Below are positions 1-64,000 of a DNA stretch of 64,000 nucleotides, one piece after another (positions within the stretch are counted from its first letter, which is position 1; every line of letters starts with the position of its first letter). The notes under the pieces are model-generated. The model did no database searches. It had not been told where the DNA came from and saw nothing but the letters and a program-made list of their open reading frames with translations. Origin of the DNA: Pseudanabaena sp. PCC 7367 (GTDB lineage: Bacteria; Cyanobacteriota; Cyanobacteriia; Pseudanabaenales; Pseudanabaenaceae). The stretch lies in contig NC_019701.1 in the NCBI RefSeq assembly GCF_000317065.1, positions 1,550,001 to 1,614,000 on the forward strand, in the 5' to 3' direction. A program made the position numbers and the translations under genes.

Positions 1-347
1 TGGGTTATTTCGATAGACATGCGTAAATTATGATTTCCTGGCAGGGGAGAGTGGCTCTAAATAATTTATAAATAATTTAATTTCAACAATTGCTCGATTA
101 GTACAGGTATATATGCTGGTTTTAGCCGAAATCTATTGATGTCACTTTTGATGGCTTAAGCATATACCCATGTGCCGATCGCCCAAATTGCTGGAATTGC
201 ATCAAATCAGTAGACTAACCATAAGTCTGGTTTGGGCAGATGGTCTAGACACCAGATAAGTTGCTATGCTGGGCTAATTATTGCCATTAATTATTGATTA
301 AAATCTGCCTAGATCAAATATCCTAACGTCAAGTTTGTGAAGGTTCC
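1..347. other. Non-coding leader upstream of chlG
   Basis: No open frame with coding character and no RNA gene is recognisable here. The stretch is AT-rich and carries a cyanobacterial-style CGATCGCC element near 177. It presumably holds the chlG promoter, but no convincing -35/-10 pair stands out. A GAAGG at 339-343 serves as the ribosome-binding site for the ATG at 348. Confidence 0.5.
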
Positions 348-1487
348 ATGACATCTCAAAATCCCGATCTATCCCCTGAAGCAAGTTCAGCCGACCAAGC
401 CGCAGAATTAGCCGCTGAAATCACCACCGAAACAACATCATCAGCCGATCGCATCGATACAGATGATGCAGATGCTGCAAATAATGCAGATGCTGCAAAT
501 AATGCAGAGGCGAAAGAGGCCAAAGATGCAGATGCTAGTAAAGGCTCACGCACCAGACAAATGCTGGGGATGAAGGGCGCTGACTATCAAGAAACCTCGA
601 TCTGGAAGTTGCGCTTGCAGCTCATGAAGCCGATCACCTGGATTCCTTTGATCTGGGGGGTGGTTTGCGGTGCGGCTTCGTCGGGCAATTATACCTGGAC
701 GATCGAGAATGTGCTGATTTCTGCCGCCTGTATGCTGATGGCAGGACCATTACTGGCGGGATATACCCAGACAATCAATGACTATTACGATCGGGAAATT
801 GACGCAATTAATGAGCCCTATCGCCCGATTCCCTCTGGCGCAATTCCGCTCAAGCAGGTAGTAGCTCAAATTTGGATTTTGCTAGCTGCTGGGATTTTAG
901 TGGCGGCTGGTCTGGATCTTTGGGCTGGACACACCTTCCCCACGATCACGCTGATGGCGGCGCTGGGTTCGTTTTTGTCTTATATATATTCTGCGCCTCC
1001 TTTGAAACTCAAACAAAATGGCTGGCTGGGTAACTACGCGCTTGGTTCCAGCTACATTGCATTGCCCTGGTGGGCTGGTCATGCTCTGTTTGGCGATCTG
1101 AATTTGACGATCGTGATTATTACTCTGGTCTATAGCTTTGCTGGCCTTGGGATCGCGGTGGTAAATGACTTCAAGAGTGTGGAAGGCGATCGCCAACTGG
1201 GTCTGCAATCGCTGCCAGTCATGTTTGGTGTGGATAAGGCGGCTTTGATCTCGGCCACGATGATCGATGTATTTCAAATTGCGATCGCGCTCTATCTGTT
1301 GGCAGTGGGCGAAAAGCTGTTAGCTAGTCTATTGGTTTTGCTGGTAATTCCCCAAATCACCTTCCAGGACATGTACTTCCTGCGTAACCCACTGGAAAAT
1401 GATGTTAAATATCAAGCCAGTGCCCAGCCATTTCTGGTGATCGGCATGTTGGTGGCGGGGATTGCAATGGGACATGCGGGAGTTTAG
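348..1487 (+). CDS. chlG: Chlorophyll synthase ChlG (UbiA prenyltransferase family)
   Basis: Attaches the phytyl or geranylgeranyl tail to chlorophyllide a, the last step of chlorophyll a synthesis, in the thylakoid membrane. The UbiA signature is clear: DYYDREIDAINEPYRP around residues 145-160 holds the first Mg-diphosphate-binding Asp cluster, and NDFKSVEGD near 276-284 the second. The core from LGMKGADYQETSIWKLR onward matches cyanobacterial ChlG, and several hydrophobic helices follow. The protein is 379 residues, roughly 50 longer than usual. The excess is an N-terminal low-complexity Ala/Asp/Asn/Glu segment (residues about 1-70) partly built from two perfect 18-bp tandem repeats. GAAGG lies 4 nt before the chosen ATG. 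Identity is near certain; the role of the extension is unknown. Confidence 0.97.
   Translation: MTSQNPDLSPEASSADQAAELAAEITTETTSSADRIDTDDADAANNADAANNAEAKEAKDADASKGSRTRQMLGMKGADYQETSIWKLRLQLMKPITWIPLIWGVVCGAASSGNYTWTIENVLISAACMLMAGPLLAGYTQTINDYYDREIDAINEPYRPIPSGAIPLKQVVAQIWILLAAGILVAAGLDLWAGHTFPTITLMAALGSFLSYIYSAPPLKLKQNGWLGNYALGSSYIALPWWAGHALFGDLNLTIVIITLVYSFAGLGIAVVNDFKSVEGDRQLGLQSLPVMFGVDKAALISATMIDVFQIAIALYLLAVGEKLLASLLVLLVIPQITFQDMYFLRNPLENDVKYQASAQPFLVIGMLVAGIAMGHAGV
471..506 (+). repeat. Two perfect 18-bp tandem copies inside chlG
   Basis: GATGCTGCAAATAATGCA occurs at 471-488 and again at 489-506. It encodes a repeated Asp-Ala-Ala-Asn-Asn-Ala unit in the ChlG N-terminal extension. The copies are identical at the DNA level, which suggests a recent slippage or duplication event. 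Confidence 0.9.
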
Positions 1488-2046
1488 TTAATTGCTGGTG
1501 GCGATCGATGGTGATGTTGTGAAACTAAACTGTCTTGGCTAGTATGCTTGAGAGCTGGGAAAGGTTGACTAACGCTTTATTTCATTTTTTTCACAAAAGC
1601 ATCTACAGGTCTACGCCGCTACTACGATCGATAATTTCTTGGGTTAAAGATAAACTAGATATAAATGATTAACCTGAGTTCTAACTCAATCGGGCGTAGT
1701 CAGAAGTAGCAATAAAGGCGAAAACTAGTCTAGAAGCAAGCTAGATTACTTGCCAGCGCGATCTACATCACTTAGTTCCTGGCTCTGGGATTGGAAGATG
1801 TCGGTAGCAAGTATGCAGCTTGAGCCAAAATGAGGCTCAGGATTGTAAATTTTGGACTTTAAGTTTGAAATCCAATCTTGAGTATTGCCAATTAGAAATT
1901 AGAGCCTGACGGGACACAGCTTTAGCAATTGCTTAATGTTCTCGTCCTCAAGTCCGGTGGGCAATATTCCTGATACGAGCTGGCATTTCACATCATCTGG
2001 CTTCACAGCTTGAGATTGCACAATAGACTTTAGCCATCACTAAACT
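1488..2046. other. Intergenic region between chlG and the DUF2062 gene
   Basis: No gene is recognisable on either strand. A short imperfect hairpin, TGAGCC (1821-1826) with GGCTCA (1834-1839) around a 7-nt loop, is not followed by a T-run, so it is not a convincing terminator. Several CGATCG elements are present. The promoter of the downstream gene should lie here but was not identified. Confidence 0.4.
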
Positions 2047-2625
2047 ATGAAATTAAGCAGCAGAGACGATCGCCCAACCCAATTTTTGCGCCAAGAACAA
2101 GCCCCGCCAATTAAGCCAATTAAGCTGGACAAGAAACGCAAAAAAGGCTGGCAAAGGCAGTTGCGGTATATCTATTTGCGTGTAATTCGATCGAACAGTA
2201 GCCCCAAATCGATCGCCAGAGGGCTAGCAGCGGGTGTGTTTTCCGGCATGTTTCCCTTCTTTGGGCTGCAAACTATTATTGCTTTAGTTTTGGCTTTTGT
2301 GCTCAGGGGCAACAAGCTAGTGGCTGCGATCGCCACCTGGATTAGTAACCCCATTACCTATATACCGCTCTACATGTTTAATTTCTATCTTGGCAAATGG
2401 CTGCTGGGGGGTAATAAAGCGGTGCCCTTTTCACCGATGGATATTGGCTCGTGGAATGAACTGGGTAGTCTTGGTGGTATGGTGCTAGGCAGCTTACTTT
2501 TGGGCTGTTTGGTGTCTGGCACGATCGCCGGTGTGATTAGTTATTTTGTGGGTGTCTGGTTGTTTCGGCGAGTGCGAAAGGCTCACTATCGCCAAAGACA
2601 CAATGCTTATTACGAACTGCCTTAG
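2047..2625 (+). CDS. DUF2062 family membrane protein
   Basis: Small integral membrane protein of 192 residues. Residues 1-50 are basic and cytosolic-looking. From about residue 55 the DUF2062 core appears: ARGLAAGVFSGMFPFFGLQT, a second hydrophobic stretch, and a conserved TWISNPITYIPLY segment (about 97-110), then one more long helix near 140-170 and a basic tail. The NP-containing loop between helices is the family hallmark. The biochemical role of DUF2062 is not established; members are sometimes fused or linked to glycosyltransferases. The gene stands alone with 559 bp upstream. The family call is confident; no function is proposed. Confidence 0.85.
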   Translation: MKLSSRDDRPTQFLRQEQAPPIKPIKLDKKRKKGWQRQLRYIYLRVIRSNSSPKSIARGLAAGVFSGMFPFFGLQTIIALVLAFVLRGNKLVAAIATWISNPITYIPLYMFNFYLGKWLLGGNKAVPFSPMDIGSWNELGSLGGMVLGSLLLGCLVSGTIAGVISYFVGVWLFRRVRKAHYRQRHNAYYELP

Positions 2626-2805
2626 TGTAAGCATTAAAACTGGCTGATAGCTTAAATAATATAATAAAAAAGTGCGATCAGAATCCAATCTAGGATTAGC
2701 TTTTGGAATTTATTCATGCTGCACAACTGCTCTTAACATGAGTCTGACAATGCGGTTTTTGTAGCAAGGTTTGTAACAAAAATCTCTTGAAAGGAGTAAG
2801 TGATT

Positions 2806-3159
2806 ATGCACTATATCGATGGATGTGTACTTGCAGTACCAATAGGTAATAAAGACATTTACAAAAAGTATGCGGAAGCAGTGGCGATCGTGTTTAAGGA
2901 ATACGGAGCACTGAAGCTGATCGATTGTTGGGCTGATGATGTCCCTGATGGAGAAATCACCTCTTTCCCCATGGCAGTTAAATGCAAAGAGGATGAAACA
3001 GTCTGTTTCTCCTGGATCGTTTGGCCCTCCAAAGAAGTCCGCAATGATACATGGCCGAAAGTTATGGCTGACTCTCGCTTAAGCAATGAGAATAACCCAA
3101 TGCCGTTTGATGCAAAACGTATGATCTTTGGTGGATTTGAGATGATCGTTGATGTTTAA
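2806..3159 (+). CDS. DUF1428 (YbaA-like) family protein
   Basis: A 117-residue cytosolic protein opening MHYIDGCVLAVP, the typical start of DUF1428/YbaA proteins, and ending with FDAKRMIFGGFEMIVDV, the family C-terminus. It also has the usual central FSWIVWPSKEVRNDTW. The family adopts a dimeric ferredoxin-like fold of unknown activity. AAGGAG at 2791-2796 sits 9 nt before the ATG at 2806 but only 3 nt before an in-frame GTG at 2800, so the ATG is chosen. A TATAAT hexamer at 2660-2665 could be part of its promoter, but no good -35 element pairs with it. Confidence 0.88.
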   Translation: MHYIDGCVLAVPIGNKDIYKKYAEAVAIVFKEYGALKLIDCWADDVPDGEITSFPMAVKCKEDETVCFSWIVWPSKEVRNDTWPKVMADSRLSNENNPMPFDAKRMIFGGFEMIVDV

Positions 3160-3203
3160 GTAACTGCAAAATTTTTATAGATAAGCTTGGTAAATTAGCT
3201 AAA

Positions 3204-4265
3204 TTGAGTAAGTTTGACAGACCAAGCAAGATCCTGATCTGGATAATTTTAACAGCGGGGATTGCTGCAATTTCCAGCGCTGCCCTTTTAATTCGTCTGG
3301 CTTTGCAGGCAGCAGGAGAAGAAGGCATTGGCGTAAGCCTATCGATCGCGGCGATGCGGCTGACAATGGCCACTTTGTTACTACTGCCAATTAACTATAC
3401 GCAGCATTTAGGCAGAACGAAGAGAAATCCACGATCGACATTGAGATCTAATCAGCGCGAAGATCCAAAAACCCCGCCACTTGCCCAACCAGCATTAGCA
3501 CTTAAGGATGAGTTGCAATCAGATCGGGCAATTAATCCCGCAACCAAAACTCAAGCAATACCACGATCGGAGTCAACCATCCTGATTGCGATCGCTTCTG
3601 GCTTGTTGCTGGCTCTGCAATTTTGCACCTGGACGACCTCTCTTTCCTATACCTCGATCGCTGCTTCTACTACTCTGGTGACCACTAATCCGGTCTGGAC
3701 AGCCTTGATTGGCTGGTGGTGGGGTAAGGAGCGCCTGAGCTGGACTACCTGGCTGGGAATGGCGATCGCCTTGACTGGTGGCGTGGTCATTGCCCAAGCG
3801 GACGGAGATCCACAAACAGCTAGCAATCCGGCACTGGGTAATTTACTGGCTTTGCTGGGTGCAATTGCGATGAGTTTATATTTCCATCTGGCACAGCAAT
3901 CACAAAAGCGAGGTCTGAGCCTGAATAGGCATATTGCGATCGCCTATGGTAGCGCTGCTCTGTTTTTACTACCCCTGCCGTTTTTAGCCCAAACCTATTA
4001 CTGGCATTTTTCAACCCAATTCTATGGCTTTGTGTTCTTGCTGGCGATCGCCCCCCAATTGATTGGCCATACTAGCTTGAACTGGTCATTGCGCTGGACT
4101 TCACCTACGGCAGTGGCGATCGTGACTCTCTGTGAGCCGGTGTTAGCCAGTGTGCTTGGTTATCTATTCCTATCAGAGGCGGTGGCGATCGTAACCATGA
4201 TTGGCGCGGCTTTAATTTTGGCTGGGGTGGCGATCAGTCTCTGGCAGTTGGCTCAAACCAAGTGA
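3204..4265 (+). CDS. DMT-superfamily transporter with two EamA domains
   Basis: Predicted ten-helix inner-membrane exporter of the drug/metabolite transporter superfamily. Two EamA repeats are visible, roughly residues 12-195 and 210-350. The second contains the typical APQLIGHTSLNWSLRW and ends in a Leu/Ile-rich helix. An unusual hydrophilic insert of about 60 residues (about 73-130) separates the first two helices from the rest. The start is a TTG at 3204; no ATG occurs in frame until inside the second helix, and the Shine-Dalgarno is poor, so the start is uncertain. Substrate cannot be inferred; amino-acid or metabolite efflux is usual. It begins 44 nt after the DUF1428 gene and may be co-transcribed. 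Confidence 0.88.
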   Translation: MSKFDRPSKILIWIILTAGIAAISSAALLIRLALQAAGEEGIGVSLSIAAMRLTMATLLLLPINYTQHLGRTKRNPRSTLRSNQREDPKTPPLAQPALALKDELQSDRAINPATKTQAIPRSESTILIAIASGLLLALQFCTWTTSLSYTSIAASTTLVTTNPVWTALIGWWWGKERLSWTTWLGMAIALTGGVVIAQADGDPQTASNPALGNLLALLGAIAMSLYFHLAQQSQKRGLSLNRHIAIAYGSAALFLLPLPFLAQTYYWHFSTQFYGFVFLLAIAPQLIGHTSLNWSLRWTSPTAVAIVTLCEPVLASVLGYLFLSEAVAIVTMIGAALILAGVAISLWQLAQTK

Positions 4266-4533
4266 GGAATTTTTTTTAACACGGCTTGTGATTGGGGATT
4301 GCCTGGGCAATTTAATTGTTGTGTTAGCGAGCATTTTTGATTGAACTGGCGTTGAGCAAATTCTTAAATTCTTATTCAAGCGATCGCCACCAGCATTGTG
4401 TGAAATTATGTTGAGAGCAAGGCTGATTTACCCGCTTGATAGAGTTTATGGGTGAAGATCTAACTAGAATACTTTATTATTTTCATCCTCTTGGAAACTA
4501 CGCCCTAGCATTTAATTACTGGAGGCTAAGGCC

Positions 4534-4986
4534 ATGATGATATCAAAAAAAATTATAAACTCTGATTTCCAAAGCCAAATCACATCCCTGTGGACATGCT
4601 TTTTATTGGGCACCTTGTTCCATACTCAGTTAGCTTTGATGCCATTGTTTCATGGTCTAGAAGTGACACATTCCCACACCGACAAGGTAGTGAATTTAGA
4701 TTTTGTGTTCTGGTTTATGCTGCTGTTTTTTGCGCTGCCAATGCTGACGATCGCCTTGACCCATTTCACCACCGCCAGGATCTATCGCAAATTTCATTTT
4801 GGCTTGACCGTGATCTTTACGGTATTGAATTTCATTCACTTGGCGATCGATATTGTGATCGCAGTGCCATCCTATCAGATCGCATTGATGGTGTTATTGT
4901 TTACGATCGGCATTGGCTTAAATGTTGTCTCCTGGCAATGGCTGCGTTATGGCCATATTGTGATCCCTAAAACCGTTGTCAGCTAG
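4534..4986 (+). CDS. Small four-helix membrane protein, unknown function
   Basis: A 150-residue protein with four hydrophobic segments (about 18-38, 55-78, 88-110 and 115-138). A short His-containing loop, EVTHSHTDKVV, follows the first helix and a basic RIYRKFHFG loop separates helices two and three. GGAGG at 4521-4525 lies 8 nt before the ATG, a good ribosome-binding site. I do not recognise the family. The paired His residues near a membrane surface could bind a metal or haem, but that is speculation. It is isolated, with 268 bp upstream and a convergent gene downstream. Confidence 0.75.
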   Translation: MMISKKIINSDFQSQITSLWTCFLLGTLFHTQLALMPLFHGLEVTHSHTDKVVNLDFVFWFMLLFFALPMLTIALTHFTTARIYRKFHFGLTVIFTVLNFIHLAIDIVIAVPSYQIALMVLLFTIGIGLNVVSWQWLRYGHIVIPKTVVS

Positions 4987-5074
4987 ATTGTGCGATTAGG
5001 CGATGGTTTTAATTTTTTGGTATGAGGCTAAATTGGTGACTTTTGAAGCTGAATTGATGACTTAAATTGATTAC

Positions 5075-7525
5075 TTAAGCTGAGAGCATAATTAAATTAC
5101 CCTGCCAACTCTCAGATTCCAGGTCAGCAGCTAAGCCCGAACTGCGAAGATCGCCAGCACGGATATTTTGCGCCAAGGGCAAGAGGGAATTACAAAGGGG
5201 AGCCGATCGCAACCAGAGATGGAATTTTGTAGTTGCTACTGCATCGGGATTAGGATCGCAGCCATAGATGTTGTGCTGGAGGATTTGTGCCGCGATCGCA
5301 CCCAGATTAATTTTTGCCTGAGTGGGGCGGCGGGCTGATTCTGAAGCGTTGGTTGATATATTTACTGGTTCTAATTTTTGTATTTCTTGGGCAGCAGCAA
5401 TGAACTGGGCGAGTAAGAAATCAAAGGCAACCGCTAGTTCTACGCCAGAGCCACATTTAGGATCAACGATGCGTAGTTCTGAGAGGGCTTGTTGGTACAA
5501 TTGCCAGAACCTTAGCCTGGTTTCCGGTGTAGTGGCGGCAATATTTGGGGCTGGATTATCTAGATTATGAGGACGAGGAGGGCTCAGATCTGCGGATGGG
5601 GAATTAGCTGGAGTTGGTTCGATCGCCGCTGGTGGTAAAACTTGAGAAGATTGAAGCTTGGGATTAGCAATCTCTTCAGCCGGAACTGTTTTCTCTCCAT
5701 TTTGAATATTACTAGCACTATCACTAGCATCACTGACTGAATCCCCCTTAGGAGCATAATCCCCCTCTAGGGCTGGCTCATGGCGATCGCCTGCTTCTAT
5801 CTTTTGATCTTCTGCCAAAAGCTCAGCAATCCTGGCATTGATTTGTTTGGTGAGTTTGACCGGGATATATTCTGCCCGCAACAGCGATCGGGGCGGGAAA
5901 GCCAGCTTACGGCGTTTTGGGGCTTCCCCCGTTTCCGCCTCCTGCCGCAAGAGCAGCAAATCGCGCAGGGTTTCTTCTAAGATATAGGCGATCGCGGTGC
6001 TAGAAATATCTTCGCCAAAATCAAAGCGGGTTAGTTCTTTTAATTGGCGGCAAAACTCTTCACCCACAAACAAATCGCGGTCAAGCAAGGGATCAAACTG
6101 AAACAAGCTACTGCCATAGGCTGGGATCGACCAATTCAGACGCGAGATGCCACCATAGACCCAATTAAAGATCGCCTTGTAGTTATCCCAGGCGGGTTGA
6201 GGCCGATAGGGATTCTCAAATTCATAGGCATCCTTCAGTAAATTGGTTGGCAACATCTGCCGATCTTCGCCAGCGGCAATAAACATAATTCGATCGAGGA
6301 GTTTTTGCACCTGGGTGATCGCCAAATTAGTTAACTGAGCAGGAGATATATCACTGGGAAGATAGCTTGGGCTTGTTTCAGGCTCAGCAATAGATGTAGG
6401 CGTGCTTTGCGTTGGGCTAGCTCCGGTACTAGCTTTGTTACTGGGGGACGCAATTAGTGGCGCATTATCTCTACCCAAGGCAAGCGCCCGCAGTTGCTTA
6501 GCAGGTGGGCTTTGGTTAGGAGCATCACTGGGATTAGCGTTAGGACTATGATAAAAATCTGGGTTGGCCTGTGGGTCGGTCTGCTGGTGGCGGCGTTGGT
6601 GGGCTGCTCGATCGTGGCCATGTTCGGCCTGGTCATGGGGATGGCGATCGGTGTTTTGGTTGGGCTCGTGGCTGGCTTTTTGGTGGCGCTGTTGGTGGGT
6701 TAATTGCTTTTGAGTTTGATCCTGGCGCTGCTGGCTTGGGCTGGTATCAGTGCGATCGGCATGATCTAAAGCTTCTGAAGCATCTACGGCATCTTGATTG
6801 AAATGATTAACCTTGGGATCAGTTTGCCCAGTCTGCTCAGATTGTTCAGATTGCTCAGTGGCAATTTGCTGCAAGCGATATCGAAAGTCTTTGACCAGAT
6901 TCAGGCGAACTTTATGAAAATAGCTATAGAAATCCCGCGCGATCACCATTTCCGCATTTTGCGATTCTTCTAATAGCTGCAAAATCCGCGATCGCTCCTG
7001 GCTATTGGGTAGCCCTGGCAACAGGGTACGGCGGCACAGAATAAAATAAAACTGGCGCAGATAGTCAGCATCAACGATCAACTTTCCCAGGCTAAACTGC
7101 TGGTAGAACAATTTTGGCTTGGATTTGTGATAAAGCCGTAAACATTTATAATCGATCGCAATCAACCATTCACTCGCCGCATGTTGGGGCTGAATTTCCC
7201 GATCGATGCCATGAATAAAAATTTCCGCCACCACCTGGAGTCCATCTTCAAAAAAGAATCCTAGCGCCGGGCTCGGCTGAAATTCAAACTCCCACCCGCG
7301 TGAATCTTCACCAAAGGGCGATCGATAGCCCAACACTTCCACAAACAGGTCATGCAAAAACTCGGCATCACTGGCTTCGTCCGGTTGCTTGCCGTCGTTA
7401 ATATACTTGAGCCATTTCACGATCTTGCTGGCTCGTCTGGTCAGATCGGCAGGGAAACCAAACGTAGCAATGCGATTTTTCAGGGTTTTGCGTTGAAACA
7501 GGGGATATGGCGATCGCGTCGTCAT
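5075..7525 (-). CDS. Type IIG restriction-modification-like protein lacking the NPPY catalytic motif
   Basis: An 816-residue protein resembling the N-terminal and helical parts of Eco57I-class (type IIG) R-M enzymes. Residues about 100-215 include SEWLIAIDYKCLRLYH and a FYFILCRRTLLP segment as in that class. A His/Gln-rich low-complexity linker covers about 225-345. Helical linker features follow, with YGSSLFQFDPLLDRDLF and DFGEDISSTAIAYILEETLR (about 470-540). AdoMet motif I appears as DPKCGSG at 688-694 (usually DPACGSG), followed by IYGCDPNPDAV. The protein then stops about 120 residues later, before the NPPY motif needed for adenine methylation. No clear PD-(D/E)xK nuclease triad is seen. 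It overlaps the upstream DUF3007 gene by 4 bp (ATGA), so translation is coupled. It is probably not an active methylase; a structural or regulatory role, or decay, is possible. Confidence 0.7.
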   Translation of the reverse strand: MTTRSPYPLFQRKTLKNRIATFGFPADLTRRASKIVKWLKYINDGKQPDEASDAEFLHDLFVEVLGYRSPFGEDSRGWEFEFQPSPALGFFFEDGLQVVAEIFIHGIDREIQPQHAASEWLIAIDYKCLRLYHKSKPKLFYQQFSLGKLIVDADYLRQFYFILCRRTLLPGLPNSQERSRILQLLEESQNAEMVIARDFYSYFHKVRLNLVKDFRYRLQQIATEQSEQSEQTGQTDPKVNHFNQDAVDASEALDHADRTDTSPSQQRQDQTQKQLTHQQRHQKASHEPNQNTDRHPHDQAEHGHDRAAHQRRHQQTDPQANPDFYHSPNANPSDAPNQSPPAKQLRALALGRDNAPLIASPSNKASTGASPTQSTPTSIAEPETSPSYLPSDISPAQLTNLAITQVQKLLDRIMFIAAGEDRQMLPTNLLKDAYEFENPYRPQPAWDNYKAIFNWVYGGISRLNWSIPAYGSSLFQFDPLLDRDLFVGEEFCRQLKELTRFDFGEDISSTAIAYILEETLRDLLLLRQEAETGEAPKRRKLAFPPRSLLRAEYIPVKLTKQINARIAELLAEDQKIEAGDRHEPALEGDYAPKGDSVSDASDSASNIQNGEKTVPAEEIANPKLQSSQVLPPAAIEPTPANSPSADLSPPRPHNLDNPAPNIAATTPETRLRFWQLYQQALSELRIVDPKCGSGVELAVAFDFLLAQFIAAAQEIQKLEPVNISTNASESARRPTQAKINLGAIAAQILQHNIYGCDPNPDAVATTKFHLWLRSAPLCNSLLPLAQNIRAGDLRSSGLAADLESESWQGNLIMLSA

Positions 7526-7887
7526 TGGTCTGCATCTGGGTCGGATTTGGCAGCCTGTTGCTGTTCGCTTGCCGCTAATTCCTCGGCTAATTCTTCGGCA
7601 GCGATCTCGGCCTGAAGCTTGGCGATTTCTTCCGGTGACATCTCCGCCAATTTTTTTTGCAATACTGCTTTTTTATAGTCATCTAATTGTTGATCGAGGG
7701 TCATATTGCCCGTGACCACCCGCAATAAATAGGTCGATAGCCATGCCAGCAAACCCACCACCAGCACTAACTGGCTCCAGACTCCGGCTGAATTGGCCTC
7801 AATGCCAGCCATTTTCAAACCAAAGTAGGCCACGCCACCAAGGGCGAAGAAAGCTAGGGTGATGGCGATCGCATCAATTCGACGCAT
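7522..7887 (-). CDS. DUF3007 family membrane protein
   Basis: A 121-residue protein starting MRRIDAIAITLAFF, with two hydrophobic helices (about 5-27 and 37-56), then TGNMTLDQQLDDYKKAVLQK and an acidic coiled-coil-like tail rich in Ala/Glu. This is the layout of DUF3007, a cyanobacterial and plastid-lineage family of unknown function. It lies 84 nt downstream of ndhL on the same strand, a neighbourhood I recall from other cyanobacteria, and its last codons overlap the R-M-like gene by 4 bp. A role connected with thylakoid NDH-1 is an inference from context only. Confidence 0.82.
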   Translation of the reverse strand: MRRIDAIAITLAFFALGGVAYFGLKMAGIEANSAGVWSQLVLVVGLLAWLSTYLLRVVTGNMTLDQQLDDYKKAVLQKKLAEMSPEEIAKLQAEIAAEELAEELAASEQQQAAKSDPDADQ

Positions 7888-7971
7888 TAATATTGCTTAT
7901 GGATTGAGATGAATTTTGATTGAGATGGATTGGTGAGGATGCTGATTGGAATTATCAACAAATGCAAGCCT

Positions 7972-8208
7972 CTAGATCTTGCGGGGCTGAGGCCGAAAGT
8001 TGAGGAAAGGCGAGAGCAGCAACAGACCAGGGAAGAAGAAAAAGACCAAAAAACAAATGAAGGCTCTCTCCATACTGCTAGTTTTATACCAGCGGGCTTT
8101 GAAGTAAAACATCAGCATGGTTGGAACCACTAGTAGATAAGTGCCACCAATTACAGCGTAGGCAATCAGAGCTAGCCCATAGGGGAGGTTGTTAATCAGA
8201 TCAATCAT
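7972..8208 (-). CDS. ndhL: NAD(P)H-quinone oxidoreductase subunit L (NdhL)
   Basis: A 78-residue membrane subunit of the cyanobacterial NDH-1 complex, which takes electrons from ferredoxin to plastoquinone in respiration, cyclic electron flow and CO2 uptake. NdhL is also known as IctA. Two transmembrane helices are visible (about 8-33 and 48-68). The family hallmark [20 protein letters not shown] is followed by [18 protein letters not shown] and the conserved end [16 protein letters not shown]. Length and motifs match cyanobacterial NdhL closely. It is the first gene of a probable minus-strand operon with the DUF3007 and R-M-like genes. Confidence 0.95.
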
Positions 8209-8285
8209 AGGGTTGTCTAGGTAGGCAATTGTCTAAAGTCTAAAAGTAGTCTAGGTTGCAATCAGATAAGCGTGAGATGTCTTAG

Positions 8286-8303
8286 ACGTACTGAACGTAC
8301 TGA
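8286..8303. repeat. Tandem 9-bp direct repeat
   Basis: ACGTACTGA at 8286-8294 is repeated exactly at 8295-8303, about 80 bp upstream of the ndhL start. It could be a regulator site or simple slippage; nothing distinguishes the two. Confidence 0.6.
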
Positions 8304-8461
8304 AGCTGCGGATCATTTAATCGATCAACATAATTGATCACAGCGATCATAGCGATAATTACGATCGGCTATTTTCTTAATTCACCTCGATCGTTACGTG
8401 CCTAGAATAAAGCAATAATGCTGATTTACAGCCAGGTGAGCGATCGCGGTTAAATTGTTAC

Positions 8462-8488
8462 CTTTGCTTACAATGCATTTTAGCAAAG
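8462..8488. repeat. 7-bp inverted repeat
   Basis: CTTTGCT (8462-8468) and AGCAAAG (8482-8488) form perfect arms around a 13-nt loop, about 165 bp upstream of the glycosyltransferase start. It may be an operator or chance. Confidence 0.4.
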
Positions 8489-8653
8489 AAGGTTTGACTA
8501 GCTGAGTTATTTATTTGGAGGTGAAAACCCACCTACACCAATTAGAACCAATTTGCTAGGATTCTACTGGAGTTGTATTCTTAATAATTGCGCTGTAATT
8601 GCGCTAATCATCTTACTTATTCCAGCATTCACAGCATAGCGGCATAGCAACCT

Positions 8654-9595
8654 ATGAACAAAGAAAAGTGGTCGGTCGTGATCCCCACCTACAATCGTCT
8701 ACCAATCTTAACTAAGTGTTTGAGGTCTTTGGAAAATCAAGACTTTGAGCAAGAGTATGAAGTGATTGTGATCGATGATGGTTCTACTGACGGCACGGTG
8801 GAATTTTTGCAAACCCATACCAATGAGTTTCCCCACGTTAAATTATTTCAGCGGGATCATCAGGGAGCCTCGATCGCCCGTAACACCGGGGTAGAAGTTG
8901 CCACTGGCGAAATTATCTTGTTTATTGACAGCGATCTGGTGTCGATGCCAGGGTCGCTAACCGCTCATGCCAGGGCACTAGAAGGACAGGATAAAGCCTT
9001 TACCTATGGCCGCATTGTGAACACCTCCAACTTTGATGACCCCACCTCCGAGCCGTTTACGCTGACGGATGTGTCTAATGCCTACTTCGCTACTGGCAAT
9101 ACGGCGATCGCCAAGCATTGGTTTATCGAGGCAGGCGGCTTTGATCCTGACTTCAAACAATATGGCTGGGAAGATCTAGAGCTGGGGGTGCGGCTCAAGA
9201 ATATGGGGTTTAAGATTATTAAATGCCCCAAAGCCCTTGGCTATCACTGGCATCCACCCTTTACAATGGACGAAGTACCCAAATTAATTGATGTGGAAAA
9301 GCAACGCGGTCGGATGGGGGCAATTTTTTATCAAAAGCATCCTACCTGGGATGTGCGCATGATCATTCAAATGACCTGGCTGCATAAGGCGCTGTGGGGT
9401 TTGCTATCGTTTGGTGGGGCACTTAATGAGCGATCGCTAAAACCAATTTTGCAGTTTCTGATCGATCGCAATCGCCCCCAATTAGCGCTGGAGATCGCCC
9501 GCATTTTCCTGAATTGGTATAGTGTCCAGGCGGTCTATGATGCCTATGCCCAGGCTAGCCAAACCAAGCCAACCAGCCAGTCTGCCACTAGTTAA
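8654..9595 (+). CDS. Family 2 glycosyltransferase
   Basis: A GT-A fold, family 2 transferase of 313 residues, expected to move a sugar from a nucleotide-sugar donor onto a glycan or lipid acceptor at the cytosolic face. It has the canonical start VVIPTYNRLPILTKCL (about 8-23), nucleotide-binding VIDDGSTDGT (39-48), the DxD-like IDSDLV (91-96) and a later GWEDLELGVRL segment with the ED pair typical of the acceptor site (about 171-181). No transmembrane helices are seen. It stands alone between divergent ndhL and a zinc-ribbon gene, so the acceptor cannot be named. Confidence 0.92.
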   Translation: MNKEKWSVVIPTYNRLPILTKCLRSLENQDFEQEYEVIVIDDGSTDGTVEFLQTHTNEFPHVKLFQRDHQGASIARNTGVEVATGEIILFIDSDLVSMPGSLTAHARALEGQDKAFTYGRIVNTSNFDDPTSEPFTLTDVSNAYFATGNTAIAKHWFIEAGGFDPDFKQYGWEDLELGVRLKNMGFKIIKCPKALGYHWHPPFTMDEVPKLIDVEKQRGRMGAIFYQKHPTWDVRMIIQMTWLHKALWGLLSFGGALNERSLKPILQFLIDRNRPQLALEIARIFLNWYSVQAVYDAYAQASQTKPTSQSATS

Positions 9596-9650
9596 ATTTC
9601 GAGCCAAGCTTGCATGAACTCACCTAAAGCCAGGGAGGTTGAGAGCAGTA

Positions 9651-9860
9651 GTGAAAGTATCGTTAGAATTTCTATACCATTTCCGCTGCGATCGCTGTGA
9701 TAACTGGTGGAGTCGCGCTGACATTGAACCCAAACCTGGCGATCGGGTTTATTGTCCTCAATGCGGCAGCGTGAATACGGTCGAAGAAATTCAAACTTTT
9801 CGGAATGCGGCGCGATCGGCCTGTTTGCACACCCCGCCCGATCCTGAGCCTTTAACTTAA
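9651..9860 (+). CDS. Small zinc-ribbon protein
   Basis: A protein of about 69 residues with two CxxC pairs, CDRCDNWW near the start and CPQCGSVN about 22 residues later, forming a rubredoxin-like zinc ribbon. Such small proteins often bind nucleic acid or a partner enzyme; the function here is unknown. Two starts are possible. AGGGAGG at 9632-9638 abuts a TTG at 9639 with no spacer, but lies 12 nt before a GTG at 9651, so the GTG is preferred. It follows the glycosyltransferase by 55 nt on the same strand and may share its transcript. Confidence 0.72.
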   Translation: MKVSLEFLYHFRCDRCDNWWSRADIEPKPGDRVYCPQCGSVNTVEEIQTFRNAARSACLHTPPDPEPLT

Positions 9861-9931
9861 TTCAACGTGAGTTCGCTGGATCTTTGCAGTCCGTAACAAT
9901 GCTTAGAATTGAATTCGAGCGATCGCCCCGA

Positions 9932-10312
9932 TCAATTTTCCGCTTCGATCTCTGGCGCTACTTCCCGCAAACTACATCCCTGGCAAGGCCCAGCCGGATT
10001 TACGGCACAGCGCAAAACCTCCGACTTGGCATTATAAATACAGCTAGCATCACCAATTATCCACCGCCCTTCTAGATAAGTACGCTCTGGATCTTTTTGG
10101 GCTGTTTGGACGCTAATTACAATCTTGCTAAGGCGATAGCGACCGCGCCGAAACTGATAGTTGTGGCGACGTTCCAGCACTGTATAGGCTTGACCATCGA
10201 TTTCCAGATAGTTACCCGGTTGGGGTTTCCAATCCAAATAAATTTTCCCCAGTGGCGTGGTGGAATTGCCAATTAGAACTTCTGTCGGTAAATCTATATC
10301 TTCTGTAGACAA
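9932..10312 (-). CDS. Conserved cyanobacterial protein, DUF6464-like
   Basis: About 126 residues. The conserved C-terminal half has a Cys cluster: CIYNAKSEVLRCAVNPAGPC followed by QGC, which could bind a metal. Upstream it is basic and aromatic (ERRHNYQFRRGRYRL). I recognise this as a cyanobacterial family, probably DUF6464; the number is from memory. No ATG begins the frame. A TTG at 10360 has no ribosome site, while a TTG at 10312 is preceded by GGGAGG with a 12-nt spacer, so the shorter form is given. Function is unknown. It is convergent with the zinc-ribbon gene and 147 bp downstream of the channel-like gene. Confidence 0.68.
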   Translation of the reverse strand: MSTEDIDLPTEVLIGNSTTPLGKIYLDWKPQPGNYLEIDGQAYTVLERRHNYQFRRGRYRLSKIVISVQTAQKDPERTYLEGRWIIGDASCIYNAKSEVLRCAVNPAGPCQGCSLREVAPEIEAEN

Positions 10313-10507
10313 TTTGGTCTGAGTCCTCCCGCAGTCCAGATCGTGCTTTGCGATTAACAAATCTTAAACCAGATTGTAGCGATCGTTCCAGCCTATTTGG
10401 TCAAAATTTAATGCCATTCTCTCTCTACGGCATTAAAGCATGATTGATATCTATAAACCAGGTTTGTCATTCCCCATATTTTTTTGATTGCAACTACTTT
10501 TATTTAG

Positions 10508-12220
10508 CTACTTTGCCCTGATCGTGGTGGCATAACTTGAATCCGGCATCGTCGTAACCCGCCAGATTTGTTCGAGGTGGGAGCCGGGAATAGTCAAATA
10601 GAGCAGATCGCCGGGATCGAGCGTGGCATCGAGCAAATTCCAGCCGTGGATCGTCTGGGAAGCAGTTTCAATATAAAGCGGCACAAAATCCGCATTCATA
10701 GCCACCTCACGGGCTAGTTTGCCACAAAAAGGATGCTCTGGTGTGATTTTGGTAGCTAAACAAATCCATAGACTATCGGCGGTAATGCCATTACCCAGAA
10801 TTCTGCCCCCCAGGGCGGCGGCTGCAAATGCTGGTGCCACGATCTCAGAAGGGCTGAGCACAGACTTGAAGTCAAAAATTTGCTTAGCCATCTGGGCAAA
10901 ATGGGCATCTTCATAACGCACCACCACTGGAATACGCGGTGCGATCCCCTTGGCATTGAGCGCCACTTCTAAGTTGGCAGAATCAGTGCTAGTCACACTC
11001 AGCAACGCTTCGGCATTCTCTACATTCGCTGCTTTGAGCGTTGTTGATAAGCCCGCGTCCCCAAAAATGATCGGGATTTTGAGCGACTTAATCGCATTTA
11101 GGAAGCGATTGTTGGCATCTCGCTCAATAATTACCACCTCGTGGCCATAGCTATGTAGTTGGGTGGCGATCTGCACGCCCACTCCGCCCAGACCGCAAAC
11201 AATGTAGTGTCCTGCCTGGGGAACACTGGCCGCACTCCAAAGCTGCCGAAACCTGGTACCCAAAATAAAATCATTCAGCAGTGCATACCAAATGCCAATC
11301 ACTGCCGCCCCCACCAACATCATCAGCGAGGTAAATAGCTTAATGCTGTCGGGGGAATTTTCAACTACTTCCTCTTGACCACCCGCTCCAGTGATCATGC
11401 CCATAGAAAAATAGAGCGCATCGATCGGCGAAACGTTGAACTGCAAGCCCGCATATACGATCGTGGTAGCAAAAATCGTGGCAATTAGAGCCAGCGCTAC
11501 CAGCAACACCGATCGACTGTAGCGGTGGAAGTAGCGAACTTTCGTGACAATGGTCACAATCTTTTGCAGCCAACTTTTATGGGAGGAGGTACGCACATTT
11601 GGTTTGGAGCCAATTAGGAGCCGATCGCCCACTTCCAATTTTTTACCAGTCAACACCGCTGAAACCAGATCGATTTGGTCACCGATCGGCAAATAGTAAA
11701 TCATCATCCGCGATCGACTATCCCACAGGTCGCTAAGTTTGCGCCCCCGCCAAGGATGGCGATCGCTGATGTATTCTTCGTTAATTGGCCAGGTTTGATT
11801 AAATAACCGCAACTGACCGATCGCCTGGGAGCCTAGTGCTGCAAATGCAAATACTGGTGCTGCCAAAGCTGCCACACTCATGGTGACATGGTCGGGTAGG
11901 GTTTGATCGAGGCGATCGCCCAGGCTGGTATTAAATAGGCGATTGACAATTCTGATCCGCGGATTCAGCACCCTAGCTTGCATCAGAGTCGCTAAATTTT
12001 TGGCCTCATCGGCACTGGCCACCACCAGGGTTTGCGCCTCCCGAATTCCCGCTTGCACCAACACCGAAGCTGAGCGTTGATCGCCTACCACCACGCCTGT
12101 ATCTTCACCAGGAATAGGGCGATCGTGAATACCAAGTGCGGGCACCCCTTGCTGACGCAACAGGCAAAGAATTTTATATCCAGTTGAGTCCAATCCACAG
12201 ACTATGATTCGCGCGCGCAT
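10508..12220 (-). CDS. Two-RCK (TrkA-N) ion-channel-like protein with atypical selectivity filter
   Basis: A 570-residue membrane protein with two NAD-binding RCK/TrkA-N modules flanking a single-pore ion-channel unit. The first Rossmann fold starts IIVCGLDSTGYKIL (5-18), the second YIVCGLGGVGVQIA (339-352), followed by a TrkA-C-like tail. A transmembrane helix (about 238-258), a pore-loop region (about 266-282) and a second helix (about 294-318) lie between. The pore loop reads MITGAGGQE (275-283) where potassium channels have T-x-GYGD, so K+ selectivity is doubtful. It may be a cation channel, or an NAD/nucleotide-gated regulator that kept the channel fold. Direct TTTAA repeats lie about 145-185 bp upstream of its start. 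Confidence 0.85.
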   Translation of the reverse strand: MRARIIVCGLDSTGYKILCLLRQQGVPALGIHDRPIPGEDTGVVVGDQRSASVLVQAGIREAQTLVVASADEAKNLATLMQARVLNPRIRIVNRLFNTSLGDRLDQTLPDHVTMSVAALAAPVFAFAALGSQAIGQLRLFNQTWPINEEYISDRHPWRGRKLSDLWDSRSRMMIYYLPIGDQIDLVSAVLTGKKLEVGDRLLIGSKPNVRTSSHKSWLQKIVTIVTKVRYFHRYSRSVLLVALALIATIFATTIVYAGLQFNVSPIDALYFSMGMITGAGGQEEVVENSPDSIKLFTSLMMLVGAAVIGIWYALLNDFILGTRFRQLWSAASVPQAGHYIVCGLGGVGVQIATQLHSYGHEVVIIERDANNRFLNAIKSLKIPIIFGDAGLSTTLKAANVENAEALLSVTSTDSANLEVALNAKGIAPRIPVVVRYEDAHFAQMAKQIFDFKSVLSPSEIVAPAFAAAALGGRILGNGITADSLWICLATKITPEHPFCGKLAREVAMNADFVPLYIETASQTIHGWNLLDATLDPGDLLYLTIPGSHLEQIWRVTTMPDSSYATTIRAK

Positions 12221-12362
12221 GGCAATTTAGATTTAGCCCAGTTTGGGACGGATTAAATTAATACTAATTAATTAAAAGCAACTAAAAGCAATCAAGGGTA
12301 CTACTTTAATTGTATTGCGCTAGCAAGGGATAGCTGTAGCTGTAATTACTGGTTAGCCTTTC

Positions 12363-12404
12363 TTTAACTTAATTTAAGTATCTTTTAAGCATCTTTTAAG
12401 TATC
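12363..12404. promoter_or_regulatory. Four phased TTTAA direct repeats, possible response-regulator site
   Basis: TTTAA begins at 12363, 12373, 12384 and 12395, a spacing of 10-11 bp. The last three lie in near-identical units (TTTAAGTATC, TTTTAAGCATC, TTTTAAGTATC). Direct repeats at one-helical-turn spacing are how OmpR/PhoB-family regulators are often bound, and cyanobacterial Pho boxes also use 8-bp units plus 3-bp spacers, though the sequence here departs from that consensus. Identity of any regulator is unproven. Confidence 0.45.
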
Positions 12405-12513
12405 TATTTTTCTTGGTGTGGACAATGACCCTGCGGCGGGAAAAGTGGTGCTATGGCGATCGTAAATTTGGGAGCCCAGTTAAATTTGCTTAACCTTTGG
12501 TAACAATAAGCGT

Positions 12514-12519
12514 TATAAT
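12514..12519 (+). promoter_or_regulatory. Possible -10 element upstream of pdhB
   Basis: A perfect TATAAT within CGTTATAATTTGC. The hexamer 17 bp upstream (TAACCT at 12491-12496) is a poor -35. If used, it would leave a leader of about 340 nt before pdhB. Confidence 0.3.
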
Positions 12520-12865
12520 TTGCACGCAGTCGTAATTTGATCTGTTCAAGTTATTGCGCTATGCAGTCTTAGCCGTCTTAGGGCGATCGAAAGGGTTTGC
12601 TAATGTTGAATAAATAATTGCATTTAATCCCATCAATAGCCACCCTATTTTTGCCATCACATCTTGTACCCTGCTCGCTGGGCAAACGCGAATGTTTAGA
12701 TTGTTTAGATTGTATGGTGTAGATAGTGAATGTATGTATAGATTATCGATCGCTTAACAGCTACGCGAGATTGAGTGGTTGGCTATGCCTGACCGAATAT
12801 TAACTAAACCGAATATTAACTAATCAGACTTAAACAATTCAGACTTAAAATTAAGTAGAGATTAT

Positions 12866-13849
12866 ATGGCAGAGGTAACCTTTTTTAATGCCCTTCGTGA
12901 AGCCCTAGATGAAGAAATGGCACGCGATCCAGCCGTCTATGTGATGGGTGAGGATGTGGGTCTTTATGGCGGTTCATATAAGGTTACAAAGGATCTTTAT
13001 CAGAAGTATGGCGAGCTGCGCTTGCTCGATACCCCCATTTGTGAAAATAGCTTTATGGGCATGGCGATCGGCTCGGCTATGACTGGGCTACGGCCGATCG
13101 TGGAAGGTATGAATATGGGCTTTTTGCTCCTGGCCTTCAACCAGATTTCTAATAACGCCGGTATGTTGCGCTATACCTCCGGTGGTAATTTTAAAATTCC
13201 ATTGGTGGTGCGCGGCCCCGGCGGGGTTGGCCGGAATCTTGGCGCAGAGCATTCCCAACGTCTGGAGTCCTATTTCCAAGCCGTGCCAGGGATCAAGATG
13301 GTGGCATGTTCCACTCCCTACAATGCCAAGGGCTTATTAAAAGCCGCGATCCGCGATGATAATCCGGTGCTGTTCTTTGAGCATGTGTTGCTCTATAACC
13401 TCAAGCAAGATTTGCCCGACGAAGAATATATATTGCCGATCGACAAAGCTGAAATTGTGCGCCCCGGCAAAGACGTTACGATTCTCACCTACTCGCGGAT
13501 GCGTTACCACGTGCTGAAGGCGCTGGAAAAATTAGTGCCCAATGGCTATGACCCAGAGGTAATTGATTTAATTTCGCTCAAACCGCTGGATATGGAAGCA
13601 ATTTCCGCTTCGCTCAAGAAGACCCACCGCTTAATCATTGTCGAAGAAGATACTCGCTTTGGTGGGATCGGCGCGGAGATCGTGGCTTCTATTAATGATA
13701 ATTTCTTTGATGAATTGGATGCCCCGATCGTGCGATTGGCCTCATTGGATGTGCCGACTCCCTATAACAGCACCCTCGAAAACCTGACGATCGTGCAGCC
13801 GGATCAGATTGTTAAGGCAGTGGAAGAAATGGTCGGTGTACCTGTTTAG
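12866..13849 (+). CDS. pdhB: Pyruvate dehydrogenase E1 component, beta subunit
   Basis: A 327-residue beta subunit that pairs with PdhA to decarboxylate pyruvate using thiamine diphosphate, feeding acetyl-CoA synthesis. Start and length are typical: [20 protein letters not shown], then [20 protein letters not shown] (about 25-44) with the E59-region [16 protein letters not shown] that contacts ThDP, the conserved [19 protein letters not shown] (about 115-133), and a C-terminal transketolase domain ending in [11 protein letters not shown]. It is monocistronic here, as is usual in cyanobacteria where pdhA and pdhB are unlinked. There is no obvious Shine-Dalgarno upstream of the ATG. Confidence 0.97.
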
Positions 13850-13989
13850 TTTTTAGTTAGAGCTAATTTGATTACCGATCGATTGAGCGATTGAGACTAA
13901 TACATCCACCGTTTTTGATTACTCCCCCCTAATTGAAAGTAATGAAAATTGGTGAATGCTAGTTACTAGCCGCAGGTATGCAGCTTAGC

Positions 13990-14682
13990 CTAAATTCGTT
14001 TGGTAATTTTGAGTCCGTGGGAGTCCGTGCCGCAGGTATGGAGCAGGCCATAGCGATCGCCAAGCCGACGTACATTCTCGGTTTGCACTGGGCTGGGTCG
14101 CCAGGGGAAGCAATTATCGTAGCTATAGTATGTCTCTACGCCATCGATGCCCAGATTGGCAGCAACGGGAATTAAATCTTCTGCCGATCGGCGATAGCGA
14201 ACTGGATGTGCCAGAACTGCCAGACCACCGGCCTGATGAATGGCGTTAATTACGTTAATTGCCTGGTAATCGATCCCCGCTGTGGTTTTACCTTGCAAAT
14301 AAACCTGCATTGCGGCGTGGTCTGGGTCAAAGCCATAGGCCAAAATATGCACCTCGGTGAACATAAGGCTGGCGTTGATTTCCACCCCCACCCACAGTTT
14401 GGGTAACACCTGATCGGGGCGATCGCTTTGCTTGGCATCTAGCAATTGCTTAGCAATACGATAACCAGCAACGGTATGGTGATCGGTGATCGCTAAATGG
14501 GACATGCCCAGTTCGATCGCCTGATTCACAATATCTTCGACCTGCATTTTGCCATCTGAGTTGATGGAGTGAAGGTGAAAATTATATATATTTGGACAGC
14601 TATGCGCTTCCACACTGGTAAAAATTTGCTTTAACTCTACTGATAAGCCGATTTTTGCAAGTGCATGAGCTTGACTTATCAT
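13990..14682 (-). CDS. PHP-domain metal-dependent phosphoesterase
   Basis: A 230-residue PHP protein of the YciV/TrpH-like kind, expected to hydrolyse phosphoesters such as nucleoside 3',5'-bisphosphates with a di- or trinuclear metal site. Motifs in order: FHLHSINSDG (about 35-44), LAITDHHTVAGY (about 63-74), EVHILAYGFD, LAVLAHPVRYRR with its metal His, GIDGVETYYS, and TCGTDSHG near the C-terminus (about 215-222). The ending soon after GTDSHG is normal for the cyanobacterial group. AGGAGA (complement of 14691-14696) lies 8 nt before the ATG. A 12-bp sequence from its 3' end is repeated just past the stop codon (13969-13980). Confidence 0.9.
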   Translation of the reverse strand: MISQAHALAKIGLSVELKQIFTSVEAHSCPNIYNFHLHSINSDGKMQVEDIVNQAIELGMSHLAITDHHTVAGYRIAKQLLDAKQSDRPDQVLPKLWVGVEINASLMFTEVHILAYGFDPDHAAMQVYLQGKTTAGIDYQAINVINAIHQAGGLAVLAHPVRYRRSAEDLIPVAANLGIDGVETYYSYDNCFPWRPSPVQTENVRRLGDRYGLLHTCGTDSHGLKITKRI

Positions 14683-15251
14683 AATAAGCCTCTCCTATTG
14701 CCGACAGTTTACTTATCTTAACTCAAGTTTTACATTGATGAATTTTTGGATTATGTGTCGATCGAGACACAAATGCCACTCTCAAGCCATCAATTGCCAG
14801 CCAGGTATGCTCAAAGTCAATGTAGACATAGTTCCTATTTTATGCCTGGGAATTACCTGACTTTTGATAGAGATTTGCTAATTTATGTATAAGGAATCTT
14901 CATCAATTGCATAGATATTAGTCTATCAACCATTGGTGGAGGGTGGTTGAGGCGATCGCTGGTGTCGAGCGGGATATGAAATTTAATTGCGATCTAGTTC
15001 AAAAATATTGAATATTGTACTATTATTCGTTTAGCTTAAGTGTTTTTTCTCGGCAATTGTTGTGAGGTGTATATGCTGCAAAAGTGTGCGATCGATCCTT
15101 CCAGGCTTGCTCCATTTGATGATTGTATGGAAAACTATGGAATCGAAAAACCAGGTAGTGATTGGGTCTGGAATGTAATCTCTATGAAGGCAGTGGCATA
15201 TTCTTGTAGGTGTATCTAGTTATGTTGTATATACCTGATCAATTAATAACC
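14683..15251. other. Intergenic region between two minus-strand genes
   Basis: A 569-bp stretch. It includes an 18-bp palindrome-like element (14754-14771) close to the PHP gene. A short plus-strand frame (15073-15219, 48 codons) follows a GAGGTG that is only 3 nt from its ATG; its residues show no recognisable family, and it is not called as a gene. Confidence 0.4.
14754..14771. repeat. 6-bp inverted repeat with 6-bp spacer
   Basis: TGTGTC (14754-14759) and GACACA (14766-14771) are perfect arms around GATCGA. It lies about 75-90 bp upstream of the PHP gene start on the minus strand, where a repressor could bind. No specific regulator is suggested. Confidence 0.45.
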
Positions 15252-16721
15252 CTATAACTTGCAAGCCCGCCGTTGCCGATCGCCAGCCATATCAAACCAT
15301 GAATAGGCAAAATGGCTAAGACAATCAATGTCCGGATGCTGCCTGCGAATCCCAGCCATTTGTTTTTCCAACGAAATCCGCTTGCCCTGATCCTGGCTCC
15401 AGTAACCCGCGATCACCGGACAGACCTTGCGCCCACCCGATCGCCTCGTCACCATAGCGATCTCATTATTAATACAACTCGCATTCCCGCAAGTTGAATA
15501 ACTCATCGGCACCCACTCCGAAACGCTAGTAAACCTATCCCAGGGTTGCAACCTGGCATCCACCGCGTTGCCATAGCTTAAATTTGCCTTCGGGAAAAAC
15601 ACCGCACTGGTAGAGATATTCATCTGCTTCGCCGGTTGGATCACATCATTCAAAAACTCCACTACGCCATGACGGGCATGGGCGATCGCCAACTGCCATA
15701 ATTGCCCATTCACATCGCCAGCCGAACTGCTGCTATTGGGAGGGAACCGCCACAGATCCCACAGCGAAGAAACTTGTTTAACTTGACCACTGATCCGGCC
15801 ATCTTGTAAATATTGATAAATAATGTCCTGCCCCTGCTTGGTATTAGCCCGACTCAATAGGGTCTTAACTGAGGAACTGCCATAGATCATCATGTTCCGC
15901 ACGTCGGCGATCTTGCCATCAGTCCGGTGCGGGTAGCGAACATAGTCAAAGGCGATCCCATCAGGGCGGCGTTTGGCCACCGCCGCAACTAAATTGCGCA
16001 GATCGGCTCTGGCCTGCAAGCTATAGGGATCGACAAACACATGACTAACCCCCGCTTCCCCTGGCAATCCGGCTGGATCTTGAATATTACTTTCACCATA
16101 GCCATTGCGGGCTAGTTCCAATTGGCGATCGACCCGACCCGCATAACTAGGCCCAAAATTCATCGTGAATAACCAGGCATGGACAGTCAAACCACGTTGA
16201 TGGGCTTTTTGGATTGTCTCAGCTAGCAGATCCGCACTAGCGGCGCGATCGCCCACAACCGAGGGCCATACGGTGGGGTTGTCGTTTTTGGGCAACAATA
16301 CCCGGCCATCATAGAAAGTGTTGAGATAAACGCGGTTATAGCCAAAATTGACAATATTATCGAGGATTTGCTCTAGTTGTCCCGCTGCCAGATCACAGGG
16401 ATAGACCCGTAGCCACACCGCCTGAGTTTTTGGCCAATTGCGCTGCCGACAGGCCGATAGGTTGGTGGCATCAGCTTTGATCATGCGCTGATATTTATCC
16501 TGAGCCCCATTATCACCCTTGAGCGCCGCCTGTAATAGTTGCGCTTTTTCCACAATCGCACTGCGATCGTTCCGGCAATAATTACTCGGTGATTGGGACT
16601 GAACCGGAGCAGTCCAAAAAGCTGTACTAATCCCTAAACTAAAAACCAGACCTAGTCCGGAGCTGAATAGTACGCTCAATATAAATGCCATCAATAGCCG
16701 CCACGATCGCCTCATTCTCAC
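15252..16721 (-). CDS. GHL10 (DUF187-type) glycoside hydrolase-like secreted protein
   Basis: About 489 residues with an N-terminal hydrophobic signal/anchor (MAFILSVLFSSGLGLVFSLG), so periplasmic or envelope-bound. A catalytic TIM-barrel-like domain begins near TQAVWLRVYPCDLAAGQLEQ. Landmarks are GYNRVYLNTFYDGRVLLPKN, LTVHAWLFTMNFG, DPAGLPGE, and DGIAFDYVRYPHR, where Asp in FDYVRYP is the expected catalytic-site strand of this family. A long C-terminal part ends SHFAYSWFD. The substrate of GHL10 proteins is usually unknown; cell-wall or exopolysaccharide is likely. GTG (16730), TTG (16727) and GTG (16721) all start the frame; AAGGAG ends 10 nt before 16721, so that start is chosen. Confidence 0.85.
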   Translation of the reverse strand: MRMRRSWRLLMAFILSVLFSSGLGLVFSLGISTAFWTAPVQSQSPSNYCRNDRSAIVEKAQLLQAALKGDNGAQDKYQRMIKADATNLSACRQRNWPKTQAVWLRVYPCDLAAGQLEQILDNIVNFGYNRVYLNTFYDGRVLLPKNDNPTVWPSVVGDRAASADLLAETIQKAHQRGLTVHAWLFTMNFGPSYAGRVDRQLELARNGYGESNIQDPAGLPGEAGVSHVFVDPYSLQARADLRNLVAAVAKRRPDGIAFDYVRYPHRTDGKIADVRNMMIYGSSSVKTLLSRANTKQGQDIIYQYLQDGRISGQVKQVSSLWDLWRFPPNSSSSAGDVNGQLWQLAIAHARHGVVEFLNDVIQPAKQMNISTSAVFFPKANLSYGNAVDARLQPWDRFTSVSEWVPMSYSTCGNASCINNEIAMVTRRSGGRKVCPVIAGYWSQDQGKRISLEKQMAGIRRQHPDIDCLSHFAYSWFDMAGDRQRRACKL

Positions 16722-16870
16722 CAGCAACACACTCCTTCACCAATCCATACCTCAAGTTGCCCTTAAGATTACCAAGTCTGGCGCTGTTTGGCGATCGGCA
16801 TTTTCCCCAATCTAAAGTGACAATCGCTGCTGCTATATAATAATTACGCCCAGCACCGGAGAAGCCAAAT

Positions 16871-17863
16871 ATGTCGCTGTTTATGCCCCTTCTAAAAACT
16901 AGTGGCCACCTCGATCGCGTTTATATGACCATTAGTAACGTTGGTTCGCGTAAACATTCAGACTCAGCTAAGCATGATTATGCCACGAAGGGGTGGGGGG
17001 TGTTTGCGCCAAACTTAACTATCATTGGGTTTGATGCCGATCCGGAAGCCTGTGCGATCGCCAATGCCGACATCGAAGCGCGGGATGTCAATTGGATGGA
17101 AGTGCATATGCCCCTGGCGTTGGGAAAAGAGAAAGCGAAACAAAAGCTCTATCTTACTAGTGATCCAGAATGCAGCTCGCTCTATCCGCCCAATGCCGAT
17201 CTAATCGATCGCTTTGCCGGCTTACCAGAAATGGTCACCCTGGTGGATACCGAAGAGGTGAGTGTAACTACGCTGGATAACTTTTGCGAATCAGAATCAA
17301 TCGATGCGATCGACTTTTTGCAAGTTGATGTGCAGGGAGCGGATTTAGACGTGTTGATCGGTGGCGAAAAAATTCTTAGCACCGTAATGGGGATTCAAAT
17401 TGAAGTAGAGTTTGCGCCCATTTACCAACAGCAGCCCTTGTTTGGCGATGTTGATACGTTTCTGCGCCAGCATGGTTTCACGATGTATAGTATCGCTGCG
17501 GCGCGGCGATCGCGGCGATTGTCGCCGATTATGTCCAACAGCCATCCTGGTCAGGTGCTATGGGGGGATGCTTTCTACATCCGCGATCTGCTCAGCCCAG
17601 AGGTTCCCGATGCACAAAAAACGCCTGAAGCAATTTTCAAGTTGGCCTGTGTTAGTGATGTGATGCAATTTTATGACTATACCCTGGAGCTATTGGCCTA
17701 TTTGACCAAGCATTATGGCAGCGATCCAAACTATAACTTTGCCAATCAAATTATTGAAGTGTTGCGTCAGTTCCCTAATCTACAGGAGCAAAAACTAGGA
17801 GGACTGCCGATCATGGCGGAGATCAAAGATCATGTCAGTGGTGAATATACTAACTTTCTCTAG
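16871..17863 (+). CDS. FkbM family methyltransferase
   Basis: A 330-residue AdoMet-dependent enzyme of the FkbM class, which O-methylates sugars or polyketide hydroxyls. The core includes IIGFDADPEACAIANAD (about 51-67, the acidic ribose-binding region), VTTLDNFCESESIDAIDFLQ, and the hallmark LQVDVQGADLDVLIGGEKIL (about 154-173), then IEVEFAPIYQQQPLFGDVD and FLRQHGFTMYSI. The C-terminal 100 residues are helical and not part of the core. GGAGAAG at 16858-16864 lies 6 nt before the ATG, and a TATAAT at 16836-16841 is close upstream. Proximity to the GT41 gene suggests, but does not prove, a shared glycan or glycoprotein target. Confidence 0.9.
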   Translation: MSLFMPLLKTSGHLDRVYMTISNVGSRKHSDSAKHDYATKGWGVFAPNLTIIGFDADPEACAIANADIEARDVNWMEVHMPLALGKEKAKQKLYLTSDPECSSLYPPNADLIDRFAGLPEMVTLVDTEEVSVTTLDNFCESESIDAIDFLQVDVQGADLDVLIGGEKILSTVMGIQIEVEFAPIYQQQPLFGDVDTFLRQHGFTMYSIAAARRSRRLSPIMSNSHPGQVLWGDAFYIRDLLSPEVPDAQKTPEAIFKLACVSDVMQFYDYTLELLAYLTKHYGSDPNYNFANQIIEVLRQFPNLQEQKLGGLPIMAEIKDHVSGEYTNFL

Positions 17864-17954
17864 TAATTGACCATGTTGATTATGCTTGGTTGTACTTTTG
17901 CAAAATAGTTTTCACAATCGCAAGTTAAGCATCAAATTCTATGGGATGAAATAT

Positions 17955-20351
17955 TTAGTCACCACCGCAATGCTCTGCCCACATCCCCAGATAGGCCTGC
18001 TCCAAGTCTTGGACAAATTGATGGGTGTTCCACAGGGGCGCAGAATTTTTACCCTTTTGTAATTGGCTATAGGCTTTCTGGTGCAATTGCCGATCGCTAC
18101 CGAGGCGAATACCCCAATCGATATATTCTTGGTCACTCCAGGCAATCCCCGCTTCTATTCCCGCATTGACCAGCATGGAATAACTATTGCGGGCGGCGAA
18201 TTGCTGACCAACCCTGGTGACGATCGGCACCCCTGCCCAGAGCGTTTCCATTGTGGTGGTCGCGCCATTGTAGGGGAATGTATCTAATACCACATCAGCG
18301 ATCGCCAGGTTGGCACGGTGTTCAATTTCTAATGAAGTATTGGCCAGAAAAATCAATCGATCGCGCTCAACGCCTTCTTGATCAGCCAGCTCATAAAAGA
18401 ATTTCTGCACCGTGTTCTGGTCGGCAAAGCCTTTGATTAAAAAATAACTATTCGGTACGGCCTTAATAATCTGCATTTGCGATCGGGCATGGTCGGGGTG
18501 GCGCTTATAGCCAATTTGCGAACTTAAATAAACCACAGATGCCGCTGGAATATTAAGATCGCGGCGGTGAATTGTCGGCACAGCCATGCCAAATCCCTCG
18601 ATCGCCAGGAAAGTACGCGGCAAACGCCAGATTTTTTCGTGGTAATAGCGATCGGCCTCGGCAGGCAAAATATAGGGATCAGCAATAAAATAATCGATCG
18701 CCGGCATCCCCGAAGCATCCATCCCCAGCCAGGTAGCCTGAATGGGTGCTGGTTTGAGTGCCATAATCTCGCAGGTCACATCCAGCGTAATGCTATCGAG
18801 GTCGATCAGGATATCAATATCATCGGCATAGATCTGCTCAGCAATCTTTCTGCTATTGGCATCCAGCTTGCGCACATGTTCACTGCTCTGTTCAATAAAA
18901 TCCTGCACCACATCATAGTGGGATTTGTACAGAATAAAGTAGGTGAAGATTTCAAAGTTTTCACGATCGTGTTCGGCAAACAACCAGCGCGACAGCCAAC
19001 CGACCGAATGGCTGAAGAAATGATGGGATAAATAACCGATTTTGAGCCTTCTTTGGGGTGGACGATCGCCCTTGCCGATTCGTTTGGCTCGTTCAGTGTG
19101 CCCCTGCTCAAATTTGGTGGCCAGATCACTGGCATAATTCCTCACATTGGCCTGACAGAGGGCGGCGAGGCGATTGCTGATCTGGCGATTGGCTTCCGGT
19201 TGATCATGCAGGTAGGGCGGGAAAAAGTTGGCACTAAATAACCGGATCGCTGATATGCGATCGAGATTGGTGGGATATTCTGTAACTAACTTCTCTAATA
19301 ATTGGGTTTGCCGATCGGCCAGTTTCAGAGCTTCTTGCCAGTAACCACCTGCCTTCATCCGTGCCTGGAGCGCCAAATGATTTCCCATCGCTTTTTCGGC
19401 CAGATCGGTTTGCATGGCATAGTAGGCTTCAGCCGCCTCAATGCTGCGATCGTATTCATAACCAGACAAATAAAACGAAGCCAAGTGACGCAGTGCCTCT
19501 GCTTTGGAGTTTGGCACTTGCAAACATAATTCAGCTAAGAGGGCGGCCTGTTGCGGTTGGCGATCGGTATGGGCAATCAAAACTGCCTGCCGGATAATCA
19601 TGTCGGCGAGCTTGTCACGTTCTTCACTAAAGCTCAAAACCGCTGACGTAAAAGCCAGGGTATGGGGATGAACGGGCGCTATTTTTAATAACCGGTGTAG
19701 AGTTTGTTGCAAAAGCTGAGGATCGACGGGCTGAATAATCGACTCTGGTTGTTCCAGTAACTCAATCAAGCCCAATTCACTGGGTTCCTCGCCTGTAAAC
19801 AGCCCCAGGTCGATCGAAAGTTGTAAAATCTGCAGCAAATTATTAACCACGTTGGGGGCTAATTCGCGCATATGTTGGCGGATTGCCCAGGTAATTTGCT
19901 GTTCCTGTTGGAGGGCAGCAGGATCGGGTGCATTAGTGGCATCACTATCAACTGGTGATGGTTGGCTTGAATCTGCCTGGCTAGCCGGATTCTGATTTAA
20001 TTGGGCTAATTGTTCTAAACCAGTTTGAACCAGCTCAGTACGGCGATCGGCCTCTTGGGCTAGCACTTGCCATAATTGTTCCGACCATTGCTCCAGTTGC
20101 TCTGAATCATCGGTGTCGATCGCCTCCAACCAGACCATTTGCGCTTCCATCTCTTGCCCCACCAGCAACAGAGCCAGTCCTAAATACCAGTAGGGCAACT
20201 TTTCAGTGGGATCTGCCTCAATCAGCTTTTGACAATGCCCAATCACCTGTGCATAGGCTGACTGCTCGATCAGGGCTTGAATTTCGTTCATCTGACTTGG
20301 CAAAGTTTCAGCATTAGGTTCAGGCGATTGGCTGTCGGGGGAATTAGTCAC
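17955..20351 (-). CDS. SPINDLY/OGT-type (GT41) glycosyltransferase with helical-repeat N-terminus
   Basis: A 798-residue protein. The N-terminal half (about 20-400) is TPR-like helical repeat with a Gln/Pro-rich interruption. The C-terminal half (about 435-790) is the GT41 catalytic region: LKIGYLSHHFFSHSVGWLSR, DIDILIDLDSITLD, KPAPIQATWLGMDASGMPAI, DYFIADPYILP, the VYLSSQIGYKRHPDHA segment (SSFNNxxK equivalent), and DVVLDTFPYNGATTTMETLW with GVPIVTRVG. The last block is the UDP-sugar-binding signature. Such bacterial proteins glycosylate proteins or S-layer and pilus components in the cytosol. The start is GTG at 20351 with no clear Shine-Dalgarno. Confidence 0.93.
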   Translation of the reverse strand: MTNSPDSQSPEPNAETLPSQMNEIQALIEQSAYAQVIGHCQKLIEADPTEKLPYWYLGLALLLVGQEMEAQMVWLEAIDTDDSEQLEQWSEQLWQVLAQEADRRTELVQTGLEQLAQLNQNPASQADSSQPSPVDSDATNAPDPAALQQEQQITWAIRQHMRELAPNVVNNLLQILQLSIDLGLFTGEEPSELGLIELLEQPESIIQPVDPQLLQQTLHRLLKIAPVHPHTLAFTSAVLSFSEERDKLADMIIRQAVLIAHTDRQPQQAALLAELCLQVPNSKAEALRHLASFYLSGYEYDRSIEAAEAYYAMQTDLAEKAMGNHLALQARMKAGGYWQEALKLADRQTQLLEKLVTEYPTNLDRISAIRLFSANFFPPYLHDQPEANRQISNRLAALCQANVRNYASDLATKFEQGHTERAKRIGKGDRPPQRRLKIGYLSHHFFSHSVGWLSRWLFAEHDRENFEIFTYFILYKSHYDVVQDFIEQSSEHVRKLDANSRKIAEQIYADDIDILIDLDSITLDVTCEIMALKPAPIQATWLGMDASGMPAIDYFIADPYILPAEADRYYHEKIWRLPRTFLAIEGFGMAVPTIHRRDLNIPAASVVYLSSQIGYKRHPDHARSQMQIIKAVPNSYFLIKGFADQNTVQKFFYELADQEGVERDRLIFLANTSLEIEHRANLAIADVVLDTFPYNGATTTMETLWAGVPIVTRVGQQFAARNSYSMLVNAGIEAGIAWSDQEYIDWGIRLGSDRQLHQKAYSQLQKGKNSAPLWNTHQFVQDLEQAYLGMWAEHCGGD

Positions 20352-20417
20352 GGTGCGATCACAATTTGGGGTTAAGTTGCTAACTAATTTAACTCAACAG
20401 TTGGAAAATTTTTAAGC

Positions 20418-22469
20418 TCAAACTTGGCGAGATGATGCCCTGGCCAATTGCTCTTTTAATTGCTCTAGATCAGTTGCTGCCGGTAGGCACTTCAGCCCTT
20501 CGCAGACCAGACCCACCGTTTCCAGGTTGGGCATTTCCTCTAGCCTAAACACCGTCGTCGGGTGATATTCCTTGCTCAACCATTGATAATTGTCCTCGCT
20601 GACTCTGACCAGGGTTTGATTCTGGAACCAATCCAGGGCAGCGATCAAACTAGGGCAAGCGATCGGCCGATCCTGCATCGCCCCACCAAACGCCTTGAGG
20701 GCTGCTTCGGCTTTATCCAGGTAAGTTAAATCATCGGTCAGCAAACTAAGCCGCACCAGATTGGCGATCGCAATCCCATTGGCCGCCGGAGTTGCATTGT
20801 CCTGATAGCTTTTTTCACGCACCAGCAAATGCTCACTGGCATCGGAAGCAGTATTAAAATAACCACCCGCCTGTTCATCCCACAACCAGCGATCGAACTC
20901 GGTTTGCAAGCGGATCGCCTCTTGGAGGTAATATTTAGCCGCCACCGGCACAGCCTGATGCATATCCAGCAGCGCCTTGATCAACAATGCATAATCCTCG
21001 GCCTGGGCAAATACAGATGGATTGCCATCATAACTAACCCGATAGAAGCGATCGTTAAACCATTGGTTCTGGAGCATAAAATCCACTCCGTCCTGCGCCA
21101 GTTGCTTGGAATTTTCCCAGCCAAACACCTGATAAACCCTGGCCAAACCGGAAATCATTAAGGCATTCCAGGCCACTACCATCTTGGTATCGGTTACGGG
21201 TGGCACGCGCCCAGGCCAGGCGATCCGGCGGATGTCTTCCTGGTTGCGGGCAGGCGGGAAAGCATCAGTGGGTTGAGAATATTCCCCATAGCGCTTTTGA
21301 AATAGCTTACTAAGGCTGGATTCTACCTGATTAGACAGTGGCCCTGGTTGCAATCGCTGTAGTACATTTTGCTCTTCGAAGTTACCATCCGGCGTGATTG
21401 TAAAATTCTCCGCTAGCTGGCGTAATTCCGCCTCCGTCAGCATTCGTTTTAGTTCGCCATAGCTCCAGACCCAGAATTTCCCCTCTTTGCCCTCGCTGTC
21501 GGCATCCTGGGAAGCATAGAAATAACCCTCTACGGTGCGCATCTCCCGTTGTAGCCAGGTGACGGTTTGGGCGATCGCCCTTTCGATCGCTGGTTCCTGA
21601 AAACCCGAAGCCCACAGATTGGCCATGTATTCCATAATCAGGCCATTGTCATAGAGCATTTTCTCGAAGTGGGGCACAGTCCAGGTGGGATCGACCGTAT
21701 AGCGATGCCACCCGCCAGCAATGTGATCAAAAATGCCGCCCAGGGATAAATCCAAGCCGCGTTGAGTAGCTTTGAGCCGGATTTCGTTTTGTTCAAATTC
21801 GGAATTAAACTGTGAACTTTGAAATCGCCCTGCCTGCAAGACCAAATTGGCGTAGGGAATCATCGGGAAGCAGGTGCCCATGCCGCGATTGACCACTACC
21901 TCAGCACATTTGTTGATGCCATTAATTAAAATATCTGCATCGATCGCCTCGGTTGATTCCAGTTTGGCGATCGCACTCAGGTTGTTAACAATTTCTTGAT
22001 TATAGGTACGGATCTCGTCGCGTTTTTCGCGGTAGACCTGATGCAGCGATTGCAATACCTTTAAAAAACCTGGCCTACCGTAGCGGGGCTCGATCGGGAA
22101 ATAGGTATCGCCATAAAACGGCACTAAATCATCTGGGGTCAGAAACAAATTTAAGGGCCAACCGCCATTTTTGCCCATGATCTGTACCGCTTGCATATAG
22201 ATGCTATCGAGGTCGGGGCGTTCTTCTCGATCGACTTTGATCGCAATGAAGTTGGCGTTCATATAATCGGCGATCATCGGGTCGGAAAAGGCCTCGGTTT
22301 CCATTACCGTGCACCAATGGCAACTAGAATAACCGATCGATAAAAATATTGGCTTATCCTGCGATCGCGCTGCTTCCAGGGCTTCCTCTGACCAAGACCA
22401 CCAATCGATCGGGTTGTCGGCATGTTTGCGTAGGTATAGGCTTTGGGAATGGATCAAACGGTTGGGCAT
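20418..22469 (-). CDS. DUF255 thioredoxin-fold / six-hairpin protein (YyaL/SPATA20 family)
   Basis: A 683-residue protein of the YyaL/SPATA20 family. The N-terminal thioredoxin-like domain (about 1-165) has the invariant HADNPIDWWSW, SIGYSSCHWCTVME with Cys50 and Cys53 as the CxxC pair, KVDREERPDLD and GGWPLNLFLTPD. It is followed by an (alpha/alpha) barrel region: GIFDHIAGGWHRYTVD, PHFEKMLYDNG, YASQDADSEGKEG, KMVVAWNALMISGLAR, and NATPAANGIAIANLVRL. The family is widespread, and its biochemical function is not firmly known; redox or sugar-isomerase-like roles have been proposed. The gene is 66 nt upstream of the GT41 gene on the same strand, so co-transcription is likely. Confidence 0.94.
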   Translation of the reverse strand: MPNRLIHSQSLYLRKHADNPIDWWSWSEEALEAARSQDKPIFLSIGYSSCHWCTVMETEAFSDPMIADYMNANFIAIKVDREERPDLDSIYMQAVQIMGKNGGWPLNLFLTPDDLVPFYGDTYFPIEPRYGRPGFLKVLQSLHQVYREKRDEIRTYNQEIVNNLSAIAKLESTEAIDADILINGINKCAEVVVNRGMGTCFPMIPYANLVLQAGRFQSSQFNSEFEQNEIRLKATQRGLDLSLGGIFDHIAGGWHRYTVDPTWTVPHFEKMLYDNGLIMEYMANLWASGFQEPAIERAIAQTVTWLQREMRTVEGYFYASQDADSEGKEGKFWVWSYGELKRMLTEAELRQLAENFTITPDGNFEEQNVLQRLQPGPLSNQVESSLSKLFQKRYGEYSQPTDAFPPARNQEDIRRIAWPGRVPPVTDTKMVVAWNALMISGLARVYQVFGWENSKQLAQDGVDFMLQNQWFNDRFYRVSYDGNPSVFAQAEDYALLIKALLDMHQAVPVAAKYYLQEAIRLQTEFDRWLWDEQAGGYFNTASDASEHLLVREKSYQDNATPAANGIAIANLVRLSLLTDDLTYLDKAEAALKAFGGAMQDRPIACPSLIAALDWFQNQTLVRVSEDNYQWLSKEYHPTTVFRLEEMPNLETVGLVCEGLKCLPAATDLEQLKEQLARASSRQV

Positions 22470-22586
22470 AATGTTTCCGGCTTCGGCTTCTGGAGGCTTC
22501 TAGAGTATAGTTTAACCCTTACCCCCTGGCTGCCACATTGCACAAATTTCTTAATTACTAATCAACTTGCACTTACTTATGATTTC

Positions 22587-24140
22587 TTATGATTTTGCCT
22601 GGGTTCGCGTAAGCAGTGGTGTAAAGCTAGTGATCAACGCGATCAACAACCACCAGACCAGTTGAACCTGGGGGCGATACCAGACCGTATCTACGAGGGC
22701 ATGGACAAAAAGACTGGCGATCGCACTCAAGGCTGCTACTAACCAGATGCCATTGCGGTAGTTTTGTTGATCAGGTTGCTGGGATCGATGATCGGGTGTA
22801 GCAATGTAATCTTGATTTGTAGCGATCGCTTGATCTTGTTCTAATTCTAGATCCTCGGCTGCCCAGATATCAGCGGGATCGCCTGTAGAGGCTGTCTTAG
22901 CGCTTGTTGGTAAATTAGCATCATCAGGACTGCTAGAAGAAAGAGCCGCACCCACTCGATCGCTGACCGCTTGGGGACGTAGGTAGTTGAGCGATCGCCA
23001 ACCCAGCCAAACCACACTTAAAAACAACCAGCCATAGCAAACTAACCCAATAATGCCAGTCTCCACCGTAATTTCCAATGGCACAGAATAAGCACCCAGG
23101 GCACTATAGCCAGGTCGTTGATAAAACGGATAGATCTTATTAAAAGCTTGGTTGCCAGGGCCAATCCCCAGGATCGGATAATCCCGCACCATCTTCAGCA
23201 CAGAAGTCATCACCTGCAGCCGGAAATCATTGCTACTGTCTTCACGTCCGGCCAAAATGCTTTGCAGGCGAATCCTGACCGTGGGGATCGCAGTGGCGGC
23301 CAGTACAAACAATCCGGCCATGCTACCGACCAGGGCAGGCATAGACCACCTGGGTAAGCGATCGCTCCACCAGTAAACCAGGCCGATCGCTAACACTAAT
23401 AAACCTGCCGCCAGCCCCAGCATCGCCCCACGACTGAGGGTAAGAAAAATACACAGCAAGCTAACCAGGGCAATGATTGCCGCCAATAACTTCACCCCCC
23501 AGCGCCGCCAATGTAAAAATCCGATTGTTGCTAGCGGGATGGCTGGTAGCAAATAACTTGCCATTAAATTAGGGTTGCCCAAAAAGCTATAAATCCGGGT
23601 GGCATCGGCCAATTCCGATTCAGTATCCACCCAGGTGGCCAGGGCTTCAATCCCAAAAATATATTGCCGCAAGCCATAAACGCATACATATAGGCAAGTG
23701 ATTAAATAGCCGCCCACCAAAATCGATCGCCAACCATAGCGCTTTACCCGCAATATGCGATTAAAAGCCAAAAAAGCCACAAAATAGAGCGTTAATTTAA
23801 TCCAACCATCGATCGCCTGTGACCTTGCCGGAGAAAGGATCGTCGCTAAACTGGCAATCAGCCAATAACATCCCATCGGCAAATGGATCGCTGTCCAATT
23901 GGAAAAACTTGGGTTAGTCGCATCCCCCAGCCAGATCAGGAACCAGAACAGGGCGATCGCCACTAAAAAAATGCCAATCTGGGTATTAGACAAAATTGGC
24001 AGTAGCAGAAATAACACTAACGCTGCTAACCCAGTTAAATTAGCACTCAATATATATGCGCCCTTGCGCCAATTGCTGAACCATTGCAGCCCATGAAATA
24101 TCTGGCTATGCCGCCACCACCGCTCTACTACTGTGCCCAT
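22587..24140 (-). CDS. ictB: IctB-type polytopic membrane protein (O-antigen ligase-like fold)
   Basis: A 517-residue membrane protein with about ten helices, matching IctB, first described as a putative inorganic-carbon transporter in Synechococcus. The fold is that of the WaaL/O-antigen polymerase superfamily, so a glycan ligase role is equally possible. Conserved blocks include VYGLRQYIFGIEALATWVD, RIYSFLGNPNLMASYLLPAI, LTLSRGAMLGL, GREDSSNDFRLQV, and GIGPGNQAFNKIYPFYQ, which is the large periplasmic loop. A hydrophilic insert of about 60 residues (about 390-455) makes it longer than typical IctB (about 470). It starts 11 nt after a small membrane-peptide gene. Confidence 0.92.
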   Translation of the reverse strand: MGTVVERWWRHSQIFHGLQWFSNWRKGAYILSANLTGLAALVLFLLLPILSNTQIGIFLVAIALFWFLIWLGDATNPSFSNWTAIHLPMGCYWLIASLATILSPARSQAIDGWIKLTLYFVAFLAFNRILRVKRYGWRSILVGGYLITCLYVCVYGLRQYIFGIEALATWVDTESELADATRIYSFLGNPNLMASYLLPAIPLATIGFLHWRRWGVKLLAAIIALVSLLCIFLTLSRGAMLGLAAGLLVLAIGLVYWWSDRLPRWSMPALVGSMAGLFVLAATAIPTVRIRLQSILAGREDSSNDFRLQVMTSVLKMVRDYPILGIGPGNQAFNKIYPFYQRPGYSALGAYSVPLEITVETGIIGLVCYGWLFLSVVWLGWRSLNYLRPQAVSDRVGAALSSSSPDDANLPTSAKTASTGDPADIWAAEDLELEQDQAIATNQDYIATPDHRSQQPDQQNYRNGIWLVAALSAIASLFVHALVDTVWYRPQVQLVWWLLIALITSFTPLLTRTQAKS

Positions 24141-24151
24141 TAACTTAATAA

Positions 24152-24304
24152 TTAACTTAATAACATGCCAAGATCTACAGGAGCCGGAATCATCTCACCG
24201 CGCCAATCTAATAATTGCACCAGAACCAAATAACCAACCCCTAGCAAAACTGCCAAAATACCGGTTAGGATCGCCACCCATTGGGACTTATCGAACTTTT
24301 TCAC
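24152..24304 (-). CDS. 50-residue single-helix membrane peptide, conserved-looking
   Basis: A GTG-started frame of 50 codons. It begins MKKFDKSQWVAILTG, has one hydrophobic helix (about residues 9-31), then LLDWRGEMIPAPVDLG and a TAA stop. The positive N-terminus, single helix and the polar tail RGEMIPAP resemble small conserved cyanobacterial membrane proteins I recall, but I cannot name the family. It sits 11 nt upstream of ictB on the same strand, so the two are probably co-transcribed. No strong Shine-Dalgarno precedes the GTG. It could be a small subunit or regulator of the IctB protein, which is an inference from position only. Confidence 0.65.
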   Translation of the reverse strand: MKKFDKSQWVAILTGILAVLLGVGYLVLVQLLDWRGEMIPAPVDLGMLLS

Positions 24305-24529
24305 GATGCTTTTTCTATCCAAACGTAACTACAAATATTCTGCAAATATTATTTAAGATCGCAATGTATGTATCTCAGGTAGATATTAGCGTGTACAATG
24401 CAAATCTATGTGATTTCAACTAATGATCTTGAATTGCAAATTAGCAATTAGCAAGATTTACCATTTGGGAACACAATCAATAATCCAGCGTCATTCAACC
24501 TAGAGTAACAGTTAAGTTGGATCTAGGTG

Positions 24530-25192
24530 ATGAGCTACAGTTTGTCTTGGTCAGCAAAAGCAGAGGTTCAGTATTCCTCCTCCATCCCCGTGTCAGGTGA
24601 AAAGCTCTCTAATTTAGACCTGGTTTGCTTGTGTAAGCAGGGAATGTCCCCTGACAAATCCGCTTTTGCCGAGTTAATGCGCAGATATCAGCCCTTTGTT
24701 GATCAGGTTTTATACAAACTTGCCCCCGATTGGCAAGATCGTGCCGACCTGGCTCAAGAAGTTTGGTTGCGCGTATATCGGAATGTCAAGCGGTTACAAG
24801 AACCAGAAAAATTCCGCAGTTGGTTGAGCCGCATTACCACTAATCTGTTTTACGACGAGTTGCGTAAACGGAAGCGGGTAGGTCGATCGATTTCGATCGA
24901 TGCGCCGGTTAGAACTGGCAGTGGTGATGAAATGGAGTGGGAATTACCCAGTGATGATCCTGGGCCAGTCGAGAATCTCTCCACCCGTGAATTTTACGAA
25001 CAATTACATAAAGCGATCGCCGATTTGCCAGAAGGCTTTAGATCCACGATCGTGTTACGCGAAATCCAAGGACTTTCCTACGAAGAGATCGCCGAAATCA
25101 CTGGTGTATCGCTTGGGACGGTAAAGTCACGCATCGCCAGGGCTAGAGCCAAGCTGCAAGCCCAACTGCAGCCCTATATTTCCGGAATGTGA
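24530..25192 (+). CDS. sigG: ECF-type RNA polymerase sigma factor, SigG group
   Basis: A 220-residue group 4 sigma factor. Region 2 runs from about 55 to 120, with FAELMRRYQPFVDQVLYKLA, DLAQEVWLRVYRNVKRLQEP and FRSWLSRITTNLFYDELRKR (core binding and -10 recognition). Region 4 lies at about 160-215, with LPEGFRSTIVLREIQGLSYE and the helix-turn-helix IAEITGVSLGTVKSRIARAR (-35 recognition). The sequence fits the cyanobacterial SigG group. An anti-sigma gene follows after 40 nt, as is usual for SigG. The start is the ATG at 24530; a GTG directly before it (24527) is equally possible. Confidence 0.93.
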   Translation: MSYSLSWSAKAEVQYSSSIPVSGEKLSNLDLVCLCKQGMSPDKSAFAELMRRYQPFVDQVLYKLAPDWQDRADLAQEVWLRVYRNVKRLQEPEKFRSWLSRITTNLFYDELRKRKRVGRSISIDAPVRTGSGDEMEWELPSDDPGPVENLSTREFYEQLHKAIADLPEGFRSTIVLREIQGLSYEEIAEITGVSLGTVKSRIARARAKLQAQLQPYISGM

Positions 25193-25235
25193 AATTTATA
25201 GCACCCGGTAGCTAGAAAAAAGGGGTGAGTCCGTG

Positions 25236-25769
25236 ATGAGCAATAAAAATAGTCAGAATAGTCACAATAGAAATAATCAAAAGAATTCTAAAGTAAAAGC
25301 GATGAGTCCTGAAAAACGCTTTGAACTGCTTAGCGCATACATTGACAATGAAGTTTCGCCAGATGAACAGCGCTTGGTAGAACGCTGGCTGGCGGAAGAC
25401 GATGCTTTCCGTAAGTTATATCAACAACAGCTTCGGTTGGGGCAACTGTTTGTGAATATGCCCAGCCCCACCCAATCGATCGCCCAAACTGAGCGAACAA
25501 TCGATCGGTTCATGGACAAGCTAGAACGCAAGTCACGACGACGGGGCATCGTTTGGGGTAGCATCGCCACTGCCGCAGTATTAATGGGTGCAGTTGGTTC
25601 GTTGATTACGCTCAACTCGCCTTCGTCGCAACTCAATTTTGCTGGCAATCAGCTTAATGAAAATCTGGAAGGTGTGATTAAAGATAAGCAAGTGGTCGAT
25701 GAATCCTTGATCATTGCCATGGAAGAACCGATCGTGCCTTTGCCCAAATCAATCAGCGCTGAAAACTAG
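25236..25769 (+). CDS. Membrane anti-sigma factor paired with SigG
   Basis: A 177-residue protein. The N-terminal anti-sigma domain (about 25-75) reads RFELLSAYIDNEVSPDEQRL then VERWLAEDDAFRKLY, the cyanobacterial anti-sigma pattern, without the HxxxCxxC zinc motif. A single transmembrane helix (about 104-126, GIVWGSIATAAVLMGAVGSL) follows a basic KSRRR stop-transfer signal, and about 50 residues lie outside the membrane. This topology (cytosolic sigma binder, periplasmic sensor tail) fits release by regulated proteolysis. AGGGG at 25221-25225 is 10 nt before the ATG. It corresponds to the SapG-type partner of SigG. Confidence 0.87.
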   Translation: MSNKNSQNSHNRNNQKNSKVKAMSPEKRFELLSAYIDNEVSPDEQRLVERWLAEDDAFRKLYQQQLRLGQLFVNMPSPTQSIAQTERTIDRFMDKLERKSRRRGIVWGSIATAAVLMGAVGSLITLNSPSSQLNFAGNQLNENLEGVIKDKQVVDESLIIAMEEPIVPLPKSISAEN

Positions 25770-26303
25770 TAAGCTATTAATAGGCTAGCTATATAATCTA
25801 GTTATTAATTAGGATCGATCGCGGTCAATTTATCTGCTATGGCTCCAGATAGTTAATTGAGATAGTTAATCGTGATTACAGGCAGGTCAAGCCGGATTAA
25901 AGTGATTACAAGCTTTACTAAGATTGCGATGTAATTGGTTCAAGGTAACGGGCATCAGCTTGCTACCTGGTAAGTTCTAATTCATCCTTGATGGTTGATT
26001 GGCTTGGTGGGCAGGGACAGGTGAAGTAAGATTTTTGGGCTAAGGACTCCTGCGTCGGTCTTGAGCCTTTGGCCAAGGATGATTACAGGTTCAGAAATAC
26101 TGCTTGTTAGATTGATTGATTGATTGATTGATTGATTTGATCGATAGCTAAACAGAATCAAGTTTTTGAGGCCTAGCATGATTGAGGCGAACTTGATTCC
26201 AGTCTAGGGTCGATCGTAGAAACCGAACCATATGATACTGGTGCTGGTGGAGATTTTCAGTAGAATTAAGATCTAAAGTTTATCCTCAGCAAAGCTAACG
26301 CTT
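25770..26303. other. Intergenic region between the anti-sigma and hhoA genes
   Basis: A 534-bp non-coding stretch with six perfect ATTG repeats (26111-26134). No RNA gene or terminator is evident. A promoter for hhoA is expected here but not pinpointed. Confidence 0.4.
26111..26134. repeat. (ATTG)6 tetranucleotide microsatellite
   Basis: Six perfect ATTG copies followed by a diverged ATTT, about 170 bp upstream of the hhoA start. Such tracts can gain or lose units by slippage and alter promoter spacing. Confidence 0.85.
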
Positions 26304-27554
26304 ATGAAAGACTCACGTAAGAAACCCGTTTTGAAACGTTTGGCTGGCCCGATCGTACTATTGGCGATCGGTGCTGGTCTTGGTGCTTGGGTATATGGCT
26401 CAGTTGGCTCAATGCTGAAGCCAGAGCAGCCCTATGTGGCAACCTATCCCCAGATTGCCAATGCTACACCTGTTTCAATCAACGACAACAATCAACAAAT
26501 CCAGGCTGTGTTGCCGCCGATCAGTGCAAATAATAACTTTATTGCTGATGCGGTCAATCTCACTGGGCCAGCGGTGGTGCGGATCAATGCCTCGCGTACG
26601 GTTGAATCGGAACAAATGCCGGATGTATTTAACGATCCCTTTTTCCGTGACTTCTTTGGCGAAGAAATCCCGCGCCGGATGCCCAGAGAACGCACTGAAC
26701 GCGGTACTGGTTCTGGGTTTATCATCAATCGCAGTGGCGATATTATTACCAATGCCCATGTGGTCAATGGAGCCGATCGGGTGACCGTGGTGCTCAAGGA
26801 TGGCAGACGGCTGGAAGGTAAGGTATTGGGAACCGATGAATTAACCGATATTGCTGTAGTTAAAGTTGATGCTCCGAACCTGCCCGTTGTTAGCATTGGC
26901 AGCTCTGAAACTTTGCAACCCGGAGAATGGGCGATCGCCATTGGCAACCCCCTTGGCCTTGACAATACAGTTACAGCCGGGATTATTAGTGCCCTGGGGC
27001 GGAGCAGCGATCAAATTGGCGTAGATAAGCGCGTAGACTTCATTCAAACCGACGCGGCGATCAATCCGGGAAATTCCGGTGGCCCCCTGCTCAATCAAAA
27101 TGGTGAGGTGGTTGGTGTCAATACGGCCATTATTCAGGGTGCACAGGGCTTGGGCTTTGCAATCCCGATCGAAACTGCGCAGCGGATTGCCGATCAGCTC
27201 ATTACCACCGGTAGTGTGCAGCGGGCATATCTGGGGATTCAAATGATTACCCTTACGCCCAATGTAAAGCAGGAAATCAACCGCGATCCCAACATGGGCA
27301 TCCAGGTATCCGAAGAACAAGGGATTTTGATCACCCGCGTAGTCCCAAATTCCCCTGCCGATCGCGCTGGTGTGCGGGCTGGTGATGTAATTGTTGATAT
27401 CGATGGGGAAACCCTTGAATCGGCTAGCCAAGTGCAACAAGCAGTAGAACGTCGCAGCGTGGGTGAAAGCCTACAACTAAAGGTGAAGCGCGATGGCCGC
27501 GATCTGGCTCTGCAAATTCAAACTGGCCTATTCCCCCAAAATACACCTACATAG
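26304..27554 (+). CDS. hhoA: HhoA/HtrA-family periplasmic serine protease (DegP/DegQ-like)
   Basis: A 416-residue membrane-anchored or secreted protease. The N-terminal basic stretch and helix (about 11-33) are a signal or anchor. The trypsin-like domain carries the triad His152 (TNAHVV), Asp182 (TDIAVVKV) and Ser258 (GNSGGP). One PDZ domain follows (about 300-405) with YLGIQMITLTP and GVRAGDVIVDIDGETLES. These proteases degrade or refold damaged envelope proteins and respond to heat and light stress. Cyanobacteria carry paralogues HtrA, HhoA and HhoB; assignment to HhoA rather than HhoB is tentative. It lies 534 bp downstream of sigG and its anti-sigma gene on the same strand. Confidence 0.9.
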   Translation: MKDSRKKPVLKRLAGPIVLLAIGAGLGAWVYGSVGSMLKPEQPYVATYPQIANATPVSINDNNQQIQAVLPPISANNNFIADAVNLTGPAVVRINASRTVESEQMPDVFNDPFFRDFFGEEIPRRMPRERTERGTGSGFIINRSGDIITNAHVVNGADRVTVVLKDGRRLEGKVLGTDELTDIAVVKVDAPNLPVVSIGSSETLQPGEWAIAIGNPLGLDNTVTAGIISALGRSSDQIGVDKRVDFIQTDAAINPGNSGGPLLNQNGEVVGVNTAIIQGAQGLGFAIPIETAQRIADQLITTGSVQRAYLGIQMITLTPNVKQEINRDPNMGIQVSEEQGILITRVVPNSPADRAGVRAGDVIVDIDGETLESASQVQQAVERRSVGESLQLKVKRDGRDLALQIQTGLFPQNTPT

Positions 27555-28360
27555 GCACCCACATAGGTTAGTTAATGAATCATAGATTGGTTGTTGTGAG
27601 CTGATTTTGATCAATCTTACTAAATATCAATATTTGGCAAGAAACAAATTGGCAAATCGGTTTCAAGAACCAAACCATAGCTGAGGAAAATAAAACAGCT
27701 CCAGATGTTGCGATCGCCAAGATTGTTGCCTGGAGTTGTTTTTGCTTAAATGATTTCAGCAATATTGGTTTGTTAGCACGCTTGCAAAAGTTTCAATCCT
27801 GTAACCAGACCGTTATGCTCTCAGCGGTTATATCAAATCCTTTGGATCGCTTACATGTGCAACGTAATGGTCGTAACGATTACAAACATTTTAAATGAGG
27901 TTATTCAACAGGATTCGGTATTACATAAACATTTAGGCAAGAAGTTTGTGGATCGACCAGCCTAGCCTAATCTCAGCCGCGATCGCTGATCTTTTATGGA
28001 TTCACGTATGGATTCACGCTCCATGGCAACGTGGCCACATCCAGTTTTTTAGCTCTGCATCTGTTAATTATTAAAATTATCAAAGGCCGATGTTGATAAA
28101 TATAAATATTTAATCATTGCGGATAAGGGCAATCGATCAGTACATTCGCTGTATCCCTTTAAAATCCAATTGTTATATTATGGATTTTGGGAATATCTGA
28201 TCTATAGTTATCATCAGTATTTTTAATAAGTCGGTTTTGATGCAGTGACAACCGCGTAGTAAAAGAAGACTTGAGCGTGGTTTAGTTGTGTCTAATGTAT
28301 TGATGTATTAAGACGAAAACGCGATCGCCGTTAATCTTTCTGTTTATTTGTGGTGGGAAT
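27555..28360. other. Intergenic region upstream of the adhesin-CHAT gene
   Basis: An 806-bp AT-rich stretch. It contains a perfect 12-bp tandem repeat (27995-28018). A minus-strand frame (27580-27762, TTG start) encodes a hydrophobic peptide but lacks a ribosome site and is not called. The long leader suggests complex control of the large gene downstream. Confidence 0.4.
27995..28018. repeat. Tandem 12-bp direct repeat
   Basis: TATGGATTCACG occurs at 27995-28006 and again at 28007-28018, about 345-365 bp upstream of the adhesin-CHAT start codon. Function unknown. Confidence 0.75.
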
Positions 28361-31300
28361 ATGCGCTGTTACTTATTGCTGGCCTTAGCAACATTCACGG
28401 GTCTGAGCCTAGCCTATGAAAAAGATCTGCAAGCACAGGTCACACCAGACGGAACTACCGCCACCACAGTGGATGGCAATCAGATCAATCCAGTTGGCTC
28501 CGGCACTGTCAATGGTAATAACCTCTTCCACAGCTTTGACCAATTCAACGTACCCAGTAGCGGTGTCATTTTCGGCACCGATGGTAGCAGTGTTGATGGC
28601 AACAGCATTCAAAATATTTTAAATCGGGTCACTGGCGGTGATCCCTCCAGTATCTTTGGCGCGATCCAGAGTAGCGGCGCTTTCCCCAATGCCAATTTGT
28701 ATTTGCTTAACCCCAATGGGATTATTTTTGGCGCAGGTGCCAGCCTGGATATTGGCGGTTCATTTCATGCCAGCACCGCCACGTCACTTTTGTTTGACAG
28801 CGAGCAGATTTTCAGGGCGATCGCTGATGGCGTATTCCCGTTTGGTGATCCCAAAGCATTACGGTTTGGCATTACAGAACCAGCGGCAATCATTAACCAG
28901 GGCAATTTAGCAGCCAGTAATAATTTAAGCCTGACCGGTGGCACGGTGATCAGCAGTGGCAATCTCAGCGCCAATGGCACCGTAGCGATCGCGGCAGCAC
29001 CAGGTAACAGCGCGATCGAGTTGCGATCGCCAAATGCAGTGTTGGGTTTAACAATTCTGCCGGATGCGGTGGGAAATGAGTGGCAGGGCACGATCGCTGA
29101 TATTCCCCAATTGGCCAGACAGTTAACGGGCACAAGTAATCCTGAAGCCGATGAGGTAGTCGTAAATCCTGATGGTTCCTTAGCTTTAGTAGAAATCAGT
29201 GAAGGCTTAACCAGTAGCTTTAATGAAGAAACCGAGCAGTTTGTTACCACGGGCAATTATGCGATCGCGCCGGGCGATGTAGCGATCAAAAATGCCAATG
29301 CGGCAACGGTGCAAGTTGAGGCAGACCAGGATATTGCTGCCCTGGTGCCGGATTTAGAAACCTCCGGCGATCTCTCCTTGAATGCTGGCAATGAATTGGT
29401 CTTGCGTGATTCGGCGGAAACGGCTTCAACAGTAAGGGCAGGTGGCGATCTCACCCTCTCGGCTAAAAATGGCATTGATATTCTGGCGTTGAACCATGCC
29501 GCCAGCCGGATCGAAAGTGGTGGCGATCTCACGTTGCAAAGTGATGGCATTATTTCCGGCGATGCGATCTATTTCAGTATTGGGGATTTTATTCTCAAGC
29601 CGATTACTCCTGGCAGTGTCACTAATTTTATTAGCCTCTATGATCCAATTATTCGATCGGCTGGCAATGTAGACTTGGCTGGAGATTATTCGGGGACTTC
29701 ATTACTCGTCGAAGCGGCAGGTAGCATTACCACCGATGGCATTGAAATTACAGGGCCTGATTTATTCTCACCAGAGCCAGCTTTAGTAAATAATTGGGCT
29801 TTGATTCTGCGGGCAGGAGTTTTACCTGGTTCAACAACTTCATTCCCAGTGGTGGAAGGCGGCTCTAATGTTACTGAAGCCCCTTCAGATGGGCTTGGGA
29901 ATGTTACCGTTGATGGCCCTATTAGTATTATTCCTGGGATTGGTGAAGATAGCCTGGTTGAAATTACCGCCACAGGTAATGTTGAGATAAATGACCAAAT
30001 TCAAATTATCTCTGCTTTTGGTACTACTAACCTGCTTGGAATTACGGCTGAAGGGAATGTTGATATCAATGCGCTGATCGATGCCAGGGGGGTAGACACC
30101 ACGATCACCAGTAACACTGGCACAATCAACACTGATGTGGTGATCACCCATGCCAACTCCAACGGTGGCGATCAGATTTTTTCTGCACCGCTGGGGATTA
30201 CTACCGGCGATCTCGATTCCAGTAGTCTTACCAGTGGGATAGCTGGAGATATATTCATTGATACGCCTGGGTCAGTTAATGCAGTTAGTATTACTGCCGA
30301 GGCTAATGAAGGTACGGCAGGCAATGTTTTAATTGGTTTGGTTGACCAGCCTAGTTTTTTAATTTCGGGGATTATTTCAACCCAGAACAGTTCCGCTGGC
30401 GATGCCGGTGGGGTGTCAATTCAAGTTGATGATAGTGTTAATATTACCGAAATTATTGCTAGTTCTACTAATCTTGGGCTTGGTGGCAACGTCACGATCG
30501 ATGCGGGAGGAGTTGTACAAATTCCTGGTGGTATTACTACTACAGGACATGAGTTTGATGCAGGTGATGTTAGCATTACCACGAATAGCAGCATCCTGAC
30601 TGGTGATATTACTACCACATTAGAAGATGGTGATTCACCTGGTTATAGCGCTGGAAATATTAACCTGATCGCTACAGGCAACGATGATATTAATGTAGGT
30701 AATCTCAATGCCAGTGTTTATGGTGGTGTAATTGGTTTTGCTGGCAATGCCGGCAATGTGGCGATCGATAGTGATAGTGGTGATATCTCCACGAATAACA
30801 TTCTCACTATCTCTGAGTTTGCTAATGGTGGTGGGGTTAACTTAACTGGCCAGAATGTTAATACTGGCTATATTACTAATGCCTTCTCCGAGAATACCAG
30901 CACTAGCCCAGTAATTATTAGTGCCAGTGGTGAAGTGAATACTGGCAAGATTGATACTTCAGCTAATATTAATAGTGGTGCGATCGAAATTACTGGCAGC
31001 GATGTAACTGTTAATGGAGATTTACTGACTGCATCGTCAAATATAAGTGGTGATATCACCGTTAATGCCACTGGTGATATTAATGTGAATGGCGATATTG
31101 ATACCTTTGGCTCCTATAGTGGTAGTGCTGGTGATGTCAGTATATCTACCACATCCAGCAGTAGCGTTACAGTTACAGGTAACATTTATGCCTATGGCTA
31201 TGAAGGTGCTGCCAGCGGGGATGTGACCATTACTGCTTTGGGGAATGGTGATATTAATGTTAACAATATAAACACTAATGCCGCTCAAGGCTCTTCCCCC

Positions 31301-33697
31301 ATGAGTGGTACTGCTGGTGATGTTACGGTTAATAGCAGTACGGGGAGCATTGTTACTGGCAATATTTCCGCAGTAGCTGATTCGAATCAAAGTGGATCGA
31401 TTAGCTTATCTGGTCAGAATATAACCGTTGGCGATATTAACGAGCTACCCGTTTCTGCCGACAGTAGTAACGTTTCCGTAGTTATTTCGGCGATCAATAA
31501 TGTCAGTGCTGGTGATATTTTTACTAGAGCATTTTTTGATGGCGGTGATGTTGATATCTCCGGTAACAATATTCAAGTTGGTCTGATCAATACGACTGGT
31601 TCCGATTTTGGTGGCGATGTCAATATTGATGGCAACACGATCATATTAGATTCGATCCGAACCGAGTCTACCAATGGCTTTGGCGGTGATGTGGATATTG
31701 TCTTTACCGATTTCTTCCGGGCGATCGGCTTTTTCACTGGTTTTAATGGCACGGATGCCAGTATTTCTACGGATGGCTCTGATGCTGGTGGTTCGGTTAG
31801 TATCGTCCGCGATCCCCTGGTAACCGGCGTAGATGATTTCCTGGTTGGCGATAGTGGGATTGTGAGCGAGAGCGGTAATGGCACAGTCAGCGCGATCGTC
31901 ACCAGCAACGCTAACCAGATCCTGACTGCCACGATTCCGGTTGAACAAATCCAGGGCAATATTCTGATTCGGAATAGCCTACCAAATGATCCCCCTCCCA
32001 CCGATCCACCTCCAACCGATCCGCCCCTAACCGATCCGCCTCCCACCGATCCGCCTCCCACCGATCCGCCTCCCACCGATCCGCCTCCCACACCAACGCC
32101 CACACCGACTCCTACGCCCACACCGACTCCTACGCCCACGCCGACTCCTACGACCACGCCAACACCAACTCCTACACCAACGCCAACACCGACTCCCACA
32201 CCAACGCCTACACCTACTCCCACACCAACGCCTACACCCACCCCGGCCCCCACACCGACTCCTGCACCCAATCCTGCGCCTGCACCTTCGCCTACACGAT
32301 CCCAGGAACAGGATGTAGTTGACTCCACCCTGATCACTCTCGATCCTTCACTCCAGCAGCCTGAGGCCAGTCTCGATCGCCAGGCTAAGATTGCGCTGAT
32401 TGACTTTAAGCGCTCCGAGGCCGATCGCTTTCTAGCGAATGGTCAGCTAGATGCCGCCCTGATTGCGATCGAATCCGGCTATAAATCAGAGCTGGAAGTA
32501 TATACCGGCGAGAGCCTACCAGCTAATATTGTGGGGCTGAATGATGGCCAGGAAATCATCACCGAAGCCTCAAATATTACTAAGAGTGTGACGGCGATCG
32601 TTTATCCGATTATTTTGGAAGATCGGCTCGAAATCCTGGTGATTCCGCCCAAGCGACCGGAAGACGACAATGCCGACAAGGATAAATCAATCTCCCCTGA
32701 TCAACTGGGTAAGCCATTCCTGGTGACGGTGCGAGGTGTCTCTGAATCAGATATGAATACGGTTGTGACTGACTTTGCAATCAACCTGCGTGATCCTAGT
32801 TCCGACGACTATTTGCGCCAATCGCAACAGCTCTATGATTGGATTATGCGACCAATCCACGATCGACTGCAAGCAGAGGAAGTCGAAACGATCGTGTTTG
32901 TGATGGATAGTGGCTTGCGGGTAATCCCACCTGCTGCCTTCCATGATGGTAGTAGCTTCTTAGCGGATCAATATGCATCCGCCACAATTCCGGCCTTAAG
33001 TGTTAGCCAAGCAATCCTGAAGGAAAGAGATAGCAAAAACAGTCGGATTCTGGCGATGGGTCTGACGGAATCTGTGGATGGATTTGCCGCCCTTCCTGCG
33101 GTAGAAACTGAAGTGGAAACCATTACCGAAGATGTATTATCGGGAAGTTTCTTCCTGAATGAACCATTCACCGTTGGCAACCTCCAATCGCAACGTGGTC
33201 AGGCAAAATATGGCATTATCCATCTGGCCACCCATGCTCGATTCACTTCTTCGCAAGAAGAGGGCGCATTTATTCAATTCTGGGATCGCCGCCTGAATAT
33301 TAAAGCGATCGGCGAGTTGGGGCTAGATGATCCAACCGTGGAAATGCTGACCCTCAGCGCTTGTCAAACTGCCGTGGGTGAAAGTCTTGGCCTGGGTGGA
33401 TTGGCGATCAAGAAGGGGGTTAAGAGCGTATTGGCTTCCCTGTGGCCGGTTGAGGATGCTGGCACCGCACCGCTGATGATTAATTTCTATAGCCGGTGGG
33501 AGGATTCGCGGAGTAAGGCGATCGCCCTGCGTGAATCTCAGCAATCGATCCTGAGTGGTAGGGTCAGAATCGAAAATGGCCGAGCAGTTGGTATTCCTGG
33601 TCTGGATGATGTGATTTTGCCCGATGAAGGAGCCCAAATCGATCTTTCCCATCCCTACTATTGGTCTTCGTTTATTTTGGTTGGCAACTGGCTCTAA
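28361..33697 (+). CDS. Filamentous-haemagglutinin-type secreted adhesin with C-terminal CHAT protease domain
   Basis: A 1778-residue protein. A signal peptide (about 1-25) precedes a two-partner-secretion (TPS) domain (about 27-160) with [38 protein letters not shown] and [21 protein letters not shown] long beta-helix-like region of G-D-V/I-containing short repeats extends to about 1205. A DPPPT then PTPT linker (about 1210-1313) leads to a helical segment and a CHAT domain (about 1480-1778). The CHAT catalytic dyad is visible: His1625 in HLATHARF and Cys1668 in [10 protein letters not shown]. The architecture implies a surface or exported fibre carrying a caspase-like protease. No TpsB/FhaC-type outer-membrane partner is encoded in this window. 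Substrate and trigger are unknown. Confidence 0.92.
31988..32299 (+). repeat. Low-complexity Pro/Thr-coding tandem repeat
   Basis: Tandem CC-rich units coding first Asp-Pro-Pro-Pro-Thr (15-nt unit) and then Pro-Thr dipeptides, ending in Ala-Pro and Asn-Pro variants. It forms a stiff spacer between the adhesin and protease parts of the encoded protein and is a likely site of length variation. Confidence 0.95.
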
Positions 33698-33792
33698 ATA
33701 GGTAAGTTAGTTCTAGCTAATTGCTGATCAAACCTGCTGAGCAAATAACTTAAATTCCTGGCCTGGCAAGCTTGTAGCAGCAGTTACAGCCC

Positions 33793-35862
33793 CTAGGTCA
33801 GATTTTTAGGTAATACAATCTCGAAGGTAGTGCCCTGATTTAGCTTGCTTTGAATGTGAACATCGCCGTGGTGCAGACTAGTGATTTGCTCAACGATCGC
33901 CAACCCCAACCCTGCGCCTGGTGTACCGGATATGGTATCAGCATTAGTAGCCCGATAGAACTGCTCAAAAATCTTGGTTTGTTCAGCGGCAGGAATGCCA
34001 ATGCCCTGGTCAGTGACTTTGATTACAACCTGATCATGGCGATCGATTAGCTCGAATAATATGCTGCTGTTGGTAGGCGAGTACCGAGCAGCATTGCTAA
34101 GTAGCTGGAAAGTTAGTTGCTTAATCAGTTCTGGATCAAGCCGGGCACAAATAGGATGCTGTCCTATAAACCGATATTCAACTTGATGATTCTGCTGGTT
34201 GCGCTGCCATTCAGCAATAATACTCTGGTAGATATCTTCTAGATTTAGTGGTACTGGCGAAAAATCGTACTCAGCTGATTCGGTGCGATTGATGGTTAGG
34301 GCATCTTCGATTACCCGGATGATGCGATTGACATTCTCTTTGATTTGGCTGAATTTACGCGATCGCCTGATTGCTGGTAATTGGTCATAGCGGTTTTCTA
34401 AGGCCTCGCTGAGCAGCATGATCAAGGAAAGCGGTGTGCGTAATTCATGGGAGATGGTAGAAATGAGCTGAGACTTAAGCTGGCTAATTTCTTTCTCTTT
34501 GGCCAGAGCCTGTTTTGCGATATGTTCAGCCTTTTTGCGTTCTTGGACTTCTATTTGCAGTTGAATCAGGGTATTTTCTAGCTCCTGCGATCGCTGGTGT
34601 GCCTGTTTGAGTAATTTGGCTTGTTGGAGGGCAATGCTAAATTGCTCAGCTATTTGATTGAGGAAGTTGATTTCTGATTGCTGCCATTGACGCGACCCAG
34701 AGTTTTGATAGGCTCCTAGCAATCCCCACAGCTTCTGGCCAGAGAAAATCGGCGCGATCGCATAGGCTCTGATCTGGAAATATTTCAGCATTCGGACATG
34801 GCATTCTGAATGATCTACGGTGTAGATATCAGCAACGGCAAAGGTTTCATGATTGGCATAGCGCCCCCCTTGGGTCTTTTGCAAATAGGAATCTTCCCAC
34901 TTCGTGTTGATATTTTTCTTGTTGTTGATATTTTGGTGCACCAATGGCAACCAATCACGATCGACCGATTCGGCCACAAACTCACCGCTCCAATCGGGGT
35001 TAAAGCGATAAATCGCCACCCGATCGGCATTCAGCAATTGCCTGACTTCGTGGGTGGTGGTGGCAAAGATTTCCTCAACTTCCAGCGATCGGCGAATTTT
35101 ATTAATCACAGTGGCGGCAGCTTTTTCCCGTGCCACTGCCTGGGCAACCGATAGCGAAAGGTATTGCGATTGTTGGTTCAGGCGCTCCATTGCCTCTGCC
35201 TGCTGTAGGGCTACGCTCAAATGAGCCGCAATTTGCTGCACAAACTCAATTTCCGTATCTTGCCACTGACGCGAAGCAGCGCAATGGTGGATACACAATA
35301 GCCCCCACAATTCATTACCCTGATGTAGCGGTACCACCAGGTTGGCTTTTACTTGAAACCGAGCCAAAATCTCAATATGACAATTTTTGAGTCCCAGCGC
35401 ATATATATCAGCCGCAGCCCAAACTCTGCCCTGTTGATAATAATGAGCATAATTATGGCCGAAGCAATGATCATTAATTTCAGCGCCTAAGGCTGAATGA
35501 TAGGGTGGTAGTACATCTTCAGCTACAAATCGACCGACATTATAGTTAGCGCCAGGATCGAAGCGATATATGGTTACCCGATCGACATTGAGTAGTTGTC
35601 TTACCTCGGTAGCAGTTGAATCAAAAATAGTCTGTAGTTCTAATGACTCTCTAATTTTGGTCACCACCGATAGGAGCGCCTTTTGTTGCAGGAGCTGAAT
35701 TGGCACTGTAATTGGCCACGTAGTTGGCTCAATAATTGGCTTATTAGTTGGCTCTGTAGTTTCCTGGGGGGTAGGGTTGGCTATGGCTGCAAGTTGCGAT
35801 CGTAATTTAGAAATTTCCTGCTGCAGCTTTTGGAAATCCTTGTCACTGGGGGCATTATTCAT
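33793..35862 (-). CDS. Cyanobacteriochrome-type sensor histidine kinase with two bilin-binding GAF domains
   Basis: A 689-residue soluble kinase. GAF1 (about 68-220) holds a DXCF motif (Asp131-His-Cys133-Phe134) and the canonical bilin-attachment pair Cys161-His162 in LKNCHIEILARFQVKANLVV, the pattern of two-Cys blue/green-type cyanobacteriochromes. GAF2 (about 250-415) has QGGRYANHETFAVADIY and Cys354-His355 in SECHVRMLKYFQ, the pattern of red/green-type domains. A coiled coil (about 415-460) joins HisKA with phospho-acceptor His472 (STISHELRTPLS) and a HATPase_c domain with GIGIPAAEQTKIFEQFYR and GLGLAIVEQI. No response regulator is adjacent. It faces the adhesin-CHAT gene, stops 95 bp apart. 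Spectral type is inferred from motifs only. Confidence 0.9.
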   Translation of the reverse strand: MNNAPSDKDFQKLQQEISKLRSQLAAIANPTPQETTEPTNKPIIEPTTWPITVPIQLLQQKALLSVVTKIRESLELQTIFDSTATEVRQLLNVDRVTIYRFDPGANYNVGRFVAEDVLPPYHSALGAEINDHCFGHNYAHYYQQGRVWAAADIYALGLKNCHIEILARFQVKANLVVPLHQGNELWGLLCIHHCAASRQWQDTEIEFVQQIAAHLSVALQQAEAMERLNQQSQYLSLSVAQAVAREKAAATVINKIRRSLEVEEIFATTTHEVRQLLNADRVAIYRFNPDWSGEFVAESVDRDWLPLVHQNINNKKNINTKWEDSYLQKTQGGRYANHETFAVADIYTVDHSECHVRMLKYFQIRAYAIAPIFSGQKLWGLLGAYQNSGSRQWQQSEINFLNQIAEQFSIALQQAKLLKQAHQRSQELENTLIQLQIEVQERKKAEHIAKQALAKEKEISQLKSQLISTISHELRTPLSLIMLLSEALENRYDQLPAIRRSRKFSQIKENVNRIIRVIEDALTINRTESAEYDFSPVPLNLEDIYQSIIAEWQRNQQNHQVEYRFIGQHPICARLDPELIKQLTFQLLSNAARYSPTNSSILFELIDRHDQVVIKVTDQGIGIPAAEQTKIFEQFYRATNADTISGTPGAGLGLAIVEQITSLHHGDVHIQSKLNQGTTFEIVLPKNLT

Positions 35863-36111
35863 TGTGGCTCACACATATTTATTCACATAAATCACGCCTC
35901 TATTGATGGGAGGGTCATCAAAGAGCCAATGCACTGCCAGTCACAAATTGTTATCCTAATCCAGTGTAGATCAGTGATCAAATTTTTAGGGGAATTAATA
36001 TCCTGATTGCAATGAATTGTTATGTATGAGCAATGTTGATCATTAAGCCGTCTTCTAATCTTCTACTTAACATAATTAGCTTTTAATGTAACAGCGATTA
36101 ATACTTGCCTA

Positions 36112-36146
36112 AGATACCAGATACCAGATACCAGATGCCAAATGCC
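36112..36146. repeat. Five tandem heptamer repeats (STRR-like)
   Basis: AGATACC is repeated three times (36112-36132), then the variants AGATGCC and AAATGCC (36133-36146). It lies 6 bp beyond the pseI stop codon. Short tandemly repeated heptamers (STRR) are a known feature of filamentous cyanobacterial genomes; this particular unit is not one I can assign. Confidence 0.85.
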
Positions 36147-36152
36147 AATTAG

Positions 36153-37202
36153 CTAAATTAAATCCCAGTTCAAAGGCGTTCCTCTGGCGATATTACAAGC
36201 AGCGGTTTTACCAAGAAATTGATCTATGTGCTTTGGGGCCAGACCATAACCAGGGCGAATCGATCGAATATTTTGGGTAGTAAATGTTTCGCCAGCTTTG
36301 ATGTCCTCAGTCACATAGAGCGATCGCCGAAAAACCCGCGAACCTTGTTCGGCTGCCAACGAGCCATAGACAACCTGGCCTAAAGCCTGCCAGGCGCGTT
36401 CACTTTCGCTCACCAATTGCTGCATTTCTGCTACTTCCAGCGAGAAAGCTGCATCAACGCCCCCGTCAGCTCTAGAGAGGGTGAAATGTTTTTCAATCAG
36501 GGTTGCGCCCAAGGCCACACTGGCCACCGCTACACCAATTCCCAGGGTATGATCGGAAAGCCCCACCTGTACACCGAAAAGTTCGCGCAGATGAGGAATT
36601 GTGAGCAGGTTTGAATTGGTAGGAAGGGAAGGATAGGTGCTGGTGCATTTAAGCAAAATCAAATCACGCCCGCCAGCATTGCGGAAGGCACAGACCATCT
36701 CATCCATTTCGGCGATCGTGGCCATGCCAGTTGAAATAATCGTTGGTTTACCAGTGCTGGCAACTTTCTGAATCAGGGCTAGATCGATATTCTCAAAAGA
36801 GGCGATCTTATAACAAGGCACGTTGATAGCTTCTAGAAAGTCAACGGCAGAAGGATCAAAGGGGCTACTAAAACCAATCATGCCCAATTCGCGGCAACGC
36901 TTGAAAATTGGTTCGTGCCATTCCCAGGGCGTATGGGCTTTTTGATAAAGCTGATAGAGGGAATTCCCTTGCCATAAACTCTGAGGATCATCAATCAAGA
37001 ATTCACCGGTATCCAGATTAATCGTCATGGTATCGGCAGTATAGGTTTGCAGCTTCAGGGCATGGGCTCCCGACTTGGCCGCTGCCTCAACGATCGCCAA
37101 AGCTCGCTCTAGCGAATGATTATGATTGCCAGACATTTCCGCCACCACCAGGGGAGGATGTTGAGAGCCAATTTTATGGCCTTGGATCACGATTTCCTGC
37201 AT
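36153..37202 (-). CDS. pseI: Pseudaminic acid synthase (NeuB/PseI family)
   Basis: A 349-residue enzyme that condenses a 6-carbon aminosugar with phosphoenolpyruvate to make a nine-carbon sialic-acid-like sugar. The TIM barrel begins VVAEMSGNHNHSLERALAIV and continues GAHALKLQTYTADTMT, GFSSPFDPSAVDFLEAINVP, YKIASFENIDLALIQKVAS, STGMATIAEMDEMV, KCTSTYPSLPTNSNL and GLSDHTLGIGVAVASVALGA. A C-terminal SAF (antifreeze-like) domain follows (about 285-349, RRSLYVTEDIKAGETFT). SGNHNHSLERAL and LKLQTYTADT favour PseI over NeuB or LegI. No other pseudaminate genes are in the window. Confidence 0.9.
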   Translation of the reverse strand: MQEIVIQGHKIGSQHPPLVVAEMSGNHNHSLERALAIVEAAAKSGAHALKLQTYTADTMTINLDTGEFLIDDPQSLWQGNSLYQLYQKAHTPWEWHEPIFKRCRELGMIGFSSPFDPSAVDFLEAINVPCYKIASFENIDLALIQKVASTGKPTIISTGMATIAEMDEMVCAFRNAGGRDLILLKCTSTYPSLPTNSNLLTIPHLRELFGVQVGLSDHTLGIGVAVASVALGATLIEKHFTLSRADGGVDAAFSLEVAEMQQLVSESERAWQALGQVVYGSLAAEQGSRVFRRSLYVTEDIKAGETFTTQNIRSIRPGYGLAPKHIDQFLGKTAACNIARGTPLNWDLI

Positions 37203-37525
37203 ATGCTCGGCACCTTACCAAATTTAATTAATACTGCGATCGATTGCGATCGATCAAACCACTATCTCATTCTCGCCGGGATAGCGTTACTCTATACCAG
37301 TAAGACTCTGCTCCTATATATATAGACGGTGGCTAATTCTGTGACGGTAGGCTCCGAGAATCATGATAAGTAATGATTACCGATTTGATTGTTTAGACAC
37401 CTAGACACCTAGCTCTGGATTGCAATTCCTGATCGCTAAATTGCTCAAGTGGCAGATTATAGTTACTTTATAGTTACTTAGGATCGCAGGTGAAAATGTA
37501 CCAACGGGCGATCGGCTCAAATATT
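37203..37525. other. Intergenic region upstream of pseI
   Basis: A 323-bp stretch with a TA-rich run near 37314-37324 and an 8-bp tandem repeat, TAGACACC at 37394-37401 and 37402-37409. It should hold the pseI promoter. No gene was recognised. Confidence 0.4.
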
Positions 37526-38011
37526 TTAAATATAAAGCTTTTGATTTTGTCTGGCGGCAGTTTCCCAAACCAGTTTAGTTTTGCCTTCATGGCCATGAAT
37601 ATTTTGAATATCCTCATAACTGGGGTACCAAAAATCCGAGAAAGGACATACCAACCAGTTGAGAATACACCAGCCATTGCTGAATTCAATTCCCTCTGCC
37701 ACAAAACCAGTACCACTCAGGCCATTTACGTCTTCAGTTCGCTCTAGGAAAAAAGTGCGTGGTGCTCGACGCTTAAATGGTAATTGGTCAATAAATACAA
37801 TCTTGCGCTTACCATTCTGGCCATGAATTTTTTCTACGCCATCCAGGTCTGGGTGGCCACCATGCACAAAGGAACCGCTGAGCCAAATTAGCACCGTTCT
37901 TCCATTGGCTAATACTGCCCCTTCAGCGACAATGCCATGATTGAGGCTGGCTTGTAAATCAGGGTCACTATCAATTAGGTAAAAGGGTCTGATTTGTGCT
38001 CTACTCAACAT
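37526..38011 (-). CDS. Small protein with two tandem copies of an uncharacterised domain
   Basis: A 161-residue protein made of two related halves. The first reads GIVAEGAVLANGRTVLIWL, then VEKIHGQNGKRKIVFID; the second GFVAEGIEFSNGWCILNWL, then IQNIHGHEGKTKLVWE. The FFLERTEDVNGLSGTGFVAE type of domain is a short uncharacterised family I have seen mainly as single-copy proteins. The alternation of beta strands with the IHGH(E/Q)GK turn suggests a small beta fold. No enzyme motif or signal is visible. It is 323 bp upstream of pseI on the same strand, so they are probably separate units. Function unknown. Confidence 0.75.
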   Translation of the reverse strand: MLSRAQIRPFYLIDSDPDLQASLNHGIVAEGAVLANGRTVLIWLSGSFVHGGHPDLDGVEKIHGQNGKRKIVFIDQLPFKRRAPRTFFLERTEDVNGLSGTGFVAEGIEFSNGWCILNWLVCPFSDFWYPSYEDIQNIHGHEGKTKLVWETAARQNQKLYI

Positions 38012-38851
38012 TAACTATCTCTTATCAATTACGACTCGACTGGCTTAATCTTTGGCAAGAGCCATTGTCTGAACTTGATTGCGTCTCAAAGTTCCGATCG
38101 CCTAAATTCCAAAGTGAGCTAGAGTAATGAGATGATTGCCTGAGCTAATATATATCCTGATTCCCAGTCAGATGATTGACTGTTATATTAACTGTTTCGG
38201 CGCTACTTTGTTTCCCTATTGGCATTTTATAACTGCGTCGCTAGTTGATTTGGCCTGAATCAGGATATTTTGTGAGGCGTTGCACATTGGTGGGATGATT
38301 TAACAATTAAGCGATCGGTCAGACTGACATCATATACATATTTGATGTTTTTGCCGATGGCATTTTCATCCCTGGATTATGCAATCTCTTTTGTTAAGTA
38401 TGCTTAATCTATCTTGACTTATATACTTTGACTCATATACTCACATTTTGTTGCACTGACAATTACTTGACTTTAATAGCTGTAATAACGGCTTAATTCT
38501 TATCGATAATTAGCTTATTGCGATCTGATTGCCAGTTAAAGCTTAACTTTCACCGAATCTTGGGCTGAGATGATTTCAGGGAGGCGCAGAGGTTAGAATC
38601 TCTGGATTTAAGCTTAATTAGTTGAGCTAATCTGCTCACTCAAACATGATTGGTAATTTGCATCCATGCTATACCTAAAGTTAAAGAGCATCAGGCTGAA
38701 TCTTGAGCCGTAATCTGATACTTTTGGATTAGATATTTTACTTGTGGATTAAATATTTGCTTTTTAAATTTTATTTAATCATAACCAGATCACCTCAAAA
38801 CTTGACCTGGATGAGTTTATTTCGATAATGTAGTTATTTTGGTTACTGGAT
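38012..38851. other. Divergent intergenic region upstream of the Mla-type ABC gene
   Basis: An 840-bp AT-rich spacer. It contains a perfect 6-bp inverted repeat, CAGTCA (38165-38170) and TGACTG (38177-38182). No coding frame with a plausible start, and no tRNA or known small RNA, was recognised on either strand. Confidence 0.4.
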
Positions 38852-39655
38852 ATGGCTACAGCTAGCAAACCAAAGCCTCTCATAGAACTAAAGCAAATTT
38901 CCAAAAGCTTTGGTGCTTCTAATCTGGTACTAGATGGTGTTGACTTAGAATTCTATCCCGGTGAAGCAGTTGCGATCATTGGACCTTCGGGAACTGGCAA
39001 ATCAACGATTCTGCGGATTGTAAGTGGCCTATTGGAGCCCGATCGCGGTGAAGTATTGATCAATGGTAAACCGTTGCGCGGTATTGCTGGCGAAGGCGGT
39101 GATATTCAAGTGGGGATGGTGTTTCAGCAAGCTGCCCTGTTTGACTCGCTCACTGTTGCGGAGAATGTGGGGTTTTCGCTGCTCGAACATTCCCATTTGC
39201 CCAGAAAGGAAGTGGCTGAAATTGTGGCCGATAAGCTGCGCCTGGTGGGGATGCCCAATGTTAGCGATCGCTATCCCAGTGAGCTATCCGGTGGGATGCG
39301 CAAGCGGGTTAGTTTTGCCAGGGCGATCGTCGAAGAACCCGATAGCAAGCAGAAGCAGAAAAAGATTTTATTATATGATGAGCCGACCGCAGGATTAGAT
39401 CCAGTTGCCTCAACGGTGATTGAAGATCTGATTCGATCGCTACGTGCCTCACAATGTGATAGCTATATTATAGTTTCACACCAACACAGCACCATTCGCC
39501 GGACAGCCGATCGGATCGTGATGTTACATGGTGGTAAGGTAAAGTGGCAAGGCTCAGTAGATGAGATTGACACTACTGATAATCCCTACGTGCGGCAATT
39601 TTTTAGTGGTAGCAAGGATGGCCCAATTCAGATTGTTGTTGAGGAGAATTCTTGA
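38852..39655 (+). CDS. ABC transporter ATPase, MlaF-type (lipid transport)
   Basis: A 267-residue ATPase of the MlaF/Ttg2A group, which powers lipid transfer between the inner and outer membranes with an MlaE permease and MCE protein. It has Walker A GPSGTGKS (44-51), a Q-loop MVFQQAALFDSLT (about 89-101), signature ELSGGMRKRVSFARAI (about 144-159), Walker B ILLYDEPTAGLDPV with Glu177, and the switch IIVSHQHS. In the Mla group GMRKR follows LSGG, as here. The stop codon is 2 nt before the ATG of the MCE gene, so they form an operon. The permease subunit is not encoded next to them. Confidence 0.93.
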   Translation: MATASKPKPLIELKQISKSFGASNLVLDGVDLEFYPGEAVAIIGPSGTGKSTILRIVSGLLEPDRGEVLINGKPLRGIAGEGGDIQVGMVFQQAALFDSLTVAENVGFSLLEHSHLPRKEVAEIVADKLRLVGMPNVSDRYPSELSGGMRKRVSFARAIVEEPDSKQKQKKILLYDEPTAGLDPVASTVIEDLIRSLRASQCDSYIIVSHQHSTIRRTADRIVMLHGGKVKWQGSVDEIDTTDNPYVRQFFSGSKDGPIQIVVEENS

Positions 39656-39657
39656 TC

Positions 39658-40911
39658 ATGCGCAGTAGATTTTTCCGAGAAAGTACACTGGGTATTTTTA
39701 TTCTGGTGGTCTTGGGAGCATTGGCTGGGGTTCTGCTCTGGCAAAGAGGACTCCGCCTTGGTGGTAGGGGTTTTTCATTCACGATCGAACTAGAAGATGC
39801 CAGTGGCCTGGATGTGGGCTCACCGCTGCGCTATCGTGGCATTCAGGTTGGTTCGGTCAAGGGCGTGGAAGCTGCTACGGGCAAAGTGCGGGTGAATGTG
39901 GAAGTAGATGATTCTGACCTGGCGATGCCAGTGGATTCAGTGATTGAAACCAATCAAAGTGGCTTTCTGGCCAGTACCGCGATCGATATTTTCCCGCAAA
40001 CCGACCTTGATAGCGCTCCCGATCTCGATCCCCTGGCACAAGATTGCAACAGCGATCTAATTATTTGCCAAGGTAGCGTTGTGTTTGGTACTACAGGCGT
40101 TGATTTCACCAAACTGCTACGGGATAGCACCGAGGCGTTAGAGCGGTTTGGCGATGAAGAATTTTTAGGCAATTTGAATAGCACCCTGCTCAGCATTACG
40201 GCGGCGGCAGATGATATCGCGGCTCTGGCTCGCAGTGCCAATAACACGATCGTTGATTTTGATGTGCCGATCACCGAGTTCGCTGATTCAGCCGCAGCAA
40301 TTACCAGGGCTGCCGATCAGGTTAGTTTGGCGGCGACTAGTGCCGATAGTTTGATTCTGGAAAATAAAGAACAACTAGCCCAAACCCTCGATAGCATTAG
40401 TGCAGCTTCAGAGGAAGCACAACGGTTGATCGCCAGTGCCCAGCCACTTTTGGATGATGGTCAGTTATCGGCAAACCTAAAGGAGCTATCCAGCAATGCG
40501 GCGCAAACGGCAGCTAATCTGCGGGAGCTATCGGATCAAATTAATGACCCGAATACAATCATTGCATTGCGTGAAACCCTCGATTCGGCTAGGGCTACCT
40601 TTGCCAACACGCAGAAAATTACCGCTGATTTGGATGAGCTAACTGGCGATCCGCGCTTCCGAGATAACATCCGTAGTCTGGTGGATGGCTTGAGTGGTTT
40701 GTTGTCTTCCGCTGAGGAGATTGAGTTGCTGCCGGCGACAATTTTGCCGGAGGAGCTGGAGTTGGATAATGTGGCCAAGCTGAAATCTGGGCTGAAGCTA
40801 GCTACGCCTGATGAAATAGATCAATTAACTGAGTTTGAAACTCAAAAAATCAATAACGATACGCCGGATACCAGCCAATCGCCAGCAATCAAATTAGATG
40901 AAGTGGAATAG
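39658..40911 (+). CDS. MlaD/MCE-domain lipid transport protein
   Basis: About 417 residues: one N-terminal transmembrane helix (about 8-27), an MCE domain (about 37-115) beginning FSFTIELEDASGLDVGSPLR with YRGIQVGSVKGVE, then a long helical periplasmic region rich in Ala/Asp/Ser. In plant and cyanobacterial relatives (TGD2-type) this part forms a hexameric tunnel that shuttles phospholipid. A Cys pair (DCNSDLIICQ, about 129-138) may form a disulfide. GAGGAG at 39641-39646 lies 11 nt before the ATG chosen here; a TTG at 39652 overlapping the ABC stop is an alternative. It is translationally linked to the upstream ATPase. Confidence 0.9.
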   Translation: MRSRFFRESTLGIFILVVLGALAGVLLWQRGLRLGGRGFSFTIELEDASGLDVGSPLRYRGIQVGSVKGVEAATGKVRVNVEVDDSDLAMPVDSVIETNQSGFLASTAIDIFPQTDLDSAPDLDPLAQDCNSDLIICQGSVVFGTTGVDFTKLLRDSTEALERFGDEEFLGNLNSTLLSITAAADDIAALARSANNTIVDFDVPITEFADSAAAITRAADQVSLAATSADSLILENKEQLAQTLDSISAASEEAQRLIASAQPLLDDGQLSANLKELSSNAAQTAANLRELSDQINDPNTIIALRETLDSARATFANTQKITADLDELTGDPRFRDNIRSLVDGLSGLLSSAEEIELLPATILPEELELDNVAKLKSGLKLATPDEIDQLTEFETQKINNDTPDTSQSPAIKLDEVE

Positions 40912-41018
40912 ACTCCTGTTTAAACCGATGAATAACTGAGCAGAATTTCTATATTTACACCTCATTATTTACACCTCATTAATAAATATTTTGGCGATCT
41001 ATTTTGGCGATCGGCGGT

Positions 41019-42299
41019 CTACAACTTTGGTACACCCCAAATATTGATCAGATCGTCTTCACCACCACTGGCGATCGTCTGGCCATCTTTACTAATCGCA
41101 ATTTTGTTAATCAGATCGCTATGGCCGCGCAGCGTGGTTAGTTCCTGGTAGGTTTCTAAATCCCACACCTTAATCATCTTATAGCTGGCGCTGACCAGGG
41201 TTTTGCCATCCTGGGCGATCGCCAAGGACTTCACCCAGCCTTTATGGCCATCCAGGGTTTTAATTTTTTCACCGGTCACCAAGTCCCACAGCATAATTCT
41301 GCTATCAAGGCTACCGCTGGCCAGGGTTTTGCCATCCGGAGTGATCGCAAAGGACAGCACCCGCGCCGAATGGCCAATGAATGTATGCAACAGGTCAAAG
41401 GTGTGTAAATCCCAGATTTTAATCGTGGTATCCCAACTACAACTAGCCACAAACCTACCGTCGGGGCTGAGCGCCACCGCATCCACCAGATTAGTATGAC
41501 CACGCAAAATTTTAATGATCTGGCCTTGTCTGACATTCCAGATCTTGATTGTGGTGTCCTGACTACCGCTGATGATATGTTCACCATCGGGGGAGATCGC
41601 CACAGAGTTGACATAGCCGGTATGACCACTGAGGCATTTAATTTGATTGCCGTTGGCCAAATGCCAGATTCTGATTGTGCGATCGCGGCTGCCACTGACC
41701 AGAAACTTGCCGCCAGGACTGAGGGCGATCGCGGTCACCTTGGCGGTATGGCCGCGTAGAATTTGATGGCAGCGACCAGCAACTAAATCCCAGATCCGGA
41801 TCGTGTGATCTTCACCGCAGCTAATGAGCTGATTGCCGTCTGGAGTGATCTCTAGATCGCTGATTGGTCGGTTATGGCCATTGAATTGATCAACACAGTC
41901 AAATAGATCATATTTGCGATATTCAGTCAAAGTAGCCTGAATCTCTGGCAAGAGTTGACTTTGATCGCAATTACTCAAAATCAATCGGGCAGCACGTTGT
42001 ACCTTAATCGAGCGATCGCCCAGGGCTTGGCTAATTAACTCTAAACCTGGTTGGTCGTAGTTTAATGCTGCTTTGAGCGCATTGATCCGCTGCGCCACGA
42101 TCGCACTGCCGAGGCGACTTTTGATCCCTTGCAGCCCACCCAAAATCACCCCTGTTTCGGGCAGGGGGGCTTGACCACCCAGAATTACGTCATGTTTACC
42201 TGGTTGGCTGGGCGATCGCTTGGGTTTACGGCTGGCCAGCTCAACTACATGTAACTCAAAATCCCCAAGCAATGATTCTGGCAATGATTTAGAGATCAA
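41019..42299 (-). CDS. WD40-repeat protein
   Basis: A 426-residue protein. Residues 1-135 form a helical region that includes a HEAT-like QGIKSRLGSAIVAQRINALK segment. The rest is a seven-bladed WD40 propeller (about 138-426), with repeated GH-(20-24 residues)-SPDG...SGS.D.TIKIW units such as LRGHTNLVDAVALSPDGRFV and DGKTLASGSLDSRIMLWDL. WD40 propellers serve as protein-docking platforms; the partner is unknown. No enzymatic domain or signal peptide is fused. The start is a TTG at 42299 preceded by GGGGA; no ATG occurs until well inside the propeller. Confidence 0.9.
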   Translation of the reverse strand: MISKSLPESLLGDFELHVVELASRKPKRSPSQPGKHDVILGGQAPLPETGVILGGLQGIKSRLGSAIVAQRINALKAALNYDQPGLELISQALGDRSIKVQRAARLILSNCDQSQLLPEIQATLTEYRKYDLFDCVDQFNGHNRPISDLEITPDGNQLISCGEDHTIRIWDLVAGRCHQILRGHTAKVTAIALSPGGKFLVSGSRDRTIRIWHLANGNQIKCLSGHTGYVNSVAISPDGEHIISGSQDTTIKIWNVRQGQIIKILRGHTNLVDAVALSPDGRFVASCSWDTTIKIWDLHTFDLLHTFIGHSARVLSFAITPDGKTLASGSLDSRIMLWDLVTGEKIKTLDGHKGWVKSLAIAQDGKTLVSASYKMIKVWDLETYQELTTLRGHSDLINKIAISKDGQTIASGGEDDLINIWGVPKL

Positions 42300-42633
42300 G
42301 GTTATCCCCAGTGCTTTAATTTCACTTTAAAAGTTCAAGCTAAATATGAATCAAATAACTCAAATTAAATTGATCATGCCAGGTATGCTGCTTCAACTCT
42401 AGTTCTTCTGGGCAGAGATTAATAGTGGTAGTCAACCAATCTTTTGCTTACAAAGATAAGGGATGAGGATATGAATATAGCAGCTTGAGTCTGATAGATC
42501 TTTGCAACCCTCTTCCTGATTGAGGATCGCCTGAGAACCCGCCTGCGACCTCAGTGCTTGTTTCTCCTTGAGCTAAGGCCAAAATAGCGATCGCCCATGA
42601 CAAAATATCCAAAATAAGACTTTGGTAACAGCT
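42300..42633. other. Spacer between the CheA-type gene and the WD40 gene
   Basis: A 334-bp region between two minus-strand genes. It includes several short CGATCGC-like elements but no coding frame, clear terminator hairpin or repeat that I can support. Confidence 0.35.
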
Positions 42634-45600
42634 TTATTGATTGTCCTGAGCAATTAACTTCTTCAACGTGTCCACCAGGGTTTTCTCTTGGTAGGGCTTA
42701 GTAAAATATTCCGTTGCGCCCAGGTTCATCGCCAATTGACGATGCTTATCTCCACTCCGCGAAGTCAGCATCACGATCGGCAACTGATCATAACCACGAT
42801 CGGCACGTAGATTCGCCAATAGTCCATAGCCATCCAGACGTGGCATTTCAATGTCACTCACGATCGCATCAACCTTGAGCCCAGCCCGCAGCTTGCTCAA
42901 AGCATCTTCACCATCCTTGGCCTGTTCGGTGTGAAACCCTGCCCTACCCAGAGTCAATGCTAGATAGCGGCGCACATTCACCGAATCATCGATTACCAGC
43001 ACAGCGGTGCGACTTGGTTTAGGAGTAGCTGGGGTGGGAGTCGTTTCCTGGGGTTGAGGTTGTGCTACTTGGCCTTGCTCTTGCTCTAAAGCAGGCATAA
43101 TTTGCCGCTCATCGGCCGCTTCTGCCGCAACTTCGATTGGTTCCGGTTGCAGCCAATTGAGAATCTCTTGGGGGTTGAGTAGGGGCACTGCCTGACCACT
43201 GCCAGAAATAATACAACCGCTAAAGCACTTAGGCAGAGGAATATCGCTTTCCACATGGCGAATGCTGGCATCCTGTTCACCCCAGCAACAATCGACCGCG
43301 ATCGCCACCATTTCCTGGCCAATTTGGCAAATCACCATCGCCGGAGCCTTGGCAAAGGGTTTGTCCTGGGCATGGCTATCATACAAACCGCGATTGAAGT
43401 GGAGATAATTATTTAGATCGATCGTGGCAATTGGTTCTGGGTGACCAGACCATTTAAACTGTTGTCGATCGGTTTCTGGGGTTTGGGTGTTTTGCCCTTG
43501 TGCATCTTCTGTGGGAGCAATCTCATTTCCCTCAGCTTCATTAGATTCGTTAGGTTCATTAATCTGAGTGAGCGTTGGTTGGGTTAAAACTAGCTGCTCT
43601 GGTTCATAGGGCACAATTTCTTTAATAATTGCTGTCGGCATCGCCATAAACATATTATTGGCTTCAATCAACAGGGTTTGCACCGAGGCCAGGGTATTAG
43701 TGAAGGTGATCGTAAAGGTGCTGCCCAGTCCTTCTTTGGTATCAGCTTTGATCTCAGCACCAATTTGCTTGAGGTTGGTGCGTACCACATCCATCCCCAC
43801 ACCGCGACCAGACAGAGAAGTTACCTTTTCGGCGGTACTAAAACCGGGTTCAAAAATAACCGTGAGTAGTTTTTCCTGGGGAATTTCATCTACTTGATCC
43901 CCATCCATATTTGCGGCGATCGCTGCCTGGCGGACTTTCTCACGGATTTTGTTGATATTAATGCCGCGCCCATCATCGCCGATCGTAATTGTGGTGGTAT
44001 TGTTCTCGCTGACTGCCCTAATGAATATTTTGCCCGTATCTGGCTTGTTGTAATGAATGCGGGTGCGCCGATCTTCAATGCCGTGGTCAAAACAGTTGCG
44101 CACAAGATGATTGAGTGGATCGGTGAGTGCCTCTAGGATCGCCCGATCGATCAGCAGATCGCCCCCTTCGACTTCTAATTCCACCTGCTTACCATGTTGC
44201 AATGAAAGACTGCGCAACATGCGTGGGAATCTGCTTACAATATCCGAAAGCGGCCGCATCCGTGCCTGAATGATTTTAGTTTGTAGTTGTTTAAACGACC
44301 TGCCCAGATCGCTGGCTCCTTGTTCTGCCTCTGCCAAACTGAGATTAATATCTTCTTTAACTTCTTCCAGCTTCACGATCGTCTCGATGATGCTGGCCAC
44401 CAGGGTATGCAGTTCCCCATAGCGATCCATTTCTAAGCGATCGAATTCTGCGGTATAGTTTTCTGCATCGTTGGATTCTGCTTCTAAATCAGCACCGCTA
44501 TCATTAGCTTGACCTATTTCACTTGCTTGCGCTAATTGCTCTGCTTGATCAAGGCTGAAATTAGCTGCCGGGCGGTCTAGGTCTAATAGGACTGACGGTG
44601 TATTGCTGCTCTCATGTCTATTATTGATTAAACTGAGCTTGTCATAGAGGGCATGGACAGATACATCAGATTCATCCAGTTCTTGAATCCGTTGGGATAA
44701 GACCGCATATAGTTCGCGCAGGCGACGCAATTGTGATTCCAGGATATTGCGCTCAACCGTAATTTGATCGGATAGATCATTCATCTCCTCCAATCGACTG
44801 ATCGGTAGGCGGATGCTGGTTTCTTTGAGATAAACCGATACCAATTCAGTTTTTGATTCCAGTTTGGATTGCAAGATTGCCGCCGCATTTTCGCCGTCCT
44901 TACTGGCATCTAGATCCTCAAATAGATCGAGGAGAGTGTCGGCCACCAATGAGGATTCTGGCGATTCAGAAGCAGTGGTCGGGCTGTCTTCTTCGCTTTC
45001 ATTCACATAGGCAGAGAAAAAGTCAGTGCGCTTATGCTTGGGCTTGGTTGATGCTGAAGTTGATGGCGAAGCTGCTGCTGTGATTTCTGGTGGCCGATCG
45101 GCTGACTCCAAATCATCCCCATCATGATCATCATCCGGGGCAGCGATCGCATTGTTGGTTAAATCATCTAGATTATCACTATCATCGGTGGCAGAATCTG
45201 ATTCAGTGGTGGTGGGAACGTCAATCAAACCTGTTTCAGATCGCGCGGCACGATCGGTTGATTCGTCTGGATTAGCTAGATCTAACAAGTTGTTTGATTC
45301 CGGCCAATCTAAGGGTGAGTCATCTAGATCGATCGATAAGTCCAAATCCTCAGCATCAATCCCCTGCCATTGCTCGCCATCGCTATCTATAGCTAGATCA
45401 TTATCTAGAGCATCGATATCTAGAGCATCGATCGCCTCACTGGCGGTAATATTGGTGGCGCTGGACGCTAGATTAGGCTCAAGATTGCCGAATAAATCCT
45501 CCTCTGCCCAGGATTGGCTGGCTGGCTCAGGGATGTCCTGACGATCTGTACGATCTGTCTCTGTTACGGCGATAGAATCAGGAGCATTGGGATTAGGTTT

Positions 45601-48600
45601 AGATTGCTTGGCCTGATTAACTTCATTGCCAACATTAGCAAAGGCATCGCCAAACAGGTCATCGATCGTGTCGATCGCCGCTGGTGCTTCAGAAGCAGTG
45701 ATATCTACAGGATTGGTACTAACTTGTGAATTAACCTGTGATTCTAGCGGTAATATATTTTCTGGCTCAGGATTGCTCTCTGTCTGTGCATCATTCGAGT
45801 CGATCGGCTCACCAAATAGATTTTCAATTGTGTCGAGTGACTCAACCTCGTTTTCGGTTTCAGGATTAAGTTGATCGAATAGATCTAGAATGCTTTCCTC
45901 TTCTAGGACACTTTGGCGCTCAACGCTACTTAATTTAATATCATCAGCATCATTAATATCATTAGCATCAGTATTAGTATCAACATCTGCTAACGCTTCC
46001 TGCGATCGCTGCGGATAATTCTGGGGCAAACTTAGCTCACTGGCATCCGCGATATCGATCGGTGCGGCAGATCTATTTGTTGCTGCGGCTAGGTCAGAGC
46101 TTTCATCACCCATTTGCTCCAAATCTGCCCAAAGAGCATCGGCTTCAGTAACCGAATCTTCGTTATCAATATCTAAACTTGCAGTGCTTGCATTGCTGGA
46201 TTGGCTAGACTGTGGCTGACGGGGTAGTAATAATGTATCGCTTTCATCTTCTTCAGTCTCATCTTTTAAAGCTTCATCACTCACATTTGGCTCAGGAATA
46301 TTAGAATCTGCAACCAAAAGTGATTCATCTGTTAATTCCGGTAATTCTGGCTCGGTTGAGATAGGTGGAGTAGTGGGAGTAGCTGGGGTAACGGAAGCCA
46401 GTGGATTGGCCGTAAAAACAGTGGTTTGTTTGCTGGTGGCAAATGGATTAGTTGGCTTGCGGCGGTAGCGATCTTTTTGCTTGCCAGCGATCGCTAGGGC
46501 TGCTTCTCGTCCCAGGATGATTGTGTCATCATCTTCGTCTATCTCATCGGTCTCATTCGGATCTATCGGATCTGTTATATTTCCGTTTGTTTGCCCTACC
46601 GCATTGGTTGATGCCCTGGCTTGTAGTTGTTGAGAATTGGTGCTGGTGTTAGCGGCGGTAGTTGCAGCCGGAAGGGTATATTTACCAGTGGTCTGGCGGA
46701 TGATTTTTTCAGCATAGAGTGGCCGATCGCTCAATTCAAAGGGAGATCTGAGATCTGCGCCATAGCCAATCTCTGCCCGATCGAAGCGATTATTTGGTGC
46801 AAATGCGGCCACCGGTGTGTCAATTGCATAATCAGGTGCGATCGCAAAAACTAGGGCATCATCGCTGTCGTCTGGAGATATTTGATTCAGCTCTGTTGGG
46901 CTGATTTGATTGAGATCCTCCAATTCATCTGCTTCTGGATTGGTATTAAATCCTGCAAATAAATCATCGGCGGTGATAATATTTTGGCTTTGATCTGGGC
47001 TTTGATCTGGGCGATTATTTCGATCATAATCTGGCTCAAAATCTAAATCATTAGCATTAGCAGCAGCCTGATTCGTGCGTCGCGCCGCAATAGTTTCACG
47101 ATCGGAATCTGCCCAATCGGCCAGTCCGGCTAGTGGATTGAGGTCGCTGCTACGATCGGCATTACTTCGATTTTCTGGTTCTTGCTCTAATAAATTAGCT
47201 GGTAAATTAGCTGGCTCTGGTGACGATGATGTAGTTGCTGCGGCTTGATCGCGGTTCGGAGTTGACTCGATCGCTATTTGATCGCTTTGATTTTGATTGG
47301 TAGGTTCGGGATCGGCTTGAAGTGGAATTTCCGCCACCAAGTCAGCCAGGGTATCGGGGATGTCTGTATGTGGTGGTAGTTCAATAGGATCAGTGGATGC
47401 TTTGATAGCTTGATCTGCAATTGCATTGCTGCTTTCTTCCTCTGGCAGATTGAGATCAGGCTCTGGGTTAGTTTCTGTTAATGCTGTGGCGTTAGTTGCA
47501 CTAGTTGAAATATTTGAAATACCACTGGTTTGCTCAGGTTCCGGGGCTTCAGGCTCGCTCTGATCCGCTGCTGCGTTTACCTGACTGCGATCGCCTTGGT
47601 CAATCGATGGGTAAGCGTTATCGTTAGTTTGCCCGATTTGCTCAATTTGCTCAATTTGCTCAATTGGCGCTACCTCAAAATCTGTTACTGCTGCTGTCGG
47701 TGGCACGGGATCAACGGTTGGCTCGATCGCAATTTGATTATCTAAATCATCTTTTATGTCATCACTGTGATCATTTGTGTTATCGGCATCAGCCGTAGTT
47801 AGATCGCCGCTCGCATCTCCAAATTCTGGTAATTCGATCGTCGCTGAGTCGCTAGGGTCATAATTATCAAAAGTTGCAATCTCATCTTCGCCCCCTGGAT
47901 CAGAACTTAAATCAACCTGGTCTGCATCATGCTTATTATTAATATCATTGTCAACAGCGATCGCTGGTAAGTCTGTGTCCTGGTTGGGTGAGCCAGCAGC
48001 AATGTCCGTAAGACTAGTCAGATTGCCACTTTGATATTCTTGATTGTCCTGATTGAGCAATTCTTCCAATTCAGCAAAATCAGCTAAATCACCTAATTTA
48101 TCTAATTTATCGGAGCGATCAAGCGCATCAAAACCATCGCTCTCTTCAACAGCAACAGAATCTGCCTCTTGCTCGGCATCAAAATTGGCAGCGGCATCCA
48201 GGTCATTAATATCCTGAATATCCTGAATATCTTGAATATTTTGGGCTTCAGGATCAAAATCAGCTTCCACCTCAGCCGCATTGTCGGCATTATGCAGCGC
48301 TTCCTTGAGGCTGCTAGGTAATTCTAGTTCGCCAGGCATGGCATTGGTGTTACCGGTCAGTACCAACGCTTGCGATCGCCGCCAGGTGGATAAAGTAGTG
48401 CTAGCCAACTGGGGTATTCGATCGACTGGGATGGTATTCGCTAGATCGATTACCTGTTCGCAAAGCCGATTAAATTTGGGTAATTCCAGGATTTCGGCTA
48501 AAGCTGCCAGATCTTCGGCGGTGCTTTTCAAGCTTTCTGCCAATTCAGGATTAGACTGATGCTGCTCTAGTTGTTGCTCCAGATTGGTTAAGTATTCCTC

Positions 48601-49083
48601 CACCTCCGACTCAAACATTAAGCCAACCACATCGGCTTCATCATCTTCTTCTTCCACCACTTCGCTGTCGGCTGTCACTACCGCAACATATGCTTCTAGT
48701 TCATGTAGAATTGGCGCGGCATGATCATCAAACCACTGTTGATCGCAATTTTTCCCCTGGCGATATAGCAAGACGATCTCGCTAAGAATATCCACACTGA
48801 TCAACAGGAGCCGCTCCATATTTTCATCTATGGTGGGGCTATGGGATTTTAATAACTTAAAGGTGTCTTCCAGTTGATGAGCGCAGTGACTGAGGATGTC
48901 ATACTGCATCATTGCCGATGCGCCCTTGAGCGAATGGGCAGAACGTAGCACCCCATCAATCTTGGTGCGGAAGTCGTCTAAATTGCGATCGAGATTAACT
49001 AAACCATCGGCGATCGCATCAATATATTCCTGAGCTTCCTCAAGAAATAGGCGGCGAACTTCAAGTTCCTCATCGTGGGTCAT
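42634..49083 (-). CDS. CheA-type hybrid histidine kinase with Hpt, CheW-like and REC domains (PilL/HmpL-like)
   Basis: A 2149-residue signalling kinase. An N-terminal Hpt domain (about 1-105) carries His50 in RSAHSLKGASAMM. A second Hpt-like helical bundle without the His follows (about 150-245). Residues about 250-1430 are an acidic, Asp/Glu/Asn/Ala-rich linker predicted disordered. Then come the CheA dimerisation helices, the ATPase domain with LNHLVRNCFDHGIE, GDDGRGIN, FEPGFSTAEKVTSLSGRGVG and GLGSTFTITF, a CheW-like domain, and a REC domain (2027-2149) with phospho-acceptor Asp2077 in VSDIEMPRLDG. It controls type IV pilus motility or taxis in related systems. It lies 593 bp downstream of a chemoreceptor on the same strand. 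Confidence 0.93.
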   Translation of the reverse strand: MTHDEELEVRRLFLEEAQEYIDAIADGLVNLDRNLDDFRTKIDGVLRSAHSLKGASAMMQYDILSHCAHQLEDTFKLLKSHSPTIDENMERLLLISVDILSEIVLLYRQGKNCDQQWFDDHAAPILHELEAYVAVVTADSEVVEEEDDEADVVGLMFESEVEEYLTNLEQQLEQHQSNPELAESLKSTAEDLAALAEILELPKFNRLCEQVIDLANTIPVDRIPQLASTTLSTWRRSQALVLTGNTNAMPGELELPSSLKEALHNADNAAEVEADFDPEAQNIQDIQDIQDINDLDAAANFDAEQEADSVAVEESDGFDALDRSDKLDKLGDLADFAELEELLNQDNQEYQSGNLTSLTDIAAGSPNQDTDLPAIAVDNDINNKHDADQVDLSSDPGGEDEIATFDNYDPSDSATIELPEFGDASGDLTTADADNTNDHSDDIKDDLDNQIAIEPTVDPVPPTAAVTDFEVAPIEQIEQIEQIGQTNDNAYPSIDQGDRSQVNAAADQSEPEAPEPEQTSGISNISTSATNATALTETNPEPDLNLPEEESSNAIADQAIKASTDPIELPPHTDIPDTLADLVAEIPLQADPEPTNQNQSDQIAIESTPNRDQAAATTSSSPEPANLPANLLEQEPENRSNADRSSDLNPLAGLADWADSDRETIAARRTNQAAANANDLDFEPDYDRNNRPDQSPDQSQNIITADDLFAGFNTNPEADELEDLNQISPTELNQISPDDSDDALVFAIAPDYAIDTPVAAFAPNNRFDRAEIGYGADLRSPFELSDRPLYAEKIIRQTTGKYTLPAATTAANTSTNSQQLQARASTNAVGQTNGNITDPIDPNETDEIDEDDDTIILGREAALAIAGKQKDRYRRKPTNPFATSKQTTVFTANPLASVTPATPTTPPISTEPELPELTDESLLVADSNIPEPNVSDEALKDETEEDESDTLLLPRQPQSSQSSNASTASLDIDNEDSVTEADALWADLEQMGDESSDLAAATNRSAAPIDIADASELSLPQNYPQRSQEALADVDTNTDANDINDADDIKLSSVERQSVLEEESILDLFDQLNPETENEVESLDTIENLFGEPIDSNDAQTESNPEPENILPLESQVNSQVSTNPVDITASEAPAAIDTIDDLFGDAFANVGNEVNQAKQSKPNPNAPDSIAVTETDRTDRQDIPEPASQSWAEEDLFGNLEPNLASSATNITASEAIDALDIDALDNDLAIDSDGEQWQGIDAEDLDLSIDLDDSPLDWPESNNLLDLANPDESTDRAARSETGLIDVPTTTESDSATDDSDNLDDLTNNAIAAPDDDHDGDDLESADRPPEITAAASPSTSASTKPKHKRTDFFSAYVNESEEDSPTTASESPESSLVADTLLDLFEDLDASKDGENAAAILQSKLESKTELVSVYLKETSIRLPISRLEEMNDLSDQITVERNILESQLRRLRELYAVLSQRIQELDESDVSVHALYDKLSLINNRHESSNTPSVLLDLDRPAANFSLDQAEQLAQASEIGQANDSGADLEAESNDAENYTAEFDRLEMDRYGELHTLVASIIETIVKLEEVKEDINLSLAEAEQGASDLGRSFKQLQTKIIQARMRPLSDIVSRFPRMLRSLSLQHGKQVELEVEGGDLLIDRAILEALTDPLNHLVRNCFDHGIEDRRTRIHYNKPDTGKIFIRAVSENNTTTITIGDDGRGININKIREKVRQAAIAANMDGDQVDEIPQEKLLTVIFEPGFSTAEKVTSLSGRGVGMDVVRTNLKQIGAEIKADTKEGLGSTFTITFTNTLASVQTLLIEANNMFMAMPTAIIKEIVPYEPEQLVLTQPTLTQINEPNESNEAEGNEIAPTEDAQGQNTQTPETDRQQFKWSGHPEPIATIDLNNYLHFNRGLYDSHAQDKPFAKAPAMVICQIGQEMVAIAVDCCWGEQDASIRHVESDIPLPKCFSGCIISGSGQAVPLLNPQEILNWLQPEPIEVAAEAADERQIMPALEQEQGQVAQPQPQETTPTPATPKPSRTAVLVIDDSVNVRRYLALTLGRAGFHTEQAKDGEDALSKLRAGLKVDAIVSDIEMPRLDGYGLLANLRADRGYDQLPIVMLTSRSGDKHRQLAMNLGATEYFTKPYQEKTLVDTLKKLIAQDNQ

Positions 49084-49676
49084 GATTCTATGGCAAATTG
49101 GTGAGCAGACTGCTTAGCTGGTGTAGGTCGATCTAGCAGATCTAAGACAGAGTGCGTCGCACAATGGCTTTTACCTTATTAATTGTCTAAATTGGCTTAA
49201 TAATATTTTATCGATTGGTGAAAATTGATTTTGCCTACATTTGGATATTTTGGATATTATTGATTGACCAGGAAAATTAGGAGAGGGTGCTACTTTGATC
49301 GAGTAGATCCTTTTTCTATATTGCGAAAAATCTATTGGCTAGGTTTAACTTTGTGTGATTATTGCGAAAATATAGCACACAGTCCCTGGCAGGAATTGAA
49401 TCCCCCATCAACTATCAAAAACCTCAGGTATCAATTAAATATCAATAACATCAAGTTTAGATTGCCATCAAGCTGCCAGTTTTGTTTGAATTATGTTTCC
49501 CCATTCATGGTTTGTTTGATCTTAACTGCAATCAATCGATTTTAATTTAAATCCTTTTGTTTGACTGTGATCCTATCGCCTTGGTGGCCAGATGTGCAGT
49601 GATTTCGAGTTAGTTAACAATAATTCTAGTTTGGCGATCGCTACTCGATTAGCATTGCTCAGCCAGGGTGTCTAGA
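49084..49676. other. Spacer between chemoreceptor and CheA-type genes
   Basis: A 593-bp AT-rich gap between two same-strand signalling genes. No CheW or response-regulator gene is present in it. A plus-strand frame (49264-49545) has no ribosome site or recognisable motif. It is long enough to hold a separate promoter for the kinase gene. Confidence 0.4.
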
Positions 49677-52655
49677 TTATTCAACGATGAATTTGGACAT
49701 CGAATGTTGTAATTGTTCGATGTTTTGCACTGCAACCTTAAATGAATCCGAAATTTTCTTCGATGAACCAGCGGTACGCCCCGATACCTTGGCCAGATCC
49801 CGCATCAACCCCGACACACATTCCGCCGTATTAGCATGGGAGTCAGTGGTTTCTGAGATCGTGTTAATCAATTCATCAATTTGCTCTGACACAGCCACGA
49901 TCTCGGCAATGCTTTGCTTGGATTCTTCTACCAGTTGGGTACTTTCGACCACCTGGGTAGTGCCATTTTCCATCGCATTGATTACCTCACCTGTTTCTGC
50001 TTGAATGCCATTGATCAGTTGTTCGATTTCCTTGGCTGCACTGGCAGAACGCGCTGCTAACTCACCCACCTCTTCGGCGACCGACCCAAAACCAGCCCCA
50101 GCTTCCCCAGCGCGGTTAGCTTCAATCCCCGCATTGATCGCCAGGAAGTTGGTTTGCACAGATATTTCATTGATTAATGAAACCACCTTAGAAATTCGCT
50201 GGGATGATTCACCCAAGCGCTTAATCTTTTTGGCTGTGGCTGCTACGGTGGCCCGCAATCGCAAAATACTTTGCATTGTATTCTCGATCGCTTCGTTGCC
50301 ACTTGTAGCCGTAGTCATGGCATTTTTAACCGCTGTTGATGCCTCAGCACTGTTATTTTTAATCGATCGCGCCGAGATTGTCATCAGTTGCGCAGAGTTA
50401 AGGGTTTTGGTAATTTCATTGGCTTGTTTAATCGCATCGGCGGTTAATTGATTCACGGCAGTTTGGTTTTGACCGATCGATAGATCCACTTGCGCAACAA
50501 AGCCCTTGGAGTTGACAACTATTTTTTGTAAGCCATTGATCACTGCATTGAAAAACTCGGAAACACTCTTCATGTCGCCATCGGTTGATCTTGCCCGCAC
50601 GCTGAGATCGCCCCTGGCCAGCTCCCTAACATCACTCAAAATCTCAATTAAGTGTTGTTGCAGCTTTTCTTTCTCTTGCCGCTGGCGATTGGCCTCAGCT
50701 TCTTTTTGCACCAGGTTGGTTTCAATTTTGTTGACAATCAAGCCCAAACTATCGCCGGAAATCTGCACCTCACCTGCTTCAACCCCCGCCAGCCGTTGCA
50801 GCGCTTTAAACAATTTCAACACTTGCTGGTGGAGATGTTCTTTTTCCTGTTTTTGCCGTTGCAATAGGCTTTGAAACTCGGTGGCAAGATGATTAATATT
50901 GGCAGATAGGATGCCGATCTCATCTTTGCTGCTTTCTTTGAGTTTGATATTAAAATTGCCACGGGCGATCTGGCGGACTGCCTCACTGGCTTGCTTGAGT
51001 GGATCGGTAATGCTTTTGGAAGCGATCGCCGCAATTATGCCCATCAGTGCAACCAGAGCCAAACCAGCCGCAGCTAAATAGATAATAAAGTTGTCACTGA
51101 TTCCTAAGCCGCGATCGGCATTGACTAGGACTGCCCAATTTAAATCTAGTGGTGTGGTGGTGGAAGGGGTTGGTGCAAAAGCAAGGGTTTGACCGGAGGT
51201 ATTAATCCCATTTACATTTGGCTGGCTGGTGGCCAGAAGTTGGCTTAATTCTGGATAGGTGGCGGTGGCATTGGTGCCAGTTGTGCCGATTCCTTCTGCA
51301 ATTACATAACTGCCACTATCATCAATCACCGCATATTGATTGCCTGGGTTATCTACCGCATTACTGAGTGCCTCGACTGGCATTTGCACTCTTAATATCA
51401 ATGCCACTTGCTGCGCCGTCGGATTGACGATCGCCGTAGTTAAAGTGATCGCATAGCCCTGCTCGGTTTCGATTAATTCGCCAATTTGCGGCGCGTTCGC
51501 AGGAGCGGCAACAATTTGCGCCAGCATCTCCGGGGCGATCGGCAACGGGTTGATCGAATCCTTAGCCTGTGCCACCAGATTGCCATTCACATCAAACAGA
51601 GCAATACTATCAAAACTGCTAAATGCCTGGTTATACAAATCTAATCGACCTTGCAACCATTGCTTCTGCCCTGCTGAGAGAGGTTGATTGGGGCGTAAAT
51701 TACTAGACGACATCAGATTACCCAACATCTGGGTGCTGTTATATTGCTGCTGCATGAAGCTACCAACCTGACCCGCCAGGCTAGTTGCCTGCAGTTCCCT
51801 GGTTTCACCGGTTGTTTGCGCAATTTTGGTTTGATTAAGTCGATAGGCCAAAAAGCCAATTCCGGCAGCGGTTACTGCTGCAACTGCAAATGCTGAAAAA
51901 ATAAATCGTTGTTTCAAGCTCGATGGCCTGAGCGTGTCCGATTTTCTTGGTACCTGATTGCTCTGTGGCTTGCGCGTCCGGACAGATGGCTTGGCGGTAG
52001 ATTTAGTAGATTTAGATGTAGACCTTGTTGATTTCGCTCTAGTTGATTTATTTGCCCCTATTGCTACCTGAGCCGAAGTATCATCGATCGCTGCGCTTGG
52101 GTGATTGCCATTCTGCGCATAGGCTGATTGTTGTGGCTGAGCTGGTGGCTGTAAAGATTGGTGGTTAATCGGTGCGGCAGAGCCAGGTGGTGGGATTACG
52201 CCCCCCGGAGTATTAGCCATTGGTGCAATTTGGGTGGTATCGGGATCTTCGATTAGTTGATGCTCATCCACAATATTTGCGGTTTCCACCAGGCCATTGC
52301 TGCTGGTGTCACCGAGCCCATTCAAGCTACCACTGCTGAGATCCAAGCCACCACTAGTGCTACCCGTGTTGCCGGTAGTATCGGAAGCGATCGCCTCAAC
52401 TGCACTATTTTGAATTTGAGCCAACGAAGTTCTAGCGATATCCAACAAATCTGGATCGTCGGTAAGAGTTAAAACCTGTTGGTATTGCACCCGCGCATAC
52501 TCAATTTTGCCAGCCTTGCGAAAGGTGGCACCTAGCCAAATATGCAACTTTGGATTACGAGGATCTTCATACAGAAGCTCAGAAAACTGCTGCATTGCAT
52601 CCTCATACCGTCCTTCTGCATAGGCCTGTAAAGCCTGCTGATAACGGGTAGTCAT
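49677..52655 (-). CDS. Methyl-accepting chemotaxis protein with N-terminal TPR (PilJ/HmpD-like)
   Basis: A 992-residue chemoreceptor. Residues 1-85 form a TPR unit (YQQALQAYAEGRYEDAMQQF, LLYEDPRNPKLHIWLGATFR). A Ser/Thr/Lys-rich linker leads to a transmembrane helix (about 250-272, IFSAFAVAAVTAAGIGFLAY), an extracytoplasmic Cache-like sensor (about 275-520), a second helix (about 525-548), HAMP (SDP-like TDPLKQASEAVRQIARGNFN), a second HAMP-like segment and the signalling hairpin with ISVQTNFLAINAGIEANRAG and FGSVAEEVGELAARSA. It would be cognate to the CheA-type kinase 593 bp downstream. The cytosolic TPR is typical of filamentous cyanobacterial Hmp receptors. Confidence 0.92.
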   Translation of the reverse strand: MTTRYQQALQAYAEGRYEDAMQQFSELLYEDPRNPKLHIWLGATFRKAGKIEYARVQYQQVLTLTDDPDLLDIARTSLAQIQNSAVEAIASDTTGNTGSTSGGLDLSSGSLNGLGDTSSNGLVETANIVDEHQLIEDPDTTQIAPMANTPGGVIPPPGSAAPINHQSLQPPAQPQQSAYAQNGNHPSAAIDDTSAQVAIGANKSTRAKSTRSTSKSTKSTAKPSVRTRKPQSNQVPRKSDTLRPSSLKQRFIFSAFAVAAVTAAGIGFLAYRLNQTKIAQTTGETRELQATSLAGQVGSFMQQQYNSTQMLGNLMSSSNLRPNQPLSAGQKQWLQGRLDLYNQAFSSFDSIALFDVNGNLVAQAKDSINPLPIAPEMLAQIVAAPANAPQIGELIETEQGYAITLTTAIVNPTAQQVALILRVQMPVEALSNAVDNPGNQYAVIDDSGSYVIAEGIGTTGTNATATYPELSQLLATSQPNVNGINTSGQTLAFAPTPSTTTPLDLNWAVLVNADRGLGISDNFIIYLAAAGLALVALMGIIAAIASKSITDPLKQASEAVRQIARGNFNIKLKESSKDEIGILSANINHLATEFQSLLQRQKQEKEHLHQQVLKLFKALQRLAGVEAGEVQISGDSLGLIVNKIETNLVQKEAEANRQRQEKEKLQQHLIEILSDVRELARGDLSVRARSTDGDMKSVSEFFNAVINGLQKIVVNSKGFVAQVDLSIGQNQTAVNQLTADAIKQANEITKTLNSAQLMTISARSIKNNSAEASTAVKNAMTTATSGNEAIENTMQSILRLRATVAATAKKIKRLGESSQRISKVVSLINEISVQTNFLAINAGIEANRAGEAGAGFGSVAEEVGELAARSASAAKEIEQLINGIQAETGEVINAMENGTTQVVESTQLVEESKQSIAEIVAVSEQIDELINTISETTDSHANTAECVSGLMRDLAKVSGRTAGSSKKISDSFKVAVQNIEQLQHSMSKFIVE

Positions 52656-53497
52656 GCCTATAAATCCCTTCCACTAGAACTGGATGTAACTAAACCGAAG
52701 GGGTAGGATTATGTCTCTTCAAAATATTGCTGTCCTACGCCCTTTCTCATTAGACATCAAGCAGGGATAACTCCTCTAGCGCAATTTTGCGGTTATTTAG
52801 AACTCAGCCACCTAAATAACCAAAACCTTGACTCTGCTAATGTGGTCAGGTTTTGCAAATGATTTTCGATCGCAACATATGATTAAATATTGCTGAGTAT
52901 TGCAGATTTAAGCCCCAAGCAACACAATATCTTTGCTGCTATTTGCTATTTTAGCGCCTAGCTCTCTTTACGTGGTCTCGACTAATACTTAATTTAATCA
53001 CTAAGCTTAATTAACAAACAAGCTAGCTAATAAATACAGCAACTAATTAATGATGGTTACCGTATGGCCTATATGCCCCGTGATTTGAGGTGCAAAGTCT
53101 ACTGAAGTGTGATTCAGTCAGCACGATCGCCTACCTAAATCTACTAACATCCTGAGCATTATGCAAGTTCCAACAATCGTTGTCTAAATTTTTGGTGTTT
53201 AATCTTGTTTAATCTAAACTTTGTCTAATCTGAACTGAGACAAATTGCTATACACACTACTTATTAAGCACAACTCGCTGCTTATTTCTATAATTCCTAT
53301 ATTCTTAAGAACTGGAAATCGCACCATCATAATTATTTAGTTTAAGGATTGCCAATTTTTGGTGGCTACCCTTACGATTGTAGGTAGTACGTTCATCCTA
53401 AATCTAGCTTTGCCTGATGAAAATATATCTAAAATATGGTTTTAGATGTGCCAGTGCTTGGCCAGGACTATAGCGAATTAGATTTAGAACAGTAGAA
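52656..53497. other. Divergent intergenic region upstream of the chemoreceptor gene
   Basis: An 842-bp spacer between the chemoreceptor gene (minus) and the L,D-transpeptidase gene (plus). It contains a perfect 10-bp inverted repeat (52791-52821). No coding frame or known RNA was recognised. Both promoters must lie here. Confidence 0.45.
52791..52821. repeat. Perfect 10-bp inverted repeat with 11-nt loop
   Basis: GGTTATTTAG (52791-52800) and CTAAATAACC (52812-52821) are exact reverse complements. It lies about 135-165 bp upstream of the chemoreceptor start. On neither strand is it followed by a T-run, so an operator or RNA stem in the leader is more likely than a terminator. Confidence 0.6.
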
Positions 53498-54127
53498 ATG
53501 GTTGGGGAGAAAATGAATAGTAAGTTCCTGCGCGGATTGAGTATTGCTGCGTCTGCTTTTGCATTATCTGGGTTTGGGGTAGGCCGATCGCCAGTATTTG
53601 CTGAAGCAATCAACTCGTTTGCCACCGCTAGCAATCAGATTGAGCAATCACACCACAGTATTAATTCGATTAATATTGATTCTTTTGCGCCAGAGCTAGC
53701 GCCGCTGAATCCCACTGCATTGCTGGAAGAAACCAGCCGTGAGATTTCTTTGGTGCTCAAACTCAGCGATCGCCGTGTTTATGTATATGAGGGCGATGTA
53801 CTCACAACCAGTTTCCCGGTGGCAGTGGGTAAGCCAGGTTGGGAAACACCAGTGGGTGAGTTTACGGTTTTAAACAAAGAAACCGATCCTATTTTTATGG
53901 ATCCCTTTTCGGGTCGATTGATGCAGCCAGGGCCAAATAACCCCCTGGGCGCAAGGGCGATCGACTTTTGGACTGATGGCCGCAACTTTTCGGCATTTCA
54001 TGGCACCCCCCACGAGCATTTGATCGGTCAGGCGGTTTCCCACGGTTGTGTGCGAATGCTTAATGCAGACGTGATCAAGCTATATGAAATGGTTAAGGTC
54101 GGTACTAAGGTTACGGTTAAGCCATAG
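53498..54127 (+). CDS. L,D-transpeptidase (YkuD family), exported
   Basis: A 209-residue enzyme that forms 3-3 peptidoglycan cross-links or anchors proteins in the cell wall. A signal peptide (about 6-37, cleavage after VFA) is followed by a YkuD catalytic domain (about 82-209). The active-site signature is His182-Gly-Cys184 in SHGCVRML, with upstream His168 in AFHGTPHEH. RVYVYEGDVLTTSFPVAVGK and GKPGWETPVGEFTV are typical. Two ATGs are possible: 53498, and 53513, which follows GGGGAG by only 3 nt; both leave the signal peptide intact. It stands alone. Confidence 0.92.
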   Translation: MVGEKMNSKFLRGLSIAASAFALSGFGVGRSPVFAEAINSFATASNQIEQSHHSINSINIDSFAPELAPLNPTALLEETSREISLVLKLSDRRVYVYEGDVLTTSFPVAVGKPGWETPVGEFTVLNKETDPIFMDPFSGRLMQPGPNNPLGARAIDFWTDGRNFSAFHGTPHEHLIGQAVSHGCVRMLNADVIKLYEMVKVGTKVTVKP

Positions 54128-54318
54128 CCTTTGACTTATTGAGTTTTTTTAATCACTAGCGATCGCTGGTCTGGGTATTACAGATCAGGGCGATCGCTAA
54201 CTCCAGCAGCCCACGCAACGCAGTTATAAGCTTTTGTTCTCTGGCTTTCAACACTATATCTGCTCTTTTTGAGTTCGGGAAACGTAACTCAAGTGAAATA
54301 GAATCTTTGCGCATCCTA

Positions 54319-54663
54319 CTAAATTAGCCCTTTGTCTTTGCCCCATTGCAACCATTCTTGAGCTGCTTGCTCAAAATTGCTATCAGGACTCACCGGGTTG
54401 GTGCCAGTGATTTTATAAAGGGCATAAAACCAATGATCTGGCTCTTTTTCAAGATCATTAAGGATCAGTGGGACAGCTTCTGCTCCTATATTGATAATTT
54501 CCTGGTAAGCAGGATGCTTAATGATTTTAGTTATTGATGAGAAACAGGCAGTTTCTTCACGCCATATTGAGGTTAGGGCATCAAATTTTTTTACTAAATT
54601 ACCACCAGATATATTCTTGGTGGATGAATTATTATGTTCGGCCGTTTTTTGTGATGTATCCAT
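54319..54663 (-). CDS. Small conserved hypothetical protein
   Basis: A 114-residue protein from the ATG at 54663. The conserved part is LVKKFDALTSIWREETACFS, ITKIIKHPAYQEIINIGAEA, VPLILNDLEKEPDHWFYALY and ITGTNPVSPDSN, ending AAQEWLQWGKDKG. This is a widespread small bacterial domain that I recognise but cannot name; no catalytic motif is known to me. A frame extending upstream to a TTG at 54774 exists but lacks a ribosome site. It is preceded by a DUF4342 gene on the same strand, 155 bp away, and convergent with the L,D-transpeptidase gene. Confidence 0.72.
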   Translation of the reverse strand: MDTSQKTAEHNNSSTKNISGGNLVKKFDALTSIWREETACFSSITKIIKHPAYQEIINIGAEAVPLILNDLEKEPDHWFYALYKITGTNPVSPDSNFEQAAQEWLQWGKDKGLI

Positions 54664-54818
54664 GACCCAAATATTTTTTACTAAAAATGGGACTTTAGTC
54701 TTCGTGAAATGAATGTTTTCAGCTATTGATCTTAAAAAGACTGCTTCATGTCTGAAGCCTATTTGCTGTGTCAAAAAATCGGCAAACCTTTGCCCTATGA
54801 GCCTATTTTATTATTGGT

Positions 54819-55190
54819 TTATTCTTTCCGTTCGATCACCAGGGTGAGCTTAACCACCAGCGCCCCGATCGCCCCCAAAGCTGCCAGGATTGGGAACATT
54901 GTCACCCCGATCGCGCCCACAGCCACACCCACAGTCATCGGGATTTCAAGCAACACATTGCCCTCATCATTTTTGATGATAATGCGACGAATGTTGCCCT
55001 GGTGCAACAGTTCTTTTACCTTATCTACCAGATCGCTACCACTAACCGTAAACTCTTCCACTCTGGTATCGGCCTTTACGCCCTCATCGTTGTCCACTTG
55101 AGTTTGTTGCTGAGTTTGCGTTTGATCCTGCGGCTCTGCCGATCGATCTTCGGGGTTAGAATTACCAAACTTATCCTCTGGATTGCTCAT
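54819..55190 (-). CDS. DUF4342 family protein
   Basis: A 123-residue protein. The first 40 residues are an acidic/Gln-rich tail. The DUF4342 core follows: RVEEFTVSGSDLVDKVKELL, GNIRRIIIKNDEGNVLLEIP, then a hydrophobic segment (about 88-115) and a short ERKE end. The hydrophobic helix pair suggests membrane association. The family function is not known. GAGGAG lies 9 nt before the ATG, a good ribosome site. Confidence 0.83.
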   Translation of the reverse strand: MSNPEDKFGNSNPEDRSAEPQDQTQTQQQTQVDNDEGVKADTRVEEFTVSGSDLVDKVKELLHQGNIRRIIIKNDEGNVLLEIPMTVGVAVGAIGVTMFPILAALGAIGALVVKLTLVIERKE

Positions 55191-55675
55191 GGCTAATTTC
55201 TCCTCAAGTCGAGTTTTAATTAACTAAATCTAAATTTAAGCATCAAACCGCAAACGTCTAATTTGCTGGATCACGATCTGATTAAATCTTATATCCATAC
55301 TTTAGCTTGCTTAATTGAAAATGCACTTCGCCTAATTGGATCGCTTGTGGTGAAGAAAATTGTCTAATCCAAAGTAGGCAACAATAGCATGATTCGCAAT
55401 TGCTGGCTCGTGGTTATGAAATTATGCTCGATCGAGTCAATTCTACCAAGATCGAAAAGCATAAATACAGAGAGGTTGGCTTGATTTTGCGGAAACCAGA
55501 AACTTTTGGATCGCTGATTTCGACTATGATGCATAACAAAATCAGTCATCGCCATATCCATTGTTAATGGTTTTAAACCAGCCAGGCGATCGCCATTACT
55601 TTAACCTGGGCATTATTGCCACAGACTCATCAAAGAATATTAATCATTAATCATCAAAGAGCAACTAAGTTGAAA
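55191..55675. other. Divergent intergenic region between the DUF4342 and DUF1400 genes
   Basis: A 485-bp region. A minus-strand frame (55364-55561) starts with ATG but shows no recognisable family or good ribosome site, so it is not called. A TTG-started upstream extension of the next gene (55616) is also possible but weak. Confidence 0.4.
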
Positions 55676-56299
55676 ATGTTTAAATCAATGCAATTGGGGG
55701 GATCAAGTCAACAGATGAATCAGTCAAATCGATCGCTTTCTGGATTATTGCGTAATTGTCTTTTTGTAATGCCTCTGGTGGCTGGCTTAACCATGCCGTC
55801 GATCGCCAAAGCCGCTGATAAAATTACGTTTCGGTTCCCGCCGATCGAACAATCAATTCAGGTGGATGAACTACGCGAGTTTGCCGACACTGGCAAGCAA
55901 TCTTCAACGCTTAAAACAGTGTTGAATCAAACTGACCTTGATCCCGATGAGATCCAGGAAATGCTGGCTACTGAGCTGGATTTAAATGAGCATGGGGTGA
56001 GCCTACGGGTGGCGGAGCGATTGCTCAATACCTATGTAATGGAGTTGGTACTAAAGGATGTGGGTAGGGTGTTCCATCCGCCCAGGGTTGATACGGCTAC
56101 GGTACAGGCTTTGCGCGGGGCGATCGTAACTTCGCTGGCTGATGATAACAAAATTTCGTTGATTGAGTTTCTGGAGCAATATCCCACGGTGTTGCAGATC
56201 GAGGGTGGGGAAATTGATGCCATTTTTAATCGCATCTTTGATGACATTCAGGATCTAGAGCAACCGCTGACGGAGTTGTTTGAAAGCTGGCAAGAGTAA
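55676..56299 (+). CDS. Exported DUF1400-type protein without hydrolase domain
   Basis: About 207 residues. A signal peptide ends MPSIAKA (cleavage before ADKITF). The mature part matches DUF1400, a domain usually found N-terminal to cyanobacterial alpha/beta hydrolases: ITFRFPPIEQSIQVDELREF, a DTGKQSSTLKTVL segment, and repeated short helices such as LNEHGVSLRVAERLLNTYVM. Here the protein ends after this domain, with no GxSxG hydrolase motif. It may be a stand-alone accessory protein. The start is the ATG at 55676; a second ATG at 55715 would give a more compact signal peptide, and a TTG at 55616 is less likely. Confidence 0.72.
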   Translation: MFKSMQLGGSSQQMNQSNRSLSGLLRNCLFVMPLVAGLTMPSIAKAADKITFRFPPIEQSIQVDELREFADTGKQSSTLKTVLNQTDLDPDEIQEMLATELDLNEHGVSLRVAERLLNTYVMELVLKDVGRVFHPPRVDTATVQALRGAIVTSLADDNKISLIEFLEQYPTVLQIEGGEIDAIFNRIFDDIQDLEQPLTELFESWQE

Positions 56300-56400
56300 T
56301 TTTTTGCTGGGGATGGGTGTATGGCAGATTTAATTTAAACAACTAATGGATAATGGATAGATGGCGATCGCCTAGATTAATCGTGCTTTTGAGTATTTGC

Positions 56401-56429
56401 AGGAGGATTTAATGTTCAGTGCTGCTTAA
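56401..56429 (+). promoter_or_regulatory. Strong Shine-Dalgarno in front of a five-codon frame
   Basis: AGGAGG (56401-56406) is placed 5 nt before an ATG (56412) that opens Met-Phe-Ser-Ala-Ala-stop (TAA at 56427-56429). This is the best ribosome site in the area, yet it precedes only a micro-frame 45 nt upstream of the NTF2-like gene, in another frame. It may be a leader peptide or a remnant. Confidence 0.35.
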
Positions 56430-56473
56430 GTAAGCTTGGGCTGCAATTGCATGATGCTCTCCATCAAGAGCTG

Positions 56474-57142
56474 ATGTTTAGTTCTGCCATAATTAATCTA
56501 ATCACGCAGCATACAAAGCATATGCCCATCGATCATAAATTCCGGTTTGATTTGCTTTCCATTAATTTATTGGCCGGATTAATCTTGATGATTAGTTTGG
56601 GATGGTGGTTATGCTTTGGTATGCCAGCCTATGCGGGAGTAATTGATCTCAGCGATCGCCAACTACCAAGCTGGACAGCGATCGCCCCTACTACTCCTCA
56701 GCCCATCACGATCGCCAGTAACCTGATTGCCACCAAACCCGCCCAAATTTCCGAAGCTGAAATCAAGCAATTTTTACAACAATCAGAAACGGCCGCCAAC
56801 CAGCGTGACATCGAGAAAATGCTAGCCGCCTTTGTGCCGGATGCAACCGTCTCATTTACCAGCGAAGATGGCGAAAAAATTAGCCTCAGCCTGGCGGAAT
56901 ATCGCCGCGTGCTAGAAGATGTGTTTCTTGGCTATGACTACTACCGCAACATGATCGTGGTCGAGTTTGTGAATGTACAGGGCGATCGCGCCAATGTGGG
57001 TGGCTCTACCTATGAAAAGATTAATTATAGCCATAGGCCCATTAATGGCGTATCCAAGTGGCAGGCCACGGTAGTCAGGCAAGGTAAAGATTTACGTTTT
57101 ACGGAAGTGAATTCCTATATTGCCAGGGCGATCCCCCGCTAG
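56474..57142 (+). CDS. Exported NTF2-like (SnoaL fold) protein
   Basis: About 222 residues. A hydrophobic helix (LLAGLILMISLGWWLCFG) ending MPAYA is a signal peptide or anchor. The C-terminal part (about 100-222) looks like the SnoaL/NTF2 cone fold: QRDIEKMLAAFVPDATVSFT, LSLAEYRRVLEDVF, and a strand ending KWQATVVRQGKDLRFTEVNS. Such domains bind small hydrophobic ligands or act as dimer scaffolds; no catalytic residues are clear. Starts at TTG 56447, ATG 56474 and ATG 56522 are all in frame; the first ATG is used. The stop codon overlaps that of the convergent GNAT gene. Confidence 0.7.
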   Translation: MFSSAIINLITQHTKHMPIDHKFRFDLLSINLLAGLILMISLGWWLCFGMPAYAGVIDLSDRQLPSWTAIAPTTPQPITIASNLIATKPAQISEAEIKQFLQQSETAANQRDIEKMLAAFVPDATVSFTSEDGEKISLSLAEYRRVLEDVFLGYDYYRNMIVVEFVNVQGDRANVGGSTYEKINYSHRPINGVSKWQATVVRQGKDLRFTEVNSYIARAIPR

Positions 57143-57909
57143 GCTTGCGGTTTTTCTTCTTGTTGAAAGGTCATAATTTGCAATGGATAGATACCATCGG
57201 GCTTAAAGGAAAGAAAGCCCTGCTTGATCGGTGGGGGCAGGTCTTGCCAATCGATCGGTTTGAATTGAAACCGGGCATAGAAGTTCTGCATTTTAGGTTT
57301 ACAGACTAAATAAACAGGCGTTGGCTGGGCTTCTTGCAACAGACGATCGGCTAATGCTGCGCCTAGTCCTTGGCCGCGATCAGATGGGGTCACAAATAAT
57401 TGATAGATCACCCGATAATTCTTACCCCCAGAAAGGGCTGCACAACCAATTAATTGGCTTGATTGGCGATCGCTAGAGTCTTTGTTCATTGCCGCTGTAG
57501 ACTCGATCGAATTTGGCGGATTCGATGAATTTGTTGAATCTAAAGCAATAGGCGATTCATGCGCTTCAATTACCCAATATTTCGACCAGTTGAACCAGGC
57601 TTCACCAAATAAATAGGCCAAATATTGAATTAAGGCCGCCGTGCTAACCAACAAGCCCAGGCTCGAAAAGATCGCCCCTAGTCTGATTAAATTTGAGTCT
57701 ATGTCTAATCCCAAACGCAGATAAATAAGCACTGCCAGTAGCACAATGCAAACTAGAAAAGGCTTGAGTAGAAAGAGGGAAAGCTTGATTTCATAATCCC
57801 AGGATTCTTCTCTGGTAAATGCCCAGATCAACTTTTGCAAGGCTTGTCTGTCCCTGGGTTGGGCAGGACGAATTGTGTAATTGCTATTTAATCGTGATAA
57901 CGGTGGCAT
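57139..57909 (-). CDS. GNAT-family acetyltransferase with inserted membrane helices
   Basis: About 256 residues. The GNAT core is split. The N-terminal part (YTIRPAQPRDRQALQKLIWA, about 11-30) holds the first strand and helix. Two hydrophobic helices (about 50-65 and 76-100) and a variable Ser/Asn-rich loop follow. Motif A appears late as LFVTPSDRGQGLGAALADRL (about 168-187), with CoA-binding RGQGLG, then VYLVCKPKMQNFYARFQFK. GNAT enzymes transfer an acyl group from acyl-CoA; the acceptor is unknown. The membrane hairpin suggests membrane tethering. An ATG at 57909 is preferred to a TTG at 57924. It is 23 nt downstream of the FAD-oxidase gene, likely one operon. Confidence 0.82.
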   Translation of the reverse strand: MPPLSRLNSNYTIRPAQPRDRQALQKLIWAFTREESWDYEIKLSLFLLKPFLVCIVLLAVLIYLRLGLDIDSNLIRLGAIFSSLGLLVSTAALIQYLAYLFGEAWFNWSKYWVIEAHESPIALDSTNSSNPPNSIESTAAMNKDSSDRQSSQLIGCAALSGGKNYRVIYQLFVTPSDRGQGLGAALADRLLQEAQPTPVYLVCKPKMQNFYARFQFKPIDWQDLPPPIKQGFLSFKPDGIYPLQIMTFQQEEKPQA

Positions 57910-57932
57910 GGCTGCTATCAGCAAGTTAGTGT

Positions 57933-59273
57933 TTACTTTCCACTTTGTTCAAACCAAGCTCGCATTTTGCCAGGATTCATCAAGCCATAGGGATCAACCA
58001 TTTGTTTAAATTCCAGTTGTTCCCGATTCACCTGCTTCATGCCACCATCTTCCAGAATATAAGTATGGGGATTAGCAATGAATACACCATTCTCTTCATG
58101 ATATTTGATGATTTGATCAAGCCGATCGCAATCAGTAAACCTCACAATCTGGATCGCACCGGGCACCACTTCACCAGCCGATCGCACAAACTCCAAATGC
58201 ATGATTACTTCATCCCCAAAATGCTCATGCATATGCTGCACCAATTTTAAATCTGGATCAGCGGGAAAACCACTTTGTAAATAGGTGAGCGCAGGATCGA
58301 CGCTACGGGCATGGAGGGTGGTGTGGTTCCAGGAAAACTCCACCAGGCTAGTTCCTTTACTGGCGGCCTGGGCATCTTTTTCATAGCAAAGATCGCCGCC
58401 ATGTTCTGCAACTAAAACTTTAAAGGATTCTAGATCGGATTCTGCCACCAACACCAGGGCTATATGGGCTTGGGGCGGTATATATTCCCGCAGTGGTATA
58501 AAAAAGGTCGGAATCGGATCGGCATGAACGCTAACAAGTTTTTTGATCATGCCATCGCTGGTGGCCAGAGCCTGACCAAAATGGGCGGCGGCCATGAAAT
58601 CTGTAAAGGCAACAATACATTCAGCCCAGGCATAGGCAGGAGCCAGGGGGATTTCTAGCGCTGTGATAATGCCATTGACACCATAGGCATGATTGACCTT
58701 TTGTACCCGATCGCCGCGTAGCTCGATTACCCTTGGTTCGTCTTCCAGGGTCACCACCCGCACTGCCTTGAGGTTACCGCGATCGCGCAATTGACCATAC
58801 AAAATCGAGCCAATCCCACCACTGCCGCCAGCAATAAACCCACCCACGGTGGCAGTCCGCACCGTTGAGGGCACCATCCGCGATTCCCAGCCAATTTGTC
58901 GTGCTTGTTTATCCAGGTTGCCCAGCTTTAAGCCCGGTTCCACAAAGGCTAGACCAGGTTTGAGCCAATGAATTTTTTGCATTTTGCTGGTGTCGAGAAT
59001 TACACCGCCCTGGAGCGGCACAGCTTGGCCATAATTACCAGTGCCACTACCACGTACGGTGATCGGTATGCGATGTTTGACGCAAGCCCTAGCAATCTGC
59101 AAAACTTCTGCTTCGTTGTTCGGTCGCACCACCAGATCGCCTACCTTACCAGTCAGTTGCTGGGTCAAAACCGGACTGAATTTGAAATAGTCCTCCGATA
59201 GCTTGGCTACCTGGCTGGGATTGGTGATTGTTTCAATTTGCCCTAACTCAGCAATAAATTGACTGTAATCCAT
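57933..59273 (-). CDS. FAD-binding oxidoreductase (GlcD/FAD_binding_4 type)
   Basis: A 446-residue flavoprotein. The PCMH FAD-binding domain (about 45-215) shows VVRPNNEAEVLQIARACVKH, ITVRGSGTGNYGQAVPLQGG, VEPGLKLGNLDKQARQIG and VRTATVGGFIAGGSGGIGS, and a substrate-binding half follows. The C-terminus VDPYGLMNPGKM is the family end motif (DPxGLxNPGK). Related enzymes oxidise glycolate, lactate or other 2-hydroxy acids, passing electrons to a quinone or partner protein. The exact substrate is unclear. It lies 23 nt upstream of the GNAT gene on the same strand. Confidence 0.92.
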   Translation of the reverse strand: MDYSQFIAELGQIETITNPSQVAKLSEDYFKFSPVLTQQLTGKVGDLVVRPNNEAEVLQIARACVKHRIPITVRGSGTGNYGQAVPLQGGVILDTSKMQKIHWLKPGLAFVEPGLKLGNLDKQARQIGWESRMVPSTVRTATVGGFIAGGSGGIGSILYGQLRDRGNLKAVRVVTLEDEPRVIELRGDRVQKVNHAYGVNGIITALEIPLAPAYAWAECIVAFTDFMAAAHFGQALATSDGMIKKLVSVHADPIPTFFIPLREYIPPQAHIALVLVAESDLESFKVLVAEHGGDLCYEKDAQAASKGTSLVEFSWNHTTLHARSVDPALTYLQSGFPADPDLKLVQHMHEHFGDEVIMHLEFVRSAGEVVPGAIQIVRFTDCDRLDQIIKYHEENGVFIANPHTYILEDGGMKQVNREQLEFKQMVDPYGLMNPGKMRAWFEQSGK

Positions 59274-59464
59274 TTAAAGATATGATTTCGCTGTACTAAA
59301 TTTGCATAGCTAAAAAGGCGATCGGCTCTGATCCTCTCTAATAATGTATTTATGTATTTAATGTATGGGTCAGATTAGATGAAAAGTACGATCCGGCTAT
59401 GGTAGCTATTCCCCCTATAGCTCATTCTAATTTTGGTAATTAGGCAATACCTTTTTTGCTCTAC

Positions 59465-60172
59465 TTAACCTAACAGACCGGATAGGTTACTGGTGAACAA
59501 ATTAGCGCTTGTCCGGTCGCAAGTAGACACATTGTCTGGCTCTAGATCAGGAAAATTGGCACACAGCTCCGCCAAGGTGCGATGGGTTTGTAATACCTGC
59601 ACCACGATCGGCAGGGGGGAGGCCAGAATATTCTCAAAATCTGCTTCCCCGGTTATCTGCGGTGTGTAGGCTAATTGTTCGTGCGGTGGCGTGAATTGGG
59701 CATCGATCCGCAATCTGAGTATGGCAACTCTATTCAGAGCATCCTGATTATTTTTACCTACAAAGTCACGATTGCCACGGGGATCGACCCGATACCACCC
59801 AAACTCATTTAAATAGATGGCATTAAAGCCATGCAAGCTGTAGGGTGCACCGCGATTGTCAAGGCTGAGCCGTTGGTAGCAAAATCCAGCAGGGATGCCA
59901 TTTGCCCTCAGTATTGCTGCCAGGAGGTGGCTTTTGGCAAAACAAAATCCGGTTTGATGTTCCAGCACCTGCGAAGCAGAACAGGTGATCGGGTTCATTT
60001 GATCATCGCCACTGTGATAAATCCGATCGCGCACCCATTCAAAACTGGCCCTGGCGATCGCAATTTCTTGATTATCTGCCCCAGCATGTGCAGCAGCAAT
60101 TTCCTCTGCCAGTGCCAAGATCGCTGGATGCTGCCAATCAATAATTGGGTCTGCTTGCAGAAATGCTTCCAT
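59465..60172 (-). CDS. Transglutaminase-like cysteine protease-fold protein
   Basis: A 235-residue cytosolic protein with a transglutaminase-like core (about 30-140). The catalytic triad is visible: Cys77 in TGFCFAKSHLLAAILRANGI, His114 in SLHGFNAIYL and Asp130 in WYRVDPRGNRD. Members hydrolyse or cross-link peptide bonds; the target is unknown. The C-terminal 95 residues are not assignable. It starts 18 nt after the chlM stop codon on the same strand, so the two are very probably co-transcribed. No signal peptide is present. Identity of the fold is secure; function is open. Confidence 0.88.
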   Translation of the reverse strand: MEAFLQADPIIDWQHPAILALAEEIAAAHAGADNQEIAIARASFEWVRDRIYHSGDDQMNPITCSASQVLEHQTGFCFAKSHLLAAILRANGIPAGFCYQRLSLDNRGAPYSLHGFNAIYLNEFGWYRVDPRGNRDFVGKNNQDALNRVAILRLRIDAQFTPPHEQLAYTPQITGEADFENILASPLPIVVQVLQTHRTLAELCANFPDLEPDNVSTCDRTSANLFTSNLSGLLG

Positions 60173-60190
60173 AAGGTCGTACCATGCGAT

Positions 60191-60883
60191 CTATTTCACC
60201 GCTTCATACACCCTGGAGAAATAAAACTGAGTGGCCGTAAATTCGCTTCGCTTCACCTTAAACCCCAGATCGGCAAGTATTTTTTTGATCGCCTTTTCCG
60301 GGTGTAAATAAGCTCTGGTGGCCTTGCTGGAACCAGGGAAAAATTCACCAATCCGCTTGAGCATGGTATAGAAAGGATTTTTGGGCGCAAAGCTGATAAT
60401 CAAACGCGATCGAGACAACGAGGCCAAATGTCTGATCATCTCCTCCGCTTCATTAAAGGGGTAGTGAATGATCACATCCAGACAAATTACCGTGTCATAT
60501 TCGCCCGAAATGCCCTCAAGATCATTGACTTCAAACTTCGGGTTTTCGGGGTCAGGCGACAGGCTTTGCGCTTCTGCGATCATCTTGGCCGAAATATCAC
60601 TGGCGTAAACCTGGGCTCCGGCAGCAGCCAGCGGAAAACTAAGGCTACCCACGCCACAACCTGCATCACAAATGCTCATCCCCACCAATGCGCCATCAGC
60701 CCTGAGCCAGCGCAACACATGATCGACGGTCTGTTGATGCCCAACCCGAATATCACGCTGTACCTTGCTAACTTCGCCCTCTCCATAAATACGCCGCCAG
60801 CGATCGAAACCATTGCTGTTGAAATAGTCGCGCACTATTTCTTTGTCTTGGGAATAGTTGCCGGTGGGAATTGGTGCTGACAT
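60191..60883 (-). CDS. chlM: Magnesium-protoporphyrin IX methyltransferase
   Basis: A 230-residue AdoMet-dependent enzyme that methylates the C13 propionate of Mg-protoporphyrin IX, the second dedicated step of chlorophyll synthesis. Hallmarks are NGFDRWRRIYGEGEVSKVQR at the N-terminus, AdoMet motif I CDAGCGVGSLSFPLA (about 72-86), VICLDVIIHYPFNEA and IISFAPKNPFYTMLKRIGEF. Length and motif order match cyanobacterial ChlM. chlG, the final step of the pathway, is also in this window but far away and in the opposite orientation. A transglutaminase-like gene follows at 18 nt. Confidence 0.97.
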   Translation of the reverse strand: MSAPIPTGNYSQDKEIVRDYFNSNGFDRWRRIYGEGEVSKVQRDIRVGHQQTVDHVLRWLRADGALVGMSICDAGCGVGSLSFPLAAAGAQVYASDISAKMIAEAQSLSPDPENPKFEVNDLEGISGEYDTVICLDVIIHYPFNEAEEMIRHLASLSRSRLIISFAPKNPFYTMLKRIGEFFPGSSKATRAYLHPEKAIKKILADLGFKVKRSEFTATQFYFSRVYEAVK

Positions 60884-61054
60884 TATTGTTTAGATATTAT
60901 TGCTTAATATTACTGCTTAATTGGGCTGCTTAAATTTGGATAGACAGAAGTGAGCATAACCGTGATGAGATGCGACATTACGCCCGTTAGTGATTATGAA
61001 GCAATTTAAGCCAAAGTCCAAATTCATTATTCGCTTACCTACATTCATTTATCC

Positions 61055-61312
61055 TCATTTATCCAAGCGCACCACATACCATTGCCAGGTGCCTTGATCT
61101 TCAACCTCTAGCTCACAGGCGGTATCGATCAAGCAATCAACCTGGGCTTCAAGGCGATCGAATTTTTGCAGATCGCGCGGCAATTGGTCTTGCATATTAG
61201 CCAGTAAATCACTCAATTTCTGGCGCAGCTCTGGCGGGGTCAAGAACTCCTGCTCCATCGTTGGCGACAGCATCACATAATTGTCCTGGTAATACATCAT
61301 GGCATCTGGCAT
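61055..61312 (-). CDS. CRR7-type NDH-1 assembly/subunit protein
   Basis: An 85-residue protein matching the chlororespiratory reduction 7 family, shared by cyanobacteria and plastids, which is needed for assembly or stability of the NDH-1 hydrophilic arm. Sequence landmarks are MMYYQDNYVMLSPTM, EFLTPPELRQKLSDLLANMQ, DQLPRDLQKFDRLEAQVDCL and the end WQWYVVRLDK. AAAGGAG lies about 10 nt before the ATG. Together with ndhL this is the second NDH-1 related gene in the window. It stands alone between chlM and scpB. I recognise the family from memory of the motif pattern. Confidence 0.85.
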   Translation of the reverse strand: MPDAMMYYQDNYVMLSPTMEQEFLTPPELRQKLSDLLANMQDQLPRDLQKFDRLEAQVDCLIDTACELEVEDQGTWQWYVVRLDK

Positions 61313-61789
61313 GGTTTTCTTGCTCCTTTGCTATATCTAATATTGCTAATGAGGGTAGGTGAAGTAGCTGCGATCAAGGTGTGCATATGGGCATATGGTC
61401 AATTTGGGCATGTTGATTCGGATCTGCCGATCGCTAAATGCACTAAATGTACCAGTCTAAATTTGGGTCAGATCACATGAATACATCAAACCGTGGCTAA
61501 CCTGGTATAAACTACATAACTTAATCCAGTTAATTCAATTATTGCCCTAATTAAGTTTGATTAGCTTTGCTATTTCTCGATCATTGAGCTATGAGAACTC
61601 TTGCAAAAGTCCAGTATTGCTCCTGTATTGCTCCATTATTGAAACGAGAGAATCATAAGCGTGGCAATTATTTGAGCATTTATGCAAGCAGTCAGTCTAT
61701 GGAATGGCCTCACGATCGGCACTTGTTAATTATTTTAAGCAATTATGTTAAGCGCCCAGACCTAATTTGGTGCATGAAGGGATTTTGCT
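61313..61789. other. Divergent intergenic region between the CRR7 gene and scpB
   Basis: A 477-bp region with a tandem GCATATGG (61383-61390 and 61391-61398). A plus-strand frame (61591-61797) overlaps the start of scpB by 8 bp but lacks a clear ribosome site and family, so it was rejected. No RNA gene was recognised. Confidence 0.4.
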
Positions 61790-62308
61790 ATGTCTGAACC
61801 ATTGTCTGAATCACTACCCGAATCACCACTAATATCAGCCTCCTGGAAGCAAAAGGTGGAGGCGGTGTTATATCTCAAAGGGCAACCGCTGCACCTGGAA
61901 GCGATCGCCGAGCTGTTGGGCTGTGAATTGGCGGATGTGGAAGAGGGCTTAATTGAATTAATTGCTGATTATGCCCAGCGGGATAGCGCGATGGAAATTA
62001 TTGAAACCAGTGCGGGGTTTGCGCTGCGCCTCAGAACCGAGTTTGAAGACCTGGTGCAAAAAATTATTCCTGCTGATATTGGTCGTGGAGCGCTTAGAAC
62101 CCTGGCGGCGATCGCCCTGAAGGCTCCAATCACCCAGGTGGATCTGGTTGAACTACGCGGTTCGAGTGCCTATCAACATATTCAAGAATTAGTGGCACAG
62201 GGATTTGTGCGTAAGCGCCGTCAAGCGGATGGGCGATCGTTCTGGCTCCAGGTAACCGACAAGTTTCATCAGTATTTTGAACTCAATGATCTCTCTGAAT
62301 TGATCTAA
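61790..62308 (+). CDS. scpB: Segregation and condensation protein B (ScpB)
   Basis: A 172-residue subunit of the SMC-ScpAB condensin that compacts and helps partition the chromosome. Two winged-helix units are visible: WKQKVEAVLYLKGQPLHLEA with IAELLGCELADVEEGLIELI (about 16-55), and LRTLAAIALKAPITQVDLVE with LRGSSAYQHIQELVAQGFVR (about 102-150), followed by RRQADGRSFWLQVTDKF. These are the ScpB blocks in order. An AAGGGA precedes the ATG. scpA and smc are not in the window. Confidence 0.93.
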   Translation: MSEPLSESLPESPLISASWKQKVEAVLYLKGQPLHLEAIAELLGCELADVEEGLIELIADYAQRDSAMEIIETSAGFALRLRTEFEDLVQKIIPADIGRGALRTLAAIALKAPITQVDLVELRGSSAYQHIQELVAQGFVRKRRQADGRSFWLQVTDKFHQYFELNDLSELI

Positions 62309-62332
62309 CTTGCGCCTGAGTTGATTTCTGGC

Positions 62333-62518
62333 TCACTCCAAACTTAACGGAACCCACCACCACTTCGCCACGTCATAAAAGAGCAAGTCTAACCAACTTA
62401 ATCCAACTAACTCAATCTGACCTAGCTGGTTGATTACCAGCAGTGTGTGAGGAAAACCCATCTCAGATGAGGCGATTTGCCAATGGCGATCGCTCACACA
62501 TCTAGGCAAGGGCGGCAT
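62333..62518 (-). CDS. Possible 61-residue protein, unknown
   Basis: A frame of 61 codons with AAGGA placed 7 nt before its ATG, a better ribosome site than many genes here. The product has an N-terminal Cys, a hydrophobic middle (TLLVINQLGQIELVGLSWLD) and a Trp-rich end (KWWWVPLSLE). I know no family. It lies 24 nt past scpB (convergent) and 51 nt downstream of the secreted protein gene, with which it could be co-transcribed. The good ribosome site and position argue for it; its short length argues against. Confidence 0.4.
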   Translation of the reverse strand: MPPLPRCVSDRHWQIASSEMGFPHTLLVINQLGQIELVGLSWLDLLFYDVAKWWWVPLSLE

Positions 62519-62569
62519 TATGTCGTCCTTTTTTATTGACTTTATTTTCTTTGCGATCGAGAGATACTG

Positions 62570-63121
62570 CTAATAGCCACCGGATTTTTGATCGGCAGCC
62601 CGCCTGCCACAACGTCGCCCCGCCGCATCCAGTTGCCAGGAATAACGACAGTTGCCAGTATAGGCTGGTTGGGTAGGTGAAGTGGTGCTGCGAGTTGATC
62701 GATTTGGGTTGTAGGTACTGGGCTGATTACAGAAATCTAGCGTCACTTGGCGACCATCGGCGGTGGTGATGCCACAATTCTGATCAGTCTGATCGGTGAT
62801 ATTTGTAGCATTTGTACTGGTATTAATCTCACTGGCGCTAATGTCACTAACAGTGCATCCCATTGCGGCGATCTCCTCGGTGGAGGGAAATAACGAGCCA
62901 TCTGCATAATTTAAAATATGCGCCGCATAATCTCGCCATTGCGCCGCAGCCTGAGCATCACTGGACTGACTGCTATATTGCATGGCGATCCCATAGACTA
63001 ACTGCCAATTCTGGGTGCAATAGGCGGCTTGTAATTCCGGGGTGGTGGCGTGGATGGGGGTTGCCAGCAGGGCGATCGCAGTGCCAGCGCAGATCGAAAA
63101 GCCAGATTTAAGTAGATTCAT
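62570..63121 (-). CDS. Secreted Cys-containing protein, unknown function
   Basis: A 183-residue exported protein. A signal peptide (about 1-25, cleavage after IHA) precedes a helical half (YCTQNWQLVYGIAMQYSSQS, then AAQWRDYAAHILNYADGSLF), a Thr/Asn-rich middle and a Cys-rich end with NCRYSWQLDAAGRRCGRRAA then DQKSGGY. The C-terminal C-x-YSWQxDxxGxRCG motif recurs in small secreted cyanobacterial proteins I recall, but the family function is unknown. Five to six Cys in the mature part may form disulfides. AGGAG lies about 11 nt before the ATG. Confidence 0.78.
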   Translation of the reverse strand: MNLLKSGFSICAGTAIALLATPIHATTPELQAAYCTQNWQLVYGIAMQYSSQSSDAQAAAQWRDYAAHILNYADGSLFPSTEEIAAMGCTVSDISASEINTSTNATNITDQTDQNCGITTADGRQVTLDFCNQPSTYNPNRSTRSTTSPTQPAYTGNCRYSWQLDAAGRRCGRRAADQKSGGY

Positions 63122-63259
63122 ATTGATTTATCTCCTAAAAGTTAGGTTCACTCAATACAAATCTAGCATTTAAATTGGTTAAATGTGTTCAATAAATGAA
63201 AATATGTTGTTTTTTAACACAATTAATCGCTTTAATCAGGGGGTATGATCCGGTGTGTT

Positions 63260-64000
63260 TCAGCGATCGCCTGCCCCTAAATCTTCTGTCTCGCCTTCTT
63301 CCATTGCCTGATTCATCCGATCGACCTCGGTCATAATTGCTTCTGGGTCGATCTTGCTCGATTGTTTGAAGTAATTGATTTTTAGTTCTTCCAGCAAATC
63401 TGATAACAAGTTTTGTAGCTCTTTCTGGGTGGCCACATCCTGTAATTCAGTTCTTAAAACCTGCTTAACCTGCTCAGTGAGCCGATCGAGCAATTCGCGC
63501 CCCTCTTCATCGGCATAGGAAAGCGCCATCACATCGCCGATCGATTGACTCAGGTAATCGGCCAGTTGATCGGTGGCTCCCTGGGGCAGCATTCCGATCA
63601 GAGGTAAGTTTTTTAACCCCTCATAAAACTCAAACTGCTTGAAGGATTCTTCCAGGCTGTGGCGCAAAAAAGACTTTAATTCTGGTTGAATCTGCGGCAC
63701 CACCTTGTAGATTGTTAGTTGCAACAGGCGATCGCTAATCGCTTCGATCTTGTCGATGTTACTAACCTGAATATAGCTGCCATCTTGTAGTAGCATCCTG
63801 GCCACTTCACCCTGATTAACCGAATCCTGCACCTGATCGACTAGGCGCACCAGAAGAAATTGAGAGACGCGATCGGCCAGATAGGCGGCGGGCTCATAGG
63901 TAACCTGTGCCATAATCCGCTCCAGGTTAATCAAGCGCGATTGATGCAACTTGGCCACCACGGGAATGATGCGTAGCCAGCGCCAGATTGGCGTGATCAT
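63260..64000 (-). CDS. Cyanobacterial conserved protein, incomplete at the window edge
   Basis: A frame of 246 residues that reaches the right end of the window; an ATG falls on the last three bases, but the protein probably extends further upstream. The visible part begins with IWRWLRIIPVVAKLHQSRLI, then YEPAAYLADRVSQFLLVRLV, a helical region with LKNLPLIGMLPQGATDQLAD, and an acidic C-terminus (MEEGETEDLGAGD). It is helix-rich with no catalytic motif or membrane segment. I recall similar longer cyanobacterial proteins of unknown function. It is preceded by 138 bp of spacer downstream. Confidence 0.75.
   Translation of the reverse strand: MITPIWRWLRIIPVVAKLHQSRLINLERIMAQVTYEPAAYLADRVSQFLLVRLVDQVQDSVNQGEVARMLLQDGSYIQVSNIDKIEAISDRLLQLTIYKVVPQIQPELKSFLRHSLEESFKQFEFYEGLKNLPLIGMLPQGATDQLADYLSQSIGDVMALSYADEEGRELLDRLTEQVKQVLRTELQDVATQKELQNLLSDLLEELKINYFKQSSKIDPEAIMTEVDRMNQAMEEGETEDLGAGDR

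Follow-up and report, generated by a model that had tools for sequence, protein, structure and literature searches.

Within a window of Pseudanabaena sp. PCC 7367 DNA (the whole 64-kb stretch that was analysed), one gene, P0001, joins a two-partner secretion (TPS) adhesin to a CHAT caspase-like protease, which raises the question of where an enzyme carried on an exported fibre would act and on what. Two-partner secretion consists of an exoprotein (TpsA) and a transporter (TpsB), with few extra partners known, such as immunity proteins and glycosyltransferases. A literature search found no paper that links CHAT to filamentous hemagglutinin or to two-partner secretion; one paper mentions CHAT and does not mention hemagglutinins (PMC5108060).

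Domain layout and catalytic residues of the fusion protein

The single 1778-residue protein of the original prediction was correct in coordinates, frame and length, the ORF running from ATG to stop, and both the TPS and the CHAT domain scored above cut-off in the Pfam search (Table 1). The order of parts is signal peptide, TPS domain, beta-helix, Pro/Thr linker and CHAT. The putative Sec signal peptide has n, h and c regions recognisable in the sequence, and together with the TPS domain (PF05860, 115.5 bits, cut-off 33.5, E 5e-33; TIGR01901, 74.1, cut-off 29.1) it supports the predicted export by the TPS route. Of the long beta-helix that had been proposed, residues 21–430 were predicted as such by AF2 (pLDDT 93), and the continuing Gly/Asn/Thr-rich repeat pattern suggests that the remainder of the shaft probably adopts the same fold; a match to Fil_haemagg was weak and under the Pfam cut-off. 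The linker DNA is made up of tandem repeats of 15, 18 and 42 bp. The CHAT match (PF12770, 188.7 bits, cut-off 24, E 2e-55) was accompanied by a C-terminal AF2 model of pLDDT 89.6 and pTM 0.91. No TPR was found in P0001 by Pfam, while P0003, P0004 and the fusion L081 do have TPR. Promoter and terminator scans gave results no better than chance, and P0001, P0002, P0003 and P0005 had no match at E 0.001 among the PADLOC anti-phage profiles.

Table 1. Features of the TPS-CHAT fusion gene, in window positions
Feature	Position	Strand	Basis
TPS-CHAT fusion gene P0001, 1778 aa	28361..33697	+	ORF and Pfam
Signal peptide, residues 1-25, Ala at expected cleavage site	28361..28435	+	Read from sequence
TPS domain (residues 25-230), with NPNG at 117	28433..29050	+	Pfam PF05860, NCBIfam TIGR01901, AF2
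Beta-helix shaft, residues 231-1204, cysteine-free	29051..31972	+	AF2 to residue 430, remainder inferred
Pro/Thr-rich linker, residues about 1205-1312	31973..32296	+	Sequence; tandem repeats 31988-32091, 32096-32263
Helical neck ahead of CHAT, residues 1334-1408	32360..32584	+	AF2 helices 24-49, 53-72, 83-97 of C-terminal model
CHAT caspase-fold protease domain, residues 1411-1778 (Pfam core 1487-1776)	32591..33694	+	PF12770, AF2
Catalytic His1625 codon CAT	33233..33235	+	Kept in 103/104 relatives, invariant in 64-sequence alignment
Catalytic Cys1668 codon TGT	33362..33364	+	Only Cys of mature P0001

The His1625/Cys1668 dyad, predicted to be intact, was located at codon level and is conserved, its one loss among the 104 relatives being in the TPS-linked CHAT L129. 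Both residues are among just ten invariant columns in the alignment of 64 diverse relatives. The mature protein (1753 aa) contains one cysteine, that of the dyad, where about 14 would be expected. A conserved disulfide anchor ahead of CHAT was considered and rejected, as Cys pairs occur in several relatives and none in P0001. The C-terminal model places His1625 just past core strand 307–313 and Cys1668 just past the next strand, 352–355 (model numbering), the same placement after successive core strands as in caspase-fold enzymes. On these models, P0001 is a TpsA whose C-terminal end was replaced by a separase- and Csx29-like CHAT domain, a predicted cysteine protease.

Linkage of CHAT with two-partner secretion

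A CHAT gene was found at most 500 bp from tpsB in 15 of 45 cyanobacterial TpsB loci drawn without regard to CHAT, compared with 0.96 expected from CHAT counts in one Pfam search (P ~ 7e-15). The first locus collection favours places with both domains and for that reason was not used for this statistic. The linked CHAT was either fused to tpsA or encoded by a gene of its own, in that case with a signal peptide. In six loci the tpsB and CHAT genes overlap by 49 bp. The tree requires at least seven switches between fused and separate states (the fused state of L096, L131, L206, L207 and L210 being assigned from open or truncated frames), so that a repeated origin of the fusion is very likely. Within the P0001 clade, 25 of 27 rows are fusions. 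The TPS-CHAT combination is far beyond chance, the fusion being maintained as a family among close relatives. P0001 is best explained as the single-gene version of a tpsA-tpsB-CHAT module that is widespread.

The Pro/Thr linker was present in 8/22 fused TPS-CHATs and 1/109 separate TpsA proteins. It was rejected as a defining feature, being absent from most fusions and from L205, the nearest relative of P0001, and is thus not essential. A G-x-G-G-L-P-type motif lies near the C-terminus in 72/109 separate TpsA proteins but directly ahead of the CHAT part in only 1/22 fusions, which indicates that CHAT stands in for the usual TpsA C-terminus. If the end replaced is an anchoring one, the CHAT fold might merely hold the C-terminus in the periplasm as a plug, with peptidase activity irrelevant, and the survival of L129 after loss of its dyad would fit such a role. 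This is very unlikely given that His and Cys are invariant where so few columns are, and that the Cys has been kept in an otherwise cysteine-free chain.

The assumption that CHAT proteases usually act inside cells did not hold for cyanobacteria: in a sample drawn irrespective of TPS, 19 of 20 CHAT genes start with a signal-peptide-like segment, as do all five CHAT genes of this genome. By a hydrophobicity heuristic whose background rate is 35%, 72/78 TPS-adjacent CHATs had a hydrophobic segment at the N-terminus (with an AXA-like site in 53), versus 225/643 background ORFs. A signal peptide likewise precedes the CHAT of P0005, a paralogue of P0001 that lacks a TPS domain, and a second TPS-CHAT fusion of 1086 aa is located at C2:163771-167031.

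The 64-kb window contains no TpsB gene, as originally noted, but a partner is not missing, since the whole genome encodes two complete ShlB/FhaC-type TpsB proteins, with POTRA and barrel, at C2:458672 and C2:1231356. In L205, tpsB lies directly downstream (129 bp), and the gene of this genome that it matches best is P0006 at C2:458672 (58% identity), 1.1 Mb from P0001. To judge from this similarity, the TpsB at C2:458672 is most likely the partner of P0001.

Predicted site of action of the protease

We tentatively favour, over a surface-displayed protease, an arrangement in which CHAT is held on the periplasmic side of the TpsB pore and processes the exoprotein there. Sec would bring P0001 to the periplasm, and the TpsB pore, most likely that of C2:458672, would take up the TPS domain, after which the beta-helix would exit and fold outside the cell. 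CHAT would fold on the periplasmic side and halt the chain, with the Pro/Thr linker spanning or nearing the pore by analogy with the FhaB prodomain. Cleavage near the pore would act on the protein's own stalk in cis, or on the partner TpsA in the two-gene form, and the fibre would stay anchored until cut and then be released or remodelled. The periplasmic position of CHAT, the TpsB partner, the protein that is cut and the effect of the cut are all inferences. The separate CHATs have a Sec signal and no TPS domain and so should stop in the periplasm; this favours the periplasmic side of TpsB and means that an exported CHAT need not be a surface one. Self-cleavage of the fibre, as originally suggested, is still a good hypothesis; a role at the cell surface or between cells is possible and less favoured.

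The FhaB prodomain, with its proline-rich region, is retained and processed in the periplasm (PMC8263021), the C-termini of HMW1 and HxuA remain periplasmic (PMC5422565), and Csx29 is a case in which this fold cuts once and specifically (PMC10028731). Several observations stand against the periplasmic arrangement: P0001 and its probable TpsB are not neighbours, the linker is missing from L205, the signal-peptide heuristic has a high background, and the TPS-linked CHAT L129 lacks the dyad.

Since the C-terminal domain is exported in some TpsA proteins, CHAT could cross too, which counts against the favoured reading. CHAT passing fully through TpsB would act outside the cell, on extracellular or neighbour-cell proteins, either from one end of the fibre (tip or foot) or once shed. 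Enzymes can be exported by the TPS route, the LepA protease of Pseudomonas aeruginosa being a TpsA; the model matches the gingipains, which are caspase-fold proteases that work outside the cell, at Z 19.6; the Pro/Thr linker resembles a flexible spacer; and oxidising surroundings would suit a Cys-free shaft and a lone catalytic Cys. This alternative is nevertheless rather unlikely, as the separate CHATs of the module and P0005 carry a Sec signal and no TPS domain, and the part of TpsA replaced by CHAT is the part retained in HMW1 and HxuA.

A still less probable alternative is envelope signalling, in which the fibre would sense contact or load and the chain would activate a periplasmic CHAT that cuts a third envelope protein, for example an anti-sigma factor. 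Csx29 is switched allosterically and cleaves Csx30, an inhibitor of an ECF sigma factor (PMC10028731). A PDB chain identified by its title alone as 'transmembrane anti-sigma factor DdvA' matched the C-terminal model at Z 20.8, and an ECF sigma and anti-sigma gene are located at 24527-25769 of the window. However, no match to the ECF and HtrA proteins of the window turned up near relatives L205–L216, and a non-systematic look found no recurrent third partner beyond tpsA and tpsB. A conserved ECF sigma/anti-sigma/HtrA neighbourhood was rejected, as it was not seen near relatives.

The layout of a stick with a C-terminal enzyme also resembles CdiA, whose C-terminal toxin would make CHAT a delivered, contact-dependent effector. 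This is highly improbable: only 95 bp separate the stop codon from a convergent histidine kinase gene, there is no immunity gene, for which reason a CDI toxin was ruled out, the VENN motif is absent from P0001, the C-terminal domain is conserved rather than polymorphic, and CHAT also exists as a stand-alone protein, predicted to be exported into the periplasm of the cell that makes it.

Implications and comparison with known systems

The occurrence of fibre, exporter and enzyme as neighbour genes in relatives suggests a hitherto undescribed secretion system that includes a protease of its own. It may, though we hold this with less than firm conviction, represent three-partner type Vb secretion, in which a caspase-family protease beside the periplasmic end of the TpsB pore gates, cuts or senses the exoprotein, P0001 being the fused version; as part of the same tentative reading, the system would span cyanobacteria, several Desulfobacterota, Gammaproteobacteria and other phyla. 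If so, a dedicated caspase-fold enzyme would be built into an outer-membrane secretion pathway, offering a specific means to release or control surface fibres. A protease at a third of the sampled cyanobacterial TpsB loci would be an added class of partner, one branch of CHAT proteases would shift from cytosol to cell envelope, and for the many cyanobacterial CHAT proteins there would be a candidate substrate and a location that can be tested.

Among type Vb TpsA proteins, FhaB, HMW1, HxuA and EtpA share the signal peptide, NPNG-containing TPS domain and beta-helix with P0001, and the TPS model, a right-handed beta-helix, matched the secretion domains of EtpA, HMW1, HxuA and FHA at Z 29.2, 29.1, 27.9 and 25.4 respectively. 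Unlike these, P0001 ends in a CHAT peptidase rather than an anchor, prodomain or toxin, and its tpsB is not adjacent. Csx29 (Craspase, type III-E CRISPR, TPR-CHAT) matched the C-terminal model over almost its full length (Z 29, rmsd 3.6, 352 residues), and the His and Cys motifs coincide in a profile alignment, of weak sequence score, to a TPR-CHAT chain; in contrast to cytosolic Csx29, P0001 is predicted to be exported, is without Cas7-11 and TPR, and has about 11% identity. The two-part caspase-like fold is common to separase (Z 25.7), which is eukaryotic, intracellular and without a TPS part. The gingipains RgpB and Kgp (Z 19.6 and 19.1) are likewise exported caspase-fold cysteine proteases but use type IX secretion, have another domain layout and lie outside the CHAT family. 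Caspase-6 matched at Z 12.6, in keeping, like Csx29 and separase, with a caspase-hemoglobinase fold. The cyanobacterial CHAT protein HetF, with a role in division and heterocysts, differs in layout from P0001, with an N-terminal CHAT (aa 1-555), a TM segment and TPR, and no TPS domain.

Domain anatomy and predicted folds

The original prediction of a single 1778-residue protein, P0001, joining a two-partner secretion (TPS) adhesin to a CHAT protease was upheld as an observation, the ORF being real and complete and both halves being recovered by Pfam domain search and fold models; its interpretation is corrected below. Slippage in the tandem repeats of the linker could alter linker length.

Features of P0001 and its gene neighbourhood (window positions unless residues are stated)
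Feature	Position	Strand	Details
P0001 ORF	28361-33697	+	Complete, 1778 codons, ATG to stop
Signal peptide, P0001	residues 1-25		Read from sequence
TPS secretion domain, P0001	residues 25-230		Pfam, far over cut-off
NPNG, P0001	residue 117		Read from sequence
Tandem repeats encoding the Pro/Thr linker, P0001	31988-32263		Units of 15, 18 and 42 bp; linker ~108 residues
CHAT domain, P0001	residues 1487-1776		Pfam, far over cut-off
ECF sigma factor, zinc-finger anti-sigma factor and HhoA/HtrA protease genes	24527-27554		Upstream of the TPS-CHAT gene
Pseudaminic acid synthase PseI	36153-37202	-	490.9 bits, cut-off 340

The last 468 residues, aligned with 63 relatives (64 sequences), were modelled with a pLDDT of 89.6 and a pTM of 0.91. 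Among known structures this model matched Csx29 TPR-CHAT (Z 29), separase (25.7), a chain titled anti-sigma factor DdvA (20.8) and gingipain RgpB (19.6). The predicted fold places His1625 after one core strand and Cys1668 after the next, the pattern expected for a caspase-fold dyad. Residues 21-430, comprising the TPS part and the first helix turns, were modelled with a pLDDT of 93 and matched the secretion domains of EtpA, HMW1, HxuA and FHA (Z 29 to 25).

The His/Cys dyad was kept in 103 of 104 CHAT domains from related loci, and both residues are among only ten invariant columns of the 64-sequence CHAT alignment. Mature P0001 contains one cysteine, the catalytic Cys1668, where ~14 would be predicted from the window's other genes; the catalytic residue is also the sole cysteine in the genome's second TPS-CHAT fusion (P0002), L022 and L136. 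Secreted beta-helix proteins generally avoid cysteine, so this pattern is indirect evidence for catalysis. A pseudo-protease version, in which Tyr replaces the His and Gly the Cys of the dyad, adjoins tpsB at L129:6071-8404 (+).

The ECF sigma, anti-sigma and HtrA gene order was not found near the relatives L205-L216. The nearby PseI represents a surface nonulosonic acid pathway.

Linkage and repeated fusion of TPS and CHAT genes

The host assembly (4.89 Mb, two contigs) encodes five CHATs, all with a signal-peptide-like N-terminal stretch, and four proteins carrying a complete TPS domain; one further TPS match is partial, weak and under the cut-off. Two of the four full-TPS proteins are TPS-CHAT fusions, P0001 and P0002 (C2, about 164-167 kb). 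The nearest paralogue of the P0001 CHAT, about 50 % identical, is P0005, a 540 aa protein consisting of a signal peptide, a short stretch and the CHAT. As originally noted, no TpsB transporter is encoded nearby, but two are encoded elsewhere in the assembly. Among relatives whose complete fusion could be seen, the nearest is L205 (54 % across the CHAT part), where tpsB begins 129 bp downstream of the fusion. The best match of this tpsB in the host genome is P0006 (C2:458672; 58 % across 498 aa), followed in the whole compared set by a match of 44 %, and the second transporter, P0007, is most similar to TpsBs from other loci; P0006 is therefore the likely partner of P0001, with adjacency lost.

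A genome-wide scan for relatives returned mostly loci in which a TPS protein, often with TpsB, neighbours a separate CHAT gene. Such arrangements also occurred in Desulfobacter, Thiotrichales, Mariprofundaceae, Competibacter, Haliea and others within this biased scan. Because the scan favours loci holding both domains, an independent sample of 45 TpsB loci from 17 cyanobacterial genomes was picked by TpsB family alone, with expected linkage computed from each genome's own CHAT count. A CHAT gene lay within 500 bp of tpsB at 15/45 loci (expected 0.96, P about 7e-15) and within 5 kb at 18/45 (expected 2.2). Fusions accounted for four of the 15 linked loci (L110, L111, L123 and L136), and L131 is probably another fusion beside tpsB. 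In the reverse direction, a sample of 20 CHAT loci taken by CHAT score contained only two that were TPS-linked, so most cyanobacterial CHATs have other roles.

At L044, L095, L117, L135, L140 and L143 the CHAT frame begins within the tpsB 3' end and the two genes share exactly 49 bp (52 bp at L093); the first residues of these frames are often MARK. Such overlaps point to coupled translation or to a constraint imposed by the C-terminal strand of TpsB. At L082:489-5156, L141:6297-10622 and L144:5934-10325, tpsA and tpsB share one open frame directly followed by the CHAT gene.

In a maximum-likelihood tree of 80 CHAT domains, the TPS-linked CHATs formed one large group separate from most other cyanobacterial CHATs. 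The cyanobacterial clade of P0001 contained 27 rows, 25 of them fusions, and further fusions lay outside it (P0002, the Desulfobacterota pair L051/L081, L091 and Nostoc L085); the tree requires at least seven changes between the fused and separate states. L085 is nested among Nostoc loci with tpsA and CHAT as separate neighbours and has the look of a recent fusion. In L081, TPR repeats are still present between the shaft and the CHAT. When neighbouring genes fuse repeatedly, this is the classic sign of two proteins acting together. In genomes of two different cyanobacterial families, a single open frame (L111:1569-8012 (-), L123:11209-16677 (+)) opens with about 240 aa resembling, by eye, a family-2 glycosyltransferase and continues through a segment like a signal peptide into TPS, beta-helix and CHAT; it is either a GT-TPS-CHAT polyprotein or has an internal start.

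Predicted site of action and candidate substrate

Among the 78 CHATs that stand as separate genes in the module, 72 had an N-terminal hydrophobic segment; the rate in background ORFs was 35 %. TpsB takes only proteins with a TPS domain; the separate CHATs, like P0005, have none and should thus remain in the periplasm. When 20 cyanobacterial CHAT proteins were drawn by CHAT score (L175-L194), 19 also had signal-peptide-like N-termini; in Cyanobacteriota, CHATs seem as a rule to be exported.

A short G-x-G-G-L-P-type motif lies near the C-terminus of 72/109 separate TpsA exoproteins. It directly precedes the CHAT part in only 1/22 fusions: here the CHAT stands where a TpsA usually has its own C-terminal end. 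That end is retained in the periplasm in HMW1 and HxuA (PMC5422565), and the FhaB prodomain, with its proline-rich region, is periplasmic and removed by periplasmic proteases (PMC8263021). The simplest reading, as we infer it, is that the CHAT would be held on the inner side of the TpsB pore. The surface position originally proposed is possible.

What is unusual is a widespread association of two-partner secretion with caspase-like proteases, apparently new to the literature, of which P0001 is a fused member. Since TpsA is the recurrent companion of the module CHAT, our first choice of role is that the CHAT would cut TpsA near the pore, releasing or remodelling the exoprotein; for a CHAT in the periplasm, the main alternative would be signalling by cutting a third substrate. 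Among CHAT relatives the best studied is Csx29, which cuts one partner, Csx30, specifically (PMC10028731).

Follow-up and report, generated by a model that had tools for sequence, protein, structure and literature searches.

A tandem cyanobacteriochrome histidine kinase of Pseudanabaena sp. PCC 7367 with a DXCF and a red/green domain

The stretch of DNA analyzed here, referred to as the window, comprises 64,000 nucleotides of Pseudanabaena sp. PCC 7367 (contig NC_019701.1, positions 1,550,001 to 1,614,000) and carries a gene for a histidine kinase with two cyanobacteriochrome GAF domains. The gene, its parts and its two nearest neighbors are as follows, in window positions.

28361-33697, plus strand: TPS-adhesin/CHAT gene, convergent with the kinase gene and ending 95 bp from it
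33793..35862, minus strand: the whole tandem cyanobacteriochrome histidine kinase gene, 689 aa
35176..35688, minus strand: GAF1, DXCF cyanobacteriochrome domain, residues about 59-229 (Pfam GAF 75-219; PDB matches 6oap, RcaE, TePixJ; trees)
35461..35472, minus strand: DHCF motif 131-134 with the second Cys, C133, aligned with DPCF of TePixJ
35377..35382, minus strand: C161-H162, canonical bilin-attachment Cys of GAF1, in the canonical alignment column
35089..35259, minus strand: predicted continuous helix that links GAF1 to GAF2 and spans residues about 202-258 (AlphaFold2 tandem model; linker comparison)
34579..35127, minus strand: GAF2, red/green (XRG) cyanobacteriochrome domain, residues about 246-428 (PDB matches 6bhn, 3w2z, 5dfx; AlphaFold2 model)
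34912..34929, minus strand: INNKKN 312-317, six-residue loop extension at the insert-Cys site, of low confidence in the model
34882..34899, minus strand: WEDSYL 322-327, matching the WXDXXL that defines XRG domains (sequence; definition in PMC11284453)
34798..34803, minus strand: C354-H355, canonical bilin-attachment Cys of GAF2 (sequence)
34450..34683, minus strand: signaling helix between W393 of GAF2 and the phospho-acceptor His, which keeps the heptad phase (spacing 79 = 2 mod 7)
34276..34476, minus strand: HisKA, residues 463-529, phospho-acceptor H472 in SHELRTPL (Pfam, sequence)
33805..34137, minus strand: HATPase_c at residues 576-686, which include the N, G1, F and G2 boxes (Pfam, sequence)
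36153-37202, minus strand: surface-sugar gene for the pseudaminic acid synthase PseI (TIGR03586, 490.9 bits against a cut-off of 340.25), 290 bp upstream of the kinase gene

The domains of the kinase were identified in both Pfam and NCBIfam, and the Pfam E-values (two GAF stretches, 3.9e-50; HisKA, 1.6e-11; HATPase, 6.6e-25) show that their assignment is not due to chance. An initial annotation of this DNA had proposed a kinase that combines a DXCF with a red/green domain and could thus read two colour ranges. The observation of such a tandem kinase is confirmed, and the protein is real and well identified. DHCF (131-134), C161-H162, C354-H355 and QGGRY (331-335) all lie at the residues given for them, and both the domain identities and the two colour ranges, the latter as predictions, are backed by the sequence, by matches to solved structures, by an AlphaFold2 model and by trees, in which GAF1 nests among DXCF domains and GAF2 lies inside the XRG lineage.

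GAF1 matches the PDB sequences 6oap (1.2e-39), RcaE (8k9o, 3.7e-35; 7ckv, 2.7e-31) and TePixJ (3vv4, 5.9e-30). It shares with TePixJ a DXCF motif whose cysteine precedes the canonical CH cysteine by 28 residues (C133 to C161). It differs from TePixJ in possessing both phenylalanines of the trapped-twist pair, F112 in beta2 and F169 in helix alpha4, at positions occupied by V and L in TePixJ. This pair has been named for the trapped-twist tuning and photocycles of red/green and teal-DXCF domains (PMC5240096). The colours of DXCF domains vary widely, a blue/green cycle being the typical one described (PMC11284453). Of the initial proposal for GAF1, the DXCF class was upheld whereas the suggested blue/green or violet range is refined: because F112 and F169 are present, GAF1 is predicted to be a blue/teal rather than a blue/green sensor. 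GAF1 is likened to teal-DXCF domains such as Tlr1999 by its predicted colour class. Tlr1999 is reportedly a blue/teal domain.

GAF2 is most simply described by its similarity to NpR6012g4 (6bhn, 2.6e-64), AnPixJg2 (3w2z, 1.9e-59) and Slr1393g3 (2.6e-51), with which it has in common the WXDXXL motif, the CH pair, the beta2 and alpha4 phenylalanines (F295 and F362 in GAF2) and the fold, at 47-57% identity over the structural alignments. An AlphaFold2 model of the domain (pLDDT 81.6, pTM 0.80) found AnPixJg2 (3w2z) as its best Foldseek match, with a TM score of 0.84 and 53% identity. C354 follows W322 by 32 residues and D324 by 30, the same spacings as in NpR6012g4 and AnPixJg2, and the sole gap in the alignment with these two domains consists of six additional residues of GAF2 in the loop before W322. 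The initial annotation had rightly recognized a red/green type but took QGGRY, with Cys354-His355, as typical of it; the motif that defines XRG domains is WXDXXL (PMC11284453), which in GAF2 reads W322-E-D-S-Y-L327, with DSYL where the cysteine of a DXCF domain would be. Since GAF2 too has the trapped-twist pair (F295, F362), a red/green colour is predicted for it. GAF2 departs from the usual sequence at S325, which replaces the Thr that follows WED in NpR6012g4, AnPixJg2 and Slr1393g3, and at G383, which replaces an Ala and is also a Gly in the red/green Slr1393g3; the two positions affect PCB-to-PVB isomerisation (PMC11284453). A further difference from the three reference domains is that GAF2 is preceded by the inter-GAF linker of a class of DXCF/insert-Cys tandems.

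The boxes of the kinase module are intact (H472, N590, G1 at 618, F at 632, G2 at 649). In 31 of 35 non-redundant kinases, that of the window included, the HisKA His lies 51, 58, 65, 72 or 79 residues after the conserved Trp of the last GAF, and all of these spacings are 2 mod 7; the binomial P of 1e-21 for this regularity is overstated because the sequences share ancestry. The heptad phase between GAF2 and the kinase, with a spacing of 79, is clearly retained in the sequence, and from this it is argued that GAF2 serves as a working input to the kinase. An AlphaFold2 model of the tandem (pLDDT 82, pTM 0.55), in which the arrangement of the domains is uncertain, contains an unbroken helix that runs from one GAF to the other, and a second helix that leaves GAF2. 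The models were built on alignments of 8 and 19 sequences, the latter for GAF2.

The genome consists of contigs of 4.56 Mb and 0.33 Mb. PcyA is encoded on the larger (equivalog match of 316.9 bits, cut-off 206) and PebA and PebB on the smaller, so that phycocyanobilin should be available to the cell, and probably phycoerythrobilin too. The protein is very probably a soluble light-sensing histidine kinase with two chromophores, in which autophosphorylation of H472 would be set by the combined colour input. Each GAF would bind phycocyanobilin via its canonical Cys. In GAF1, C133 would add reversibly to C10 of the bilin, and the bilin would probably undergo isomerisation to phycoviolobilin, so that the dark state absorbs blue and the photoproduct teal light. 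Light-driven 15Z/15E isomerisation in either GAF would act through one continuous helical spine on the HisKA dimerisation helices, and since GAF2 adjoins the kinase, the input of GAF1 would enter through GAF2. Autophosphorylation would then depend on the colours in combination, and the phosphate would pass to an unlinked response regulator, the presumed partner. Of this model, the analysis shows the domains, motifs, fold match, heptad phase and the presence of PcyA in the genome; bilin binding, the colours, the direction of switching, the partner and the output are what we infer.

The same protein might read other colours. GAF1 could be a classic blue/green sensor like TePixJ, or a blue/orange-red one that retains PCB. 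Such a cycle would be in keeping with the diversity of DXCF domains, in which more residues than the Phe pair decide the outcome, but F112 and F169 fit the pair of the teal-DXCF photocycle and render it rather unlikely. For GAF2, the doubt lies in the loop between the beta2 Phe and the Asp, which comprises 29 residues as opposed to 19, 23 or 24 in 44 other sampled WXDXXL domains and is thus longer by 5-10 residues at the insert-Cys site; it is also the sole stretch of the model with a pLDDT below 50 (model residues 66-80). A longer loop next to W322 could alter Trp stacking, and GAF2 might then have little photoactivity, or act as a structural or fluorescent domain that does not switch, such that in practice the kinase reads blue and teal alone. 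Arguing against this possibility is the conservation of W322, D324, C354, H355 and both phenylalanines, together with the polar nature of the INNKKN extension, as expected of a surface loop. We regard a silent GAF2 as improbable and a red/green photocycle as the preferred prediction.

As the initial annotation had noted, no response regulator is encoded beside the kinase; nor is one fused to it, and the kinase is an orphan without a linked partner regulator. Elsewhere in the window, a receiver was found solely inside a CheA-type hybrid (42634-49083, minus strand; 2149 aa) with Hpt, HATPase, CheW and receiver domains and a long unannotated middle. The hybrid is adjoined by a TPR/HAMP methyl-accepting protein (49677-52655, minus strand), and together they make up a chemotaxis-like pair, some 7 kb away from the kinase gene. 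Partners do adjoin the DXCF/insert-Cys tandem kinases in the three neighborhoods checked, in contrast to the window kinase. These receiver-first kinases (L220:7796-10216, L221:2102-3871 and L222:1185-2918) overlap the tandem kinase genes and have a receiver-kinase-receiver or receiver-GAF-kinase architecture in Pfam rather than the GGDEF (c-di-GMP) output that had been suspected. Each pair is likely to form a multistep phosphorelay for near-UV/violet and blue sensing. A search of the Pseudanabaena genome for an ortholog of these partners yielded as its best match an 828-aa frame on contig C1, 50% identical over residues 159-585 and adjoined by a distinct receiver match; more than 100 such matches occur in the genome, and this frame is not a clear ortholog.

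The neighboring genes raised the question of whether light controls surface behavior. The adhesin-CHAT gene does lie tail to tail with the kinase gene, 95 bp off, as first described. Its product is a TPS-secreted protein of the filamentous-haemagglutinin type with a C-terminal CHAT protease-like domain and a long Pro/Thr repeat in between. Beyond PseI, the window contains an ABC/MlaD pair and a WD40 protein, followed by the CheA hybrid and the MCP. Control by the kinase of the adhesin-CHAT gene, or of cell-surface glycosylation linked to PseI, could be read from the proximity of the two genes, the second of them on the kinase's own strand, and from the example of other cyanobacteriochromes that govern aggregation and motility, among them SesA and Cph2, which act through c-di-GMP domains (PMC5812497). 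However, Pfam detected no c-di-GMP or DNA-binding output domain in the 689-aa kinase, the convergent genes do not share a promoter, and homologs of adhesin-CHAT or PseI were absent beside related kinases at the 12 loci examined. Most related kinases have differing surroundings, and several, at five loci, carry or adjoin receivers. Promoter and terminator scans gave fewer matches than scans of shuffled sequences and were uninformative. Light control of the adhesin-CHAT gene is not borne out, and a role of the kinase in surface behavior by way of either neighbor is very improbable.

Tandem DXCF and XRG kinases are of an ordinary kind present in many cyanobacterial genomes. Matches to the tandem were obtained in 328 of 390 genomes of the class, many of them covering GAF1 and GAF2 in full at 40-61% identity. 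The second domain of these tandems takes three forms: WXDXXL; insert-Cys, with a loop of 38-64 residues that contains a Cys, often as CXXK/R; and Trp-less, mostly IXDXXL. In the IXDXXL class, which accounts for 17 of 29 Trp-less XRG domains, Ile replaces the Trp and the canonical CH is kept; as a second GAF it follows a DXCF domain in kinases that come from several families and measure about 650-740 aa (seven loci), and a limited search of the cyanobacteriochrome literature did not find it described. Within the Pseudanabaena genome the sensor part has its closest relative in a 717-aa kinase with two DXCF GAFs. This paralog (L051, G000:C2:3656953-3660651) belongs to another kinase subtype, with a HEINN H-box. 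Own-genome searches turned up no further red/green domain closely related to GAF2, and just one match of 75 bases to related DNA was obtained among plasmids.

What sets the window kinase apart is the company that its GAF2 keeps. GAF1 appears to group, with moderate support, with the first GAFs of DXCF/insert-Cys tandems, to which it is up to 70% identical (local support 0.79-0.93; 93/6). The inter-GAF linker points to the same kinship more strongly: it has 82 residues in the window kinase and in seven DXCF/insert-Cys tandems, in which it is 56-65% identical, as opposed to mostly 92, and otherwise 71, 78 or 103, residues in other adjacent DXCF/WXDXXL pairs. The seven are hybrid kinases of about 1100-1450 aa, much larger than the 689-aa protein of the window, and their GAF2 contains a loop of 40-41 residues with the insert Cys and a CY motif, neither of which is found in the window's GAF2, whose 29-residue loop lacks Cys and with it the CXXR/K second cysteine. 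Among the 82-residue-linker tandems sampled, that of the window alone has a red/green second domain.

A red/green domain at a place where the closest relatives have a near-UV/violet type suggests, as far as can be read from sequences, a change of colour class in place, the direction of which the trees leave undecided. GAF2 falls inside a clade of XRG domains (98/93) and, in the best tree, outside the supported insert-Cys clade (97/86), but AU tests rejected neither a grouping with insert-Cys domains (p-AU 0.355) nor one with AnPixJ/NpR6012 (p-AU 0.425). Residues 246-298 most resemble the insert-Cys domains of the sister tandems (mean identity 0.69, versus 0.53 to red/green domains), residues D324-H355 are nearer to the red/green ones (0.55 versus 0.43), and the end of GAF2 is neutral. 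Recombination inside GAF2 was considered as the source of this mosaic; functional constraint alone could yield the same pattern. The data would fit loss of the insert in place, ancestry in place or recombination alike, and the AU tests do not choose among them. Since the same GAF1 and 82-residue linker are otherwise sampled with insert-Cys domains, GAF2 might be a natural intermediate or a revertant between red/green and insert-Cys cyanobacteriochromes that has kept a short, Cys-less loop extension at the site of insertion, a reading that we put forward tentatively, as possible rather than probable. Cho et al. 2017 sought a single-Cys 'DTY(/H)L and CH' sensor as an evolutionary intermediate (PMC5240096), and if the reading is true, GAF2 would be of the kind that they asked for.

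Two colour ranges in one protein are also a property of the four-colour photoreceptors Cph2 and IflA. In IflA, a phytochrome-type module is paired with a GAF of the cyanobacteriochrome class. Cph2 has the same combination (PMC5812497) and so differs from the window kinase, both GAFs of which are cyanobacteriochromes. The predicted dark states of the kinase absorb blue and red and its predicted photoproducts teal and green, in an organism whose genome also encodes PebA and PebB for phycoerythrobilin. Tandem sensors of this sort are numerous, and in this one the single evolutionary detail of specialist value is the red/green domain in an insert-Cys frame, a possible test case for colour change. 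Its value is comparative: one two-GAF frame, with insert-Cys in the relatives and red/green here, provides a clean pair that bears on how a cyanobacteriochrome shifts its colour class without breaking the coupling to the kinase, and on whether the loop extension is a step toward a second cysteine or the relic of one.
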